Notes under the pieces: generated by a model
Seen by the model: only the letters and a program-made list of their open reading frames with translations
Databases searched by the model: none
What the model was told of the DNA's origin: nothing
Assembly: GCA_030431985.1 (NCBI GenBank)
Contig: JAUIIB010000006.1
Coordinates: forward strand, 1-64,000
Direction of reading: 5' to 3'
Length of the DNA stretch: 64,000 nt
Source of the DNA: Gammaproteobacteria bacterium
GTDB lineage: Bacteria > Pseudomonadota > Gammaproteobacteria > Burkholderiales > Nitrosomonadaceae
In this document: positions 1 through 64,000 of the stretch, piece by piece
Position numbering within the stretch: the first letter of the stretch is position 1
How the letters are laid out: each line of letters opens with the position of its first letter
Position numbers and translations under genes: made by a program

Positions 1-122
1 GGGTTATAAATTATTAGCGGATGTCATTGAAGGCATCAAATTCGTTAACGGCGTTAAACAAAATGGAGATCAAAAACAGGTCGCCGCTTGATTCTCCATA
101 CACCACATTTGACAATAGCTCT
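1..122 (+). mobile_element. 3' end of an IS256-like insertion sequence (transposase C-terminus plus terminal repeat)
   Basis: Reading from base 2, an open frame enters from outside the window and stops at 89-91. Its end (GYKLLADVIEGIKFVNGV) resembles the C-terminus of IS256/mutator-type transposases, which finish with a hydrophobic segment and a 'GvkFxdG' motif. Just after the stop, about 95-122, lies an AT-rich stretch (CCATACACCACATTTGACAA) that has the look of the terminal inverted repeat of such elements. The element appears to have inserted into the EAL gene that follows, since that gene loses homology at this point. The family call rests on recall of the motif; the other end is outside the window. 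Confidence 0.5.
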
Positions 123-518
123 CACAATATTCTGAGTACGCTAAGTTCCTTGCAAGATCACAACATCCGAATTGCTTTAGACGATTTTGGCACGGGATAT
201 TCCTCTATCAATTATTTAACGCGTCTCCCCATTAATACAATCAAAGTGGACAAAGCCTTTGTCCAGGATATGTTCGAGGATAACAACAGTCTTACTATAG
301 TCAAGGCAATCATTTCCCTGTCTAAGAATTTGGGCTTTTCTATTACTGCAGAAGGCATCGAAACATTAGCGCAAGCCCAGTCTTTGAAATATCTTGGATG
401 TGATGTTTTACAAGGTTTTTATTTTAGTAAAGGCATCTTTGCGCATGAAATCCCCACTCTTTTTGAAAAACAGTGGTTAATCCGGGCGGTCAACCCCAAG
501 AGTGAGCATGTCGCATGA
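122..518 (+). pseudogene. EAL-domain (c-di-GMP phosphodiesterase) remnant, 5'-truncated
   Basis: The frame carries the C-terminal half of an EAL domain: the DDFGTGYSS segment, the KVDKAFV strand and the ITAEGIET motif followed by the typical GCDVLQGFYFSK end. The signature EAL motif and the first metal ligands, which sit about 40-60 residues upstream of DDFG, are missing. Upstream the frame runs into the IS end and meets a stop at 15-17, so any product would lack the metal site and be inactive as a phosphodiesterase. The stop overlaps the next gene's start by four bases (ATGA), so translation of this remnant could still matter for the downstream gene. It was probably part of a response-regulator or sensor EAL protein paired with that gene. 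Confidence 0.75.
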
Positions 519-2437
519 AAATAGCAGACATCTCCCACCTGAAGATTGATACCTTGTTGCCCAGTCCTAAAGGGGTAGCACTCGCATTAATGGAAGCATG
601 CCAACAAGAAGATATTTCAACTCACGAAATTATAAAACTCATCCAAACTGATCCCGCCCTTTCAGGACGACTGATTCATCGTGCTAATAAAGCAAACCAG
701 AGCACACGCCCCATCTCATCTGTATCTGACGCTGTAACTTGTATTGGTTTTAAAGCAGTCAAACAGCTGGCTATGGGATTCTCACTTATCGATCAATATC
801 ATGAAGGTACTTGTAAACAGTTTGACTATCAGAAGTTCTGGTCACGTTCATTACTCATGGGAATTGCTCTTCAAGAGTTAGGAAAATCAACCCGGGTGTG
901 CATGCCAGGTGAACTATTTGCCTGTGGTCTAATGGCAGGTATCGGCTGTTTGGCGCTAGCCACCATATACCCCGTTCAATATTCGGAGCTGATAGCACTG
1001 GAAAGTCCTGACACTCCATTGATTAGCCTTGAGCAAAAACACCTGCAAACCAATCATCATGAATTAACTGCCGCTATGCTCATTAGCTTTGGTATTCCAA
1101 ATATTCTAGTGGAATCTGTTTATTACCATGAAACACCGGCTGAATCATCTTTTTCGGAAGATTCCCGTCCGTACCAAATTGTGCATTTATTTTACATGGC
1201 AAAACAAATTGCAGATTTTGGATTAGCCTCTGAGCCGGACCGAAATAAAAGCATTTCCGAGTTGATGCTATTGGGTGGAAAAATTAGCTTGGACACTGAT
1301 TCGTTTGGCGTAGTCATAGATCATATCCTCGAAGAATGGCAATCATGGGGCAAATTGCTCAATATTCCCGCTGCACAGTTACCACCGTTCAATCAGATAA
1401 TCAACACCTCCACTTCACGTGTAGCGGAAAATGCTGAAGAAGCGTCTTCACTTCGCGTTCTTCTTGTAGAGGATGACCCATCAAGTCTTGTACTCATGGA
1501 AGGCATATTGTCCAGTGCACTGGGTCATACAGTCTTAACAGCGAGTAATGGCAAGCAAGCGTTATCATTATCCATGGAAACAATGCCGCACGTTGTCGTT
1601 ACAGACTGGATGATGCCGGTTATGGACGGCCTTGAATTGACCCAGGCGCTACGCAACACAGACTGGGGCAAGAATTTGTATATCATCATGCTCACCAGCC
1701 TCGAGGATGAAGAAGAAGTCATTAAGGCTTTTGATGCCGGCGTAGACGATTATGTAACGAAACCGATTAATATCCGCGCTTTTCGCGCACGGTTACGCGC
1801 AGCCTGGCACTATCGCACACTACAGGAGGCCTTGGAACGTGATCGAGAACAGCTTAAGCAATTTGCTGCTGAATTGGCCATCTCCAATCGTAAATTAGAG
1901 CATATGGCATTAACAGATATGCTTACCGGCCTTTCTAACAGGCGCGCCGGCCTGGATAGACTCTCTGAAATCTGGAGCACTTCAGAACGAACCGGCCAAT
2001 CAATGGCTGTCATGATAATCGATATCGATTATTTCAAGAAAATCAACGACACTTATGGTCATGCAGTTGGTGACAAAGTACTTAAGGAAGTAGCGATAGC
2101 TTTTAAAAAAATTGCACGTAAAAGCGACACATTTTTCCGTATGGGTGGTGAAGAATTTATGGTCGTGTGTAACTGCAAGCATACAGATAAAGAATCTTCA
2201 GTTTTATTTGCGGAGAGGCTTCGCAAGCAAATCAACATATTAAAAATCAATATAGAAACGGTTGATATTCAGGTAACCATCAGTATTGGTATCGCCCTAA
2301 AAACGTCAAACATTACCAACCCGGATCATTTGATACATACAGCAGATATGGCCCTATACACTGCTAAAAATTCGGGTAGAAATAGAGTCTGTATAGCTGT
2401 TGACGAAAACAAGCTTACGAGCTGCGGCTCGAATTAA
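515..2437 (+). CDS. HDOD - response receiver - GGDEF diguanylate cyclase
   Basis: This 640-residue cytoplasmic protein has an N-terminal HDOD domain (about residues 8-220; signalling domain related to HD hydrolases), a receiver domain (about 313-430) with phospho-acceptor D364 in VVTDWMMP and the conserved TKP lysine, a short coiled linker (about 435-470), and a GGDEF domain (about 470-630) with GGEEF at 544-548. An RKSD motif five residues before GGEEF matches the inhibitory I-site, so c-di-GMP product feedback is expected. It likely makes c-di-GMP when its receiver is phosphorylated by an unlinked kinase. The start overlaps the end of the EAL remnant by four bases, indicating a former cyclase/phosphodiesterase pair. 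HDOD-REC-GGDEF is a known but uncommon order. Confidence 0.93.
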   Translation: MKIADISHLKIDTLLPSPKGVALALMEACQQEDISTHEIIKLIQTDPALSGRLIHRANKANQSTRPISSVSDAVTCIGFKAVKQLAMGFSLIDQYHEGTCKQFDYQKFWSRSLLMGIALQELGKSTRVCMPGELFACGLMAGIGCLALATIYPVQYSELIALESPDTPLISLEQKHLQTNHHELTAAMLISFGIPNILVESVYYHETPAESSFSEDSRPYQIVHLFYMAKQIADFGLASEPDRNKSISELMLLGGKISLDTDSFGVVIDHILEEWQSWGKLLNIPAAQLPPFNQIINTSTSRVAENAEEASSLRVLLVEDDPSSLVLMEGILSSALGHTVLTASNGKQALSLSMETMPHVVVTDWMMPVMDGLELTQALRNTDWGKNLYIIMLTSLEDEEEVIKAFDAGVDDYVTKPINIRAFRARLRAAWHYRTLQEALERDREQLKQFAAELAISNRKLEHMALTDMLTGLSNRRAGLDRLSEIWSTSERTGQSMAVMIIDIDYFKKINDTYGHAVGDKVLKEVAIAFKKIARKSDTFFRMGGEEFMVVCNCKHTDKESSVLFAERLRKQINILKINIETVDIQVTISIGIALKTSNITNPDHLIHTADMALYTAKNSGRNRVCIAVDENKLTSCGSN

Positions 2438-2616
2438 ATCGGAATCACCTATTGTTATCAAGATTAATATTTTAACGCGAACTATATCAGTGAAATCTTC
2501 TAGGATTGTAAGATACAAAAGTAGTCTGGAAATGGTTAATAACAGAAACGATTTCTTACATATTTGAATTATTAAAACAAGAAAGATGAATCAGATCGAG
2601 TGGGAAATAAAATCAA

Positions 2617-3174
2617 ATGCATAGACAACTTAGTCTAATCAAAAGACTGAGAAAGCAATTAACTGTCACGGCGTTAGCATTTGCATTGACAATGCAAATG
2701 CTAACAACGGAGACGGTGGCAGGCGATTTACAAGAATATCAGGTCAAAGCAGCTTTTATTTTTAATTTCATTGCATTTACTCAGTGGCCTGAAAATAATG
2801 ATAAAACAACCGATCTTTGTCTTTATGGGAAGAACAATTTTGGTCGTGAAATAGACGATTTACAAGCCAAATCAGTTAATACCAACACGATAAAAATTAT
2901 TCGACTGGAGCGTCTCGAAAAAGTTGACGCATGCCAGGTGCTTTTTATCTCCAATTCAGCAGCAAGTGACCTCACCAGTATTTTAAACAAAGTAGCAGGC
3001 AAAGCCATTCTAACAGTTGCAGACACGCCTGGCGCAGCAAGCGAGGGGGTCATGATTAACATGCAACTAATTCAAAACAAAATAAAATTCGAGGTCAACC
3101 TCAAATCAGCACGAGATGTTCAATTAAACATTAATTCCAGATTGTTGCAACTCGCCACAGAGGTGTTCCAATGA
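2617..3174 (+). CDS. YfiR-family (DUF4154) periplasmic protein
   Basis: The 185-residue product has a basic N-terminus and a signal peptide ending near TVAGD (about residue 36), followed by the YfiR/DUF4154 signature YQVKAAFIFNFIAFTQWP. In Pseudomonas, YfiR is a periplasmic inhibitor of the diguanylate cyclase YfiN; homologues are also often found beside TonB-dependent receptors. Here the stop overlaps the start of a TonB receptor by four bases (ATGA), so the two are translationally coupled. No YfiN is adjacent; the nearest cyclase is the soluble HDOD-REC-GGDEF protein about 180 bases upstream, which has no periplasmic part. Role as a periplasmic signalling partner of the receptor is an inference. 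Confidence 0.85.
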   Translation: MHRQLSLIKRLRKQLTVTALAFALTMQMLTTETVAGDLQEYQVKAAFIFNFIAFTQWPENNDKTTDLCLYGKNNFGREIDDLQAKSVNTNTIKIIRLERLEKVDACQVLFISNSAASDLTSILNKVAGKAILTVADTPGAASEGVMINMQLIQNKIKFEVNLKSARDVQLNINSRLLQLATEVFQ

Positions 3175-5243
3175 TGGCGCAATTGAACACTCGATGTCTC
3201 ATAGGTTGTCGAATACTGGTGATTATGCTTGCTTGTATTTCGAAGCCTGTCAGCGCTGTGAATTATGCTCAGGGCGATACACAACCACCTCACACCAATG
3301 CGTTAATTGATTTAAGTATTGAAGAATTAATGAATCTCGAAGTTACTTCGGCCACCCGAAGCCCCACAAAACTATCCGAGACTGCATCGGCCATTTTCGT
3401 CATTACGCAAGACGATATTCAGCGTTCCGGCGTTACCAGTATACCCGAGGCGCTCAGAATGGCTCCCGGTGTTACCGTTGCCCGTATCGGTACAGATAAG
3501 TGGTCAATCAGTATTCGCGGCTTTAATGGCCGTTTTGCCAATAAGCTTCAAGTACTGATGGACGGCCGCAGCGTTTACAACCCGCTTTTTTCCGGTATTG
3601 CATGGGATCAGCAAGACACCTTCATGGAGGATATCGATCGCATCGAAGTTATCCGGGGACCCAGTGCTGCGATCTGGGGTGCTAATGCAGTCAACGGGGT
3701 TATCAACATTATCACCAAAAAAGCGGGCGAAACACAGGGTGTTCTACTGACTGCAGGAGGCGGCAGTTTTGAACATGGTTTTGTGGGTGCGCGCTATGGC
3801 GGAAAAATTAACGACAAGACACCTTATCGCGTTTACGCAAAAGGGTTCACACGCGATCATATGACAGCGGTTCAAGGTGGCAATGCCAACGACGAATGGC
3901 ATAGTACAAGAGGTGGCTTCCGGGTGGATCATAGTAACGAAATCGATCAATTCACGTTACAGGGGGATATTTTTTATAACTCATTGGGTGACAGGCTGGA
4001 TAAATCCTTGCTCAGCGCACCCATCATTCAGGCCGAATCTGCAAGAGGTAACAGTGAAGGTGGAAACATACGTTTTCGCTGGGATAGGACTCTGTCAGAA
4101 AAATCGTCCGTTATGTTTCAGACCTATTATGATATTGCCGATTACCGGGTCAACACCTGGGCCAACCTTCTGTCAAAAAGCTTTGATCTGGACTTTCAGC
4201 ATCGTTTCCCATTATTTGACAGGCATGACATCACATGGGGCGGACACTACCGCCTTTATCACACTAAAGTTCGGGATACGGAGCTGATAAGTTTAAATCC
4301 CCGTTCACAAACCAACCATCTCTTTGGTGCATATATTCGTGATGAAATTACCTTAATCCCTGAGAAACTTAAGCTGACTGTTGGCTCCCGGTTCGATCGT
4401 AATGATTTTACAGGCCTGGAAATTCAACCCAACGCACGAGTAATATGGACGCCGAATGCACAAAATTCAATATGGGCATCGGTTTCCCGTGCCGTGAGAA
4501 CGCCATCCAGGGCTGAGAATGATATACATCTCAATGCTCAATCTTTGGAAAGAATACCCGGGTCCGCCAGCTTTATACCTTTCCCGATTCTCTCTCAAAT
4601 CTCTGGCTCACACAGTGTTAATTCAGAAAAGTTGTTAGCTTACGAACTGGGATACCGGCATCAGTTTTCGCCTAGACTATCTGTTGATTTAGCCGCATTC
4701 TATAACGACTATAGTCATCTACGCGATCTTTCTTCTGGCATACCGTTTATTTCTAACGATCCTATTACGCATTTAATACTGCCTGTTAATATTAATAATA
4801 AAGCTTCAGGATACACTTATGGCGTGGAAATGTCTGTCGACTCGCGACCGCTTGATAATTGGCGGCTTCAATTAAATTACAGTTATTTACATATGCATAT
4901 TAAGGCAGATTCGATACTACGGGGTTTCGACCCGACAACAGGCAGCGCGGCCAAAGTAGCCCCCCAACATCAAATTTCATTGCGATCGAACTATGATCTA
5001 TCTGAAAAAATACAATTCAACCTATGGATGCGCTATGTCAGTAGTGTTGATTTTTATAATATTCCCGGTTACATCACAATGGATACAAAACTCTCATTTA
5101 AACCTGTGAAAAATGTTGAGCTATTCCTGGTAGGACAAAATTTGTTAAAACAAAGACACAGGGAAACAGTATCTGATTTCGTCCCTTCAGTAGCAACATA
5201 TATTCCCCGGGGTATTTATGTGGGCGCCAAATGGCGTTTCTAA
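3171..5243 (+). CDS. TonB-dependent outer-membrane receptor
   Basis: The 690-residue protein begins with a signal peptide (cleavage near PVSAV, about residue 30) and a short segment with an LSIEELMNLEV box, common in receptors coupled to YfiR-like partners. The plug domain (about 60-175) has the typical IRGFNGRFANKLQVLMDGR and VEVIRGPSAAIWGANAVNGVINI-like segments, and the barrel ends with the C-terminal Phe (KWRF) needed for BamA recognition. It imports an unknown ligand (siderophore, vitamin B12-type or carbohydrate) using TonB energy. No extended N-terminal FecA-type signalling domain is visible. It is coupled to the YfiR-like gene by an ATGA overlap. A second ATG directly after the first makes the exact start uncertain by one codon. 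Confidence 0.93.
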   Translation: MMAQLNTRCLIGCRILVIMLACISKPVSAVNYAQGDTQPPHTNALIDLSIEELMNLEVTSATRSPTKLSETASAIFVITQDDIQRSGVTSIPEALRMAPGVTVARIGTDKWSISIRGFNGRFANKLQVLMDGRSVYNPLFSGIAWDQQDTFMEDIDRIEVIRGPSAAIWGANAVNGVINIITKKAGETQGVLLTAGGGSFEHGFVGARYGGKINDKTPYRVYAKGFTRDHMTAVQGGNANDEWHSTRGGFRVDHSNEIDQFTLQGDIFYNSLGDRLDKSLLSAPIIQAESARGNSEGGNIRFRWDRTLSEKSSVMFQTYYDIADYRVNTWANLLSKSFDLDFQHRFPLFDRHDITWGGHYRLYHTKVRDTELISLNPRSQTNHLFGAYIRDEITLIPEKLKLTVGSRFDRNDFTGLEIQPNARVIWTPNAQNSIWASVSRAVRTPSRAENDIHLNAQSLERIPGSASFIPFPILSQISGSHSVNSEKLLAYELGYRHQFSPRLSVDLAAFYNDYSHLRDLSSGIPFISNDPITHLILPVNINNKASGYTYGVEMSVDSRPLDNWRLQLNYSYLHMHIKADSILRGFDPTTGSAAKVAPQHQISLRSNYDLSEKIQFNLWMRYVSSVDFYNIPGYITMDTKLSFKPVKNVELFLVGQNLLKQRHRETVSDFVPSVATYIPRGIYVGAKWRF

Positions 5244-5246
5244 CAG

Positions 5247-5560
5247 ATAAAATCACTCTTACGGAAAAACGCACAATCGCCCAACGCTTGGGAATTTGCT
5301 GGTTTCCATACCGACTGGTTTCAGGAGCATCGAAAAATTGTTTCGTGCTGAAAGCGGAATCGAAAATAGACATAACAGACAGTGTAGTCATTCACTTTAT
5401 CCGAAACATGACTGCTTTGCATATCAACACACGTCTAAGCACATTAACTTCCGATATTCGCCATTGTTTTCAAGTAGTCGTTCCAATGTGATAGAACCTT
5501 ATATACTGTAAACATCATGAAATTTTTAAACTTAAATAGACGTATATGAAAGGCTATGCG
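5247..5560. other. Intergenic region between TonB receptor and lipoprotein gene
   Basis: About 310 bases. Open frames here on both strands look like chance: no signal peptide, no recognisable motif and no ribosome binding site. The last bases before the lipoprotein start carry the GAAAGG ribosome binding site. I see no clear terminator or promoter. Confidence 0.4.
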
Positions 5561-5995
5561 ATGAAACCGGTATTTCTGCTTCTCTATATGGGATTAATTG
5601 TGCTTGGATTATCAAGTTGCTCGAGTACGACTCCTATTCTTTACCCGAATGCCCATTATCAATCAGTCGGACAGGAAATTGCCGCTCAAGACATCGATTA
5701 CTGCAAACAACTGGCAAAAACAGCAGGTGCTCATGAATACAACAATCCTGCAGCCAGTAATGTTGCAAGACATACGATTATAGGTGCAGGTGCAGGCGCT
5801 GCGAGCGGTGCCGTTGGCGGCGCAATTACCGGCTCCCCCGGCAGAGGTTCTCTGATTGGCGCAACTAGCGGCGCTACATGGGGACTGTTCAGAGGGTTTT
5901 TCTCCACGAGCAGATCACGGCCTAGCCCCGCCTTTACCAATTTCGTGAATCGCTGCTTACAGGAAAGAGGATATGAAGTTACCGGCTGGCAGTAA
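5561..5995 (+). CDS. Glycine-zipper outer-membrane lipoprotein
   Basis: The product (144 residues from this start) has a lipoprotein signal peptide with lipobox LSSC and a central glycine-zipper segment (GAGAGAASGAVGGAITGSPGRG) that can insert into membranes as a helical hairpin, as in Rick_17kDa/OmpA-like glycine-zipper proteins. Two conserved cysteines outside the zipper (DYCKQ and NRCLQERG) could form a disulfide. I chose the ATG at 5561 because GAAAGG lies about eight bases upstream; an in-frame ATG at 5546 would add five residues but lacks a ribosome binding site. Function is unknown; envelope integrity is the usual suggestion for this class. Confidence 0.8.
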   Translation: MKPVFLLLYMGLIVLGLSSCSSTTPILYPNAHYQSVGQEIAAQDIDYCKQLAKTAGAHEYNNPAASNVARHTIIGAGAGAASGAVGGAITGSPGRGSLIGATSGATWGLFRGFFSTSRSRPSPAFTNFVNRCLQERGYEVTGWQ

Positions 5996-6206
5996 AACAA
6001 ACGCAATTGTGCATAACGCATGACGACACTCTCCAACGAAACCACTATACGCACAGTCAACAATCTTACACAATAGATAAAGAAAATAATAATAATTCTC
6101 ATTTGCGCAATATTGATTATGATATTAAAATTTAATGGAGTTTAATTCACCGTCGGCAACGAGGCCTGTAACGTAGAAAGGAATTTATTATTCATAGGAG
6201 TCTGAA

Positions 6207-8699
6207 ATGAATATCAAACTCAACACAATTCTAATCGGTTTACTCTTTTTTTTCCTGCCATCCACGATGGTTCATGCAGCCATAACCGGCGCTGCAGCTT
6301 CTGAAAATTTCTTAGGAAAAATAAGCAGTGATAATGAAGATCGCCCTGGCACTATCTTTACAACAAGCGATCATTTAAGCGGATCAATTAGCTTCACGGT
6401 GGATCCAGTTGATGTTGGGCAAGTGCGGCCACTTTACCTGGCTGCCAAATTTAATGGCAAATGGTATGTGTACGATAATACTGGCAACTGGAAAACCTGG
6501 ACTCAACAACTACACGATCTAACCCCGTTTACAAGCCGTGCATTAAAACAACTGGAAACCATTGACTTACCTCTGGATTATGCCAAACAGGAAGGGCAAT
6601 ACGCCATATTTGCCGGTTACCTGAATAGTGCGGATCACATCATATTTAATAAACACCCCGTATCATTCACGGTGTTTGATGAAAGTAAAACTGGACTACG
6701 GCGATTTTCATCATCCGCAATGTTGGAGCAATTTCTAAAAGAGGGTTTACAAGTTCAAACACGTTTAAACACAACGCAAAACAATCTATTCTTTACTGAC
6801 GATTTGGTTTGGACAACGACCGGCACTATATTTCAGGCCGGAACAGAATCGGCTGCCACACATTTTTCTACAACAAATATCCAGGAAGCAGGCGTAGAAG
6901 AAGCAGACAGAATAAAGACGGATGGCACGACAGTGTATATATTGAATCATTGCGGCATGGACAATCCCACTCTGCCGGTTACAGATGAAATTGAACCACT
7001 TTCCACATCCATCCCCTTCCTACAACCGCGATCATGTCTCACTACTTCAGCGTTTACGAATAGTTCAGCCGGAACTCAAAAACTAAGTCAGATCGCGCTA
7101 AATGACAGTCGCTATTTTGATAAGCTCTATTTGGTAAACAGCCAGACAGACAATCAGTCCAGCTGGTTAATTGCCGTCGGACAAGCTCATGTCGGCTTCA
7201 ACGACTGGCACAATCCATGGCGCTGGCAATCGCAAAAAACGGAATTACAGTGGATTAATGTAGACCATGCCGCCTCACCCGAAATGATGAACCTTGTAAC
7301 GCTGGATGGCAGCCTTGTTGCCAGTCGGAGAATTGACCGTACCTTATACGTGGTTACACGTTTTACACCATGGATACAGGATTACAATAATTTTCCCATA
7401 ACAGAAGAAGAATTTACAACCAACGAGGCCCTGCTAAACAAAACAGGCCTGCCGGAATTATTACCCACCATAACTATCGATCAACAAAAATTTGATCAAC
7501 TGGTTGCAGCCGAAAACTGCTATTTACCGCCAGTCTCCGAAGATTTTTCACCAGATCCATCCATTATTACGATTACGGCAATTCCGATAGACAATCCTGA
7601 CGAGGTACAATCCACCTGCATTGTCGGCAGTTCTGAAACCCTTTATATGTCGCCTGAAAGCCTTTATCTGGCGACAACACAATTTCCATATCAAAGATTT
7701 TTTGTCGCAAACCAGGCAAATATTACAAGTGATGAGCCTATTTTCAATACCGAACATAAAACCGAGATTCATAAATTCTCTGTAGACGGATCACAGGTCA
7801 CCTACCAAGGATCGGGGGAAGTAACTGGCCACCTGGGATGGCATGAAGACAAGAAGCCCTTTCGGATGAGTGAATACAATGACGTACTCCGTATAGCCAC
7901 GTCTGTCGGAGACAACTGGATGCAAACTGCCAGCACTCGATTATCAACACTAAAACTTTCACCGGACACCGCTCAACTAGAAATACAGGGTACTTTGGAA
8001 AACCTGGGAAAACCCGGAGAACATCTTTATGCATCACGCTTCATGGGCGATCGAGGTTATCTGGTCACGTTTCGTGTAACCGATCCATTATATACTCTCG
8101 ATCTATCTGATCCTTCAGCACCCGAAGTACTGGGCGAACTGGAGATTGAAGGCTACTCTGATTATTTGCACCCAATTAATGAGAATTACATCGTTGGAAT
8201 AGGCAAAGACGCCATTCCCGATTCACAATCAGACGATCGTTTTGGGCGTGGAGCTTGGTATCAAGGATTGAAACTGAGTCTGTTTGATGTATCCAACCCC
8301 AATCAACCGGTCGAAGTTAATTCAATTGTACTCGGAAAACGGGGCACAGAATCGGATGTATTGTATGACCACCACGCACTGGCATACCTTCCACCAAATG
8401 ACATGCGGGGTGCACGGCTAGCGATACCCGTTCGACTACATGAAGAAACGCCGTCTACAGATACCGGTTTCTTGCAACCCTGGGCCTGGTACGATCACAC
8501 GCATACGGGTTTATACTTGTTTGATATTGATGTTGAGCCGAATGAAAAGGGAATTAAACAACGTGGTGAAATACTTCTCCCCGATACTTCCGATTATCAA
8601 ACCTATCCAATCCTGACAGATCGCGCGATACTAACCGGTGACAATGTCCATTATATTCATGACAGTAACATTATCTCCAGGAATTGGCTGGATTTTTGA
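6207..8699 (+). CDS. Secreted C-terminal beta-propeller domain protein
   Basis: The 830-residue protein starts with a signal peptide (cleavage near MVHAA, about residue 25) after a good ribosome binding site (TAGGAG). The N-terminal roughly 190 residues look like a small all-beta region. From about residue 225, NIQEAGVEEADRIKTDG marks the start of the beta-propeller family of secreted proteins distantly related to WD40 (COG4880/PF09826), and later segments such as YLVTFRVTDPLYTLDLSDP are the typical blades. Its biochemical role is unknown in the family; a periplasmic or surface binding scaffold is likely. It stands alone, convergent with the DJ-1-like gene. Confidence 0.85.
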   Translation: MNIKLNTILIGLLFFFLPSTMVHAAITGAAASENFLGKISSDNEDRPGTIFTTSDHLSGSISFTVDPVDVGQVRPLYLAAKFNGKWYVYDNTGNWKTWTQQLHDLTPFTSRALKQLETIDLPLDYAKQEGQYAIFAGYLNSADHIIFNKHPVSFTVFDESKTGLRRFSSSAMLEQFLKEGLQVQTRLNTTQNNLFFTDDLVWTTTGTIFQAGTESAATHFSTTNIQEAGVEEADRIKTDGTTVYILNHCGMDNPTLPVTDEIEPLSTSIPFLQPRSCLTTSAFTNSSAGTQKLSQIALNDSRYFDKLYLVNSQTDNQSSWLIAVGQAHVGFNDWHNPWRWQSQKTELQWINVDHAASPEMMNLVTLDGSLVASRRIDRTLYVVTRFTPWIQDYNNFPITEEEFTTNEALLNKTGLPELLPTITIDQQKFDQLVAAENCYLPPVSEDFSPDPSIITITAIPIDNPDEVQSTCIVGSSETLYMSPESLYLATTQFPYQRFFVANQANITSDEPIFNTEHKTEIHKFSVDGSQVTYQGSGEVTGHLGWHEDKKPFRMSEYNDVLRIATSVGDNWMQTASTRLSTLKLSPDTAQLEIQGTLENLGKPGEHLYASRFMGDRGYLVTFRVTDPLYTLDLSDPSAPEVLGELEIEGYSDYLHPINENYIVGIGKDAIPDSQSDDRFGRGAWYQGLKLSLFDVSNPNQPVEVNSIVLGKRGTESDVLYDHHALAYLPPNDMRGARLAIPVRLHEETPSTDTGFLQPWAWYDHTHTGLYLFDIDVEPNEKGIKQRGEILLPDTSDYQTYPILTDRAILTGDNVHYIHDSNIISRNWLDF

Positions 8700-8764
8700 T
8701 TAATTTCGTCTAGACATTTGCCATCTAGGGCAGATCGCACTCATAGTTAAAGTAAGCGTACCCG

Positions 8765-9454
8765 CTAACGCGTATGTTTCAAAGCTTCGATAAGTAATTC
8801 AGCCACTGCACCGCCGGATGCCGGATTCTGGCCGCTGATAAGCCGTTCATCCTTAACTGCAAACACCGCCCACGGCTGATCGGCTTTCTGGTACTCTCCA
8901 CCTCGCTTTCTTAACTCTGTTTCCGTTAGGAACGGCACGTACTGATCAAGCTCGGCAAGCTTTTCTTCCTCATTCGAAAAACCGGTGACCTGTTTGCCGT
9001 TTACCAGTAATGTGCCGTCCGAGAGCTTGATATTCAGAAGACCCGCTGCACCGTGACATACCGAAGAAACATATCCCCCATTTTCATAAATCCTGCGGCT
9101 TAGATTCTGTAGTTCTTCGTTGTCCGGAAAATCCCAGATAACGCCATGTCCGCCCGCAAAATAAATCGCGATATAGTCATCCGGGTTGATCTGACTGGGC
9201 TTCGAGGTTGCGCCGAGTTTGCTCATAAACGTATGGTCTTGGTACCATTCCCAATCTACGGGTTCGGCCATTGAAAGACTATGCGGATCAATCGGTGTAT
9301 AACCGCCTTCCGGGCTTACATAATCTACTTCATATCCCGCCGCCATCACTTTTTTAGCGAAATGGACGGCTTCGCCAAGCCACAAGCCTGTGGCGCGTTC
9401 CAGATTCGGATATTTTGAAGTACTTGTTAGAACAATAAGAATTTTTTTGTCCAT
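8765..9454 (-). CDS. DJ-1/PfpI family protein (Hsp31-like glutamine amidotransferase fold)
   Basis: The 229-residue protein has the class I amidotransferase-like fold of the DJ-1/PfpI/HchA superfamily: the AGGHG loop (about 100-104) and the nucleophile elbow SVCHGAAG with C133 followed by H134. E28 in GLWLGEA is placed where family members keep an acidic residue next to the nucleophile. Members act as glyoxalase III, deglycase-like or chaperone proteins against reactive carbonyls. It lies ten bases downstream of the FMN-reductase gene and is probably co-transcribed with it, fitting a role in quinone/carbonyl stress. Substrate is not determined. Confidence 0.88.
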   Translation of the reverse strand: MDKKILIVLTSTSKYPNLERATGLWLGEAVHFAKKVMAAGYEVDYVSPEGGYTPIDPHSLSMAEPVDWEWYQDHTFMSKLGATSKPSQINPDDYIAIYFAGGHGVIWDFPDNEELQNLSRRIYENGGYVSSVCHGAAGLLNIKLSDGTLLVNGKQVTGFSNEEEKLAELDQYVPFLTETELRKRGGEYQKADQPWAVFAVKDERLISGQNPASGGAVAELLIEALKHTR

Positions 9455-9464
9455 GGCAATTATT

Positions 9465-10049
9465 CTAATTTATATTTTTGGTATGTTTTTTCGTATTATT
9501 CGATTCAACAAAATTAATAAAACCATCTAAAAACTGCTTGAGATGTGTCTGTACTGTTTCATCAATAATTTTCCCGGATTCATCAAAAACGTTATGGGCT
9601 TTGGATATCATAATTTGCCCACCGAACCACGGGCGCATATTTAATCGCCGAAGTACAGGCAACCAGGCAGCCTGAGATAACGCTGTACCTAATCCCCCCA
9701 TTGTTGCACCAACAACAGCAACTGGACGATTGCTAAAAATACGAGGGATTTCTTTCGGTGGACGCGACAACCAATCTATCGCGTTTTTCAAGACACCCGG
9801 TATTGAATGATTGTACTCGGGTGTAGCGATCAACACGCCGTCAGCTGTTGCTACTTTTTCCTGCAAAGTTATTACACTTTGAGGAATACCGTCTGAATTC
9901 TCGACATCTTCGTTATAGAGCGGTATATCATTTATAGTAACCACTTCAAATTCCACAATATCTTTGACAGTCTCCGCTGCAACTTGCAGCAAAGCCGTAT
10001 TATAAGAAGCGGCGCGCAGGCTTCCGGATATGCCAACTATTTTAATCAT
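9465..10049 (-). CDS. NADPH-dependent FMN reductase / quinone reductase
   Basis: The 194-residue flavodoxin-like protein opens with the GISGSLRAASYN phosphate-binding loop for FMN and contains the TPEYNHSIPGVLKNAIDW motif of the NADPH-dependent FMN reductase family (ChrR, YieF, ArsH relatives). These enzymes reduce quinones, chromate or azo compounds by two electrons and so avoid semiquinone radicals. It is the first gene of a two-gene minus-strand operon with the DJ-1-like gene and is divergent from a pirin gene; two perfect palindromes lie between the divergent starts. Confidence 0.92.
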   Translation of the reverse strand: MIKIVGISGSLRAASYNTALLQVAAETVKDIVEFEVVTINDIPLYNEDVENSDGIPQSVITLQEKVATADGVLIATPEYNHSIPGVLKNAIDWLSRPPKEIPRIFSNRPVAVVGATMGGLGTALSQAAWLPVLRRLNMRPWFGGQIMISKAHNVFDESGKIIDETVQTHLKQFLDGFINFVESNNTKKHTKNIN

Positions 10050-10285
10050 GAAATCATTTCCTTGCGTCCATTATTTTTCAACCAGCCTCTTCATTAAACA
10101 CAGCAACCATGTACTCGATAATTGTACGATCTTTTTGCGAAGTATAGCGGTTCTTCGAATAAATCGTATAGATCGTATCGACCCATAGCTTTTCTTAGAT
10201 GCCCTATTAACAACATTGCGATACTCATGCTATTGGCCTTGATTACATTCTAAAATACAATAATATCTGATAAAGATAATTTATT

Positions 10286-10302
10286 GTTCTTAATTTAAGA
10301 AC
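10286..10302. promoter_or_regulatory. Perfect 8-bp-arm palindrome, candidate operator
   Basis: GTTCTTAA and TTAAGAAC face each other around a single T. The site is roughly mid-way between the divergent FMN-reductase and pirin genes (about 237 and 136 bases from their starts). The 17-base length fits one dimeric regulator such as a LysR-, MarR- or HxlR-type protein. The regulator gene is not in the window, so the assignment is inference. Confidence 0.45.
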
Positions 10303-10389
10303 ACTGTTTTCTGGAAAAACCGGATTCTCTAGTGATATAAAAATCGGTAAGCTCTGACTCTTATAAGATCAAATAAAACTTAAGCAAGC

Positions 10390-10416
10390 TGTGATAACAA
10401 TATGACTGTTATCACA
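10390..10416 (+). promoter_or_regulatory. Perfect 10-bp inverted repeat just upstream of the pirin ribosome binding site
   Basis: TGTGATAACA (10390-10399) and TGTTATCACA (10407-10416) are separated by seven bases, and the right arm ends 21 bases before the pirin ATG, just upstream of the AGGAG ribosome binding site. It could be a repressor operator or, in RNA, a hairpin at the 5' end of the pirin leader. There is no T-run after it, so it is not a terminator. Confidence 0.55.
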
Positions 10417-10437
10417 AGATTAACCAGGAGATGAGCC

Positions 10438-11331
10438 ATGACTATCAATAATTCAAATGTAACTACTAAAAAATTGCGACACCTTCTGCGCAACACAACA
10501 AGTCATTGGGTCGGCAATGGTTTTCCCGTGCGTTCGCTGTTTACCTACTCAGAAATTGGACCTCAAATCAGTCCATTCCTGCTATTCGATTATGCCGGCC
10601 CAGCCAATTTCCCACCTACTGAAAAACGACTCGGCGTCGGAGAACACCCGCACCGCGGTTTCGAGACAGTCACCATTGTCTACGATGGGGAAGTAGAACA
10701 TCGTGACAGTTCGGGAGGAGGCGGCAAGATCGGGCCTGGTGACGTACAATGGATGACCGCAGCCTCTGGTATTGTGCATGAGGAATTTCATGGGCAAGAC
10801 TATGCACGAAAAGGCGGCCCTTTTGAGATGGTGCAATTGTGGATCAATTTACCGTCACAATACAAAATGTCTCAGCCGCGTTACCAAAGTATTGTAAATA
10901 GCCAGATACCCGTTGCGCCGTTACCCGGCGATCATGGCGCCGTTCGCGTAATTGCTGGTGAATTCAATGGTATAAAAGGACCGGCACAGACATTCTCTCC
11001 GATTCAGGTCTGGGATATGCGTACTGCCAGCGGGCAAACGGTCGATCTCAAATTAACAGCAGGCCATAGTGCAGTGTTGGCCGTCCTGAAAGGATCGGTG
11101 AGCATTATTGATACTGGAAGCATCGGCGAAGCAGAAGTCGCGATCTTCGATCAGCAGGGCGATCACATTCGTTTCAAAAGCGAGCAGGACACCACGGCAT
11201 TGCTGCTCAGCGGCCAGCCTTTAGGCGAACCTATTGTCGGCAGCGGCCCTTTTGTGATGAATACCGCCGATGAAATCCGACAAGCAAAAATGGACTATCT
11301 GAGCGGAAAAATGGGGCAGCTGGTATCGTAG
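10438..11331 (+). CDS. Pirin family protein (first copy)
   Basis: The 297-residue bicupin has the pirin N-terminal domain with HPHRGFETVT; H70, H72, H114 and E116 correspond to the four Fe ligands of human pirin. The C-terminal cupin (about 175-290) ends with the LSGQPLGEPIVGSGPFVMNT segment typical of bacterial pirins. Some bacterial pirins are quercetin 2,3-dioxygenases; others bind regulators. It has a strong ribosome binding site (CAGGAG) and is probably followed in the same unit by the YcaC-like hydrolase and MFS genes. The actual substrate is unknown. Confidence 0.93.
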   Translation: MTINNSNVTTKKLRHLLRNTTSHWVGNGFPVRSLFTYSEIGPQISPFLLFDYAGPANFPPTEKRLGVGEHPHRGFETVTIVYDGEVEHRDSSGGGGKIGPGDVQWMTAASGIVHEEFHGQDYARKGGPFEMVQLWINLPSQYKMSQPRYQSIVNSQIPVAPLPGDHGAVRVIAGEFNGIKGPAQTFSPIQVWDMRTASGQTVDLKLTAGHSAVLAVLKGSVSIIDTGSIGEAEVAIFDQQGDHIRFKSEQDTTALLLSGQPLGEPIVGSGPFVMNTADEIRQAKMDYLSGKMGQLVS

Positions 11332-11449
11332 CTCATGCTGCCAGCTATTCATATGTTTGGTCAACTGTTTAGCAACTAAAAACCGCATAAACTAGGCTTC
11401 TATCCAAACAATACTTTTAACACACCTTATACAAGGGCAGGGAGAAATC

Positions 11450-12082
11450 ATGAGTAATACATATAAATACAATCGTCTTTCCAAAGATAATGCAGTATGC
11501 TTACTAGTCGACCATCAATCCGGGTTAATTTCGCTGGTACAGGATTTTTCACCCGGAGAATTCAAAAACAATGTATTGGCATTGGCAGATATTGCCAAAT
11601 TTTTTAAACTGCCAACGATACTTACAACCAGTTTTGAAGATGGGCCGAATGGTCCAATCGTCCCCGAATTGAAAGAAATTTTTCCAGACGCACCCTATGT
11701 TCCACGGCCCGGTCAAATCAACGCATGGGACAACGCAGACTTCGTCAAGGCCATCGAGAAAACCGGTCGCAAACAACTGATTATTGCCGGCGTCGTTACT
11801 GATGTATGCGTTGCGTTTCCGGCGTTATCGGCGATTGAGGCAGGTTATGAAGTGTATGCGGTTACCGACGCGTCGGGTACCTTTAACGAAGTCACCCGGC
11901 AGGCAACATGGGACCGAATGTCGGCGGCGGGTGTGCAGTTAATGAACTGGTTCAGTGTCGCCTGCGAGCTGCACCGGGACTGGCGCAACGATATTGAAGG
12001 TTTGGGCGCACTTTTCTCAAACCATCTCCCGAATTATCGCAATTTGATGACAAGCTATTCCGCTCAAAATAATAGTAAATAA
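11450..12082 (+). CDS. YcaC-like isochorismatase-family hydrolase
   Basis: The 210-residue protein belongs to the cysteine-hydrolase (isochorismatase-like) family. D21 in LLVDHQSG and the nucleophile C120 in GVVTDVCVAFPAL are present, and the stretches RPGQINAWDN and LHRDWRNDIEGL match the YcaC subgroup closely. YcaC is an octameric-ring hydrolase of unknown physiological substrate. A GGGAG ribosome binding site precedes the ATG. It sits between a pirin gene and an exporter gene, which suggests joint turnover or removal of a small aromatic or amide compound. Confidence 0.92.
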   Translation: MSNTYKYNRLSKDNAVCLLVDHQSGLISLVQDFSPGEFKNNVLALADIAKFFKLPTILTTSFEDGPNGPIVPELKEIFPDAPYVPRPGQINAWDNADFVKAIEKTGRKQLIIAGVVTDVCVAFPALSAIEAGYEVYAVTDASGTFNEVTRQATWDRMSAAGVQLMNWFSVACELHRDWRNDIEGLGALFSNHLPNYRNLMTSYSAQNNSK

Positions 12083-12134
12083 CCTTCAGTGCAGCCTTAA
12101 ACCTAATCAGTTTCTGGCTGCGCTTTTGTCTAAA

Positions 12135-13733
12135 ATGAATGAATCAGCCTTGAGTCCTTTTAGGCATACCACCTTCACGATCATGTGGATAGCCGCGCTG
12201 ATTTCCAATATCGGCACCTGGATGCACGCCGTCGGCGCAGGTTGGTTGATGACATCACTATCACCAACGCCGTTGGTCATTGCCCTGGTTCAAACCGCAA
12301 CGACTTTACCGGTATTTTTATTTGTACTGCCTGCCGGCGCACTCGCGGATATTTTTAACCGCCGTACATTGCTGCTGCTAACCAACGGTTTTATGCTTTT
12401 CGCTGCATCGGTCTTTGCAGCGCTGGTCTGGATGAAGATGGTAACTGCTGAAGTATTGCTGTTATTTACTTTTCTGCTCGGTACCGGCACTGCCTTTATG
12501 ACCCCTGCCTGGCAAGCGATGATACCGAAAATGGTTCCCAAGAAAGACCTTCCTCAAGCTGTCGCGCTCGGTGGAATCAGCATCAATCTAAGCCGCGCCA
12601 TCGGGCCTGCACTAGCTGGTATATTAATCGGGGCATATGGCATGGCACTGCCTTTTGCAGCCAATGCAGCCTCATTTCTTATCATCATCACTGCATTACT
12701 ATGGTGGAAATACCGGATGCCCATTGTAAATCATCCACTTCCTCCGGAACGTATCGTTTCAGCGGTGAAAGCGGGGGTGCGTTATGCATGGCACAGCCGA
12801 CCGCTCATGCACACAATGTGGCATGTTCTAGGTTATATGTTTTTCGCTAACGCAGCCTGGGGATTGCTGCCTATTATTTCAAAAAATCAATTTAGTACAG
12901 ATGCCACTTTTTTTGGACTATTAATGGGCGCAGTCGGCATCGGTGCGATCACTGGCGCGTTGTTTTTACCCAGGCTTAAGAACAAACTGAATGCGAACCA
13001 GCTCGTCGTTGCAGGCAGCATAATTACAGCACTGATAATTTGCTATTTTGCATTTGGAAACGACCCTCTGCTCGCCATTGTTGCCGGTTTTATCTTTGGA
13101 GTGGGCTGGATACTGGTATTGGCAACGGTCAATGTCTCCGCCCAGCAAGCATTACCGGACTGGGTACGCGCACGCGGTTTAGCCGTGTTCCTGATGGTGT
13201 CCTCTGGCAGCATGAGTTTAGGTGCAGCTTTCTGGGGCTGGTTTGCCGGTGCCACATCAATTATGTATGCCCTGCTATCAGCCGGTATTGGTGTAATGGT
13301 ATTCACCGCTTTGTCATATCGTTTCAAATTGCAACAAGGACAACACTTGGATTTCACCCCATCTCTGCATTGGCCGGAACCCGTTGTGCATGAAAAAGTG
13401 ACCCATGATGCTGGACCAGTCATTATTCAGATCAGATACAGCATCGCTGAAAAGGATTGCGAGGATTTTTTACGCGCGATTTATCGGCTAAAGGCAGCGC
13501 GGCAACGTGATGGCGCATACCATTGGGGTGTATATAAAGACACCGAATGCAGTGGATCTTTTGTCGAACACTTTGTCGAAGAAAGCTGGGTAGCGCATAT
13601 GCGCCACCATGAACGCGTAACCCGCGCCGATAAGGTATTGCAGGATGATGTACTGGCTTTTCATCAGGGCACGCGCTCACCTGAGGTACGACATTTCATA
13701 GCAGCATACCCATCCAAAAAACAGAATACATAA
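12135..13733 (+). CDS. EntS/MFS_3-type major facilitator exporter with C-terminal soluble domain
   Basis: The protein has about twelve membrane segments with the MFS motif-A-like loop AGALADIFNRRTLLL, and a roughly 120-residue cytoplasmic C-terminal part (from about residue 410) containing RDGAYHWGVYKD and ESWVAHMRHHERVT. This composite is the PF05977 group that includes the enterobactin exporter EntS. It likely exports a small organic compound. I start at the ATG at 12135; an in-frame TTG at 12126 would add three residues, and neither has a clear ribosome binding site. The gene follows the YcaC-like gene by about 50 bases. Confidence 0.88.
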   Translation: MNESALSPFRHTTFTIMWIAALISNIGTWMHAVGAGWLMTSLSPTPLVIALVQTATTLPVFLFVLPAGALADIFNRRTLLLLTNGFMLFAASVFAALVWMKMVTAEVLLLFTFLLGTGTAFMTPAWQAMIPKMVPKKDLPQAVALGGISINLSRAIGPALAGILIGAYGMALPFAANAASFLIIITALLWWKYRMPIVNHPLPPERIVSAVKAGVRYAWHSRPLMHTMWHVLGYMFFANAAWGLLPIISKNQFSTDATFFGLLMGAVGIGAITGALFLPRLKNKLNANQLVVAGSIITALIICYFAFGNDPLLAIVAGFIFGVGWILVLATVNVSAQQALPDWVRARGLAVFLMVSSGSMSLGAAFWGWFAGATSIMYALLSAGIGVMVFTALSYRFKLQQGQHLDFTPSLHWPEPVVHEKVTHDAGPVIIQIRYSIAEKDCEDFLRAIYRLKAARQRDGAYHWGVYKDTECSGSFVEHFVEESWVAHMRHHERVTRADKVLQDDVLAFHQGTRSPEVRHFIAAYPSKKQNT

Positions 13734-13757
13734 AATGAAAAACACGCTTAATCAACG

Positions 13758-14083
13758 ATGAACTGCCTTTTCATCGTATTACTGACCGCTTTTCTAGCCC
13801 TTCCTACTTATGCTAAAGCATCTGATTTCAATCTATATCGCCGGACAGAAAACTATACTGACCGGGTAGAAATATTGAACGTGAGAAGAAATGGCTGGAG
13901 TCAGTTAAGGAATTTAAAGAATATGAAGTACAATCCCTCGGCGTTGGGAGCAATACTACATTTCAGGAGTGTACCTTTCGATATGTAACCGTTGATGGTA
14001 AAGCGGTATTTACTGCACAAGTAGCGCGTGCGATATGGAGGAATAACAAGATAATCGATGAGCGATTCTATTGGCACCCTTGA
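13758..14083 (+). pseudogene. Frameshifted NTF2/SnoaL-like gene
   Basis: Two frames together make one protein-like sequence. The first (13758 onward) begins with MNCLFIVLLTAFLALPTYAKA, a plausible signal peptide. The second, open from 13862 to the stop at 14081-14083, reads EKKWLESVKEFKEYEVQSLG and later DERFYW, typical of the nuclear-transport-factor-2/SnoaL-like fold. The first frame continues only into an unrelated tail and stops at 13986-13988. A single indel between about 13860 and 13900 would join them. The gene is either recently inactivated or contains a sequencing error; whether the signal peptide belongs to it is less sure than the NTF2-like part. Confidence 0.5.
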
Positions 14084-14227
14084 AAATTGCCATCTAAAGT
14101 ATTAGGAACTCACGCGTGAATAACCGATTAAAGTATTTTTCGGGAAATACTGAATAGTGATAGATAATACGATTGGAATAATCAAATTACTTACACATTG
14201 CGTGATTTACATTTTTTGGGAAGAATA

Positions 14228-15106
14228 ATGGGCATTTTACAAATTATCAAGCCGCAAGAAAAAGACCTTGGCGGTTTTTCCGTTCGCCGTCTACTACCTT
14301 ATGCCAAGCAACGCATGGTTGGTCCGTGGATATTTTTCGACCATATGGGTCCGGCAGAGTTTTCTGCGGGTGAAGGCATTAATGTTCGTCCGCACCCTCA
14401 TATCAATCTGGCTACAGTGACCTATCTGTTTGAAGGCGAAATCCTGCATCGCGATTCTCTGGGCAGCTATCAATTGATACATCCCGGGGATATTAATTTG
14501 ATGGTGGCAGGCAGCGGTATTACACATTCCGAACGGGAACGTGATGCAATACGCAGTAGTCCGCATCGGCAGCACGGCTTGCAACTCTGGCATGCATTAC
14601 CGGAAAGCCATGAAGAAATGCCACCGGCGTTTTTTCACTACCCGTCTACCGATATCCCTACCGTTGAAATTGCTGGTGTGATCGTACGTGTGCTAATGGG
14701 TGAGGCATATGGCGTTTCCTCTCCGGTCGCCACATTCTCCAAAACGATCTACCTTGAGGCCACATTGCAATCCGGCCAAAGTTTAAAACTACCCCACATT
14801 CAAGAGGCGGCGCTTTATGTTGTTAGCGGCGAAGTAAGTGTTGACGATAAACCACTGCAACAGTATCAGATGATGACGCTGGAAAATTGTAGCAACATGA
14901 CTATCTCGACAGAGCAAACGCCCCAATCAACACGTATAGCATTAATCGGTGGGGAACCACTTGGCGAAAGATATATTTTCTGGAATTTCGTTTCCAGTCG
15001 GAAAGAGCGCCTAGAACAGGCAAAACGCGATTGGCGCGAAGAACGTTTTGCCAAAGTACACGGCGACGAAACAGAATTTATCCCACTACCGAATGAACCT
15101 GCATAA
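14228..15106 (+). CDS. Pirin family protein (second copy)
   Basis: This 292-residue bicupin belongs to the pirin family but is clearly diverged from the first copy. H56 and H58 (RPHPHINLATVTY) plus H100 and E102 (GITHSERE) supply the Fe site. The C-terminal segment ALIGGEPLGERYIFWNFVSS is typical of YhhW/YhaK-like pirins. I start at ATG 14228, preceded by GGGAAG; a TTG at 14198 would add ten residues. The two pirins with different subgroups flank the hydrolase and exporter, so the island carries parallel pirin functions. Confidence 0.92.
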   Translation: MGILQIIKPQEKDLGGFSVRRLLPYAKQRMVGPWIFFDHMGPAEFSAGEGINVRPHPHINLATVTYLFEGEILHRDSLGSYQLIHPGDINLMVAGSGITHSERERDAIRSSPHRQHGLQLWHALPESHEEMPPAFFHYPSTDIPTVEIAGVIVRVLMGEAYGVSSPVATFSKTIYLEATLQSGQSLKLPHIQEAALYVVSGEVSVDDKPLQQYQMMTLENCSNMTISTEQTPQSTRIALIGGEPLGERYIFWNFVSSRKERLEQAKRDWREERFAKVHGDETEFIPLPNEPA

Positions 15107-15219
15107 AAGCGAATCAACACGTCCACAGTTCTTCAAGAGAAATCCGGTGCTTCCACCTTCTTCTAGCGTGCATCTCAAAACCGAGAAACTTTAGGTGCTG
15201 TGGCTCAAAAAAAATAACA

Positions 15220-15951
15220 TTATTGATGAGTAATCCCACTGGCATCCCTAATACGCGCCACTTCTGTTTCAATCCAGCTCTCAACCAATCCATTTAACGC
15301 ATTGGCTTCCATACCTGTTGCATCAATCGGTTCACCAATACTTACGGTAATTTCGCCTGGCTTTTTTATAAACGCATTTCTTGCCCAGAAATCACCTGCA
15401 TTATGTGCAACCGGTACTACAAGTGAGTTGGTATGGGTCGCCAGCCAAGCACCTCCGATTCGATAACTGCCCTTTTTACCTGGCGGTATACGTGTTCCTT
15501 CCGGAAAAATCACCACCCAGAATCCGTTCTTCAACCGATCGCGGCCCTGCTCCACGACTTGATCGAGTGCGCTCCTGCCCGCGCTTCGATCAATAGCAAT
15601 AGGACTGGTCATAGCAAGCCCCCATCCAAAAAACGGAATACGCAGGAGCTCTTTCTTCAGTACCCAGACCTGTGGTGGAAAAATTTTCTGAAAGGCGAGC
15701 GTTTCCCAGGCAGATTGATGTTTGGACAACACCACACTGGGCACACTTGGAATATTCTCTGAGCCAAGTACTCTGTAGCGAAGTCCGCAAATATGATCCA
15801 ACAAGAATAAAACCATGCGTGTCCAGGTTGAAGTTACCTGGTAACGCGTATGCGCGGAAAGTGGAAAGCAAGCCAACGTAAATAAAGCGTACGGAGGCGT
15901 AATAATGACAAGCAGCAGCATGTAACATGCCGATCGCAGAAATGCCAACAT
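15220..15951 (-). CDS. plsC: 1-acyl-sn-glycerol-3-phosphate acyltransferase
   Basis: The 243-residue membrane-associated enzyme adds the second acyl chain in phosphatidic acid synthesis. It has an N-terminal hydrophobic segment (about 5-30), the acyltransferase box SKHQSAWETL (HX4E in place of the classical HX4D, as I recall for betaproteobacterial PlsC), and the substrate-binding box FPEGTRIPPG. Its start overlaps the gmhB stop by one base and it is last in the glyQ-glyS-gmhB-plsC operon. Confidence 0.93.
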   Translation of the reverse strand: MLAFLRSACYMLLLVIITPPYALFTLACFPLSAHTRYQVTSTWTRMVLFLLDHICGLRYRVLGSENIPSVPSVVLSKHQSAWETLAFQKIFPPQVWVLKKELLRIPFFGWGLAMTSPIAIDRSAGRSALDQVVEQGRDRLKNGFWVVIFPEGTRIPPGKKGSYRIGGAWLATHTNSLVVPVAHNAGDFWARNAFIKKPGEITVSIGEPIDATGMEANALNGLVESWIETEVARIRDASGITHQ

Positions 15952-16490
15952 TATGCGTATCCGGCAATCACGTCAACCGCACTAGCCAGATCATCGTAAA
16001 TCAGGGTACGCGGTGGTAATTTATCCTTACTCTGTGTTTCCCGGCCTTTACCAGTTAAAACCAGAACGGGCAAAGCACCAATCGCATCGGCCACTTGCAG
16101 GTCGCGTATCGCGTCGCCAATGATCGGAGTATTTTTCAAATCTACCCCATAACGTTGCATAATCTCTTCAAACATTCCGGTCTTTGGTTTACGGCAGCGG
16201 CATTTATCAGCGTTGGTGTGCGGACAGAAAAAAATCGAATCAATCTGCCCGCCCGCCTGAGCGACTGCCTTATACATTTTGTCGTTTATGGCATTAAATG
16301 TCGCCATATCCAGCAACCCCCGTCCTATACCGGATTGATTAGTTGCAGTAACAATACGATAACCGGAATGCGTCAAACGCGCGATGGCTTCCATACTTCC
16401 CGGAATAGGCTCCCATTCATCGGGTGTTTTTATGAATGTCTCGCTACACTGATTAATCACCCCATTATGATCCAGAATAACTAACTTCAT
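15951..16490 (-). CDS. gmhB: D-glycero-beta-D-manno-heptose-1,7-bisphosphate 7-phosphatase (GmhB), variant active site
   Basis: The 179-residue HAD-superfamily protein belongs to the LPS heptose pathway. It keeps nucleophile D7, the TNQSGIGRG motif II, the zinc loop C89/H91/C97/C99 and the GDAIRDLQ motif. The motif-I sequence is LDHNGVIN, so the second aspartate (general acid/base, normally DxD) is N9. This would be expected to reduce or abolish phosphatase activity. It lies one base after glyS and overlaps plsC by one base, so it is fully embedded in the operon. Identity is firm; activity is doubtful. Confidence 0.9.
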   Translation of the reverse strand: MKLVILDHNGVINQCSETFIKTPDEWEPIPGSMEAIARLTHSGYRIVTATNQSGIGRGLLDMATFNAINDKMYKAVAQAGGQIDSIFFCPHTNADKCRCRKPKTGMFEEIMQRYGVDLKNTPIIGDAIRDLQVADAIGALPVLVLTGKGRETQSKDKLPPRTLIYDDLASAVDVIAGYA

Positions 16491-16491
16491 C

Positions 16492-18606
16492 TCAACCGGC
16501 CAATTTAGAAAGGTCCGCCACGCGATTCATTGCCTGATGCATCGATCTAAGCAGGCAAAGCCTATTGTTACGTAATTCTGCATCGTCAGTATTGACCATC
16601 ACATGGTCAAAAAACAGATCTATCGGTTCTTTGAGTACGGATAGCGATTGCAGCGACAACGTATACTGTCCTGACTCAAATGCGCTATCCGCCTGAGGTT
16701 TAATTTGCTGCAACACTTCATATAGTGCAACTTCTGCAGATTCCTGTAACAAGCCGTTATTAATTTTAGCGTCACTGCTCATATCCGCCTGTTCACTTTT
16801 TTCCAGAATTCTGTGTACGCGCTTGTTCGCCGCAGCCAGACTAGCAGCTTCTGGTAACGCCTCAAACGCACGTACAGCCTCAAGCCGCTTGGGAACATCT
16901 TTCAGAACCATTGGCATCTGACTCATTACAGCGTCGATTGTTTGCGCCGGATAGCCCTGTTCGCGTAAATTTCCTGATAAACGGTCATAGATAAACTGTA
17001 GGGGTGATTCCGCCGTTTCCGGATATTGATCATCAAATGCCAGACGTGCTTCCTTGAGCAAAAAATCGAGAGACAACGGCAATTCTTTTTCAACCAGCAT
17101 ACGGATAATTCCGAGTGCATGCCGACGCAGCGCAAACGGATCTTTGTCGCCCGTGGGAATTTGCCCGATACTGAATAAACCGGTCAATATTTCAAGTTTA
17201 TCCGCCAAAGCGACACAAATACCAACGTTGTTCCGTGGCAGCGAATCACCAGCAAAACGTGGCCTGTAATGATCTGCAATCGCACACGCTATCGTTTCAC
17301 CATATCCATCATGTAGTGCATAGTAATATCCCATAACCCCCTGTAATTCAGGAAATTCGCCAACCATCTCTGTCAACAGGTCGGTCTTGGATAATAATGC
17401 CGCCTTGTCAGCCTGATCTGCAAGCATTTCGCCGCCGAGCAATAAAGCAATTGATCGGGCAATCACACGTATTCGCTGAACACGTTCGCCAAGCGTCCCC
17501 AATTGATTATGATAAACCACCTGATCAAGTCCGGAGATACGCGATTCCAAGGTTTTCTTGCGGTCTTGATCGTAAAAAAATTTGGCATCGGCAAGGCGCG
17601 AACGGATGACCCGCTCATTGCCTGTGATCACAAGACCGGAATCTGCAGGACGGATATTAGAAACCAGCAAAAACTTATTTGCCAGTTTCCCATCCGTATC
17701 CATCAGCGGAAAATATTTCTGGTTGGATTTCATCGTCAGAACCAGACATTCCTGCGGCACTTTAAGAAACTCAGATTCAAACTGACCCACCAGTACATTT
17801 GGCAGTTCAACCAATGCCGTCACTTCTTCAAGCAATCCATCATCCTGATACAACGTCAGTTTTTCCCGGGCTGCAGCGGCGGCCAATTGGCGGTTGATTT
17901 CAGTTCGGCGTTCATCAAATCCGGCAACAATTCCACCTTCTTCCAGCATTTGATGCGCATAACTATCTGCATGCTGTAGTTGAATTTTTTGTTGCTTTGA
18001 TTCAAAACGGTGTCCGAATGTTTCCCTCCCTGAATTCAAACCCAAAATACTCACCGGCACGACCTCATTACCGTGTAATACCACTAAAGTATGCACCGGG
18101 CGTACAAAATTGACGCTTTCCCAACCGTCAGCCAATTGATAGGTCATAACTTTGGGTATCGGCAGGTTACTGATCGCATCGTCTAACGCTTTCTGCAAAC
18201 CTTCAGTAAGCCGAATTCCGGTCACAACGCTATCAAGAAACAGTGTTTCTGTTTTACCGTCGGCGACACGTTTAAGTTGTGCCACGGCCGAAGCATCTGC
18301 GCCCAGAGCAGCCAATTTCTTGAGCAATGGCGGTGTGGGTTGTCCCTGCCCGTCAAACCCGACTTTAACGGGCATGAGCTTTTGTGAAACGGATTTATCC
18401 GCTGCCTGAGACGCGACATCAGCGACCCATACCGCCAGACGTCGAGGTGTCGCGTACACGATTTTTTTTTGTTTATCGGTAACGATCAATCCTTGTGCGT
18501 GCAGACTTGCTACGATCAATTCGGCAAAACTGTTGCCCAAGTGTTCGAGTGATTTGGGCGGTAGTTCTTCTACACCTAATTCGATCAATAAGTTTTTTTC
18601 TGTCAT
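16492..18606 (-). CDS. glyS: Glycyl-tRNA synthetase beta subunit
   Basis: The 704-residue protein is the beta chain of the heterotetrameric bacterial GlyRS, which recognises tRNA-Gly. It opens with [15 protein letters not shown], the family signature, and contains the [20 protein letters not shown] and central HD-like regions; length is normal. The start overlaps the glyQ stop by four bases, giving translational coupling for equal stoichiometry. Confidence 0.98.
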
Positions 18607-19535
18607 GCTGTTTTTGTCGATATTTTAGATTCGGGCATTTGTGCCACCCACTCCCGTGGCGCCATCGGGAATGGTGGGTCAAGCTCCGCGCGGCTTGAAT
18701 AATAAGCTTGCGCCACATCGCGAGACAAGTTCCGTATGCGGCCTATATATGCCGCACGCTCAGTCACCGAAATCGAACCACGCGCATCAAGTAAATTGAA
18801 AATATGCGCAGCTTTAAGCACTTGCTCATAAGCGGGTAATGCAAGTTTTTGTTTGATCAAATGCTGTGCCTGGGATTCATGATTGCCGAATGCATGAAAC
18901 AAGAAGTCTGGATCACTTTGCTCAAAATTATAAATAGATTGTTCCACTTCATTCTGATGGTAAACATCACGATATGTCAGGCCGTCTGTCCAGACCAAAT
19001 CAAACACGTTATCTACACCCTGCAAATACATCGCAAGCCGCTCCAAACCATATGTAATTTCTCCAGTAATCGGTTTGCAATTTATGCCCCCGACCTGCTG
19101 GAAATAAGTAAATTGCGTGATTTCCATACCATTCAACCATGCTTCCCAACCCAGCCCCCAAGCTCCCAATGTTGGATTCTCCCAGTCATCTTCAACCAGT
19201 CGCACATCGTTTTTCTGCAAATCAAAGCCTAGCTCACGCAGTGAATCCAAATACAAATCCAGAATGTTTTTGGGAGCCGGCTTGAAAACAACTTGAAATT
19301 GAAAATAATGTTGCAGGCGGTTTGGATTATCCCCATACCGGCCGTCTTTTGGACGACGCGAAGGTTGAACATATGCCGCTTTCCAAGGTTCGGGGCCGAG
19401 TGCCCGCAAAAATGTCGCGGTATGGCTGGTCCCTGCGCCTACTTCAGTATCGTATGGCTGCAAAATGGCACAACCCTGCCGCCCCCAGTATTGCTGCAGT
19501 GTAAAAATTATTTCCTGGAAAGTATGCGCGTTCAT
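18603..19535 (-). CDS. glyQ: Glycyl-tRNA synthetase alpha subunit
   Basis: The 310-residue alpha subunit carries the class II catalytic core that activates glycine. The [18 protein letters not shown] start and the [16 protein letters not shown] and [16 protein letters not shown] segments are family signatures. It is the first gene of the glyQ-glyS-gmhB-plsC operon; the promoter should lie in 19536-19685. Its ATG is not preceded by an obvious strong ribosome binding site. Confidence 0.98.
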
Positions 19536-19685
19536 GAAAAATCAACAACACCATAAAAAAGATTAAGTAGCCGAATTTTACAGTGTTTTGAGTGTGGCGC
19601 GAAACACCGATTATCATTTACACACCACAACAAGTCACAGCAGCTTTAATTCACGAGGTTTAAATCACGAATTGTAAAACCACCT

Positions 19686-20693
19686 TCAAACATCTACTGA
19701 CAAGAAATTTCCCCGTTCCCGCTCAAATGCAATTGTCAGAAAACGCACACCGACAGAAACTTTAGATTGTTCATTTTTTATATGAACGGCTTCCGCAATT
19801 GCTCGAAAACTGGGTGCAACTATCTTAATAATGTCATATACATCGAGCGACACTTCTGATAAAAAACGAGCCCCGCGCGGCGATAAGTCCTGAAGTATGC
19901 CTTTAGTTGGTATATCAGGCCAGTAAAGATAAAAATCCAATTCGCCTTGCGCATCAATACGTATATTAGTGCGACGTTTTTGCTTATACAGTTCATCATT
20001 GGCGCAAGGTAACGGGCTTTCGCATACGAAGCATTTGTCACTATCAGGATAAGGGCTTGATTGCTTGGTATATGCAGCGTGACAAAAAATACAATACGAT
20101 GTTGCCTGGCCCAGAATTACAGCGGTCTGATTAACGGAACTTTCATCGCCGGTGCTCTGGTCGGCATTTACCGGCACCAGATTTCGTTCGGAAGATTGCC
20201 AGCCACCCTCAAGAAACGCATCGTAGCGCATGCGCGTTACCGGATTTGAAAGCACCATAAATGCCTCATCCATCAATCCGGCATCCTGATAAGGATGTTC
20301 CTTTAATGCGTTGTAGCTTGCGGTAATAATATCTGCGGATGCATCAGGCTGTATCTGGAGTACACGATAATAATTCCGCCTGTTCACAGACGCTGCGCCA
20401 CTTCCTGCGGGGTTCTGAATCATTCCTGAAGCAAATGGACCGAGACTTAGCATATGAATGGGGTGACGTTCTTGCAATCGACGATCATAAGCAGTCCGTT
20501 TCAACGGATCCTTAAGCACCGTATAAGCAGTATTTAACAAGCCAACCTGCAAATCCGCAAAATCCTGATCGGGGTGCCCTTTAAGCCTCTCGATCAACAC
20601 ATGATAGTTCGCCTTGATTACTGCCAACGGCGCATCTGGCTGTGCATATAACGTTCGATATAAATTACGCCTTTCTTTCATGAAGTAATCCAT
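19686..20693 (-). CDS. Tandem J-domain / four-cysteine / PilZ protein
   Basis: This 335-residue soluble protein combines modules rarely seen together. Residues about 10-72 form a J-domain with H40-P41-D42; residues about 106-160 form a second, degenerate J-domain with HPY at 133-135. A pair of CxxC motifs (C201/C204 and C221/C224) looks like a zinc ribbon. Residues about 238-325 form a PilZ domain with R241-TNI-R245 and D269-L-S271-PR-G274, the complete RxxxR and DxSxxG c-di-GMP-binding pattern. It may link c-di-GMP to Hsp70 (DnaK) recruitment, which is inference. It stands alone, about 190 bases from a divergent gene. The start at M1 has no strong ribosome binding site; M5 is an alternative. 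Confidence 0.82.
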   Translation of the reverse strand: MDYFMKERRNLYRTLYAQPDAPLAVIKANYHVLIERLKGHPDQDFADLQVGLLNTAYTVLKDPLKRTAYDRRLQERHPIHMLSLGPFASGMIQNPAGSGAASVNRRNYYRVLQIQPDASADIITASYNALKEHPYQDAGLMDEAFMVLSNPVTRMRYDAFLEGGWQSSERNLVPVNADQSTGDESSVNQTAVILGQATSYCIFCHAAYTKQSSPYPDSDKCFVCESPLPCANDELYKQKRRTNIRIDAQGELDFYLYWPDIPTKGILQDLSPRGARFLSEVSLDVYDIIKIVAPSFRAIAEAVHIKNEQSKVSVGVRFLTIAFERERGNFLSVDV

Positions 20694-20956
20694 TGCTGAC
20701 AGTTTTTACTATTTTGGACTAATCCTTACTATAAATCCAGCTTAGATTAATCAAATTATCACAGAAATCGACTTCAAAATCAGAAACTGTAAAAACAGCC
20801 GTTAACACAATATCTTAGACTTAAATTTAGTCAATTAGTTTCTGATACGCAACAACACAGGCAGGATCAGCATTTTGATTTATAATGGGAATGTTTATCT
20901 ATTATCGAATGTTATATCGTACCGCAGCATCCAGAACGAAGCTTTCAGAATACCGT

Positions 20957-21427
20957 ATGACTGTATTTTCAAATAAAACCAGATACCTTTTGGTGTTACC
21001 GCTATTATTTGTGCTATTGCTTGAGTTGTGCACATTTTCACAACCCACTCTCGCGGGTAAAGATGCGACCAAACCTAATACGTCTACACAACAAAATCCA
21101 TATGAACTGCCCTCAACTGTAATTCAGAGACTTAAAATCGACGCCGGCTTCGGCTGGGGAATTTTTAGTGGACGCATCTACAACGGCAACAGTGATTATA
21201 CGATTACACATCTTATTGTCAGTATGGAACCCGTTCACGATCATCATACCGCGGATATGGCACATCACGCAGACAACTCATCACATCAATCCCGCATTCA
21301 CCAAATCGACATGAACCTAAAACCGCTCACCCACGGCGCTATTTCAATGGCGTTAGATGATGATGTGGCACATGTTCACAACTTCAATTGGAAAGTGCTT
21401 CAGGCATTCGGGTACAAGCCTGAGTAG
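20957..21427 (+). CDS. Secreted or membrane-anchored His-rich hypothetical protein
   Basis: From ATG 20957 the product is 156 residues with a signal peptide or anchor (YLLVLPLLFVLLLELCTF) and a mature part that contains a histidine-rich stretch (HDHHTADMAHHADNSSH). The segment GIFSGRIYNGNSDYTITHLIV looks like a small beta-sandwich strand pair. An upstream ATG at 20885 would add 24 residues before the hydrophobic segment, which fits a signal peptide less well. No family recognised; the His-rich loop suggests metal binding in the periplasm. Convergent with nadB. Confidence 0.6.
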   Translation: MTVFSNKTRYLLVLPLLFVLLLELCTFSQPTLAGKDATKPNTSTQQNPYELPSTVIQRLKIDAGFGWGIFSGRIYNGNSDYTITHLIVSMEPVHDHHTADMAHHADNSSHQSRIHQIDMNLKPLTHGAISMALDDDVAHVHNFNWKVLQAFGYKPE

Positions 21428-21446
21428 TTGCAACGTCCCTCCACAA

Positions 21447-23039
21447 CTAAGACTTCTGCAATACGGTATCTTGTGCACGCAGTTGCATTTCCGGATAATC
21501 TCTACTGCAATGCAGGCCACGGCTTTCATGTCTAAGCATTGCACTACGTACAATCAGATCGGCGGTATCCACCAAATTACGCAGTTCAAGCAGATCGCTG
21601 GTTACACGAAAATGGGTATAATATTCATTGATTTCCTCTCGCAGCAAATCAATTCTATGCTGCGCACGTTGCAGTCGTTTCGTTGTTCTCACGATACCCA
21701 CATAACTCCACATACAACGGCGTAACTCATCCCAATTATGCGAAATAACGATTTCTTCGTCCGCATCCGTAACACGGCTTTCATCCCAATCGGGAATTTC
21801 CGGTAATAACACGTCTGAACGGCTGTTAATATCCATCGCTGCGGCACGCGCCACGACCAAACACTCCAGCAATGAATTACTCGCCAGTCGATTCGCGCCA
21901 TGCAACCCAGTATGCGCAGTTTCACCAATTGCATACAGATGATCTAAATCTGTCCGCCCGCTTCGGTCGGTCAAAATACCGCCGCAGGTATAGTGTGCTG
22001 CGGGGACAACCGGAATAGGTTCTTGTGTCAGGTCGATGCCGAGCTTTAAACAACGCGCATAAATAGTGGGAAAATGCTGCTGTAAAAAATTAGCCGGCTT
22101 ATGTGAAATATCAAGATACACACAATCCAGTCCACGCTTTTTCATTTCAAAATCGATTGCACGCGCAACAATATCACGTGGCGCCAATTCGGCGCGCTGA
22201 TCGTGCCGAGCCATAAAACATTCGCCATCCGGCAATTTCAACAAACCACCTTCGCCGCGTACGGCTTCACTAATCAAAAATGATTTGGCATGGGGATGAT
22301 ACAAACATGTGGGATGAAATTGAATAAACTCCATATTGGCAACCCGGCATCCTGCACGCCACCCCATAGCGATGCCATCTCCAGTTGCCGTATCCGGATT
22401 GGTCGTATACAGATACACTTTGTTTGCACCACCGGTAGCCAGAACCGTATTTTGTGCTGTAATCGTACACACGCGGCCTTTAGACCTGTTAAGCACGTAA
22501 GCCCCCAAACAGCGTTTATCTGCTTGTCCAAAATTTTCCGGGATTTTATCGCTTGTTATCAAATCGATGGCGATGTGCTGTTCCAGAATCCGGATATTCC
22601 GACAATTACGCACCTTCTCGATCAAAACTTCTTGAACCGCTTTACCCGTTGCATCGCCACTGTGCATAATACGACGCATGCTGTGACCACCTTCTTTGGT
22701 TAGATGGTAGCCGGTCTCATGATTGCCGTCCCGAGTAAATTCGACCCCTTGATCGATCAGCCAATAGATAGCCTCCCGCGCATGTTCGGCCACAAAGCGT
22801 ACAACACCCTCATCGCACAGCCCTGCACCCGCGATAAGTGTATCTTGAACGTGATTGTCGGGCGTATCTTCCCCTGACATCGACGCAGCAATACCACCCT
22901 GCGCCCATCCGCTAGCACCATCTTTAAGTGCCTGCTTTGTAACAATACATACCCTTTGGGTTTGTGCTAAATTCAGGGCCAGTGTAAACCCAGCTAAACC
23001 GCTACCAATGATTAAAGTGTCGAAATTTTGGTTGTGCAT
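21447..23039 (-). CDS. nadB: L-aspartate oxidase
   Basis: The 530-residue flavoprotein oxidises L-aspartate to iminoaspartate, the first step of de novo NAD synthesis. The FAD-binding [14 protein letters not shown] motif is at the N-terminus, followed by [29 protein letters not shown] and a C-terminal helical domain, as in succinate dehydrogenase flavoprotein relatives. Length is normal for NadB. nadA and nadC are not adjacent in the window. Confidence 0.97.
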
Positions 23040-23155
23040 TGAGATTGATTGCGCATGTGGGCTTATTATTAGTGTTATACAAGCCTATCATATCAGACTG
23101 TACAATCCATCATACCCAATCAATCAACTACTGAACAGCAATTATCTGTCCGTAA

Positions 23156-23596
23156 CTACGGACAAGTGATTAAATTAATCGAGCCTTGCTGGTGAACACC
23201 AAATACTTCATTTTCATTGTCCCTCTTTACCAGTTCAATTGCATTCCATGTTCCACTTAGTGTTGATGGCTCTAATTTTGCGGCAAACGTATCCGTCCAG
23301 AACTCAATACCTTCCTCACGATCTGAACTCACAATAGTGAGCTTGATACTGCCATCGGCCAAAACGGCATTACCATGTGCCGCAGACAGCGTATTTTCAT
23401 AATCAACCGTACCAAACAACGCAAAATACCCACCTTCCTTTTCATATATGCCGAATTTATATTTCCAGTATGGTTCATTCTCCTGATTAAATACCTGCCA
23501 GCAAAATTCACCCAAAAACCTTTCAGCAGAAGCATGAGACGAAACAGCCATCAAAAACACACAAGCTAAGATAACACCACAACGCTTTTTAACCAT
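23156..23596 (-). CDS. Secreted hypothetical protein
   Basis: I start at the ATG at 23596 because GGAGG lies about eleven bases upstream; the longer frame to 23638 adds 14 charged residues before the signal peptide and is unlikely. The 146-residue product has a signal peptide ending near SSHASAE and a mature part rich in aromatic residues with two cysteines (GEFCWQVF and the C-terminal NLITCP) that may form a disulfide linking the ends of a beta-barrel. No family recognised. Confidence 0.7.
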   Translation of the reverse strand: MVKKRCGVILACVFLMAVSSHASAERFLGEFCWQVFNQENEPYWKYKFGIYEKEGGYFALFGTVDYENTLSAAHGNAVLADGSIKLTIVSSDREEGIEFWTDTFAAKLEPSTLSGTWNAIELVKRDNENEVFGVHQQGSINLITCP

Positions 23597-23935
23597 TTTC
23601 CTTACCTCCTCCATCTTTCCAAAATTATCTAGGTCCAACCCTATAACACATTTACATTAGCGGATAGAAATTAACCAACTTATTTAAATTCTTAAGACAA
23701 GAACTTACACACTATTCCTGAACAGGAGATTAACAGAACTCAAATAAAAGCAATTTTTACAACTCAATATAACTGTTGTATATCGTTATTTGCGAGCAAG
23801 ACAGTTTTAATTGTACCCAAGTACAATTGGACAACCTGTTACAGAAATATTATATTATTAACAATAAAATATTAAAGTAATGAAAACTAAAATAGTTTCT
23901 GATTGCTACATCACTACACCTACAGAGGACATTTT
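23597..23935. other. Divergent intergenic region with an AATTGTAC palindrome
   Basis: About 340 bases, strongly AT-rich, without a plausible gene. It holds a perfect inverted repeat AATTGTAC-CCAA-GTACAATT at 23809-23828, about 107 bases upstream of the PEP-CTERM-like start. A partial copy of the same palindrome occurs at about 39518-39535. I find no sigma-54-type promoter here. Confidence 0.45.
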
Positions 23936-24577
23936 ATGAAACGTATCTACATCACGGTTATTCTCTTGTTGGCATATTCTCACGCATCGGCAATATCCAT
24001 TCAATGGTTGCCACTAGGCACCACAACGGCAGAAGGCAATCCATCGACTTTACTTGGCAACCCTGTACTCGAATACCAAAACGCAGGTATCGGTGGTATC
24101 GACTGGGTAACCTCTGGCATCGGTCCTCGAGGCGGTTTGGAAGTCCAGGAGCTGTGGCTGTTCGACGATTCAGCAGGAGGCGTTCCCGGCACAAGTGAGG
24201 CGACAACAACTTTTTCCATAGCCAGCAATAGCGTCGGCTTTATGATGAACGGAGATCATAACGACGGGTTCGCCCAGTTTTTTGTCGATGGTGTTGATGT
24301 TGGCATATACGATTTGTTTCAAATTGGTCGCAGCAGTTTAGTGGTTACAGGATTAAATCTAGCGGCACACACGCTGAAAGTAGTACAGCTGGGGCTGCAT
24401 AATCCCGCGTCGACAAAAGGTGATGTTGCAATCTTTGGCGGAGCTGCATTTAATACTCAAGCTGTTTCAGAACCAGCCGTCATGAGCCTTTTCTTTTTTC
24501 CACTGTTGTATCTTCTAATCTTCCATAGATTTTTACCACACACTTGTACACAACTTCAGCGCCCTCACGCAATCTAG
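23936..24577 (+). CDS. Secreted protein with degenerate PEP-CTERM-like tail
   Basis: The product (213 residues from ATG 23936, preceded by GAGG) has a signal peptide ending near SHASAIS and a beta-rich mature domain. Near the end, VSEPAVMSLFFFPLLYLLIF resembles a PEP-CTERM sorting signal: an SEP motif, a transmembrane helix and then basic residues, but it continues for about 20 extra polar residues (ending QRPHAI). This is longer than a normal tail, so recognition by exosortase is uncertain; a 3' frameshift is possible. Function unknown. Confidence 0.65.
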   Translation: MKRIYITVILLLAYSHASAISIQWLPLGTTTAEGNPSTLLGNPVLEYQNAGIGGIDWVTSGIGPRGGLEVQELWLFDDSAGGVPGTSEATTTFSIASNSVGFMMNGDHNDGFAQFFVDGVDVGIYDLFQIGRSSLVVTGLNLAAHTLKVVQLGLHNPASTKGDVAIFGGAAFNTQAVSEPAVMSLFFFPLLYLLIFHRFLPHTCTQLQRPHAI

Positions 24578-24837
24578 CGCCCCTTCAGCTTATTTGTACC
24601 GGGTTCTTTGTTGACTCGAACTTTGAGAACAACATTGACCCGGAATGATTTCTTTAGACCTCCTCAATCGATACAATCAATCTATACCGTCTTAAATCTC
24701 GTATGATAGGTATCAGCAGCTATCAAAGCAAACTGTTTTCAGTACATTTTCATCAAAAACAAATTAACGTAATCAACATCTAATTGTCATAATTTGATGC
24801 TAATCTGTATTTAATTTTACGCAAAGGAGAGTTAAAT

Positions 24838-25059
24838 ATGGGCATCAGTTTCTGGCAAATCATCCTTGTAGTTATTTTATTCTTACTGTTGTTTGGACGA
24901 GGCAAAATTCCAGCACTTATGTCTGATCTGGCCACAGGAATAAAAAGTTTTAAAACAGGCCTCAAAGAAGACGAGCATTTACAAATACCCGACCCAGAAA
25001 AAGATACCAAGATTACTGGAACGGAAAAAAACCCTATCGGCAAAAACAACCATGTTTGA
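24838..25059 (+). CDS. tatA: Sec-independent protein translocase TatA
   Basis: The 73-residue protein has one N-terminal membrane helix (SFWQIILVVILFLLLFG), the FG hinge, and an amphipathic helix (KIPALMSDLATGIKSFKTGL), the standard TatA layout. It forms the translocation pore for folded proteins. GGAG lies upstream of the ATG. It overlaps tatB by eight bases. Confidence 0.95.
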   Translation: MGISFWQIILVVILFLLLFGRGKIPALMSDLATGIKSFKTGLKEDEHLQIPDPEKDTKITGTEKNPIGKNNHV

Positions 25060-25405
25060 TTTAAGCTGGATAGAATTAATGTTTGTCGCAGTTCTAGCAA
25101 TTATTGTTGTTGGACCAAGGGAGTTACCCCAATTGTTTAATTTGGTTGGCCGCTTTTTCGGCAAGCTTCGCCGACTGTATCAAGATATAACAGGAAGTAT
25201 CCGCCAACTTGAAAGAGAAGTAAACATTGCAGAGGGAAGCACCAGCCAACAGTCAGACTGGCAAAACCTAATGCCTGAACATCTCCGTCATTTACCTAAG
25301 GACTTTGTGCCGGGTTCGATACCCGCTGAACAACACCAACAAAGACGCGCACAACGCGAAGCCTTCATCAAATCTCAAGAAAAGAAAAACATTCAGCCTG
25401 ATTGA
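25052..25405 (+). CDS. tatB: Sec-independent protein translocase TatB
   Basis: The 117-residue protein begins MFDLSWIELMFVAVLAIIVVGPRELPQ, the hallmark TatB helix with its conserved Glu and GPxxLP hinge, followed by a long amphipathic helix and a charged tail. With TatC it forms the signal-peptide receptor. It sits between tatA (eight-base overlap) and tatC (nine-base gap). Confidence 0.95.
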   Translation: MFDLSWIELMFVAVLAIIVVGPRELPQLFNLVGRFFGKLRRLYQDITGSIRQLEREVNIAEGSTSQQSDWQNLMPEHLRHLPKDFVPGSIPAEQHQQRRAQREAFIKSQEKKNIQPD

Positions 25406-25414
25406 CGTTTAACT

Positions 25415-26215
25415 ATGCAAACAGAAACTAACGAATTAAATCTGTCAAAAGCACCGCTACTTGCTCACCTGATGGAACTACGGCAAAGAATATTTTATTG
25501 CCTGTTGTTCCTATCCCTTGCCTTCAGTATTAGCTATTATTTTTCTGAGGAAATATACCGTTTCTTACTCCAGCCGCTGGAACGGGTTTTCGCCAATGAC
25601 GCGCGTCACCGGCATATGATTTATACCGGCCTGCATGAAGCGTTTTTTACTTATTTAAAAGTATCTTTTTTTGCGGCATTCTTTTTTACGTTACCGTTAA
25701 TCTTAATTCAAATATGGCGGTTTATAGCACCCGGACTCTATAAAGACGAACGCAAATCCGCTATGCCGTTGTTTGTTTTGACACCGGTACTGTTTATCGC
25801 TGGCGCAATGTTGGCTTTCTATGTGGTTATACCGCTCGCCTGGGAGTTTTTTGTCAGCTTCGAGACACAGGGGAACAATAATCATTTAGCGGTGCAATTA
25901 GAAGCCAGAGTCAGTGAATATTTGGGATTGATAACACAGCTGATACTCGCTTTTGGGCTGAGCTTCGAATTGCCGATTTTATTATTGGTTTTGGCAAAAG
26001 CAGGCATAATCACTGCTGAAGACCTACTTCATCACAGACGACACGCCGTTGTCGTCGCCTTTCTCATTGCAGCACTGATTACACCGCCAGATTTAATTTC
26101 CCAAATAGCCTTGGGCACACCTATCTTGATACTGTACCAGATATCTATCTGGCTGATACGCTGGACATCTGCAGACAAAAAAACGCGTCTACGCCGTCAA
26201 ATCACACTACCGTAG
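25415..26215 (+). CDS. tatC: Sec-independent protein translocase TatC
   Basis: The 266-residue six-helix membrane protein starts with the conserved cytoplasmic LLAHLMELRQRIFYC motif and contains FFAAFFFTLPLILIQIWRFIAPGLYKDERK, both essential for twin-arginine signal recognition. It ends the tatABC operon. A likely substrate, the PhoX-like protein, is encoded about 270 bases downstream. Confidence 0.97.
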   Translation: MQTETNELNLSKAPLLAHLMELRQRIFYCLLFLSLAFSISYYFSEEIYRFLLQPLERVFANDARHRHMIYTGLHEAFFTYLKVSFFAAFFFTLPLILIQIWRFIAPGLYKDERKSAMPLFVLTPVLFIAGAMLAFYVVIPLAWEFFVSFETQGNNNHLAVQLEARVSEYLGLITQLILAFGLSFELPILLLVLAKAGIITAEDLLHHRRHAVVVAFLIAALITPPDLISQIALGTPILILYQISIWLIRWTSADKKTRLRRQITLP

Positions 26216-26249
26216 TACTTCGCTCCTCAAAAAACAATGAATCGCTCAT

Positions 26250-26270
26250 CCGGCCGGAACCGTTGGCCGG
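26250..26270 (+). other. GC-rich hairpin downstream of tatC
   Basis: CCGGCC and GGCCGG with a nine-base loop lie 35 bases after the tatC stop in otherwise AT-rich sequence. No T-run follows, so it is at best a Rho-dependent or weak terminator, or an mRNA 3'-end stabiliser. Confidence 0.35.
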
Positions 26271-26488
26271 TATTAGACGTAAATCTATACCCTGTACGGG
26301 ATGAATTAGCACGCCAGTTATTCCACCTAATTTTCGATCTTCCTCACACCGTCTTTGTCATTCAAATTTCATCATTATTTCATAAAACTGTTCCAATTCT
26401 GTAATGACCCCGAATGTAGACTGAAATAAGAAGCTTTCGAGATTTTACGGCTTCTACAAATCAATATAATACAAAGGAGAAAGCATCG

Positions 26489-27949
26489 ATGACTGAGAAT
26501 ACAAACACAATCACAGAAAAAAACGAATCACAAATTGAGCCGGTAATTAACCGCCGCGATTTCATGAAAGGTGGCACAACAATCGCAGCCAGTGGTGCAT
26601 TTGCTGCGCTCGCGTCAAAACGTGGAATCGCTGCAAGCTTGCCTTATTCTGATGATTACGGTCCATTAGCACCGGTTGCAGATAACGCAACCGGTTTATA
26701 TTTATTAGCTTTACCGAACGGTTTTGAATACACCTCATATGGCTGGACGGGACAATTGCAACAAGACAACAACCATACCCCGACGGATCACGATGGCATG
26801 GCCGTAGTTGCAGCACGCGGTAATACAATTGCATTAGTTCGCAATTACGAACAATCTGAAGGCGAATCGCAAAAATCACACCCGCGCGGCGGCATAGGCG
26901 TTTATAACGACGCTCAGCATGGTGGTACAGGAAATATACTGTTCGATGTATTGGAGGGTAAATTTTTGTCAAGCTGGAACAGCTTGGGCGGCACTGTACG
27001 TAATTGTGCTGGCGGTCCTACCCCTTGGGGCACATGGCTGTCATGCGAAGAAACCTTTCATCCTTGGGGTGAAGGCCCGCAGGGATTCAATCATGGCTAT
27101 ACATTCGAAGTACCCGGATTCGGCATTTCAGACGGCCAACCTATTCGCGAAATGGGGCGGTTTTCTCATGAAGCTGCCGCTGTTGATCCTGCAACCGGTA
27201 TCGTGTACGAAACTGAAGATGCGGGCCAAAGTGCATTTTATAAATTTGTGCCTGCCGGAAAATGGGGAGACTTGAAATCAGGCGGTAAATTATACGCCAT
27301 GGTTCTTGACGGCGTACCACGCGTCGATCTGCGTGGTGGATTAATTGAAGGTACGGTTTGGAACGTTACCTGGCAGGAAGTACCTGACCCCGATGCGCAA
27401 ACGACAAGTTGCTTTGACCAAGCGACTGATGCAGCAATTATTGAACGCGGTGAGGGCTGTTGGTACGATCAGGGCAAAATCTATTTTGTTTCGACATCCG
27501 GCGGACTGGCCAATCTCGGACAAATTTTTTGCTACGACCCCCGTAAAGAAACAGTAACGCTACTTTTTGAATCAGCCAGCGTAAACGAAGTTGACGGCCC
27601 GGATAATATTGCAATCAGTCCTCGTGGTTCTATTTTAATGTGTGAAGATGGCGGTGCAGACCCCAAGCGCCTAGTTGGATTGACAAAAGCAGGCAACACT
27701 TTCTTATTTGCAGAAAACCGTATTGCGCTTGACCAGGGTGACCTCGCAACAATTGACGCAGTGTATCCCGGCGCACAGGCATTCTCCTGGGACACTGTCG
27801 GCACCTCAACGGATGGATCCGCACGCAGAAGCTTCACCAGTAGAGAATGGGCCGGCGCAACATTCTATGACCGCTGGTTATTCGTCAACATCCAATCCCC
27901 AGGTGTAACCTTCGCGATTACCGGGCCTTGGGAAAACGGTGCGCTGTAA
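26489..27949 (+). CDS. PhoX-like (DUF839) Tat-exported phosphatase-family protein
   Basis: The 486-residue protein has a twin-arginine signal: INRRDFMKGG (R22, R23) followed by a hydrophobic stretch and cleavage near RGIAA. The mature part matches the DUF839/PhoX family, with segments such as GGTVRNCAGGPTPWGTWLSC EETF-like and DGPDNIAISPRGSILMCEDG that in PhoX bind Ca/Fe at the active site. PhoX enzymes are Ca/Fe-dependent alkaline phosphatases exported folded, though many DUF839 proteins are uncharacterised. It has a good ribosome binding site (AAGGAG) and its position beside tatABC fits. Confidence 0.85.
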   Translation: MTENTNTITEKNESQIEPVINRRDFMKGGTTIAASGAFAALASKRGIAASLPYSDDYGPLAPVADNATGLYLLALPNGFEYTSYGWTGQLQQDNNHTPTDHDGMAVVAARGNTIALVRNYEQSEGESQKSHPRGGIGVYNDAQHGGTGNILFDVLEGKFLSSWNSLGGTVRNCAGGPTPWGTWLSCEETFHPWGEGPQGFNHGYTFEVPGFGISDGQPIREMGRFSHEAAAVDPATGIVYETEDAGQSAFYKFVPAGKWGDLKSGGKLYAMVLDGVPRVDLRGGLIEGTVWNVTWQEVPDPDAQTTSCFDQATDAAIIERGEGCWYDQGKIYFVSTSGGLANLGQIFCYDPRKETVTLLFESASVNEVDGPDNIAISPRGSILMCEDGGADPKRLVGLTKAGNTFLFAENRIALDQGDLATIDAVYPGAQAFSWDTVGTSTDGSARRSFTSREWAGATFYDRWLFVNIQSPGVTFAITGPWENGAL

Positions 27950-28042
27950 CAGTGAATACCTAAATAATTCATAACGGGTAACAACAAATATATTACCCAT
28001 CATATCAAAACAATAACACAACTTATTTTTACGGGAGTTGTC

Positions 28043-28606
28043 ATGAAAAAAATTTTAGTTTTTTTACTTTTTATCATGCTCGTATTGAGCACATCAGCGC
28101 ATGCCACATTATCTGGAGATGTAACCGGCGGAGGCAATTTCTCTAATCAAGTCGCTACAGATAACGGTTGGATCATCGAAAGCGCCGCCGCAAACGGCGT
28201 AGACTTCTGGACGCTAAATGCCAATGCAGGTGACACGGTATCCATCGATATCAGCTCAGTAATCGATTTCGGTATCAGCGTTTACTTTGGATCGGTCATG
28301 GATGATCTTGGCTTTGCATTTAACAACAACGCAGACTTTACCGATCCACTGTCCGGTCAATTAGGCACTTATATCGGCGGCACAAACGGTGATTTTGGTG
28401 TAGCGGGAAGCCTGTTGAGCCTTATCTTACCCAATGCTGGGATCCATACTATTGCTGTGGGGGGAGATCTCGGATTCGGTGCTTCTGGACCTTTCAATTA
28501 TGATATGAATGTCAATATCGTTTCAGTCCCTGAAACGGCAACTTTGTTGTTGCTGCTAAGTGGATTACTCGCTTTATATTTTACCCGCCAGAAAATGGAA
28601 CCATAA
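28043..28606 (+). CDS. PEP-CTERM sorting domain protein
   Basis: The 187-residue protein has a signal peptide (cleavage near SAHATL), a glycine/aspartate-rich beta domain, and a C-terminal signal VPETATLLLLLSGLLALYF followed by TRQK. The PET variant of the PEP motif, the helix and the short basic tail are the exosortase-recognition pattern. It is expected to be cleaved and retained or released into the extracellular matrix. A GGGAG ribosome binding site precedes it and a strong terminator follows. An imperfect operator-like repeat (GGGTAA at 27976, TTACCC at 27993) lies upstream. Confidence 0.82.
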   Translation: MKKILVFLLFIMLVLSTSAHATLSGDVTGGGNFSNQVATDNGWIIESAAANGVDFWTLNANAGDTVSIDISSVIDFGISVYFGSVMDDLGFAFNNNADFTDPLSGQLGTYIGGTNGDFGVAGSLLSLILPNAGIHTIAVGGDLGFGASGPFNYDMNVNIVSVPETATLLLLLSGLLALYFTRQKMEP

Positions 28607-28630
28607 ATTTCCGGCATAATTTTATATTGC

Positions 28631-28660
28631 AAAAGCCCGCGTTATTGCGGGCTTTTTAAT
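28631..28660 (+). terminator. Rho-independent terminator after the PEP-CTERM gene
   Basis: AAAAGCCCGC and GCGGGCTTTTT pair around the loop GTTATT, giving a GC-rich stem followed by a run of T. It lies 25 bases after the stop at 28606. The flanking A- and T-runs could also let it work on the opposite strand. Confidence 0.9.
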
Positions 28661-28663
28661 TTT

Positions 28664-29131
28664 TCCCTGATTATTTGAACACACCTTAGAAATTTTCTAA
28701 TTCCAGAATGAGCGTATCGAGTTAAGTATTATCCATGCAAAAGCGCGTTAAAATACTCCATGCGTGCTTAGCTCAGAAAAACGTGTAAAAGCCACACTCT
28801 TCTCTGAAAGATAGAAAACACGATGTTATACCTAAATACTAAATAATAGAGTAATTCAACACCCTGCTTTTAGCATTGCACTGGCAGAACAATAGTAGAG
28901 GACAATCGAAACACATATGTGTATGTAATAAACCAAATCCACTTATTCTTTCATTGACCGGCTATCCGCCTTAGGTTCAGGCAACGTGATATGCCACATA
29001 CATACACTACTGCAAAATAATAAAAAGGCACAGAGTTACGATCTGTATTTGACATCAGGCGCTGAAATAACACCCCCCCCCGATCTTGGATACTAAATCA
29101 CTTGACGATCACTGTCCAAAAAAGGGAACTT
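28664..29131. other. Non-coding stretch with a nine-C tract
   Basis: About 470 bases between two convergent PEP-CTERM genes. No open frame has gene-like features. The only notable element is a run of nine C at 29073-29081 in AT-rich DNA. Confidence 0.4.
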
Positions 29132-29169
29132 AAAAAAGACAAAGTCCCTATTATAACCAGGGACCTTGT
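29132..29169 (-). terminator. Rho-independent terminator for the minus-strand PEP-CTERM gene
   Basis: Read on the minus strand, ACAAGGTCCCT pairs with AGGGACTTTGT (one wobble) and is followed by C and TTTTTT. It lies about 70 bases beyond the stop of the gene starting at 29891. Confidence 0.85.
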
Positions 29170-29237
29170 ATAGTAAATATTCTGCAATCCAATTAAATGA
29201 ATACTGATAAAATCAAAACATTGGAATGTGTTATATA

Positions 29238-29891
29238 TTAGAGTAATCTACTTCTTCCGCCTACCAACATTCCAAGCAAACCAAGGGCAAGAAGACTAAC
29301 TAACCCCGGCTCTGGAACAGGGTTTGGCCTGGGCGTGGATACTTCTGCTGTAAACCCTAGATTTTGGAAATCGACCTGCCTATTGTCACCAGTTAAAAAA
29401 GCAGTCACAAACTGAACATTCAATGGCGCAGCAAGTACAATATCTTGTGCTAGTATTCCAGGCGAGCTACCTAATGCAGGTTGAACCCCTAAAGTACCTA
29501 CTTGAGTATTAGAGCTATTGAAAAAAGTGAAATTGATGTTGTCAACATCATAGCTTTCGCTCGTATAGTTCCAGAAGTGTAATGTATTTATATCATATTC
29601 TTGACCAAAGTCGAACAGCAATTCTAACCCACCCCCTATATTATCCGCAGTAAACCAGATATGAGTGTTTTGGTTATGGAATTCAGTTGCAGTTGCAGAA
29701 GGAGCATCAATCACTTTTTCAATCGTATTGCCACCACTAAATGTATTATTGAAGCTGCCAGGAGAAGTACCTGACCCAACTGCTACACTAATATTGGTAT
29801 TGTTAAGATAGACTGGCGCTGCGCCAACATATGAAGTTAAACCCAAAATAGCGGCGCAAAGCACTCCGCTATTTATCAATAATTTATTCAC
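29238..29891 (-). CDS. PEP-CTERM sorting domain protein
   Basis: The 217-residue protein has a signal peptide (cleavage near SYVGAAP), a galactose-binding/discoidin-like beta domain (HIWFTADNIGGGLELLFDFG), and a canonical C-terminal PEP-CTERM signal: VPEPGLVSLLALGLLGMLV followed by GGRSRLL. It is a predicted exosortase substrate, probably surface or matrix bound. It has a strong GGAG ribosome binding site, a sigma-54-type promoter about 75 bases upstream and its own terminator. Confidence 0.88.
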   Translation of the reverse strand: MNKLLINSGVLCAAILGLTSYVGAAPVYLNNTNISVAVGSGTSPGSFNNTFSGGNTIEKVIDAPSATATEFHNQNTHIWFTADNIGGGLELLFDFGQEYDINTLHFWNYTSESYDVDNINFTFFNSSNTQVGTLGVQPALGSSPGILAQDIVLAAPLNVQFVTAFLTGDNRQVDFQNLGFTAEVSTPRPNPVPEPGLVSLLALGLLGMLVGGRSRLL

Positions 29892-29965
29892 AAACCTCTC
29901 CTTTATTTTTGATTATTAATTGCTTAGCCTTATCCATAATAGGATACAGACCCTTGTACAGTATA

Positions 29966-29981
29966 AGCAATAATCATGCCA
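29966..29981 (-). promoter_or_regulatory. Sigma-54-type (-24/-12) promoter of the PEP-CTERM gene
   Basis: On the minus strand TGGCATGATTATTGCT matches TGGCAC-N5-TTGCW, with the invariant GG and GC ten bases apart. It lies 75-90 bases upstream of the ATG at 29891. Two TTTGTCG direct repeats further upstream (30038-30064) sit where an enhancer-binding protein would bind. Sigma-54 control of PEP-CTERM genes by PrsK/PrsR is described in related bacteria; its operation here is inference. Confidence 0.6.
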
Positions 29982-30037
29982 ACAACTCACACTACCAATG
30001 TAATCAAAAAATTACATATGATATTGATTACCGCACA

Positions 30038-30064
30038 CGACAAAGTGTAAAAAATATCGACAAA
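30038..30064 (-). repeat. Direct repeat upstream of the sigma-54-type promoter
   Basis: TTTGTCG occurs twice on the minus strand (30058-30064 and 30038-30044), starts 20 bases apart, i.e. about two helical turns. The pair lies 57-98 bases upstream of the -24/-12 element, a normal distance for activator sites. Confidence 0.4.
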
Positions 30065-30228
30065 AACAGTCTTGACATGAAGAATCCAAATATTCACTAA
30101 TGGACAATTACCCTTGCACCTAAAAGAGGAATTTTCCGATCTTGAATTTTTTCGTCTCTCTTTTGCGCTGAAATTGTGACGAAATAGAAGATAAATGGAC
30201 AGATTTGTTGCCTAACTCTTTGATTTAT

Positions 30229-30304
30229 TGGCGCCCTGAGCACGAATCGAACGTGCGACCTACCCCTTAGGAGGGGGTTGCTCTATCCCCTGAGCTACCA
30301 GGGC
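30229..30304 (-). tRNA. tRNA-Arg (anticodon CCT)
   Basis: The minus strand folds as a complete tRNA: acceptor GCCCTGG/TCAGGGC, D-arm TAGCTCAGGGGATAGAGCA, anticodon arm ACCCC-CTCCTAA-GGGGT with anticodon CCT reading AGG, T-arm with GTTCGATTC, discriminator G and an encoded CCA (30229-30231). Length is 76 with CCA. No integrase or att duplication is visible nearby. Confidence 0.96.
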
Positions 30305-30521
30305 CCTGCTTCCGCAGCCCTAATTCTACGCTAGTCTTTCCTAATGTATAAGCCACATAGCCTTTTCCGATTAAAAAAACCGTTTTGCATCGTGCCATAT
30401 TGTGGATACTTGCCGGTCTGAATTGGCAGGACTGTCATAACACGATTTGCCTATTCATCGATGCTACTATCTCGGCTTTATTCATGCTTATGTGAATTTT
30501 TACTTAAAAAACGGTCAATAC

Positions 30522-30550
30522 TTGAGATCACTCGCGTTACTCAGTATAGT
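30522..30550 (+). promoter_or_regulatory. Sigma-70-type promoter upstream of trxB
   Basis: TTGAGA (30522-30527) and TATAGT (30545-30550) are separated by exactly 17 bases and lie 45 bases upstream of the trxB ATG at 30596. Confidence 0.6.
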
Positions 30551-30568
30551 TTTCGGTTTTATCGATAA

Positions 30569-31546
<978 letters not shown>

Positions 31547-31582
31547 CCGGCAAACCTGAATGAAGAAACGAGCAGCATCAAA

Positions 31583-32140
31583 ATGTCCAAGAAAGACGAT
31601 ACAACACCGACCGAAACCAATGAAGATATGTTGTTTCTCGAAGCAATGCAGGATGTATTGCCGCTGACCGCTTCCGACAAAATTATTTCAAAAATAAAAA
31701 AACCGTCACCCAGACCCCGGCAGAAAAACTTACATAATCCTTCATCCGACAATGCAAATTCTGCAGAAACCCCTATTCTGAATATCAGCGCCAACGACGA
31801 GTGGTTTTTTGCACGCCCTGGGGTATCAAAACAAACACTACGCCGTTTAAAACGCGGTTACTGGCCAATTCAGGGTCGCCTGGACTTGCACGGACTGACA
31901 CAGGATGAAGCAAGAAAGCATCTGACGGCCTTTGTGAACAATGCGTTACTCAACCAGTTACGTTGCGTACAGATTATTCATGGCAAGGGACTCAGTTCAA
32001 AAGACGGGGTTCCGGTATTAAAAATTTGTGTGGGTAATTGGCTGGCCGGACACTCAAACGTACTTGCCTTTTGTCAGGCAGAACCCAAAAAAGGGGGTAG
32101 CGGTGCAGTCATTGTTTTACTCAAAGCAACTGATACATAA
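31583..32140 (+). CDS. Smr-domain protein (DNA/RNA endonuclease-like)
   Basis: The 185-residue protein has a polar N-terminal part and a C-terminal Smr domain: R-LDLHG-LTQDEA with LDLHG at 100-104, and IIHGKG with H133-G-K-G. These are the catalytic/binding motifs of SmrA/SmrB and the MutS2 C-terminus; Smr proteins cleave or bind nucleic acids, and E. coli SmrB cuts mRNA at collided ribosomes. The gene follows trxB by 37 bases. The specific role here is not known. Confidence 0.92.
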   Translation: MSKKDDTTPTETNEDMLFLEAMQDVLPLTASDKIISKIKKPSPRPRQKNLHNPSSDNANSAETPILNISANDEWFFARPGVSKQTLRRLKRGYWPIQGRLDLHGLTQDEARKHLTAFVNNALLNQLRCVQIIHGKGLSSKDGVPVLKICVGNWLAGHSNVLAFCQAEPKKGGSGAVIVLLKATDT

Positions 32141-32165
32141 AAAAAAGAATGGCACCATCAAGCAA

Positions 32166-32537
32166 CTATAGTGAGGGATTTGACTCATGTGGATATCGTT
32201 TTTCATATTTTTGCTGACAGGCAGCGCAACGCTGCGCAGAAGGGTTAGCAATTAACCGTTCGAACCCGATTTCCCCGCCGCATTCAACGCAATCGCCAAA
32301 TTCGAGCTGCATCAAATGTTTTTCCGATATTTCAAGTTCACGCATCTCATTGATTTGCCTGTCAATCAAAGCGGCATCGACATCGGTTAAAATGTTTCTC
32401 AAATCATCCGCCTGACTCACATCAAATGTCTCGTCACTATGGACCAGTTCGTTACGAATTTCCTCCCGTAACTCCAGGTAACGCCTATGCAATGCCGATT
32501 TAATCTGAGCTAACTGCTCTTCAGTAAAATTTGCCAT
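32166..32537 (-). CDS. DksA/TraR-family zinc-finger protein
   Basis: The 123-residue protein has an N-terminal coiled coil (about 8-75) and a four-cysteine zinc finger (C83, C86, C104, C107) in the order of DksA/TraR proteins, which enter the RNA polymerase secondary channel. The coiled-coil tip carries several acidic residues (SQADD, TDVD), as in regulators of this family. It is shorter than DksA (about 150) and closer to DksA-like paralogues. Convergent with the Smr gene. Confidence 0.9.
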   Translation of the reverse strand: MANFTEEQLAQIKSALHRRYLELREEIRNELVHSDETFDVSQADDLRNILTDVDAALIDRQINEMRELEISEKHLMQLEFGDCVECGGEIGFERLIANPSAQRCAACQQKYEKRYPHESNPSL

Positions 32538-32592
32538 AATGCCTCAGACTCTCGCTTAGCATAAAGGTTCACGTATTGTAGATCTATTGTAT

Positions 32593-33156
32593 TTAAGTGC
32601 CAGACCGCACTGTATTTTTCAGGCGCTTTAGGTCAGAAACGATCTCACCGGAATTACGCTTGGCACTTGCAGACCAATAAATTTTGGCAAATCTGCCAAG
32701 CGGATCTATCAGAAATGTATTACGCCTGGCGAACTTAATCATGCCCAAGTTAAACAATGAATGGTAACGGCTCGCAATTTCTGCTGTCGTATCGGCTAAC
32801 AATGGAAAAGACAAACCAAACTTGCTAGTAAATTTCTCATGACTGCTAACTGTATCCACACTCACACCAACCACCTCTGCGTCGAGCACTTTTAGCGCAT
32901 CCAGATCGTCACGGAAGGCGCAAGCCTGCTGGGTACATCCCGGTGTATCATCTTTGGGATAAAAATACAACACCAGCCAGTTACCTCTAAAATCCTCGAG
33001 ACAATGCTGGCGGCCATACTGATCTTCCAGCCTAAAATCAGGTGCTGACTGCCCAACTTTAAGGGTGCCATGCCGGAATAAATTTACCCATACGACAGCA
33101 CCGAGTATTATCAGAACAATGCAGATAAACATCCATTCCATCTCATACCGCTCCAT
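32593..33156 (-). CDS. bcp: Membrane-anchored Bcp-type peroxiredoxin
   Basis: The 187-residue thioredoxin-fold protein reduces peroxides through peroxidatic C74 and resolving C79 in DTPGCTQQACAF, the atypical 2-Cys BCP/PrxQ pattern. Unlike classical soluble Bcp it begins with a membrane segment (about 8-27), so it is probably anchored; flanking charges suggest a cytoplasmic catalytic domain. An alternative start at 33141 (residue M6) has a better-spaced GGAG. The DksA-like gene follows by 55 bases. Confidence 0.92.
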   Translation of the reverse strand: MERYEMEWMFICIVLIILGAVVWVNLFRHGTLKVGQSAPDFRLEDQYGRQHCLEDFRGNWLVLYFYPKDDTPGCTQQACAFRDDLDALKVLDAEVVGVSVDTVSSHEKFTSKFGLSFPLLADTTAEIASRYHSLFNLGMIKFARRNTFLIDPLGRFAKIYWSASAKRNSGEIVSDLKRLKNTVRSGT

Positions 33157-33339
33157 TTAATCTTAATAGATCGCCAATCATGTTTATATCACTCACTAGT
33201 ATAGGGTCAATTTAATATAATACAATCCAATGCAGATCGAATTTTTAGGTTGCCCGTTAGATATAACCAAGCTAAATTTGAACCTCAAACCTGAAGGCAC
33301 AATTGGTATTAACGTACAACAATTTTTCTTTTAGAAACC

Positions 33340-34923
33340 ATGATATACACCCAAAATAGCCCAGCGTTACTAACGATTGGCCTGTCCATGCTAGGTATCT
33401 GGTATACATCAGACACAGGCCTGCTCAATCCGGTGTTTGAGTACCTCTCTAGAAGCACGTCTTACCCATATATGGACGAGCTCAAAACGTTGCCGTTTTA
33501 CTTTGGTTTAATCGCTGCCATAACCGGATGCTGGCACTGGCTTGGGACACACCGACAAGGTCATTTCGATTATTACTCGTCAACGATTGCCGGTGGTATG
33601 ATGATCCTGTTTATTACTATGCTGATACGCTGGTTCATTGCACCCTATGTCGAGTTCATCGGCACCGACCTGGGAAAAATCGGCAATACAGGCAAATATA
33701 TTCATGAACTGCTCGGCCTGAACTATGTTGTCCTGGGTATCGTAACAGGCATTATTGTTGTAAATGTTTTCAAAATACCGGAATGGGCGAAAAACGGTAT
33801 ACGTTTATCCCGTCTGGGGCTTAAAACGGGCGTGATTCTGCTCGGCGCACTCTATAGTGCCGCAGAACTCAAAAACCTTGGCGGACTATCGATTATTATG
33901 ATTGGTTTTTTTGTATTGGGTTCTGTCGGAATAGTCTTATGGATTGGATCCCGCCGTAACATCCCCAATTCAATGGGCGGGGTATTATCCGCCGGCATGG
34001 GAGTTTGTGGTGTATCAGCAACCGTGGCCGTAGCCCCTGTCGTTCAAGCAAAACCTGTCGAAATCGCCTATACCATTGGTACCATTTTGTTATGGGGCGT
34101 TGGCTGTATGTTTATCTTTCCGATTATCGGCCACTTGCTGGGTATGAGTTATGTTCAGTTTGGCGCTTGGGCCGGCACAGGCATTCTGAATTCAGCTCAA
34201 GTCGCTGGAGCCGCATTGGCATTTCAACCTGACGGTATTGAAACGCTCATGGTCGCGGAAATCTTCAATATCACCCGGGTCTTGATTCTTCCAGTCATCG
34301 TGCTTTGGCTGGCTGTCTGGTACGTTAAAAAAGAGGGCACAGCAACAACTGAGGTGAATATCGGACGCGTTGTTGTAACAAAGTTCCCGGTCTTTGTACT
34401 GGGTTTCATCCTGATGTTTGCATTGTCAACCACAGGCATTTTCGCACCGTCAAACCACTATAAAGGCAAATATTTCGGTAATACACCGGAACAAGGATTC
34501 AAACAGGAGAATCTATTAAATAATGCGCAAACCGGGTTACTGAACGCGGAAATACATCGGATAGATCGTACCAGCCACCGTACAGCGCTGGAACGTTTGA
34601 TTGAGAATGGAAAAATTATGTCGATTGACGATGACAATGCCGTGCGCAGTATCATCAATGCAAAAACGCTATCGGCAGAAGCTATTGCCATTCTGAAAGC
34701 CGCGCATGAAGCTGTGCGTCATTCTTCCAAAAAAATTGCGGCGTTTCGAGACTGGATTACCTGGTTGTTTGCATTTGGACTGGTGGGCCTCGGTATGCAG
34801 ATAACTGTGAGCTCGATGAAACAGGCTGGCGGCGAGCCCGCCATTATCGGCGGAATTGTCGGCTTTTTTAAAGCCACATTGTCGCTTGTTGTTGTCGTGC
34901 TCTTTATCGGCGAAACTGTATGA
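33340..34923 (+). CDS. YeiH/PSE-type putative sulfate exporter with large cytoplasmic insertion
   Basis: The 527-residue membrane protein belongs to the UPF0324/YeiH family (PF03601), usually about 340 residues; signature segments are LSRLGLKTGVILLGALYS, GGVLSAGMGVCGVSATVAVAPVVQAK and GTGILNSAQVAGAALAF. It is longer because of an N-terminal region (about 1-125) and a roughly 100-residue charged helical insertion (about 370-468) before the last membrane segments (FGLVGLGMQITVSSMKQAG). The substrate is not proven in the family. It heads a same-strand group with a 43-residue membrane miniprotein and a Usp gene. Confidence 0.85.
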   Translation: MIYTQNSPALLTIGLSMLGIWYTSDTGLLNPVFEYLSRSTSYPYMDELKTLPFYFGLIAAITGCWHWLGTHRQGHFDYYSSTIAGGMMILFITMLIRWFIAPYVEFIGTDLGKIGNTGKYIHELLGLNYVVLGIVTGIIVVNVFKIPEWAKNGIRLSRLGLKTGVILLGALYSAAELKNLGGLSIIMIGFFVLGSVGIVLWIGSRRNIPNSMGGVLSAGMGVCGVSATVAVAPVVQAKPVEIAYTIGTILLWGVGCMFIFPIIGHLLGMSYVQFGAWAGTGILNSAQVAGAALAFQPDGIETLMVAEIFNITRVLILPVIVLWLAVWYVKKEGTATTEVNIGRVVVTKFPVFVLGFILMFALSTTGIFAPSNHYKGKYFGNTPEQGFKQENLLNNAQTGLLNAEIHRIDRTSHRTALERLIENGKIMSIDDDNAVRSIINAKTLSAEAIAILKAAHEAVRHSSKKIAAFRDWITWLFAFGLVGLGMQITVSSMKQAGGEPAIIGGIVGFFKATLSLVVVVLFIGETV

Positions 34924-34955
34924 GCCACCCCTAAAACACAACTCAGGAAAACATC

Positions 34956-35087
34956 ATGCAAAAAGATACCGTAAAAACCTTCGAACGTGGTTCGGCATTA
35001 TCAATTTTCAATAGTGACCGCATGGAAGATATCATTGCATTGATTCTTGCATTCGCACTGGCTATAGCCATTTATTTAAGCTACTAA
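34956..35087 (+). CDS. 43-residue single-pass membrane miniprotein
   Basis: A short frame 32 bases after the transporter encodes MQKDTVKTFERGSALSIFNS, a short polar linker, and a C-terminal membrane helix (IIALILAFALAIAIYLSY). CAGGAAAA gives a plausible ribosome binding site. The charge pattern (basic/polar N-terminus, bare C-terminal helix) suggests N-in topology. Position between the YeiH-type transporter and the Usp gene suggests an accessory subunit. No family is recognised. Confidence 0.75.
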   Translation: MQKDTVKTFERGSALSIFNSDRMEDIIALILAFALAIAIYLSY

Positions 35088-35112
35088 TCCCCTAAAATTG
35101 GGGTAAGCATCA

Positions 35113-35592
35113 ATGGGCAGTGGCCTGTACAAACGAATTTTACTAGCCAGTCATGGCACCAAAGGCGCTATAGCTGCAGAAGACAAGACACTACAGATTT
35201 GCTCTAATTCAGGAACAATCGACCATCTGATTGTCGTGCCGGAATTCTGGCAAGACATAACAGGCGATGACTGGCTCAATAACGGCGTTACTCGAGACCA
35301 GTTCCGTGATTATCTTCAAACTGAACTAGGTCGTGAAGTTGACCAGCAATGCACACGGCTTAACCAGAAAGTTACTGCGTATGCATTCGGTTACCGTAGC
35401 ATAATTTTATTTGGCAAACCTGACAAAGCGCTCATCCAATGTGCAGAAACAAATGCATATGATCTGGTTGTATTGGGTTCGCCGCGCCCACAGCATTTAT
35501 CCGGTTTAACGGGACTACATTCCACGATGCTCACAAATAAGACATGGCATAAGCTTCAGACCGACTTGCTTATTGTGCCCTACCCCCAATAA
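35113..35592 (+). CDS. Universal stress protein (UspA-like)
   Basis: The 159-residue protein has the alpha/beta UspA fold: first strand KRILLASHGTKGAIAAEDK, and a late segment DLVVLGSPRPQHLSGLTGLHSTMLT before the last strand DLLIVPYP. The ATP-binding Gly-x2-Gly-x9-Gly spacing is only partly kept, so nucleotide binding is uncertain. Usp genes are commonly placed beside transporters and act as regulatory partners; here it follows the miniprotein by 25 bases. Confidence 0.8.
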   Translation: MGSGLYKRILLASHGTKGAIAAEDKTLQICSNSGTIDHLIVVPEFWQDITGDDWLNNGVTRDQFRDYLQTELGREVDQQCTRLNQKVTAYAFGYRSIILFGKPDKALIQCAETNAYDLVVLGSPRPQHLSGLTGLHSTMLTNKTWHKLQTDLLIVPYPQ

Positions 35593-35612
35593 CCCGGCAA
35601 AACAATGTAGCC

Positions 35613-36272
35613 ATGTCTGCACCACTAAAACCTGATGAGTCACACATATTAAACCCATCTGATAATCAGGATGCCGCGTGGGCGATTCTGCAAACACCGC
35701 TAGATACTGCTGAACTCATGTTGTTTTGTCAGAATATTGAGCGGCTGTTTCGCATCAACCCCATGCTCAATTTCAGCAAATGGCAAAAAACTGGCCGCAA
35801 CCACTACCACTGTGCCGGACAGAACATCAGCCAACAACCGCCATTTGATTTTGAATGTTCATTTACAGTCAGTCCACTACCCAATGGCATTCAGATTGAC
35901 TACGAGTACGGTTTGAAAACCCGTACCACTTTTGTTATCACACCGCTGCCCGAACAACACACTCGGTGTTTAGCCCGAACGAAACTTACTATTACAGATT
36001 TTTACGATGGTTTCCCGGAAGAAGAACGCAAACAACATTTACGCTATGTGGATAAAAGCATTACCACATGGGCCATTCACTTACAACGGTATTTGATTGA
36101 TTGGCAAAAATGGTCGCACATAGGATTGTGGCGCTGGTACATGCGATACATCTGGCAACCTTTAAAGCCGATGGGACGCCGAATTGTCACAATTTTACTA
36201 TGGCTAGCCGTTTTTGAAGTAGCTTTAATTTTGTTGGGAGCGACAGTATATTTCCTGGAATATAGGGCGTAA
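35613..36272 (+). CDS. Hypothetical protein with C-terminal membrane anchor (SRPBCC-like body)
   Basis: The 219-residue product has a soluble body (about 20-165) alternating strands and a final helix in a way that recalls START/SRPBCC lipid- or ligand-binding folds, and one membrane helix near the end (IVTILLWLAVFEVALILLGA, about 190-212). It follows the Usp gene by 20 bases and probably belongs to the same unit. The fold suggestion is by eye only. Confidence 0.6.
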   Translation: MSAPLKPDESHILNPSDNQDAAWAILQTPLDTAELMLFCQNIERLFRINPMLNFSKWQKTGRNHYHCAGQNISQQPPFDFECSFTVSPLPNGIQIDYEYGLKTRTTFVITPLPEQHTRCLARTKLTITDFYDGFPEEERKQHLRYVDKSITTWAIHLQRYLIDWQKWSHIGLWRWYMRYIWQPLKPMGRRIVTILLWLAVFEVALILLGATVYFLEYRA

Positions 36273-36312
36273 AATGCTAAGCAAGGCCTTATAAATTTAT
36301 TAGTAAAAAGCC

Positions 36313-36489
36313 ATGGACGAGAACATAAAACCCGTTGATCCGGAAAAAATCGCATGCGTAGTGTGCTTAAAAGAAATTCCCATATCGGAAGCAAAGAGCG
36401 ATGAAGCCAGCGACTACGTACTGCATTATTGCAGTCTTGAATGCTACGCAGTTTGGAAGAAACAGAACGAGAACGAAAAAAAAGATTAA
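36313..36489 (+). CDS. Small zinc-ribbon protein (DUF3330-like)
   Basis: A 58-residue frame encodes MDENIKPVDPEKIACVVCLK, then EIPISEAKSDEASDYVLHYC and SLECYAVWKKQ. The CxxC pair (C15, C18) and the CxxxC pair (C40, C44) look like a small treble-clef/zinc ribbon, and the wording matches proteins annotated DUF3330 in betaproteobacteria. It lies 40 bases after the SRPBCC-like gene. Function unknown; probably a metal-binding accessory protein. Confidence 0.8.
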   Translation: MDENIKPVDPEKIACVVCLKEIPISEAKSDEASDYVLHYCSLECYAVWKKQNENEKKD

Positions 36490-36844
36490 TCGACTTGTGG
36501 TTCTTCCAGCTGATTAATCTGCTCGGCAATCCCTTACTGCTCTTCCTTCAACGTAACCATACGTATGGCCGGTCAAGGTGTACTGTTCGACGCGGTCTTT
36601 CCAGACTTGTTGGCGCTGTATTATTACTTCATATTTTGGAATGGGCATACTTCCTAGAGAAGCATCTGAAATTCAGGTGCGACGGGTTCAGCATTGCGTT
36701 ACGACGTAATTCCTGGATCCGTAGAAATTCTACTATACCTCCTGTTGAACGCGTATTAACTCCTTTTCCAATTCAACAACCTTTTACCGTCTCCAGTCCA
36801 GCACCGTCATATGAAAAAATCTCATTTACCCCTATGCGTCACCA
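36490..36844 (-). other. Gene-free stretch with traces of a decayed minus-strand gene
   Basis: No intact gene is seen. On the minus strand, in successive but different frames, protein-like pieces appear: KVVELEKELIRVQQEV (coiled-coil-like, about 36735-36785), EVIIQRQQVWKDRVEQYTLTG (about 36575-36640) and GIAEQINQLEEPQVD ending at 36487. The order is consistent with one gene broken by several indels and stops. The plus-strand frame over 36441-36938 is rejected as its shadow. Confidence 0.3.
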
Positions 36845-38023
36845 TCATAATCGCTCAAATACCGCCGCAATACCTTGGCCGCCGCCTATGCACATGGTCA
36901 CCAGCGCATATCGTCCACCGGTTCGATGCAATTCATAAATCGCTTTAATCGATAAAATTACCCCGGTAGCGCCAATGGGGTGCCCTAACGCAATAGCTCC
37001 ACCGTTAGGATTTGTTTTTTCCCGATCAAAATGCAGCTCTTTCGCCACCGCACACGCCTGGACGGCAAACGCTTCATTCGACTCGATGACGTCCATAGCA
37101 TCCATTTTAAGATGCGCGCGCTCAAGCGCCTGTTTTACAGCCGGTACCGGCCCGATACCCATAAAACGCGGGTTCACACCGGCATGTCCATAAGACACCA
37201 GCCGCGCCATCGGCTGCAAATTGCTTTTCTCAGCCCTTTTTCCTTCCATGAGCACAACCGCCGCCGCACTGTCATTGATACCGGATGCATTACCCGCCGT
37301 CACCGTACCATCCGAGCGAAAAACAGCTTTAAGTTTGGCAAGGTCATCAAAATTTATAGCTTCACGCGGATGCTCGTCGATATCGAATACAGTGACGCCA
37401 CGGCGCGATTTAATCTCAATCGGCAAAATCTGGTCTTTAAAATAACCTTGCTGAATCGCATGAACTGCACGCCGGTGACTTTCAACAGCGTAAACGTCCT
37501 GTTCTTCACGGCTAACACTCCATTTCTGAGCAATATGTTCGGCTGTCACACCCATATGAACCCGTTCAAAAGGATCGGTCAATGCACCCACCATCATATC
37601 GATTGCTCCAGCGTCATGCATGCGTTGCCCCCAACGTAATGCAGGCAGGGAATATCCCCCGCGGCTCATGGACTCTACACCCCCGGCAACCGCAACATCT
37701 GTATCATTGAGCAGAATATACTGACTGGCAGATACAATAGCCTGCAGTCCGCTGCCACATAATCGGTTAACCGTAAGTGCTGCAGTATGTTCTGGCAATC
37801 CACCGTTGAGACAGGCAACACGCGCTAAATACATGTCGCACGCTTCAGTGTGAATAACATTCCCGAAGACACCGTGCCCTACTGTTTCGGGATCAATTGC
37901 CGCCCGATTAATCGCTTCGCTGACAATCTGTGCGCCAAGTTCAGTCGGCGCGACATCTTTTAACGCCCCACCATAATCACCAATGGCCGTACGTACGCCA
38001 CTCAATACAAATACTTCACGCAT
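36845..38023 (-). CDS. Acetyl-CoA C-acetyltransferase / thiolase
   Basis: The 392-residue thiolase II has acylation nucleophile C89 (NRLCGSGLQAI), H348 (GGAIALGHPIGATG) and C378 (CIGGGQG). It condenses two acetyl-CoA (or an acyl-CoA and acetyl-CoA) reversibly and would feed polyhydroxybutyrate, ketone or fatty-acid pathways. No phaB/phaC or beta-oxidation partner is adjacent, so direction and chain length cannot be told. It is a stand-alone gene. Confidence 0.95.
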   Translation of the reverse strand: MREVFVLSGVRTAIGDYGGALKDVAPTELGAQIVSEAINRAAIDPETVGHGVFGNVIHTEACDMYLARVACLNGGLPEHTAALTVNRLCGSGLQAIVSASQYILLNDTDVAVAGGVESMSRGGYSLPALRWGQRMHDAGAIDMMVGALTDPFERVHMGVTAEHIAQKWSVSREEQDVYAVESHRRAVHAIQQGYFKDQILPIEIKSRRGVTVFDIDEHPREAINFDDLAKLKAVFRSDGTVTAGNASGINDSAAAVVLMEGKRAEKSNLQPMARLVSYGHAGVNPRFMGIGPVPAVKQALERAHLKMDAMDVIESNEAFAVQACAVAKELHFDREKTNPNGGAIALGHPIGATGVILSIKAIYELHRTGGRYALVTMCIGGGQGIAAVFERL

Positions 38024-38219
38024 GCAATCTCCTCAGGGTATCGTCATCAGTAATGAGCATTCTGCACGAGCAGATTTTGATGAACATTTGTGAGCAGTAC
38101 GTTGAGCATAGTTATGGCCACATTCAAATATTTTGAATAAACAGATGCAAAAATCTGTCGCACTACTCGAATTTATTTTTCAGGCAAACAGAATTGTACA
38201 TAATTCATGACAATCCCCA

Positions 38220-39263
38220 CTAGTCCAACGTATACGGCAGTGTACCGATTTTGAGTTCAGGTCCGCCCGGATTGTGCAAATAAATTTTGCCCGTTGCAAC
38301 ACTGGCTTTTTGAATCACAGCCAACACATCGTAGCCGCCATCTGGCGCAGAAACCGCATTGACGATTGTACCGCAGGATTGGTCTGAAACGTCCGCACAA
38401 AACACATCATCGCCGGCGGCAACTGTATTTTCAGTCATCACATGCGCCAAATACATGCGGCGTTTTAGTTTACCAAGATATTGTGTACGTGCGACGATCT
38501 CCTGCCCCGGATAACATCCTTTTTTAAAACTGACTCCGCCAATCAAATCCAGATTAATCATCTGCGGCAAAAACTCTTCCTGAGTCGCTGTGGTTACCAT
38601 TGGAATACCTGCACAAATTTCCCGCCAATGCCAGCAGTCAGTACCGATGGGACTCGCTTTTTCACTTATTTTCTGCCACCATTCACGCGCACGGATTTCA
38701 TCAGTCAAAATTTCCATCCTGTCCGGCGCATGACAAATAACACTGGCCGTAGTCGAATGCATAGTACACAGCGATGAGTCATTACACGCATCGAGCCCGA
38801 AGCCGGTTACCGTCTCTACGAGCATTTTGGCTTGCGGACCAGCAACACCAATTCGTACCCATGCGTCACTGCAATCATCGACGGCAACTCTCGAGCGCAA
38901 AATGAACATGGACAATCTTTTTTGTATGGACGCGCATAGGTCTGCGGGAAGCCGCAGCAGCCAGTCGTCATTTCTTTGCAGCACGATGAAATTAGCAAGC
39001 ACGCGCCCTTTGGGAGTGCAGTAACTGCCATGCCGCCCCTGTTGCGGCTTAACATCTCTGACATCACAGCTCAACTGATTTTGTAGAAATGTTTGTGCAT
39101 CCTCACCTGCAAAACGTAACAAACCATAATGGGATAGATCAGTCAGGATCGTGCCGGACTGCGCATACTGTAATTCAGCTACGGGATCACCAAAATGAGC
39201 GATCTGATTATTTTCGATTGTCGCATTACGATCTAATAAAAAAGTGTACCAATTCTCCTGCAT
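38220..39263 (-). CDS. ygfZ: YgfZ/GcvT-like folate-binding protein for Fe-S cluster assembly
   Basis: The 347-residue protein is related to the GcvT aminomethyltransferase but has the YgfZ signature KGCYPGQE (K248-E255) with its essential cysteine C250. YgfZ binds tetrahydrofolate and supports maturation or repair of Fe-S enzymes such as MiaB. Length and domain order (folate-binding body, C-terminal barrel) are normal. It is a single gene with a terminator-like hairpin upstream at 39333-39370. Confidence 0.93.
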   Translation of the reverse strand: MQENWYTFLLDRNATIENNQIAHFGDPVAELQYAQSGTILTDLSHYGLLRFAGEDAQTFLQNQLSCDVRDVKPQQGRHGSYCTPKGRVLANFIVLQRNDDWLLRLPADLCASIQKRLSMFILRSRVAVDDCSDAWVRIGVAGPQAKMLVETVTGFGLDACNDSSLCTMHSTTASVICHAPDRMEILTDEIRAREWWQKISEKASPIGTDCWHWREICAGIPMVTTATQEEFLPQMINLDLIGGVSFKKGCYPGQEIVARTQYLGKLKRRMYLAHVMTENTVAAGDDVFCADVSDQSCGTIVNAVSAPDGGYDVLAVIQKASVATGKIYLHNPGGPELKIGTLPYTLD

Positions 39264-39323
39264 TCTGATTATTTTTTATGAGTCAGTCATAACCGGTGAT
39301 TATAAGGCTATCAAGGCTGAAAA

Positions 39324-39370
39324 TAAAAAAATGGCCTGTCACGAAATAATTGAATACTTCGTAACAGGCC
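39324..39370 (-). terminator. Rho-independent terminator-like hairpin
   Basis: GGCCTGTCACGAA (39333-39345) pairs with TTCGTAACAGGCC (39358-39370) with one mismatch. On the minus strand it is followed by ATTTTTTTATTTT, so it can end transcripts from the gene starting at 40689, although about 340 bases beyond its stop. It also insulates ygfZ. Confidence 0.75.
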
Positions 39371-39708
39371 TTTTATCGTTCTAAAAACCGATCAGCACAA
39401 CCAATGAAACGCCTCAAAATCCGTATCGGTTATTTCGTCGATTGCTCGATCGTGCAAAACTTACTAACTTACAGGAGATTGTGATTCACATTTTATTTCA
39501 GAACAACGGACAAAGAAATTGTACCGAGGTACATGAAAGATCAACTCATCTAAAAAATTGAGAAATTACACTGTTCTTAGGATCGCCGAAACTGATAATA
39601 GCGATTAATCAAACCTCACATCGAAACAGAATAAATCGTTGATGTAAAAATTACACAAGAACAATACCATCACGTATTACCACTCCTGATCAGTATGCAA
39701 GCAAAAAT
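39371..39708. other. Intergenic region with a partial AATTGTACC palindrome
   Basis: About 340 bases without a credible gene. It holds AATTGTACC-GA-GGTACATG near 39518-39535, similar in its core to the perfect palindrome at 23809-23828. Confidence 0.35.
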
Positions 39709-40689
39709 TTAGTGCAGTTTTATTGACATAAAAACACCAGCATGATCTGACGCGCCAAGCTGATCCTCATCGACAAGATTGTTAAACACCACTCGGCTCT
39801 GGAGTACAGCACTAATATTTTTGATAAACAAATAATCGATACGCCTGGCTGAGTCACCCTCATCAAGCGAAGACACACCCACTGTACAATGTTCATCGGC
39901 CACTGCAGGATTTGCGCATAAATTCGCTAAAGACCTGTTTACAGCATAGGCGTCGATAAAACCTGCATCAATAATTGTATTGTAAAAACTCCGTTCTTCA
40001 GAAGGATCTATCCGGAAGCGGTCGATATTAAAATCCCCGCCTAAAATAACCGGATCTGCTTGCGGGAAAAGCGTTTCTGCCGAATCGATGAATGCCAATA
40101 GCGTCTGTAATTGCCCATTCATTTCGGCTGCATTACATTTTGCACATAAATGGGTATTGTAAATGTTCAGATTCCCAAACTCAGGAACATTAAGCCGTGT
40201 CATCATGACATTTCTCGGCAATTTAATATCGTGTTTTTTAAATTCCAGTTCAGAAGCTTTGGGCAGGCGCTTAACCATCTTAAAATCAATTTCACATCGG
40301 GATAACACCGCATTAGCCACTTCCAGCAATCCAGGCACACCAGTTTCTGGTGCTGTATGTAACTCATAATTACGCCCACGATCGCGCAGCTTTCCCTGCA
40401 GATCCAGTGCACTGTTCGCAGTACCCGACAAGAGACCGCCGGCCACTTCCTGTAACAACACAACATCTGCCGGCGTATCAGAAACAAGATCCGCAATGGT
40501 ATCCAGCCGTGTATCACGTGCCTCGATTTCGGAGAATAATAGATTGATGGTCAAAACATTCAAATACCCACGTTCAACAATGTCATCACACCGGGCCGGT
40601 TGAGCTGTACTGTCATGAACAGGAGATAAACCTGAGCAACCCGGCAAAATCCAAACACCAAAAAATAGAACCAGGAACAGCGCTTTCAT
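39709..40689 (-). CDS. Lipoprotein of the endonuclease/exonuclease/phosphatase family
   Basis: I start at the ATG at 40689 because GGAGGT lies just upstream; an upstream start at 40710 would put seven residues before the signal peptide. The product has a lipobox (ILPGC) and an EEP fold: NVLTINLLFSE, VVLLQEV (catalytic Glu), NTHLCAKC, ILGGDFNIDRF (Asp/Asn) and the final SDHAGV (Asp-His). It is probably an outer-membrane-anchored phosphodiesterase such as a nuclease or sphingomyelinase-type enzyme. Substrate not known. Confidence 0.87.
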   Translation of the reverse strand: MKALFLVLFFGVWILPGCSGLSPVHDSTAQPARCDDIVERGYLNVLTINLLFSEIEARDTRLDTIADLVSDTPADVVLLQEVAGGLLSGTANSALDLQGKLRDRGRNYELHTAPETGVPGLLEVANAVLSRCEIDFKMVKRLPKASELEFKKHDIKLPRNVMMTRLNVPEFGNLNIYNTHLCAKCNAAEMNGQLQTLLAFIDSAETLFPQADPVILGGDFNIDRFRIDPSEERSFYNTIIDAGFIDAYAVNRSLANLCANPAVADEHCTVGVSSLDEGDSARRIDYLFIKNISAVLQSRVVFNNLVDEDQLGASDHAGVFMSIKLH

Positions 40690-40999
40690 GATTGACCTCC
40701 ATTTCAACAACAGAACGTACGGCAGAACCTTTGCAATCTGTACATAGCATCAATGTAAGTGTATAGGATCAATGCTATTCTGAAAACCGCTCGTGTTTAC
40801 AACACACCCGGAATTCATTTCCTAGAAAACACGTCAATATCAGATAAAAACAATCCGTGAACGTTAAACATCAAGTTTAAGGTAGAATAACTGTGTGGAG
40901 GGTGCGCGTACGGATTCAGCACATATTTTTGAATTCTCGAATTCACCGCCAAACCGTAAGACGTAGTGTTTTTTGAATTTGTTACAAAGGAAAATTTAA
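40690..40999. other. Divergent intergenic region
   Basis: About 310 bases between the EEP lipoprotein and the small lipoprotein. I see no gene or hairpin. The ribosome binding site of the small lipoprotein (AAAGGA) is at its right end. Confidence 0.4.
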
Positions 41000-41197
41000 A
41001 TGAATATAAAAAAAAGCAGCGCCGTGTGCATGATCGGTCTAACGACAATTTTATTCGGTTGCGGCGATAGTCTTCCTGAAGCCAATACCGTCAATTGTAC
41101 TGGCAGAGGTCTGGAAATGTCGCTGTCCGAATTCAGAGGTAACGAGACCAAGCGCCAAGAATTTCTAGACCAATGCGAAGCATTGAAGCAGGAATAA
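41000..41197 (+). CDS. Small lipoprotein
   Basis: The 65-residue product has a lipoprotein signal ending in lipobox LFGC and a short mature part of about 45 residues with two more cysteines (VNCTGRG and LDQCEALKQ). Ribosome binding site AAAGGA is well placed. An entericidin-like or Lpp-like structural role is possible but there is no recognisable family. Confidence 0.7.
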   Translation: MNIKKSSAVCMIGLTTILFGCGDSLPEANTVNCTGRGLEMSLSEFRGNETKRQEFLDQCEALKQE

Positions 41198-41224
41198 TAA
41201 ATACGTTCGCTGTATTCAGCCATC

Positions 41225-41287
41225 TTCCAATATTTGTTTGGTTAAATTACTACTGTTGTCAGAAATATAGCTGAACGAATATTGGAA
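41225..41287. repeat. Long-loop inverted repeat between convergent genes
   Basis: TTCCAATATT (41225-41234) and AATATTGGAA (41278-41287) are perfect 10-base arms 43 bases apart; weaker pairing of CGTTC...CAGC with GCTGAACG flanks them. There is no T-run. It lies between the small lipoprotein and the end of the PqiC-like gene and might serve as a shared 3' structure. Confidence 0.35.
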
Positions 41288-41321
41288 AGTATGCTTACAA
41301 TGTATATCTTCGTGTGAACAA

Positions 41322-41951
41322 TTATTTAGCCTGAACCATGATTTCTTCTAACCTGCCTGAAATTTCCTGACTGAGTTGTGTAATCAGTTTGCTTTGTTTT
41401 TTTACAAAAACAGTAGAAGTATTACTTTCAGCTTTTTCTGTGATAACGCTCTTCTGCGAATACAAATCCCGATCATCGGTTTTTCTTCGTATCGTCCACT
41501 GTACCGACAGCACAACGTTGCCGTTAACATTGGCGTCGAAGCGAGCCACGTCAATCACTACTTGATAGTCTATTGCTTTGCTATTGCGCCATGGTAGTGA
41601 TGTCACATAGGGATTATTTAATAGTATCTGAAGATTATGAATAACTACTTGTGTAAAATTATCTTTCAGAGGTTCTGCCCAGCGCTGCGTTTCATTAATC
41701 ATCACTTCGGAATCCGGGCCCCTAAGCACCATCGCCGATCTATCCAAATACTTCGGAAACTTAACAGGACCCACTCCAATCCGCTGTACTTTATGCATTG
41801 AAGACGCCTGGAGCGTTTTAGCCTCAGTTTCCTCAAGACTGCTCAGAATGTAAAACTGGTGTGGCTGCGTTGTTCCGCACCCTGTCAAAAGAAAGCTGGA
41901 TATACCCGCAACCAGAATGTAGAACATTAATTGAATTCGATTTATTTTCAT
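41322..41951 (-). CDS. PqiC/MlaB-associated auxiliary lipoprotein of an MCE transporter
   Basis: The 209-residue lipoprotein (lipobox LTGC) belongs to the ABC-type transport auxiliary component family (PqiC/YmbA, DUF330-like): FYILSSLEETEAK at the start, VGVGPVKFPKYLDRSAMVLR-like strand, and RWAEPLKDNFTQVVIHNLQ. It is expected on the inner leaflet of the outer membrane, receiving or handing over lipids with the MCE protein. It is the last gene in the minus-strand unit and overlaps the MCE gene by four bases. Confidence 0.88.
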   Translation of the reverse strand: MKINRIQLMFYILVAGISSFLLTGCGTTQPHQFYILSSLEETEAKTLQASSMHKVQRIGVGPVKFPKYLDRSAMVLRGPDSEVMINETQRWAEPLKDNFTQVVIHNLQILLNNPYVTSLPWRNSKAIDYQVVIDVARFDANVNGNVVLSVQWTIRRKTDDRDLYSQKSVITEKAESNTSTVFVKKQSKLITQLSQEISGRLEEIMVQAK

Positions 41952-42874
41952 TGGCTATCCCCTGGTTGTATGCCACGAATCAATGCTTCGGGATGGCGCT
42001 CTAAAGTATCTGAAAGCTCACGTACCGACTTGGCTGCACCCACCAATTCATCCAAAGTAGCATGTAACTTATATATGGTTGGCGATTCCGCATTGCTTAA
42101 TTCGTCAATATTAACGATGACGCCATCAACCTTTGCCAAAGTAAGCTGCAACTCATCAAGAAGCCGATAAACTTTATTTGATACGGGATCAATTTTGGAA
42201 TCAATATTGTTTATCACTTTCGTAGCTGCCAGCATTGTTTGGTCGATTGTCTTCAGAGCTTTTTCTAAATTATCAATAGATTGATTTAGTTTCGGGTTGG
42301 TTACGACATCATAAATTGCCGTTGAAACAGATTCAATGTCTTGAGATATACCGGAGAAATCTATTTCCCTGAGCTTCTTCTCCAGCAATTCCAAGGTAGA
42401 TGGAATAATAGGCACTTCGATTACTTCGCCGTCACCGTAGTATGTATAGGATGAATTTGGATGGTAATCCAATTGCACGAATAGTTGCCCAGTCAGCACA
42501 CTTTGCGTCTGTAATTGTGCACGCATACCAAATGTTTCAACCAGTTTCTTGACATTCTCTTTCTCGGACTCAAACTCTTCACCAATGCTCGTTACATTAT
42601 CCGGATAATATTCTGCAACAACCGGAATGCGGATTTCACCTTTTGTGTAATCATTAATCAGGGATATCGTTTTTACTTTGCCAACCTGGACCCCTCTTAA
42701 TTTAACCGGCGCCCCAACATTCAATCCGTCGACCGAGCCTTCGAAGTACATCACAAAGTCCCGTTTCTCTTTATACAGTTCGCCACCACCTAAAAGTAAT
42801 ACGGCCATAGTGGCCAGAATGCCGCCCCCTAGGACAAACGCTCCGATGATCGCTGGATTTGCTCGTTTGCTCAT
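41948..42874 (-). CDS. MCE-domain protein (MlaD-like)
   Basis: The 308-residue protein has one N-terminal membrane helix (AIIGAFVLGGGILATMAVLLLGG) and a single MCE domain (about 38-130, with VDGLNVGAPVKLRGVQVGKV), followed by a long helical tail (about 160-300) suited to form a periplasmic tube or needle. MCE proteins carry phospholipids between membranes. The helical tail is longer than in E. coli MlaD (183 residues) and closer to the Arabidopsis TGD2/mycobacterial type. It overlaps the ABC ATPase gene by one base. Confidence 0.92.
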   Translation of the reverse strand: MSKRANPAIIGAFVLGGGILATMAVLLLGGGELYKEKRDFVMYFEGSVDGLNVGAPVKLRGVQVGKVKTISLINDYTKGEIRIPVVAEYYPDNVTSIGEEFESEKENVKKLVETFGMRAQLQTQSVLTGQLFVQLDYHPNSSYTYYGDGEVIEVPIIPSTLELLEKKLREIDFSGISQDIESVSTAIYDVVTNPKLNQSIDNLEKALKTIDQTMLAATKVINNIDSKIDPVSNKVYRLLDELQLTLAKVDGVIVNIDELSNAESPTIYKLHATLDELVGAAKSVRELSDTLERHPEALIRGIQPGDSQ

Positions 42875-43659
42875 TAATCACCTCGGTTTAAAAAAGTCTG
42901 CACCTTCGGATTAGACTCATCGTTACGCAAAATATTGGGATCACCAGTTGTCAACATTGTTTTTGTGTCTGCGTCCAGAAAGACAGAATTATTACCAATC
43001 GTAAAAATGCTGGCCAGTTCATGAGTTACAATCACCACGGTCATTCCCAGACTGTTGCTAAGCTCTAAAATCAAATTGTCCAGCCGTCTTGAACTAATCG
43101 GGTCGAGTCCGGCCGACGGTTCATCGAAAAAAACAATATCCGGGTCCAGGGCAATTGCGCGCGCCAGGCTGGCACGTTTCCGCATACCTCCGCTAATTTG
43201 CGATGGATAGAATTCCTCAAACCCCGACAAACCAACCAATGCCAGTTTCAATGAAACTACCTCAGCGATCTGTTCATCTGACAATTCAGTATACTCACCT
43301 AATGGCAATGCAATATTTTCAGCCAGCGTTAATGAACTCCAAAGCGCACCGGCCTGGAACATAACGCCAAAACGCCGCTTTAGCGTTTCCTGCTCGTGCG
43401 GCTGTGCTTTCCAGTAATCCATTCCATCAATAATGACATCACCCGAAGCGGGTGGTTTAAGCCCGATCAAATGTTTCATCAAAGTACTTTTTCCGCAACC
43501 ACTACCACCCATGATAATAAACACATCGCCCCGGTTAATTGTAAAATTCAAATCGCGTTGAATAATAAAATCACCATAAGCCATCGTAAGATCACGTATC
43601 TCAATATGCGTTTCTGCATTCTGTTGGCTGTTTGGGCCGACTTGATCTGTCTGGTCCAT
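42874..43659 (-). CDS. MlaF-like ABC transporter ATPase
   Basis: The 261-residue ATPase has Walker A GGSGCGKST, signature ISGGMRKRASLARA and Walker B DIVFFDEPSAGLD. The GGMRKR signature with basic residues is typical of MlaF-type lipid transporters. It energises the MlaE-type permease encoded directly upstream (one-base gap). Confidence 0.94.
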   Translation of the reverse strand: MDQTDQVGPNSQQNAETHIEIRDLTMAYGDFIIQRDLNFTINRGDVFIIMGGSGCGKSTLMKHLIGLKPPASGDVIIDGMDYWKAQPHEQETLKRRFGVMFQAGALWSSLTLAENIALPLGEYTELSDEQIAEVVSLKLALVGLSGFEEFYPSQISGGMRKRASLARAIALDPDIVFFDEPSAGLDPISSRRLDNLILELSNSLGMTVVIVTHELASIFTIGNNSVFLDADTKTMLTTGDPNILRNDESNPKVQTFLNRGD

Positions 43660-43660
43660 A

Positions 43661-44809
43661 TCAGATTTTCAGATTATGAAAAATAATCGTAAGTAATGAG
43701 GCAAACACTACAATCAACAATATGCCGGTAACCACTGCGGATGTAGTCGTTTTTCCAACCGCCTGGGCGCTTCGGCCGCACTGCATACCACGGAGACATC
43801 CTGCATAAGCCACCAAAATACCATACACCGTTCCTTTAATCAGTCCAACGTAAAAATGATTGAGAGCCAGAGCACGTACAGTTTGATGATAATATTCAAA
43901 AAAACCGATATCAAACACCGTTAAAGCAATTACAGCGCCGGCCAAAATACCGATAATACCGGAATACATTGTCAGTAACGGCATCATCAAAATCAGTGCT
44001 AGTATTCGCGGCAACACGAGAAAATCTATCGGGGATATCCCAAGCGTTTTTAATGCGTCAATTTCCTCATTGACTTGCATCGTACCCAGTTGGGCCGCAA
44101 ATGCAGCACCCGTACGGCCGGCCACAATAATTCCCGTCATCAGCGCGCTGATCTCACGCACCATACCGATACCAACTAAGTCGGCAACAAAAATCTGCGC
44201 ACCGAACTGACTGAGTTGTAGTGCACCCATATAGGCCAGGATCAGCCCCACTAAAAAACTAATGAGTGATACAATTCCCAGCGCTTGGGGTCCCACCTCC
44301 TGGATAATCAAGAAAAAATCAGATTTACGAAACTGGGCTTTTCCAAACACAAAGCGCTTAAGCGATAAAATAGTTTCTCCAAGAAAAAAAACCATTTCTA
44401 CCGCGCCACGTTGCCAGTCAACAACAGCCTGACCAAATCGAGTAATAAAATTTGCTGATTTTTGTTGTCTGCCATCAGCATGACCGGCAGCTTCGGTGGT
44501 TGCTAAATTCAACAAATTTTTTACACCCTTCGGTAATCCGGAATTATCGATATCAATCGACTGCTGCTTTGCATATTTAAACAGCTGCGAGAGAAAAATA
44601 AGTAAACTCGTATCCCAGCTACCCAATGCTTCGCTATTAAAAGTCATTTTGTATACTGAGTCCGTTCGTAACGAAGATTTTATGTCGGCAAATACCGGGT
44701 GGCCCAATCGTAAGCTCCAATCGCCACTCAGTGCCAGATTCAATTCATCCGGATTATTTTGGTCAATATCGACTTTAGCAGCTACTTCTGCCATTGCAGT
44801 GTCTTGCAT
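43661..44809 (-). CDS. MlaE-family ABC permease with N-terminal STAS domain
   Basis: The 382-residue protein begins with an MlaB-like STAS domain (about 20-115, AEALGSWDTSLLIFLSQLF-type) fused to the MlaE permease (about 150-380), with the conserved VGIGMVREISALMTGIIVAGR and GAAFAAQLGTMQVNEEIDAL segments that bind MlaF. The fusion replaces a separate MlaB protein, a known arrangement. It transports phospholipid across the inner membrane together with MlaF and the MCE protein. Confidence 0.93.
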   Translation of the reverse strand: MQDTAMAEVAAKVDIDQNNPDELNLALSGDWSLRLGHPVFADIKSSLRTDSVYKMTFNSEALGSWDTSLLIFLSQLFKYAKQQSIDIDNSGLPKGVKNLLNLATTEAAGHADGRQQKSANFITRFGQAVVDWQRGAVEMVFFLGETILSLKRFVFGKAQFRKSDFFLIIQEVGPQALGIVSLISFLVGLILAYMGALQLSQFGAQIFVADLVGIGMVREISALMTGIIVAGRTGAAFAAQLGTMQVNEEIDALKTLGISPIDFLVLPRILALILMMPLLTMYSGIIGILAGAVIALTVFDIGFFEYYHQTVRALALNHFYVGLIKGTVYGILVAYAGCLRGMQCGRSAQAVGKTTTSAVVTGILLIVVFASLLTIIFHNLKI

Positions 44810-44815
44810 AAATAT

Positions 44816-45193
44816 TCAAAAACGGATCTCAAATTGGGGCTCTAACTCCAAGCGGTGCGTAGAAAATCTGTCATGCAACATGTCTGAAGGTTGCCTTCTC
44901 CGTTCCCCTTGAGTACCAATATTTAATTCAATATTTTTCCAACGTGATTTATTCTCCGGCTTGTCGCCTGAATGGTGCCATTTCCGCGTTGTTTCATCAG
45001 TGTTCTCACGTTTCCTGTTGCTACGCTCGAATTTTTTATCAGTCAATCCCTGCGTATAAAATTCATCAGGAAAATCGAGTTTCAGCCTTGATTCCGCCAT
45101 AACGGTTGACGCCAAAAACAGGAACAATACGACGAAAAGCCATTGCTCAGATGGCGAAAAATTGTCTAGGTCAGAAAAAACCATCGTCATCAC
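44816..45193 (-). CDS. Hypothetical protein with one hydrophobic segment and a charged tail
   Basis: The 125-residue product has a hydrophobic stretch (WLFVVLFLFLASTVMAES, about 18-35) that could be a late signal peptide, followed by a very charged mature part rich in Arg, Lys, Glu and Asp. Its start overlaps the binding-protein gene by four bases and it ends six bases before the permease gene, so it is embedded in the unit. No family recognised. The ending LELEPQFEIRF has alternating hydrophobics like a terminal outer-membrane beta-strand. Confidence 0.65.
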   Translation of the reverse strand: MMTMVFSDLDNFSPSEQWLFVVLFLFLASTVMAESRLKLDFPDEFYTQGLTDKKFERSNRKRENTDETTRKWHHSGDKPENKSRWKNIELNIGTQGERRRQPSDMLHDRFSTHRLELEPQFEIRF

Positions 45194-46035
45194 TTATGCT
45201 TCCAATCAAGCGACTCAAACCAGAATTTGCGCCTGGATGATATCCAGCTGTCAGCGTCCCGGGCCGTAATCCAGGCATTTAAATAGTTCAGCAACTCCTG
45301 TTCGTTTTTATTGATCGCCATACCTGCTTTATAACCCACCAAGGGCTCATTGAGCGGGTTATCAATTTTTTCGGGATACTCCAGCGCCAAGTAGCGCGGT
45401 ATCGGTGCAGAATCAATCCATACGTGAAGTTCACCATCCAGCATAGACTTTCTGACTTCATCGTGGGTATTGAATGATTTGATAGTCGCCCGACCGAACA
45501 GTTTCTTAGCAAGTTTTTCAGGAACGGTCTTTGACACGACACCAATTAATACTTTCGGATCATTTAATTCCTCAAGCGATTCAATATGTTTTGTTTTCAA
45601 TAATGACGCAGCCAAATCAATACCTGAACTGGCGTATGGATTGGAAAAATTAACCCTCAAGGCCCGCTCGGGCGTAATCGCCATACCGCTGATAATGACA
45701 TCAATTTTTTTCGATTCTAGGGAGTTAATCAACTCCGGCCATTCGATGACAATGAATTTAGGTTCCACACCAAGATCGCTGGCAAGTTGCCTGGCCATCT
45801 GTATTTCAAAGCCATTCAGATCGCCGTTATCGTCTTTAAAAGCCCAAGGTTCATACAGTGAAACGCCGACACGCAACACACCGGATTTGACGATATCGTT
45901 AAACGCATCCGCATACAACGATTTAGACGCAAAAGAAGAAAATATTAACAGGCATAATATCGAGAAAAAACGATATATCGAGCATTGCCAAATTTGTAAA
46001 CCCGTTATTGCAGTATTTTTTTCAATTGAGAGCAT
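45190..46035 (-). CDS. Periplasmic amino-acid-type solute-binding protein (SBP_bac_3)
   Basis: The 281-residue protein has a signal peptide (cleavage near SLYADAF) and the family-3 binding-protein fold: GVLRVGVSLYEPWAFKDDNG, LNGFEIQMARQLASDLG, KIDVIISGMAITPERALRVNFS, and DGELHVWIDSAPI. Such proteins bind amino acids or related small acids. There is no amino-acid ABC permease or ATPase nearby; the adjacent upstream gene is a K+ channel (20-base gap), so it may gate or modulate that channel or act as a receptor. Confidence 0.88.
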   Translation of the reverse strand: MLSIEKNTAITGLQIWQCSIYRFFSILCLLIFSSFASKSLYADAFNDIVKSGVLRVGVSLYEPWAFKDDNGDLNGFEIQMARQLASDLGVEPKFIVIEWPELINSLESKKIDVIISGMAITPERALRVNFSNPYASSGIDLAASLLKTKHIESLEELNDPKVLIGVVSKTVPEKLAKKLFGRATIKSFNTHDEVRKSMLDGELHVWIDSAPIPRYLALEYPEKIDNPLNEPLVGYKAGMAINKNEQELLNYLNAWITARDADSWISSRRKFWFESLDWKHK

Positions 46036-46055
46036 AACCTAATTTTTATAAAAAT

Positions 46056-46730
46056 TTATGAGGAACAATTCTGTGGTGAAGATTTCTGAGTAATGTAAGC
46101 AGCGACCAGACCCGCGACCAGGATAGCAATATAAAACTGACCGAAAACTGCTTCAATTGTCGACAGCGCGCGCGCTGTCGCACCTAGTGGCACGATGTCG
46201 CCATAACCCAATGTCGTCAGTGTAACAAAACTAAAGTGTATAAAGTCCTGTAATTTTTCAAAAACGCTATTGTCTGAAGTGATGCTGAACGAATCGGGTA
46301 TCAGTATATTTATCGTTATATAGAGAAGCGCCCACATCACACCGAGTAACAAATAAATGCAAGCAGCCCCGATAATATTGTTAAAGTCAATTTTGCGCGA
46401 ATGAATAACCTGTTCAGTGGCTAGAGTAATCGACAACAACAAAAAAATGATATAGCTCGTTAATGACACATAGACAAACAAAATATCTCCGGTAGAAATG
46501 GCCAGAAAACTGCCAGCAATACCGAACACCGCCAGAGCGGCTCCCAACAAAAACATACGCGGCTCTTTATATAAACTCCAGACGCCAATCAGTAAAAAAA
46601 TCGAAAAGGTGAACTCGGAAACGTGGTAAAAACTATTTCCCGTCAAATCCTTCAGTAAAGGCGTTACCAGCAACAAAAATAACAGCCCCGCGAATAAAAA
46701 ATAAAAATTGTGTTGTTTTAGCGTTGCCAT
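46056..46730 (-). CDS. Potassium channel family membrane protein
   Basis: The 224-residue protein has about six membrane segments, with the pore helix and selectivity filter TLTTLGYGDIVP (T173-L-G-Y-G-D178) before the last helix. There is no C-terminal RCK or cyclic-nucleotide domain (only about 15 residues follow the last helix), so regulation must come from elsewhere, such as membrane voltage or a partner protein. It sits between an RND pump and a periplasmic binding protein. Confidence 0.9.
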   Translation of the reverse strand: MATLKQHNFYFLFAGLLFLLLVTPLLKDLTGNSFYHVSEFTFSIFLLIGVWSLYKEPRMFLLGAALAVFGIAGSFLAISTGDILFVYVSLTSYIIFLLLSITLATEQVIHSRKIDFNNIIGAACIYLLLGVMWALLYITINILIPDSFSITSDNSVFEKLQDFIHFSFVTLTTLGYGDIVPLGATARALSTIEAVFGQFYIAILVAGLVAAYITQKSSPQNCSS

Positions 46731-46784
46731 CGATTAGCCTAAAATAATTTAGAAACGAAAATGCTCGACAAAGCTGCAGATCAA

Positions 46785-49700
46785 TCACTTAATCTCCGCT
46801 TTATAAAAACTGGCATACAATACTGGCACAATAATCATTGTTAGAACCGTTGCAAATACAAGGCCTGCAATAATCGTTACCGCCATCGCCGCAAAAAAGG
46901 CATCAAATACCAATGGAATCATGCCCAATGCCGTAGTAAGCGCTGCCATACTCACTGGCCTTAGGCGACTCACACCCGAATCAATAATCGCTGCCGCCAA
47001 TTCTTTGTCTTGTTTTTGTAAATTAATTTCATCAATGAGCACAACCGCATTCTTGATGAGCATACCGATTAAACTCAGAATACCCAGCAAAGACATAAAC
47101 CCAAATGGTTGATTGGTAACGAGCAAACCAATCGTAACACCGATTAATGCCAGGGGTACGACGGCCCAAATAATTAGAGGTTGGCGTAACGAATTAAACA
47201 GCATAATGGTAATCAGAACCATCATCAGTAAAAACACAGGAAGCCCCTTTTTCAAGCCTGCTTGCGCATCTGCTGAGTCCTCATATTCTCCACCCCATTC
47301 GAGCTCGTACCCTACTGGTAATTCAATCTCTTCAATCTGAGGTTTTACTCTTTCAAACAATTCCGAAGCCTGCCCTTTTATAGGATCAGAGAACACTGTA
47401 ATCGTTTTTTTACGGTTCCGCCGCATCACGATATCGTCTTCGTACATCACTTTAAATTCAGACACTACCTGCCGCAATGGAATCATTGTATTCGCTGCCG
47501 GACTCCAGATTTGCAGATTATAAATACTACTGATATTACTTCGATCAGGCTCGGATGCCCTGAGAATAATGGGTAATAGTAAATCGCCATCCCGAAATAT
47601 ACCGACGTTAGACCCCTGAAAACCCTCAAATAAAGTTGACGCAATATCGATACGGGAAATGCCATTTAAATTGGCCTGCTCTTCGGCAATAATAGGTTTA
47701 ATGACCTTAACGCGCTGACGCCAGTCCGTCCGTATACCTTTTGCGTCCGGGTCCGCATGATAAATGGCTTTCACTTTATCTGCCAATGCTCGCAACACAT
47801 CGGGATCGGGACCGCTGAATCGCGCCTGAACCTTGCCGGTACTGCCTGGTCCTAGCTGAAATCTGGAAGTGTACCCGACTATGTCAGGATGATTTATTTC
47901 CAAATAATTTTCTATTTCCAACATTAACTGGTCAATCTTCTCTCTTTCTACATCTTCTTTAAAATTGACCAGTAATTGCACATAAGCACTGTTTGGTTTT
48001 TCGGGTGTATATGTCAGTAAAAAGCGCAAACCGCCCTGACCGACTAAAGTAGTGATATGCGTTATATCATCTAACCCCTTAATATGAGCCTCGATAAGCT
48101 CAACACTTTCCTGCGCATCATCAATATGAGTACCTTGTGGGAACCATAAATCGACTTTAAATTGCGGGCGTGTTGAAGGTGGAAAAAAGCTTTGTTGAAT
48201 AAATGTAAATCCCCATAGCGCACTGATAAACAGTGCAACAACGATACTAATCGTTGCCGCTTTTTTACGGATGCAGGCCTTTAATATTTTTTTATAATAT
48301 TGCGTAAATTTACCCGAAGAATCATCAGGCTCTGCTGAATCTTTTGAGGCTTTGCCATCTGTTTGCTTTTTATCGAGAAACATGACGCACAATAGAGGCG
48401 TCACCGTAATTGCAATTACCCAGCTTAGCAGTAATGAGACTAGAACGACCTGAAATAATGAACGGCAAAACTCACCCGTGCTGTCATCAGACGTCCCGAT
48501 TGCGGCAAACCCCAGAATTGCAATGATTGTTGCACCTAATAAGGGCAATGCGGTTTGATTAACGATTTCGATAGCCGCTTCCTTTGCACTTTTGCCTTCA
48601 TCTACTTTAACCAGCACCCCGTCAACTACAACGATGGCATTATCTACCAACATGCCCAGTGCGATAATAAGTGCACCCAACGATATACGCTCAAGCGCCA
48701 CGCCCATTGGAGCCAGAAAAATAAAACTGGCGCCAATAGTAAGAAGCAAAACAAAACCAATCAATAATCCACTGCGCATCCCCATAAAAAGCAGCAGCAC
48801 CACGACAACGATAGCTACAGCTTCAATAAGACTGTTGACAAAATTACTGACAGCGGTAGTGACGGCCTCCGACTGCACGGAAACCATGCCATATTCGATG
48901 CCAAGTGGAAGCTGAGCCTCTAATTCCTTAAGACGTTTCTCAAGTGCCGCACCCATGGTAACGACATTTCCACCCGACGTAGTCGATATACCTAGGCCGA
49001 TAGAGGATTTGCCATCGTAGTAGATCATGTTGGTTTGAGGCTCAACATAACCACGCCGTATCCTGGCAATATCACCGAGATAGACCTGATTTGCATTGAG
49101 ATTGCTGACTAAGATCCCGGCAAACTGTTCAACAGTCTTGATTTCACCGGTTGGTTCGAGCGCGATAAATTCACTGCCGATTTCAACTTGACCGGCATTG
49201 GCAGCCAGATTTTTATAACGCAACTGACTGATTACCGTTTCGGGAGAGATGCCCAGCTTTGACATACGATCCCGATTAAGCTCTACATAAATAGCCTCAG
49301 TACGTTCTCCATAGGTATCAATCTTGGCGACATCCTGCACCAATAACAACTCTCGGCGTAAAAAATCAGTGACATCTTTGAGTTCGGCATAGCTGTATCC
49401 CTCCCCGGAAATTGCCACAAAAATCCCGTAAACATCACCATAATCATCAAATACCAGCGAAGGTCCGGCTCCAGGCGGCAACATACGCTGAACATCGTTG
49501 ACTTTTCGGCGTAACTCATCCCATACCTGCGGAAGCGTGGATTTATCATATTTATCCTTGATTACAACAGTCAAAGTTGACAATCCACGCTCCGATCTGG
49601 ATTCAATCCGTTTGATTTGCCCTAGTTTCTGAATTTCTTTTTCTACGCGATCGGATACCTCCTCTTCTACCTCACTTGCAGTAGCCCCTGGATAAGGGGT

Positions 49701-49844
49701 CATGACCAATGCTTCTTTAATTGTAAATTCAGGATCTTCCAGGCGGCTCATATTTTCATACGCCAGGAACCCCGCTCCCAACATAACAAACGTCAGAACT
49801 AGCGTTGTAACACGACGCTCTATGCAAAATCGGGCAATATTCAT
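46785..49844 (-). CDS. RND efflux permease (HAE1/AcrB-like)
   Basis: The 1019-residue inner-membrane antiporter has the twelve-helix RND layout with two large periplasmic loops. It begins NIARFCIERRVTTLVLTFVM and contains LGALIIALGMLVDNAIVVVDG, with the proton-relay aspartates in the fourth helix, and the second-half GILSLIGMLIKNAVVLIDEI. It belongs to the shorter-substrate-loop branch often called 'efflux RND permease' rather than a metal CusA type. It works with the adaptor (three-base gap) and outer-membrane factor upstream. Confidence 0.96.
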   Translation of the reverse strand: MNIARFCIERRVTTLVLTFVMLGAGFLAYENMSRLEDPEFTIKEALVMTPYPGATASEVEEEVSDRVEKEIQKLGQIKRIESRSERGLSTLTVVIKDKYDKSTLPQVWDELRRKVNDVQRMLPPGAGPSLVFDDYGDVYGIFVAISGEGYSYAELKDVTDFLRRELLLVQDVAKIDTYGERTEAIYVELNRDRMSKLGISPETVISQLRYKNLAANAGQVEIGSEFIALEPTGEIKTVEQFAGILVSNLNANQVYLGDIARIRRGYVEPQTNMIYYDGKSSIGLGISTTSGGNVVTMGAALEKRLKELEAQLPLGIEYGMVSVQSEAVTTAVSNFVNSLIEAVAIVVVVLLLFMGMRSGLLIGFVLLLTIGASFIFLAPMGVALERISLGALIIALGMLVDNAIVVVDGVLVKVDEGKSAKEAAIEIVNQTALPLLGATIIAILGFAAIGTSDDSTGEFCRSLFQVVLVSLLLSWVIAITVTPLLCVMFLDKKQTDGKASKDSAEPDDSSGKFTQYYKKILKACIRKKAATISIVVALFISALWGFTFIQQSFFPPSTRPQFKVDLWFPQGTHIDDAQESVELIEAHIKGLDDITHITTLVGQGGLRFLLTYTPEKPNSAYVQLLVNFKEDVEREKIDQLMLEIENYLEINHPDIVGYTSRFQLGPGSTGKVQARFSGPDPDVLRALADKVKAIYHADPDAKGIRTDWRQRVKVIKPIIAEEQANLNGISRIDIASTLFEGFQGSNVGIFRDGDLLLPIILRASEPDRSNISSIYNLQIWSPAANTMIPLRQVVSEFKVMYEDDIVMRRNRKKTITVFSDPIKGQASELFERVKPQIEEIELPVGYELEWGGEYEDSADAQAGLKKGLPVFLLMMVLITIMLFNSLRQPLIIWAVVPLALIGVTIGLLVTNQPFGFMSLLGILSLIGMLIKNAVVLIDEINLQKQDKELAAAIIDSGVSRLRPVSMAALTTALGMIPLVFDAFFAAMAVTIIAGLVFATVLTMIIVPVLYASFYKAEIK

Positions 49845-49847
49845 CGG

Positions 49848-50954
49848 TTATTTATACATCTTCTTATCTAAATTGCGTACTTCCATCCCTTCGCGCAAGT
49901 GGTGCACGCCGGAAATAGCGACAAGATCGCCGTGCCTCAAACCGTTCAAAACCTGGATATATTTACCAGATAACGTGCCTAATTCAACTTGCAACTGTGA
50001 GGCTCTCATCGTTTGAGGATCAATACGCCAAACACTAGATTGCTTTTGATCATTTGAAATCACCGCACTTGCCGGTATTTCAATGATATTGTGCTGATCC
50101 TCACTGTTTGCCAAGATACTTAATTTCGCAGTCATTCCGGGCAAAACATAATGGCCGGAAGTATTAGAAAACCGGAACGAGCCAATATAGGTGCGGGTTG
50201 TAGGATCAGCAGAGGTAGTATAAGAATAGAGTACGGCGGGGAAATGTTTACCCGGCAAACCACTTATCGTAACCTCAGGCTTCATTTGTTTTGTATGATC
50301 CTCATAACTTAAACTAGATTTACTGAGCGCAAAATCTTTCTCCGGCACAGTTACTTCGATTTTCAACGTATCCAGGTCATGCATCAGCAATACCGGCTCT
50401 TTGGCCTGAACATTCTGGAAATTGTCAACATAGGTTTCTGCAATTTTCCCCGAAAAGGGTGCTCTCAGATAAGTATCATTTAATGCTTTCTGCGCTTTTT
50501 TCAACCTTTCATTAGCGACCTGAATATTCCGTAATGCATTATCCAGATCCGCCTGAGAACCGGCGCCCTGATCAAAAATATTTTTTGCGCGTTTGTATGC
50601 TGCATCCATTGCACGACGCTGCGAAGCAGCCGAATTTCGTTCGGCCAGATAATCCTCAGGGTCCAAGCGCCCGAGCAAATCATTTTTTTCTACGTCCTGA
50701 CTCTCTCTAATCGGAAATTCGATCAGTTTCCCAGAAACCTCAAAGCCGATCTTAACTGTTCTTACCGTAGCCACTACGCCGGAGTATTCCTTCCTCCCAC
50801 TGCCACCTGCATTCTCTACAGTCATTATTTTGACCGGACGAACAATATCTCTGGACTCAGAAGGTTCATCACCGCAAGCCGTCAAAAATAATATTGCACA
50901 AGAAAAAACCAATCCGATTCCGAAACGCATGTGGACTATATTAGGTTCACTCAT
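49848..50954 (-). CDS. RND efflux periplasmic adaptor lipoprotein
   Basis: The 368-residue adaptor (membrane-fusion protein) has lipobox FLTAC, a barrel-sandwich/lipoyl half motif (VKIGFEVSGKLIEFPIRESQDV), an alpha-hairpin (about 100-165), the second lipoyl half TYLRAPFSGKIAETYVDN-like, and a beta-barrel. It links the RND pump to the outer-membrane factor. I start at ATG 50954, one base after the preceding stop; an upstream TTG at 50975 would add seven residues. Confidence 0.93.
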   Translation of the reverse strand: MSEPNIVHMRFGIGLVFSCAILFLTACGDEPSESRDIVRPVKIMTVENAGGSGRKEYSGVVATVRTVKIGFEVSGKLIEFPIRESQDVEKNDLLGRLDPEDYLAERNSAASQRRAMDAAYKRAKNIFDQGAGSQADLDNALRNIQVANERLKKAQKALNDTYLRAPFSGKIAETYVDNFQNVQAKEPVLLMHDLDTLKIEVTVPEKDFALSKSSLSYEDHTKQMKPEVTISGLPGKHFPAVLYSYTTSADPTTRTYIGSFRFSNTSGHYVLPGMTAKLSILANSEDQHNIIEIPASAVISNDQKQSSVWRIDPQTMRASQLQVELGTLSGKYIQVLNGLRHGDLVAISGVHHLREGMEVRNLDKKMYK

Positions 50955-50955
50955 A

Positions 50956-52575
50956 TTATTTAATTGTAAAATCAATTAGCTGTCTAAAAATACCGCCTTT
51001 TTCAGATCCATCAGGGTCTTTAAGCAAATTTCCCCAACTGGTACGCTCCTGCATTTGGTTTTTATTCTGTTCCGAGATAAACGCATTATCCAAACGAATT
51101 TCCCACCCACCACCTAATGCTTTATACATAGCAATCAGATTAAGCAATATTTCTCCACGATTACTAACCCAGCGGTCTTGTTGCTCCACCAGCACACGCT
51201 CCGAATCAATGACTCTCTGAAAAGTTACTGTACCTTCACGGTACTGAATTCGTGCAATCTCAGTTGAACGGATAGCTGCATGAACACCAGTGTTACGAAA
51301 TTTATTTTCGGTTTGTGACTCTATAAAAGCAACCATGGCATTTTCAACTTCCTGATACGCTTTTAATACCGTATTTTGATACTCCACGATAGTTTGCTGA
51401 AAACGGGCATCCTGAACACGAACATTATTCCAGATACGTCCATAGTTAAGAATATTCCAACGAACAGAAGGTCCGACCGTCAGAAACATGCTGTCCGTAT
51501 CCAACAAATCGGTAAACTTGGCCGGCCCGAAATCACTTGTTTGAAATCCAATCGCACCCGTTAACGAAAATTTAGGAAACAATTCTGCCTTACTCACGCC
51601 AATCAGTGCACTTTGTCTTGCCGCTAAATTTTCTGCCAAGCGCACGTCGGGGCGGCGTCTGAGCAAATCTGCAGGCACGCCTGTGGCAATGGTAAGCGGC
51701 ACCTCAGGAATTTTTCCATTATCACCTAAAACTTCCTTTAAATCATTTGGCGGGATACCTAACAACACACTCAAGCCGTTTTTTGCCTGTCGTAACGAAC
51801 GCCGCAAGGCAGGAACCAACGCTTGAGTATTCGACAAATTATATGTCGCTTGTTGTACATCAAGCTCTGTAGTAGCGCCATTGTCAAACCGCACACGCGC
51901 CACTCTTAAACTTTCCTGTTGCAAAGCAATATTATTCTGCGCCAAGGCGATACGTTCTTCGAGTGTTCGAATCGTGATGTAAGCGCGCGCCACTTCAGCC
52001 GCTAAACTTACCAGCGCATTATCATAATCAGCTACGTTGGCAGCCAGGTGCGCTCTTGTTGATTCAATACCTCGACGAAAACGCCCCCAGAAATCCAACT
52101 CCCAGGCCGAATCAAAACCAATTTGTACATTCCTGTAATTGGTGTCCGTCCTGCCCGTAAAGATATTAGGCGCATTGTCACTTAGTTCATTATCGGTAAA
52201 AGACCCACGCAACTCTTGAAATTGAGGAAAAAGTCTCCCCACTGCAATACCTAGTTGCGCTCTGGATTCTACAATGCGCAGCCCGGCAACTTGTAATGAG
52301 AGATTCTGCTGATAAGCAGTTTGAATAAGCTCGCTTAGTACAGGATCGTTAAAAAATTTCCACCACTCACCCTGTTTTAATGGCTTTTTTGATATCGAAG
52401 CACCCGATTGCTGCCAGTTTTCCATCAATGGCGCATCAGGCTTTTTGAAATCCGGGCCTAGCGCAGTACAACCCGCCATGATTAACAGAATCAACAATCC
52501 TGCAGAAACGCTACAAATTCGCCCTTTTCTGGCTATTTTCAACCAACAGCTATGTTTAACCAACAGCAAATCCAT
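50956..52575 (-). CDS. NodT-family outer-membrane efflux lipoprotein
   Basis: The roughly 539-residue TolC-like factor has a lipoprotein signal with lipobox LIMAGC and the family start TALGPDFKKPDAP, then two TolC-type repeats with VGRLFPQFQELRG and GVSKAELFPKFSLTG. It forms the outer-membrane tunnel. ATG 52575 is preferred to a GTG at 52596. As first gene of the run 52575-41322, its promoter should be in 52576-52980. Confidence 0.93.
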   Translation of the reverse strand: MDLLLVKHSCWLKIARKGRICSVSAGLLILLIMAGCTALGPDFKKPDAPLMENWQQSGASISKKPLKQGEWWKFFNDPVLSELIQTAYQQNLSLQVAGLRIVESRAQLGIAVGRLFPQFQELRGSFTDNELSDNAPNIFTGRTDTNYRNVQIGFDSAWELDFWGRFRRGIESTRAHLAANVADYDNALVSLAAEVARAYITIRTLEERIALAQNNIALQQESLRVARVRFDNGATTELDVQQATYNLSNTQALVPALRRSLRQAKNGLSVLLGIPPNDLKEVLGDNGKIPEVPLTIATGVPADLLRRRPDVRLAENLAARQSALIGVSKAELFPKFSLTGAIGFQTSDFGPAKFTDLLDTDSMFLTVGPSVRWNILNYGRIWNNVRVQDARFQQTIVEYQNTVLKAYQEVENAMVAFIESQTENKFRNTGVHAAIRSTEIARIQYREGTVTFQRVIDSERVLVEQQDRWVSNRGEILLNLIAMYKALGGGWEIRLDNAFISEQNKNQMQERTSWGNLLKDPDGSEKGGIFRQLIDFTIK

Positions 52576-52687
52576 TCTTCTTGTTTTGATTGACACTTAT
52601 TCTAATATATACTCGGACAAATGTTTAACAGCGACTACTGCTCTATCTTAATACAATTGTTAATATGCTTTCTACCACTAACTGTAG

Positions 52688-52828
52688 ATGCGGGCGTATG
52701 AAATCAGATTAAATGCTGGTGGGTATCGACAATCAACCAATCTACATTTCCATCGGCAGCCGATATCTTCCTGGGTTAAAAAAGTTGACGGCTGGCTCAA
52801 TATCATAGAGATGCGCGTTAATTCATGA
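52688..52828 (+). pseudogene. IS630-like transposase C-terminal relic
   Basis: A 46-codon open frame in the divergent intergenic region ends NLHFHRQPISSWVKKVDGWL-NIIEMRV. IS630-type transposases carry near their catalytic Glu a segment of the form 'lHFTPtxaSWLNqVErwF', which this resembles (SSWVKKVDGWLNIIE). The rest of the transposase and any inverted repeats are gone. The region otherwise (52597-52980, about 380 bases) shows only the presumed divergent promoters. Confidence 0.35.
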
Positions 52829-52980
52829 TTTTTGCGCCGCCCCATTATTCATCAATTACAAGCACTTCTTTCATTCATTTTTGATCCTAATCATTGCTTT
52901 CATCCAAAACCATATGTAGCATCATACATGAATGAAGACAAACGATTTTTTGAAAAACAAAAAGTGAGCAAAAACAAAAA

Positions 52981-55095
52981 ATGTATACCATCAATCTTAT
53001 CAAAAAAACAGCAAAAATCGTTTTATTGTTGTTATGCACCTTAAATTCAATCACAGTATTCAGTGAAGATGAAATAAGCATTAAGAAAATTGATGCGCCA
53101 TTTCTAGGCACCAGTGCTGGAGACGACTGGCCCGTTTTCAATGGAACATATGGCGAACAACATTTCAGCGCTCTGGAGGAAATCAATACTACAAATGTAG
53201 AAAAATTGGGTCTTGCATGGCATATGGATCTTGATGCTGGAAATACAGTCACCGGCCCTCTCGAAGTCGATAATACCATTTATATCTCAAAAGGATACAG
53301 CGTGGTTCACGCAATAGATGCTGTTTCCGGCAAGTTGCTGTGGAAGTATGACCCAGATGTAGCAAAACATGCCGATATTCGCCTTCGTCAGGGTTGGGGA
53401 TCTCGCGGCCTGGCATGGTGGAATAATAAAATCTATGTCGGCACACTAGACGGTCGTCTCATCGCCCTGGAAGCAAAAACTGGAGATGTGGTTTGGACGG
53501 TCAATACGCTTGAAGAAATCGAGAACGGCAGCTACTTCATCTCTGGAGCGCCGCGTGTCTTTGACGGAAAGGTTATCATCGGCAATGGCGGCACTGAACA
53601 TGCCTCTACCCGAGGTTTTGTTACGACCTATGATGCAGAATCCGGCAAGCAATTATGGCGATTCTACGTTGTTCCCGGCAACCCAAAGGACGGATTCGAA
53701 AATAAAGCCATGGAAATGGCTGCCGAAACCTGGCACGGCGAATGGTGGAAAGTAGGCGGTGGCGGAAACACCTGGAATGCATTCACTTATGATAAAGAGT
53801 TTGGCCAAATATTGATTGGAACTGGAAATGGTTCTCCCTGGAATATTAAAGTACGCAGCCAGGGCAAGGGAGACAATCTGTTTTTATGTTCGATCGTAGC
53901 ATTGGATGCCGAAACCGGCGAATACCGCTGGCATTATCAGGTTAATCCCGGCGAAACCTGGGACTACAATGCGTCAATGGATATGCAACTGGGTGAAGCC
54001 GAGATCGATGGAAAACAACGCAAGATTGTTGTCACCGCACCGAAAAACGGCTTCTTCTATGTCCTAGATCGCACTAATGGCAAACTGATTTCTGCAGAAA
54101 AAATCACCAAGGCCAACTGGGCAAGCCATATTGACCTTGAAACAGGGCGGCCTGTTGAAAATCCGGAGGCCCGCTATCCGAAAGGCACATTCACCCTTTA
54201 TCCCAGCCCGGCTGGCGCACACAGTTGGTTACCCATGTCATTCGATAATCAAAAAAACCGCGCCTTTATTCCTGTAATAGAGCTCGGCGCGCGTTACGAT
54301 GACCGTATGGTTGACCTTAAAAACTGGAAACACTTGCCGGGAAATGCAGTTGATACAGCGGTTATTTTAGAATTGGAATATGATAAAGACAGAAAGCTTA
54401 CCGACCCGATGAGTAAACTGCTGGCCTGGGATATTGTTAAACAAAAGGAAATATGGAGTGTACCGGGCCCCGGATCGTGGAACGGCGGAGTTCTGGCGAC
54501 TCGCGGCAATATTGTTTTTCAGGGTCAGATAACCGGGGAATTCAAGGCCTATGACGCAGACACCGGAAAGCTACTCTGGTCGTTTGATGCAGGCGACCCT
54601 GTGCTCGCCCCGCCAATCACTTATCTGGCCGATGGTAAACAGTACGTAACCGTACTTACAGGTCTGGGAACGAGCATATCCTTCTATGGGGGTTCATTGG
54701 GTGCGTTACCGAATTACCGAACCATGAAGCGGCGCGTACTGACTTTTTCGCTAGGCGGCAATGCCGAGCTGCCACCTCGATCTAAAGAACAGGCGCGCGT
54801 TGCATTTGACGACCCGGAATACGAGCTGCCAGACACCAAAACCCTCGAAATGGGTCAGCTGATGTTCATGAGTCGTTGCATGGCTTGTCACGGGGATGGC
54901 GCTTTGGCTGTTGGTCAGGCACCGGATCTACGAACCTCAGGAATTGTTCCTCTAAAACCTACTTTCAATGCCTTTGTTCGTAACGGCGTAAAAGCCCGCG
55001 GCATGCCCAGTTTTGAGGAATTACCGGATGAACAGCTGCATTTAATTAGAGAATTTATCCGATGGAAAGCCGCAACCCTAAGGGAAAATGAATGA
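52981..55095 (+). CDS. PQQ-dependent alcohol dehydrogenase with C-terminal haem c (quinohaemoprotein)
   Basis: The 704-residue periplasmic enzyme has a signal peptide (cleavage near ITVFSED), an eight-bladed PQQ propeller with tryptophan-docking repeats (for example TGKLLWSFDAGDPVLAPPITY), catalytic D328 in ETWDYNAS, and a C-terminal cytochrome c domain with C633-MA-C636-H637. The residue two positions after D328 is Asn, not the extra Asp of lanthanide enzymes, suggesting a Ca type. The vicinal Cys-Cys pair found in methanol and type II alcohol dehydrogenases is absent; the corresponding stretch reads RLRQGWGSRG. Substrate unknown. The ribosome binding site is weak. Confidence 0.92.
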   Translation: MYTINLIKKTAKIVLLLLCTLNSITVFSEDEISIKKIDAPFLGTSAGDDWPVFNGTYGEQHFSALEEINTTNVEKLGLAWHMDLDAGNTVTGPLEVDNTIYISKGYSVVHAIDAVSGKLLWKYDPDVAKHADIRLRQGWGSRGLAWWNNKIYVGTLDGRLIALEAKTGDVVWTVNTLEEIENGSYFISGAPRVFDGKVIIGNGGTEHASTRGFVTTYDAESGKQLWRFYVVPGNPKDGFENKAMEMAAETWHGEWWKVGGGGNTWNAFTYDKEFGQILIGTGNGSPWNIKVRSQGKGDNLFLCSIVALDAETGEYRWHYQVNPGETWDYNASMDMQLGEAEIDGKQRKIVVTAPKNGFFYVLDRTNGKLISAEKITKANWASHIDLETGRPVENPEARYPKGTFTLYPSPAGAHSWLPMSFDNQKNRAFIPVIELGARYDDRMVDLKNWKHLPGNAVDTAVILELEYDKDRKLTDPMSKLLAWDIVKQKEIWSVPGPGSWNGGVLATRGNIVFQGQITGEFKAYDADTGKLLWSFDAGDPVLAPPITYLADGKQYVTVLTGLGTSISFYGGSLGALPNYRTMKRRVLTFSLGGNAELPPRSKEQARVAFDDPEYELPDTKTLEMGQLMFMSRCMACHGDGALAVGQAPDLRTSGIVPLKPTFNAFVRNGVKARGMPSFEELPDEQLHLIREFIRWKAATLRENE

Positions 55096-55246
55096 AGTTC
55101 ACTCGCATATACTCGTCATTGCGCTGTATCTTCACAAGCGGAATGTCTCCAACCCTGGAACAGATTCAAATCGTCCTTTGCACCATATCTATGAGATAAA
55201 GAAAAGCATATAAAACTGATAATCGATTTTTGAACAGGTGAAAACT

Positions 55247-55684
55247 ATGAATTTATTTTATCGTCGAATAACTAATATATTGTTACTCTTTTTTGGCATG
55301 GTTTGCTATGTTGTATCAACTCATGCCGCAACTAAAGAAAATTTTCTTGTTAGGGACACGCAAGATATTGTTTCCCTATGTTCTGTTTCTCCAGAAGACG
55401 CACTTTATACACAGGCCATTCACTTTTGTCATGGCTATCTGGTCGGTATTTACCACTATCAAAATGAATTTTACAGTAGGCCGGGATTGACTCCACTGGT
55501 TTGTATGCCCGAAGCGGATTCCTCATCAATCGACACAAAAGTTAAACAGGTCCGACTATCCCGGAATCAAACAATAGCAGAATATATTCAATGGGTCAGT
55601 GAATATCCTGATTACTTGAAGGAGCCAGTTGTTGATACGGTCATGAAATATTTGATCGACCATTTCCCTTGTAATGACGATTAA
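55247..55684 (+). CDS. Rap1a/Tai-family secreted protein
   Basis: From ATG 55247 (AGGTG ribosome binding site; a GTG at 55238 is an alternative) the product is 145 residues with a signal peptide (cleavage near STHAAT) and the Rap1a/Tai pattern DIVSLCSVSPEDALYTQAIHFCHGYLVGIYHYQ, with paired cysteines. Family members include immunity proteins against T6SS amidase effectors, but many, as probably here, are genomic orphans with no effector beside them. A cognate effector gene is not seen in the window. Confidence 0.78.
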   Translation: MNLFYRRITNILLLFFGMVCYVVSTHAATKENFLVRDTQDIVSLCSVSPEDALYTQAIHFCHGYLVGIYHYQNEFYSRPGLTPLVCMPEADSSSIDTKVKQVRLSRNQTIAEYIQWVSEYPDYLKEPVVDTVMKYLIDHFPCNDD

Positions 55685-55735
55685 CAACTCTCGATTCGTC
55701 AATAATAAACGATACTTTTTATAGAGATGATTACC

Positions 55736-56005
55736 ATGAAAAAAATTGTTTATCTATTTATATTCATTGTAACAATCAGTTCTTATGGCTGTGCAGGTAT
55801 GTCTGATACGGATCAAAGGCTATTAACCGGTTCGGCAGGCGGCGCAGCTGGCGGTGCATTAATTGGCGCAATTGCGGGAAATGCCGGAATGGGTGCCGCC
55901 ATTGGTGCCGGCGCAGGATTACTCGGTGGTTTTTTAACAGACCAGCATAAAAAAGCTGAAGAGCGCGCTTACCGCAAAGGCTATCAAGCAGGGCAAAATC
56001 GATAA
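55736..56005 (+). CDS. Small glycine-zipper lipoprotein
   Basis: The product (89 residues from ATG 55736; an in-frame ATG at 55727 adds three) has lipobox SYGC and a strong glycine zipper (GGAAGGALIGAIAGNAGMGAA) that forms a membrane helical hairpin, then a basic/acidic tail (EERAYRKGYQAG). It resembles YMGG-like/OmpA-associated glycine-zipper proteins. Function unknown, envelope located. Confidence 0.8.
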   Translation: MKKIVYLFIFIVTISSYGCAGMSDTDQRLLTGSAGGAAGGALIGAIAGNAGMGAAIGAGAGLLGGFLTDQHKKAEERAYRKGYQAGQNR

Positions 56006-56162
56006 TATTTCGCAGTTTTTTAGTGCTCAGTATTCTGCACTTTAGATACGGGTGAATTCCGAATGAGATTTGCCCGAAATAGTGAAAAAGCGGTCGATGA
56101 GACTATCAGCTGGACCTTAATCCCGCACACTGTGTCAGGACAAAGGGTGGCGTCCTATATCA

Positions 56163-57536
56163 CTAACCGTTCACAAGAAAGTGCACGCCTATTCCTGCTA
56201 TGTACCCCAATGCGATTATGGGTGTCCAGCGCAGGTGTGAATAGAAAGTATATTGTCCTTGTGAGGTGCCCATAAGGGCCACACCCGCTGCCGATCCAAC
56301 TGCAAACAGACTGCCGCCGACGCCGCAAGTGAGTGTTATCAGTAACCACTGAAAATGTGGCATTTCAGGCTGCATAGACAGCACCGAAAACATCACTGGA
56401 ATATTATCAATTACAGCGGACACCACTCCCATAATTATATTCGCGGTGGTTGCCCCCCAACTACCATACATTACTCCTGAAGCAAGACTCAAATAACCGA
56501 TAAATGCAAGCCCTCCCACACTAAACATCACGCCAAAGAAAAATAGCAGCGTATCCCATTCAACTGTACGAACGGCACTGAAAATATTGTATTCAAGTTC
56601 GTTAGTCTGTCTTGTTCTTTGAAGATAATAGCTCAAGAACATCAATAATGATAATCCTGTCATCATGCCCATAAATGGTGGCAACCCCAAGAATTGTTCA
56701 AACGAAACCGCAAGAAAAATAGTAAATAACCCTAAAAAAATTGCGCGTCTCGCGCCACGGCGCAGTGCCACCTCCTTTTCCAGTGCATCAGGTTGTTGTG
56801 CAGGAATTGCAAAGCTCATGATAACGGCAGGAACGACATAAGTTGCAATTGCAGGTAAAAATAATGCAAAGAATTCAAGAAATTCTACCCGGCCGGATTG
56901 CCAAACCATTAATGTCGTTATATCTCCAAAAGGACTAAAAGCACCGCCAGCATTGGCTGCGCAGACGATGTTAACCATTGCGATTGAAACAAAACGAGGA
57001 TTACCGGCCCCAACTGCCATCACAACTGCACCCATTACCAGTGCTGTCGTTAAATTATCGGCCAGCGCGGATAGAAAAAAAGCAATGCCTCCCGTCACCC
57101 AGAACAGCTGACGGAAACTTAATCCCATGTTTACCAATTTTACTCTCAACACTTTGAAGACATTTACACTTTCTAGGGCTGAGATATAAACCATTGCCGC
57201 CATTAAGAACAGCATGAGACTGCCATATTCATCTAACCCATGAAACACCGCCGAACGAAGTTGCTCGTGATCAATACCGTAATCCGGGGCTGCCAGACCG
57301 ATAATCATCCAAATCATACCGGCACCAAGCATGACCGGTTTTGATTTACGTAATTGCGTTTTTTCTTCGGTCATTACCAGCAGATACGACAACAAGAAAA
57401 TAATCAGGCACAAAATAGCACGAGGATCCGAATATAATTCAATAACTAGATCCCGGGGCGAAAGTGCCATGACGATACTTGAGGAGAATACGACAAGATA
57501 TGCCAACACTATACACTGCAGTATTACACGAATCAT
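56163..57536 (-). CDS. nhaD: NhaD-type Na+/H+ antiporter
   Basis: The 457-residue ion-transporter-superfamily protein has about twelve membrane segments, a signal-like first helix, and the NhaD features ALADNLTTALVMGAVVMAVG and VVSAVIDNIPVMFSVLSM, where Asp-Asn pairs are the ion site. NhaD antiporters export Na+ or Li+ at alkaline pH and are common in ammonia oxidisers and halophiles. It is a single gene, convergent with the glycine-zipper lipoprotein. Confidence 0.95.
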   Translation of the reverse strand: MIRVILQCIVLAYLVVFSSSIVMALSPRDLVIELYSDPRAILCLIIFLLSYLLVMTEEKTQLRKSKPVMLGAGMIWMIIGLAAPDYGIDHEQLRSAVFHGLDEYGSLMLFLMAAMVYISALESVNVFKVLRVKLVNMGLSFRQLFWVTGGIAFFLSALADNLTTALVMGAVVMAVGAGNPRFVSIAMVNIVCAANAGGAFSPFGDITTLMVWQSGRVEFLEFFALFLPAIATYVVPAVIMSFAIPAQQPDALEKEVALRRGARRAIFLGLFTIFLAVSFEQFLGLPPFMGMMTGLSLLMFLSYYLQRTRQTNELEYNIFSAVRTVEWDTLLFFFGVMFSVGGLAFIGYLSLASGVMYGSWGATTANIIMGVVSAVIDNIPVMFSVLSMQPEMPHFQWLLITLTCGVGGSLFAVGSAAGVALMGTSQGQYTFYSHLRWTPIIALGYIAGIGVHFLVNG

Positions 57537-57591
57537 ACCGACTCCAAAAAGATAAATTGGCCTAAACCAGATTATTGAAAGAATGAAATTG

Positions 57592-58932
57592 CTATCCGTA
57601 TGACAGCGTGTCTATCCCTGTAGAAAAGTATTTTTGAATAATAGTATTGAGAATTTTGCGCAAAGCCTCATCATTCTTACCATGTAATTCTTGATAAAGT
57701 TCAGGAGCAATAGCCTCAAATTGACTGACAAGCTGAGGATCAAAGTGTGTGCCACTTTTTTCCAGCAATATCTGCATTGTTTCCTCAAAACTAAAAGCTT
57801 CTTTGTAGGGCCTTTTAGAAATTAAAGCATCAAACACATCGGAGATGGCAAAAATACGCGCATTCATTGGTATTTTCCCCGATTCCAGACCTTCAGGATA
57901 GCCGCTGCCATCATATTTTTCGTGGTGACCACCAACAACATCTTTTCCATTCGCTAACCAGGCAGATCGGCTGATAATTTCAAGCCCTTTCTCAACATGC
58001 GTTTTCATGACTGCAAACTCGGATTCACTGAGTTTTCCTGGTTTTAATAGTATTTTGTCGGGTATACCGATTTTTCCTACGTCATGAAGAAACGCACCTT
58101 TAATTAACGATTCGATCTGCCGATCTGGCAAGTTGACTTTTTCAGCAAGACGAGTCGCTATAATGGTGACACGATAATTATGCGCATTCGTATCGCTATC
58201 TCGTTTTGCGATTGCACTACCGAGTACTTTAAGTGTCTCGATATTTGAGTCCAATAAATCAATTGAAAAATTAGCCAGCTTACGGGTTAGATTAATAATT
58301 ACAGGATATAAAATTGCGGTTGTTAGCATTACAATCAACAATGCATAAAATACAGCCATGTACGCCCGGCTCTGTAATGTGTCCACAGTTGACTGAGTGA
58401 GCAAAAACATCGTTCTCAGATTACCGATCAAGCTGCCGGTTTTATCATATAGCGGCATAATTAGATGAACATAACTGCCATCATCGAGTTGTACGATTTC
58501 TTTTAAGACTGTTGTATCTTCCAAAGAATGATCAGATGCAGTATCGACAACATACTGTTTTACATTATCAATATAAGGATAATTGGAATCGTATTTATCA
58601 ATCAGCACGCCATCATTCAAAGTAGAAATTTGATAAAAAACAAAATCGCCAATAGATTTATTGTAATGAACACTGGATAAGGCATCAATTGCCTGATACA
58701 CAGCTTGATGTAGCGTAGTGCCGCCATTTTCTAAGTATTCATTTGTTCTTGCACGCAATGTCTCGACACGATCATGAGCCATAATGAGTACATGTTCGTA
58801 AATATTATCACTTGCGATGTTATGAACAATGAGCGAAACCAAAAGTGAGAGTAATACTGTAGCGATTAAGATACGCCGCGCTAAAGTCACATATACAAAG
58901 TGCTTTAGTGATCTTTTTTTGTTTGAATTCAT
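57592..58932 (-). CDS. Membrane-anchored HD-GYP c-di-GMP phosphodiesterase
   Basis: The 446-residue protein has membrane helices at about 19-40 and 190-212 enclosing a periplasmic sensor (about 41-188, Cache-like), then an HD-GYP domain (about 228-430). H283-D284 (LHDVGKIGIPDKIL) and HHEKYDGSGYP (336-346) provide the metal site and GYP motif, so c-di-GMP hydrolysis to GMP or pGpG is expected. It is 55 bases from nhaD on the same strand and may be transcribed with it, linking a signal sensed in the periplasm to c-di-GMP level. Confidence 0.94.
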   Translation of the reverse strand: MNSNKKRSLKHFVYVTLARRILIATVLLSLLVSLIVHNIASDNIYEHVLIMAHDRVETLRARTNEYLENGGTTLHQAVYQAIDALSSVHYNKSIGDFVFYQISTLNDGVLIDKYDSNYPYIDNVKQYVVDTASDHSLEDTTVLKEIVQLDDGSYVHLIMPLYDKTGSLIGNLRTMFLLTQSTVDTLQSRAYMAVFYALLIVMLTTAILYPVIINLTRKLANFSIDLLDSNIETLKVLGSAIAKRDSDTNAHNYRVTIIATRLAEKVNLPDRQIESLIKGAFLHDVGKIGIPDKILLKPGKLSESEFAVMKTHVEKGLEIISRSAWLANGKDVVGGHHEKYDGSGYPEGLESGKIPMNARIFAISDVFDALISKRPYKEAFSFEETMQILLEKSGTHFDPQLVSQFEAIAPELYQELHGKNDEALRKILNTIIQKYFSTGIDTLSYG

Positions 58933-59430
58933 CTGGATTATTAATCCGGGTCAGTTTGTATAATATACTGTTCTCACGGGCCAAAAGTCGACTGATTCCC
59001 TCATTACCAACCGAAACCAGAAACTACCCCGGAACCAATCTACCTAAAAAGCTCAAATTCTGGTGATCCCTGCCTACTGCTTACTTAAAATCCACATAGA
59101 AACACGACAATACCTTAATCATCCGGCATCTATCAAACCATTATCACCACACAGAACCATCGCCTTCAATATCACGCTTATCCTTAAGAACTTTTGAGTA
59201 GTCATCAATTGATAACTTACCTGAACACCCCATACCGCCGATTAATTGTGTTACGGTTTCATCAGACAATATTGCTGTTTTACCTGCCAGCTCATCAATG
59301 CAAAAATACTGAATTACCTTTCTGACATAATAATAATTTAGCTTACTGTTTTTTAACACCTATCCAGCATTACTTCAACCTAATTATTACATACGCCTTG
59401 ACAAATTTTTGATACCGGAGAATAAGTGGG
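58933..59430. other. Intergenic region before the BCCT transporter
   Basis: About 500 bases between the HD-GYP and BCCT genes. It contains only the questionable small ORF at 59144-59359 and, at the right end, GGAG upstream of the BCCT start and a TTGACA box at about 59398. Confidence 0.4.
59144..59359 (-). pseudogene. Small ORF, possible N-terminal relic of an IS1595-like transposase
   Basis: The 71-residue frame begins MLKNSKLNYYYVRKVIQYFC, which resembles the start of IS1595/IS1016-type transposases ('KLsyxKxxkxIxyFcxDxtAxxtA'). After about residue 30 the similarity fades. No inverted repeats are recognised. It may also be an unrelated small gene or chance. Confidence 0.25.
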
Positions 59431-60915
59431 ATGCTTAAAAATACCTTACTGCTAACAGCGATTAGTATCACTATCGGGATCGTCATATGGTCAGTAATTG
59501 ATAACGCCGGATTGAACCGGCTGGTATCGGGCATGGTGAATATCATGTTTGTTTCCCGCGGATGGTTTATTATGTTAACAGCGAGCATGATGCTGATTTT
59601 TTTACTGATTCTCGCATTCTCTTCTTATGGTAACTTGAAGCTTGGTTCCGATTACGACGTACCTGAATTTAGTACGACGAGCTGGCTAGCCATGATGTTT
59701 GCCGCAGGAATGGGTGTTGGATTATTGTATTACGGCGCAGCTGAACCATTAACGCACTATGTGATTGCAAAGCAATATTATGACGAGCCAAGGGCTGCCG
59801 AAGAAGCCCGATTTCTGACCAATTTTCACTGGGGTTTACACGCCTGGGCAATCTACGGGATGACCGCGCTTGTCATCGCTTATTTCAGTTTCCGTAAAGG
59901 CTGCTTAAACCTCATTAGCGAACCGCTAAAATACGTCTTTGGAACAAACAGCATTACCGCTTCAGTCGGCTGGCTGGCAAATTTGGTAACTATCATAGCA
60001 GTTGCAATTGGTGTAGCGGGATCTGTGGCAATGGGAGTATTCCAAATTACAGGAGGCGTTCTGCACCTTATGGACATGGATGAAGCGCCACAGTGGATAA
60101 TTTATGGCATCTTTTCTTTAATGTGCTTATCCTTCATTTTTCCCTTAATGGTTAATCTATCCAAAGGTATGGCGCTGCTATCAAACATCGCACTAGGATT
60201 GGCCATTATACTGGTCGTATACATTTTATTGATGGGGCCGACCTCTTATATGCTGGGAGGAATCTTGGGCGGTGTTGGTGAGTATCTTGACCGGGTTATT
60301 TTTCAGGGGTTTCAGACATACACGTTTTTCGATGGGCACGTAGCCGATCATTTTAACCAATGGACCTTAAATTATATGGCTTGGTGGCTCGCCTGGGGAC
60401 CGTTTGTCGGTATTTTCGTCGCCCGGATTTCAAAAGGACGCACCATTCGTGAATTTATTCTAGGTGTGCTGGTTGTTCCTACATTATTTTCGATCTTCTG
60501 GTTTGGCACGTTTGGCAGCATTGGTTTTTATGGAGAATTGCGGCAGGGAATTCCAGTCGTAGAATATGTAGAACAACATTTTAATGAAACCATTTTCTTT
60601 TTATTAAGTTTTCTTCCCTTTTATAAGGTTACCTCGTTGATTGTTGTCGTCTCCGCTTTTTTGTTTATTGTCACAAGTGTTGTGAGCGCGGCCTTTGTAT
60701 TGGGCATGTTTTCGACAAACGGTAGCGAAAATCCACCAATACGCATTAGGGTGATCTGGGGAGGTATCCTGGCCGCCTTAAGTCTGATGATGATCATTTC
60801 AGACAGCATCGATTCTGTTCGATCTATGATCTCGTTAGGTGCAATGCCATTTGTTTTTCTCGTGCATCTTTTGATGGTAAGTTTGTATCGGGCTTTAAAA
60901 AAGGAAAAAATATGA
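59431..60915 (+). CDS. BCCT-family transporter (betaine/choline/carnitine type)
   Basis: The 494-residue protein has twelve membrane segments with the BCCT signature MAWWLAWGPFVGIFVARISK and the glycine stretch AAGMGVGLLYYGAAEPLTHY. It imports a quaternary ammonium or sulfonium osmolyte, probably with Na+. N- and C-terminal extensions, which sense osmotic stress in BetP, are absent: the protein starts in helix 1 and ends twelve residues after the last helix. Ribosome binding site GGAG. A 47-residue membrane miniprotein is translationally coupled to it. Confidence 0.93.
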   Translation: MLKNTLLLTAISITIGIVIWSVIDNAGLNRLVSGMVNIMFVSRGWFIMLTASMMLIFLLILAFSSYGNLKLGSDYDVPEFSTTSWLAMMFAAGMGVGLLYYGAAEPLTHYVIAKQYYDEPRAAEEARFLTNFHWGLHAWAIYGMTALVIAYFSFRKGCLNLISEPLKYVFGTNSITASVGWLANLVTIIAVAIGVAGSVAMGVFQITGGVLHLMDMDEAPQWIIYGIFSLMCLSFIFPLMVNLSKGMALLSNIALGLAIILVVYILLMGPTSYMLGGILGGVGEYLDRVIFQGFQTYTFFDGHVADHFNQWTLNYMAWWLAWGPFVGIFVARISKGRTIREFILGVLVVPTLFSIFWFGTFGSIGFYGELRQGIPVVEYVEQHFNETIFFLLSFLPFYKVTSLIVVVSAFLFIVTSVVSAAFVLGMFSTNGSENPPIRIRVIWGGILAALSLMMIISDSIDSVRSMISLGAMPFVFLVHLLMVSLYRALKKEKI

Positions 60916-61055
60916 TGGCATATACTGAAATACTGGATACATTTTTAAACATTACTGTATTTATTTTCATTGGACTACTTATTAAGCTTTATACAACGAC
61001 ACCAGACAAACTCGACAATCAGCGTGAAGAACAGAATAAGCTTGATTGCAATTAA
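60912..61055 (+). CDS. 47-residue membrane miniprotein coupled to the BCCT transporter
   Basis: The frame starts with ATG overlapping the BCCT stop (ATGA) and encodes MMAYTEILDTFLNITVFIFI, the rest of one membrane helix (about residues 10-27), and a charged cytoplasmic-type tail (KLYTTTPDKLDNQREEQNKL). A second ATG immediately follows the first. The overlap and the AAGGAAA upstream suggest it is translated. Its position suggests an accessory or regulatory subunit of the transporter; no family is known to me. Confidence 0.78.
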   Translation: MMAYTEILDTFLNITVFIFIGLLIKLYTTTPDKLDNQREEQNKLDCN

Positions 61056-61174
61056 CCTGAAATAGCACCGGCTACTGGAATTTAAACGCTGAATTGTATC
61101 TTTCCATTTTTTGATAAAAAGTCATAACCCGAAGACCGCAAGTTCAAATCAAACATGCCGGGCTGATCTCCAGG

Positions 61175-61864
61175 TTAAGCTACTTCATGAACCGTTATCG
61201 GTGATAAAGCATGCTGTAACAACCAGACTAACGGCAGCGTAGGATCAGCATAATTTTCGATGCGGTCTAATAACTGCCGCTTTGTTTTACCTGTCACCAC
61301 CAGCGCAATCCGCTCACTTCTGGACAGTACCTCGAGGGATAAGCTGACCCGCAGTGATGGCGCAACCGGAGGTGCAGCAACTAGGCAATATTCAGCTATT
61401 TTCGGTATACCGTCCAAATCCAGGCCCGGAAATAAAGACGCAATATGACCGTCTTCACCAAGCCCCAGAACTGTCAATGTAAAAGGCTGTGGTAAAGCTT
61501 TCAGCCGGCGTTGAATCTCTTGTATCGCTGCTTCGGGTTGTTCATGAGACGTTTTAAGTCCGACAAAATGGGGTTGTTCTTTCAGGCGGTCCAGTAAGCA
61601 TGTTTTAACGAGGTGCTCATTGGAATCCGGCGATCCGGTATCAACCCAACGCTCGTCACTCAATGTGATGGCGATACGCCGCCACGGTAGCGCTTTAGCA
61701 GCAAGTGCCGGCAGATAAATACGCGGTGTACTTCCACCAGGCACGATAAGACTAGCCTTTTCCTGCCGAACCAGTGCAGTAGATAATACTTCAGCGGCAT
61801 AGTCAGCCAGTCCCTCGGCAAGTATACTGACATTCGGATAAGTCCGACGATGCATTATTTGCAT
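61175..61864 (-). CDS. pgl: 6-phosphogluconolactonase
   Basis: The 229-residue enzyme hydrolyses 6-phosphogluconolactone in the oxidative pentose phosphate pathway. SLIVPGGSTPRIYLPALAAKALPW, ITLSDERWVD (catalytic Asp/Glu) and TVLGLGEDGHIASLFPG (general-base His) are the DevB-type signatures. It is the last gene of the minus-strand group, 35 bases after the HAD gene. zwf and edd are not in the window. Confidence 0.94.
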   Translation of the reverse strand: MQIMHRRTYPNVSILAEGLADYAAEVLSTALVRQEKASLIVPGGSTPRIYLPALAAKALPWRRIAITLSDERWVDTGSPDSNEHLVKTCLLDRLKEQPHFVGLKTSHEQPEAAIQEIQRRLKALPQPFTLTVLGLGEDGHIASLFPGLDLDGIPKIAEYCLVAAPPVAPSLRVSLSLEVLSRSERIALVVTGKTKRQLLDRIENYADPTLPLVWLLQHALSPITVHEVA

Positions 61865-61899
61865 AATAAATCAACCCAATAACCGTTCGAGTGCCAGAC

Positions 61900-62544
61900 T
61901 TAATTAACCAGTACGGTCAAATCTGGAACAATTTCTGTTCCCGGTGGAAACGGATTATCATCACCAGGACGTACACGCCCCAGAAACGCCGTACCGTTAA
62001 TTTGCGCCCCCTGATAATCGGCCATAGCATCTCCGATCATGAGCACCCGGTTCGGCTCAAGCCCATGATCAGTCAAAATTTCCGCAATTAATACGTCTTT
62101 CAGTTTCGGTGCACCGCGCACCTGTGTAAAGTAAGGCGTCAGACCGCGTCGATCAACAATCACTTTCAGTTCGCTCTCAGGTGTACCCGAAGCAACAAAC
62201 AGTGGAATACGTTCGGACTGCTGGCGGATCAGTTCGTTTGCACCCGGCACAGCTTTCGCCGCAACAACAGCTTCCACGACGAGTTCAGAAAAGCGCAAAT
62301 CCAGAATTTTTTCTTCCTCGGGTGTCAATGGCGGACCTGCCAGCAAATGCTGCTGGAAATAACGAAACTTGTTATAACGTGACAAACCGCCATGCGCAGT
62401 ATGGTATTTAACCACCTCAGCAACAATGGTCTCACCATGAGCATAATATAGATCTGCAAACGCCTGCGTCTTGATATCGCCGGATTCGGCGACAACGCCG
62501 TCAAAGTCAAAAATAATCGCCTGCCAGTCTGCCATCTCAATCAT
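61900..62544 (-). CDS. HAD-superfamily phosphatase (beta-phosphoglucomutase/Gph-like)
   Basis: The 214-residue protein has the complete HAD motifs: FDFDGVVAESGDIK with both aspartates, VASGTPESEL (motif II), KLKDVLIAE with the Lys (motif III) and RVLMIGDAMADYQGA (motif IV). The small alpha-helical cap suggests a small-molecule phosphatase or phosphoglycolate-type enzyme. It is five bases downstream of the SDR gene and in operon with it. Confidence 0.9.
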   Translation of the reverse strand: MIEMADWQAIIFDFDGVVAESGDIKTQAFADLYYAHGETIVAEVVKYHTAHGGLSRYNKFRYFQQHLLAGPPLTPEEEKILDLRFSELVVEAVVAAKAVPGANELIRQQSERIPLFVASGTPESELKVIVDRRGLTPYFTQVRGAPKLKDVLIAEILTDHGLEPNRVLMIGDAMADYQGAQINGTAFLGRVRPGDDNPFPPGTEIVPDLTVLVN

Positions 62545-62549
62545 AGATA

Positions 62550-63503
62550 CTATGCCCGGTTATCAGATGAAGCAGGTGTCGCGTCATCGTTCTCATCGGC
62601 ATGCTCAATATCCTTATGAATATCGCGGAGACAATCCAGCAGACCCTGGCCGAGATCCACATGCTCATTGAGTACCAGCTTGCGGCCGATACGCGGCTGA
62701 AAAGCATAGGGTGTGATCTCATAATGATGTATCGAATTTGCCTCATCGAAATGCAACTCCACCGGCCATGGCATGATTTCAGAGATCATGGTCATAACAT
62801 CCCTAATGCGAAGCTTCTCCTGTCCGGTCAGAATCAAGTGCCGATTGGCGTATTCCGGCTCAAGTATCTGAACACTCATGCGTGCAGCGTCCTCAACATG
62901 AATATATTCTCGCATGGCATTGCTACTGCCTTTATAAGTTATGGAGCGATGTTTTATCGCCTCATGCAGCATGCGGTAAATACCGTTACGCTGGTCGCTA
63001 CGCCGACCATACAGTGAACCATAGCGCAGAATGTTGTACTCAAGCCCGTAACGTTCATGATAAGTTTCAGTGAAACGCTCGGATGCCTGCTTGCTGGCAC
63101 GGTAAAACGACCCAGACTCAGAGTAAACATATACACTACTGGCAAAAACAAAACGACGCGCATTGGCCAAACGTGCAGCCTCCAGCACATGCGTATTGCC
63201 GAGTACGTTGATAGCAGTCGTTTCTATCGGTTTATTATGCGCCTCATCAATATCAGCAATTGCGGCAAAATTATAAACGACATCCACACCTTTAACCGCG
63301 TCGATAACCTGCTGGATATCCATAATATCGCCAGTAATCATGTCCTGGCCGTGCTTCAGAAAGGGCGAAGGACTGCGATCAAATAAACGCACCTGATACC
63401 CGACTATAGAAAGTGCATCGGCCACATGGCTACCAAGAAAACCACTGGCACCAAAAACGATGGCAGTTTTTCCTATTGGTGTGCAAGCAGCATTATTCGT
63501 CAT
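62550..63503 (-). CDS. NAD-dependent epimerase/dehydratase (extended SDR)
   Basis: The 317-residue protein has the Rossmann motif FGASGFLGSH (17-26) and the catalytic SSVYVYSESGSFYRASK with Y134 and K138. The overall layout matches nucleotide-sugar epimerases or dehydratases such as UDP-glucose/GDP-mannose enzymes. The C-terminal part (RIGRKLVLNEHVDLGQGLLD) is family-like. It overlaps the preceding dehydrogenase by eleven bases. The nucleotide sugar is unknown. Confidence 0.92.
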   Translation of the reverse strand: MTNNAACTPIGKTAIVFGASGFLGSHVADALSIVGYQVRLFDRSPSPFLKHGQDMITGDIMDIQQVIDAVKGVDVVYNFAAIADIDEAHNKPIETTAINVLGNTHVLEAARLANARRFVFASSVYVYSESGSFYRASKQASERFTETYHERYGLEYNILRYGSLYGRRSDQRNGIYRMLHEAIKHRSITYKGSSNAMREYIHVEDAARMSVQILEPEYANRHLILTGQEKLRIRDVMTMISEIMPWPVELHFDEANSIHHYEITPYAFQPRIGRKLVLNEHVDLGQGLLDCLRDIHKDIEHADENDDATPASSDNRA

Positions 63504-64000
63504 TAATAATGCCTTTTTTAATTAACCCTTTTACTAAATTTTCACCTGCCTCATGTTCCATATTCCGGCGCGCTTCACGTGCGAGTGAGCCTACATGCGA
63601 AGACAAAATTAGATTATCACATTCAAGCAGCGGCCCCTGATAAGGTTCCTGTTCGAACGCATCAAGCACAGCCATGCGTAGTTTTCCGTTGTCCAGAGCC
63701 TCTTTAAGCGCCTGCTCGTCAATTAAACCGCCACGTGCAGCATTAATGATCATGGCACCGGGCTTCATATGCATCAGTGCCTGCGCATCGATTAAATGAT
63801 GTAGTTCGGAGCTGTAAGGTGTGTGTAAACTGATAATATCCGCAGTTTTGAGTAATTGTTCCATCGATAAAAGGGTAATACCGGATGGCGCCTGTTCAAT
63901 ATGCGGATCGTAGGCGACAACTTTAGCGTCAAAAGCCTGGCAAAGTCTGGCAACTCGCTTCCCGATATGTCCCAAACCGATCAAACCGACAGTTTGCGCC
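63493..64000 (-). CDS. D-isomer-specific 2-hydroxyacid dehydrogenase, NAD-binding part (partial, runs off the window)
   Basis: The frame enters from the right edge (A-Q-T-V-G-L-I-G-L-G-H-I-G just inside) and ends at 63493. It has the NAD motif GLIGLGHIGKRVA, HTPYSSELHHLI, INAARGGLIDEQAL, and the catalytic E and H in VLDAFEQEP and LSSHVG. Such proteins act on glycerate, lactate or phosphoglycerate-type hydroxyacids. As first known gene of the minus-strand group it may supply a precursor for the SDR/HAD steps. The N-terminal part and start are outside the window. Confidence 0.92.
   Translation of the reverse strand, partial: AQTVGLIGLGHIGKRVARLCQAFDAKVVAYDPHIEQAPSGITLLSMEQLLKTADIISLHTPYSSELHHLIDAQALMHMKPGAMIINAARGGLIDEQALKEALDNGKLRMAVLDAFEQEPYQGPLLECDNLILSSHVGSLAREARRNMEHEAGENLVKGLIKKGIINDE

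Follow-up and report, generated by a model that had tools for sequence, protein, structure and literature searches.

PilZ domains joined to the Hsp70 chaperone system are known from Myxococcus xanthus. The accessible part of PMC10313047 describes two PilZ-DnaK chaperones of this organism, CsdK1 and CsdK2, with CdbS, a PilZ protein, as the client that they are thought to stabilise. CsdK2 has the full c-di-GMP motif, and its interaction with CdbS is independent of c-di-GMP binding. The available text of PMC8316039 counts 24 PilZ proteins in M. xanthus, of which four have a DnaK or DnaJ domain; deletion of all 24 PilZ genes gave motility defects only for plpA, pixA and pixB and developmental defects only for pkn1 and pixB. 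On the side of the J-domains, the excerpt available from PMC11349236 states that the HPD tripeptide is required for Hsp70 stimulation and that HPD-less J-like proteins can act without Hsp70. Related systems are the mitochondrial Pam18/Pam16, where a J-domain is paired with an HPD-less J-like domain, and TbPam18, a J-domain in which HPD has been lost and which seems to function independently of Hsp70.

Here we describe a protein from a 64,000-nucleotide window (the whole stretch of DNA analysed) that carries two J-domains (J1 and J2), a four-Cys segment (Cys4) and a PilZ domain on a single chain. As in CsdK1 and CsdK2, PilZ is joined to the Hsp70 system, but whereas those proteins bear it N-terminally on DnaK itself (PMC10313047, part of the text), the window protein bears it C-terminally, with J-domains and Cys4. 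The DnaK domains of the CsdK type are missing: a Pfam search up to E 10 returned three families, DnaJ, PilZ and RPT, and neither the nucleotide-binding nor the substrate-binding domain of Hsp70. The M. xanthus PilZ proteins with DnaK or DnaJ domains show the same kind of join, a likeness drawn from their description in PMC8316039, the available text of which gives no domain order, Cys4 or tandem J-domains. Pam18 and Pam16 are two membrane proteins, whereas the window protein is a single chain with a PilZ domain. With canonical (class A) DnaJ it has in common the fold of J1 and the HPD; it differs in that the four CxxCxGxG repeats of class A are absent, only two CxxC pairs (CIFC and CFVC, with no GxG after them) preceding the PilZ domain. 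The features of class C J-domain proteins are present, namely a J-fold (in J1 and J2) and HPD (in J1). The PilZ fold is shared with YcgR, Alg44, BcsA and PA0012; the output part, here J-domains, differs from the partner domains of those four.

In the open-access literature (the search covered no subscription papers) we found no account of the J-Cys4-PilZ family or of its two-J form. Four papers (PMC4403809, PMC10490939, PMC7811196 and PMC4971617) mention both PilZ and DnaJ, but apart from one another in the text available. The joining of PilZ to DnaK or DnaJ is thus already known in Myxococcus, while the J-Cys4-PilZ family and its HPD pattern appear to be undescribed in the open literature. 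Our best explanation, to which we give about even chances, is that the window protein acts by itself in the cytoplasm as a c-di-GMP receptor whose PilZ domain and Cys4 knuckle are carried by J-domain modules. If true, there is a direct link between c-di-GMP and the Hsp70 system, or J-domains that have become independent of it, and this in several phyla rather than in Myxococcus alone.

The gene and its parts, with the evidence that delimits each, are as follows.

19686..20693, minus strand: whole gene, J1-J2-Cys4-PilZ (open reading frame, 335 aa as listed)
20478..20666, minus strand: J1, residues 10-72, J-domain with HPD (Pfam DnaJ at 10-70; AlphaFold2; VIA-align)
20568..20576, minus strand: HPD tripeptide of J1, residues 40-42 (alignment)
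20205..20381, minus strand: J2, residues 105-163, HPD-less J-like domain, its helix II-III stretch 9 residues shorter than that of J1 (second Pfam DnaJ stretch; AlphaFold2; Foldseek; VIA-align)
20022..20093, minus strand: four-Cys segment, residues 201-224 (C201, C204, C221, C224), zinc-ribbon-like (alignment; AlphaFold2)
19695..19982, minus strand: PilZ domain, residues 238-333, with R241xxxR245 and D269xS271xxG274 (alignment; Foldseek; VIA-align)

The reading frame at 19686-20693 (minus strand) is open, and residues are numbered on its 335 amino acids throughout. Judged by the reading frames of relatives, the start codon is probably Met5 (20681) rather than the listed Met1 (20693): aligned relatives have an in-frame Met at the Met5 position, which would place Met1 perhaps four codons early, though this is weak evidence because the scan pattern and the reading scripts favour that start.

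An earlier note, made from the sequence, had proposed that this one protein combines J-domains and a PilZ domain with a segment of four Cys, and Pfam, alignment, AlphaFold2 and comparison with the PDB bear it out. All the residues it named (HPD at 40-42, C201/C204, C221/C224, R241/R245 and D269-S271-G274) lie at those positions, predicted J-folds occupy residues 10-160, where it expected them, and the same domain order recurs in Nitrosomonas and beyond, as its suggested family survey now reveals. Pfam DnaJ matched the window protein at E 9.1e-14 in two stretches; none of the NCBIfam models matched it at cut-off. The AlphaFold2 model, built on an alignment (A3) of 79 rows, has a mean pLDDT of 77.5 and a pTM of 0.58, and both linkers are poorly predicted (pLDDT < 50). 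Ten-residue blocks of J1 reach a pLDDT of about 90-97, those of J2 83-95. In VIA-align, J1 matched 3ucs_C (the CbpA J-domain) with Z 11.8 (2.0 Å over 72 residues) and J2 matched best 4wb7_A with Z 9.9 (2.1 Å over 68), values which for small helical J-domains (Z 9.9-11.8) fall within the program's warning range and perhaps reflect a common arrangement.

The fold evidence for J2 is more modest. Predicted alone from a 52-row alignment, it had an AlphaFold2 pLDDT of 79.8, and Foldseek against the PDB returned no match at E <= 0.001. The top rows were J-domains all the same (best 2ctp, E 1.9e-3), and among the matches listed most are named DnaJ/Hsp40 J-domains, while the others are chimeras or chains from large assemblies. 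The assignment of J2 is firmer than these scores suggest because the sequence matches as well, in the second Pfam DnaJ stretch.

Relatives were gathered with an alignment (A1), a scan of species genomes with the window protein alone having found none. In 84,980 species genomes the A1 scan confirmed 117 loci, and the 80 best were retained; 78 of these (two rows dropped) and the window protein make up the 79 members of A3. The pattern scanned for, [MK]x[EN]RRN[FYL]YR[IT], is a motif of the N-terminus, so that relatives without it escape and its invariance in A3 is by construction. Titles naming Nitrosomonas or Nitrosomonadaceae account for 41 of the 78 relatives. Others are named as Gammaproteobacteria, Legionella waltersii, Methyloglobulus and Desulfotignum, and the labels of metagenome-assembled genomes (MAGs) include Proteobacteria, Desulfohalobiaceae, Acidobacteria, Nitrospirae, Thermodesulfovibrio and Deferribacteres.

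Among 61 genomes near that of the window, 32 have some match at E <= 0.001, in part plain J-domains; read manually, the family is present in 28 of 37 genomes of the genus, the window's own included, as a one-J form in G009 and a split gene in G023. A one-J form is also present in G051, from another family of the same order. Further afield, strong matches (E <= 1e-32) to a profile of the C-terminal part occur in 8 of 300 genomes of an order sample and in 2 of 398 of a phylum sample, each count including the own genome and leaving out weaker matches (12 order-sample and 30 phylum-sample genomes). In a class sample, at least about 16 of 369 genomes, own included, have a member, counted as matches running past the J-domain. 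Since the PilZ domain scores near or below the Pfam cut-off, members of the family readily escape notice. Two MAGs, OFTM190 (L106/L107) and F1-120-MAGs074 (L097/L122), have two two-J copies each, and in Nitrosomonas MAG HTM.4 the family gene is split by a frameshift (L117, read as the same gene as L026).

The members of A3 fall into two forms, one-J (n = 27) and two-J (n = 52, the window protein among them). A quick tree from which the HPD columns were left out requires one change for the two-J form (SH-aLRT 97); in this tree 20 of 76 inner branches are left open, long branches meet and single distant rows are placed unsurely, and the counts given here are of sequences, many of them closely related.

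The C-terminal part, which would sense c-di-GMP, is kept in the family. All four Cys are present in 79 of 79 aligned members, and the segment that holds them (pLDDT blocks 66-79) resembles a zinc ribbon and is a putative zinc site. RxxxR and [DN]xSxxG form the known c-di-GMP motif of PilZ domains. The first is found in 79 of 79 aligned members and the second in 77 of 79, L119 and L121 deviating with ELTPVG and EVTPIG; the window protein has both, on a predicted beta-barrel as in PilZ receptors (pLDDT blocks 86-95). The best Foldseek matches of the whole model in the PDB are PilZ domains, many solved as complexes with c-di-GMP, and the PilZ part matched cellulose synthase with c-di-GMP (4p00_A) at E 4.5e-5 and the YcgR PilZ domain with c-di-GMP (5y6g) at 4.4e-4. 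In VIA-align the C-terminal part matched PA0012 with c-di-GMP (8u0i) with Z 9.7 (2.8 Å over 78). From motif and model we infer that the PilZ domain of the family would bind c-di-GMP.

A barrel that binds proteins in place of c-di-GMP, with Cys4 and the J-domains forming a scaffold unrelated to the nucleotide, is to our mind very unlikely. It would fit the low Pfam score of the window protein (E 0.0059; 17.3 bits, below the gathering score of 22.5) and the recovery of PilZ at E <= 0.01 in 56 of 79 members, DnaJ being recovered in 79 of 79. It also has a precedent in PlpA of M. xanthus, reported in the available text of PMC8316039 as lacking c-di-GMP binding despite conserved PilZ residues. Against it stand the near-invariance of both halves of the motif, a PilZ dN/dS of 0.10-0.18 and the PilZ domains, many with c-di-GMP, that head the Foldseek results.

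The HPD of the J part seems to have been lost often in the two-J branch. Among one-J members, J1 has HPD in 26 of 27, the remaining one reading HPK. In two-J members HPD is present in J1 in 25 of 52, including the window protein, and absent in 27, where the tripeptide is HPE (8 members), YPE (5), RAD (4), HPN (2) or, once each, CPD, CPG, RPD, RID, RSD, RPN, NED and RVD. The difference between the forms gives a Fisher p of 1e-5 when sequences, which are not independent, are counted. On the quick tree the HPD state changes at least 8 times overall and at least 7 times inside the two-J branch, gain and loss being indistinguishable in such counts. HPD is present in the 13 two-J rows that fall outside the large Nitrosomonas clade; since nearly all one-J members have it as well, repeated loss within the Nitrosomonas clade is the simpler reading.

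Two checks bear on this pattern. HPD is found in all of nine further one-J readings obtained through BLAST in place of the N-terminal motif, although several of these proteins also stand in A3; the reading pattern recovered 9 of the 10 loci. The control was canonical DnaJ from the same genus and order, which has HPD by alignment at 30 of 30 loci, a favourable draw in that the J-proteins with the best scores were taken. With HPD, HPE, RAD and other tripeptides occurring naturally in proteins that are otherwise alike, the family makes a ready-made experiment on what J-domains do without HPD.

Selection on each part was estimated as dN/dS, pooled over overlapping pairs (19 pairs of HPD-less members and 13 of members with HPD). 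J1 gave 0.14 in HPD-less members vs 0.13 in those with HPD, and J2 0.15 vs 0.13. The corresponding values were 0.10 vs 0.18 for PilZ, 0.09 vs 0.12 for Cys4 and 0.27 vs 0.41 for the linker. J1 stays under purifying selection without HPD and is not decaying. Given HPD in only 25 of 52 members, at least 7 changes and a J1 still under purifying selection, DnaK stimulation is probably not the conserved output of the two-J branch.

These results divide the proposal of the earlier note that c-di-GMP controls the recruitment of DnaK: it is reasonable for the one-J members and is not supported as a conserved function of the two-J form. In its widest version, every member would be a c-di-GMP-controlled DnaK co-chaperone, with J1 recruiting and stimulating DnaK, PilZ as the on/off switch and J2 a relic. 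The HPD of the window protein and of almost all one-J members speaks for this, as do the match of J1 to a DnaK-bound J-domain (5nro_B; Z 9.5, 1.2 Å over 61) and the existence of PilZ-DnaK chaperones in M. xanthus (PMC10313047, accessible part). We consider it unlikely, if well short of far-fetched, since HPD is missing from over half of the two-J members with many changes on the tree and no relaxation of J1. In addition, helix II of J1 (residues 30-40) is two residues longer before HPD, with Y-x9-H, than in E. coli DnaJ, with Y-x7-H. J2 is hardly a relic either: its constraint is as strong as that of J1 (dN/dS 0.13-0.15), and nine of its residues (N107, Y109, R110, Q115, D117, I123, Y127, R154 and Y157) are invariant in 52 of 52 members.

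In the window protein only the first J-domain keeps HPD, as the earlier note had it, and in the two-J members as a whole no J2 has it (0 of 52). The HPY named there for the second J-domain does exist, at residues 133-135 of the window protein, but it is not a conserved degenerate HPD: column 133 varies across the 52 members (N in 20, S in 11, D in 9, others in fewer) and the loop is shortened, J2 having 8-11 residues fewer than J1 (9 in 43 of 52) between the helix II Tyr and the helix III Ala. J2 thus has the Pam16-like combination of a J-fold without HPD, with modest fold scores.

That every aligned two-J member has one J1 and one HPD-less J2, that J2 is as constrained as J1 and that the form has a single origin on the quick tree would all suit an intramolecular pair, in which J2 docks on J1 as Pam16 does on Pam18 and keeps it inactive, c-di-GMP releases or tightens the contact, and HPD-less lineages use it as a DnaK-independent switch. 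TbPam18 and the J-like TbPam16, thought to be Hsp70-independent in the excerpt available from PMC11349236, offer a precedent. The pTM of the whole model is 0.58 and the J1-J2 contact is hypothetical; we regard this arrangement as decidedly unlikely. A combined version, in which the protein is a one-chain Pam18/Pam16-like unit, c-di-GMP switches the pairing of J1 (with HPD) and J2 (without), and Nitrosomonas has repeatedly lost HPD to arrive at a DnaK-independent c-di-GMP adaptor, strikes us as unlikely.

The mechanism that we favour keeps to the receptor with J-domain modules. The constant element of the family would be the c-di-GMP receptor (PilZ and Cys4) joined to a J-fold, and c-di-GMP at PilZ would alter how the J part meets its partner. 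For the one-J form the partner would most likely be DnaK, in which case c-di-GMP would gate or target the work of Hsp70; one-J forms are probably DnaK adaptors. In the two-J branch, J1 and J2 may be kept mainly as protein-binding modules, DnaK stimulation being an option retained by some members (possibly the window protein) and discarded by others; it seems dispensable in roughly half of the two-J members of A3. The best reading of the Nitrosomonas two-J forms is that they are drifting towards a DnaK-independent adaptor. As the window protein keeps HPD, it may still stimulate DnaK.

Genomic context offered little guidance as to partners. Same-strand reading frames of at least 90 aa lie within 60 nt upstream at 4 of 69 loci and downstream at 1 of 75 (simple ORF caller), and the gene is usually solitary, which is what a receptor acting in trans would lead one to expect. 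Of the 60 largest clusters of neighbours at the 79 loci, the family itself set aside, none joins the Nitrosomonas loci with more than two others; with no such cluster and close same-strand frames being rare, no partner could be named from gene neighbourhood. The link to motility or matrix assembly raised in the earlier note found no pointer among the neighbours scanned (nine cluster representatives and one window ORF). A search for sigma-32-like (heat-shock) sites upstream of 76 members gave no signal, with a mean of 4.33 mismatches against 4.30 in shuffled sequence.

The recurrent neighbours in Nitrosomonas encode, in loci out of 79, DUF2325 (27), ArsR (26), ferritin (26), a metallo-beta-lactamase fold (22), a BLH/PTP phosphatase (18), Sulf_transp (15), DUF6691 (15), TauE (13) and BLH_phosphatase with Pyr_redox (11), and have the look of a sulfide block inherited in common. 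The block stands beside the family gene in many of loci L071-L104, e.g. L080:11771-14234 and L096:9968-11351. The flanks in the window differ; from their translations we take them to be glycyl-tRNA synthetase subunits and L-aspartate oxidase. At 20885-21427 of the window lies a frame of 180 aa, divergent to the gene and hydrophobic over a stretch close to the N-terminus, for which Pfam gave nothing at E <= 0.001.

The c-di-GMP setting was read from GGDEF matches across the 37 genomes of the genus. Carriers of the family gene have a median of 25.5 (n = 28) vs 9 in non-carriers (n = 9; Mann-Whitney p 1e-4, kinship ignored), an exception being G004, a genome 75% complete with 24 matches in which no family gene was found. 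The window's own genome has 25 GGDEF matches, one other Pfam PilZ match at E <= 0.001 (that of the window protein itself being too weak for this search) and J-domain matches in three proteins, the window protein included.
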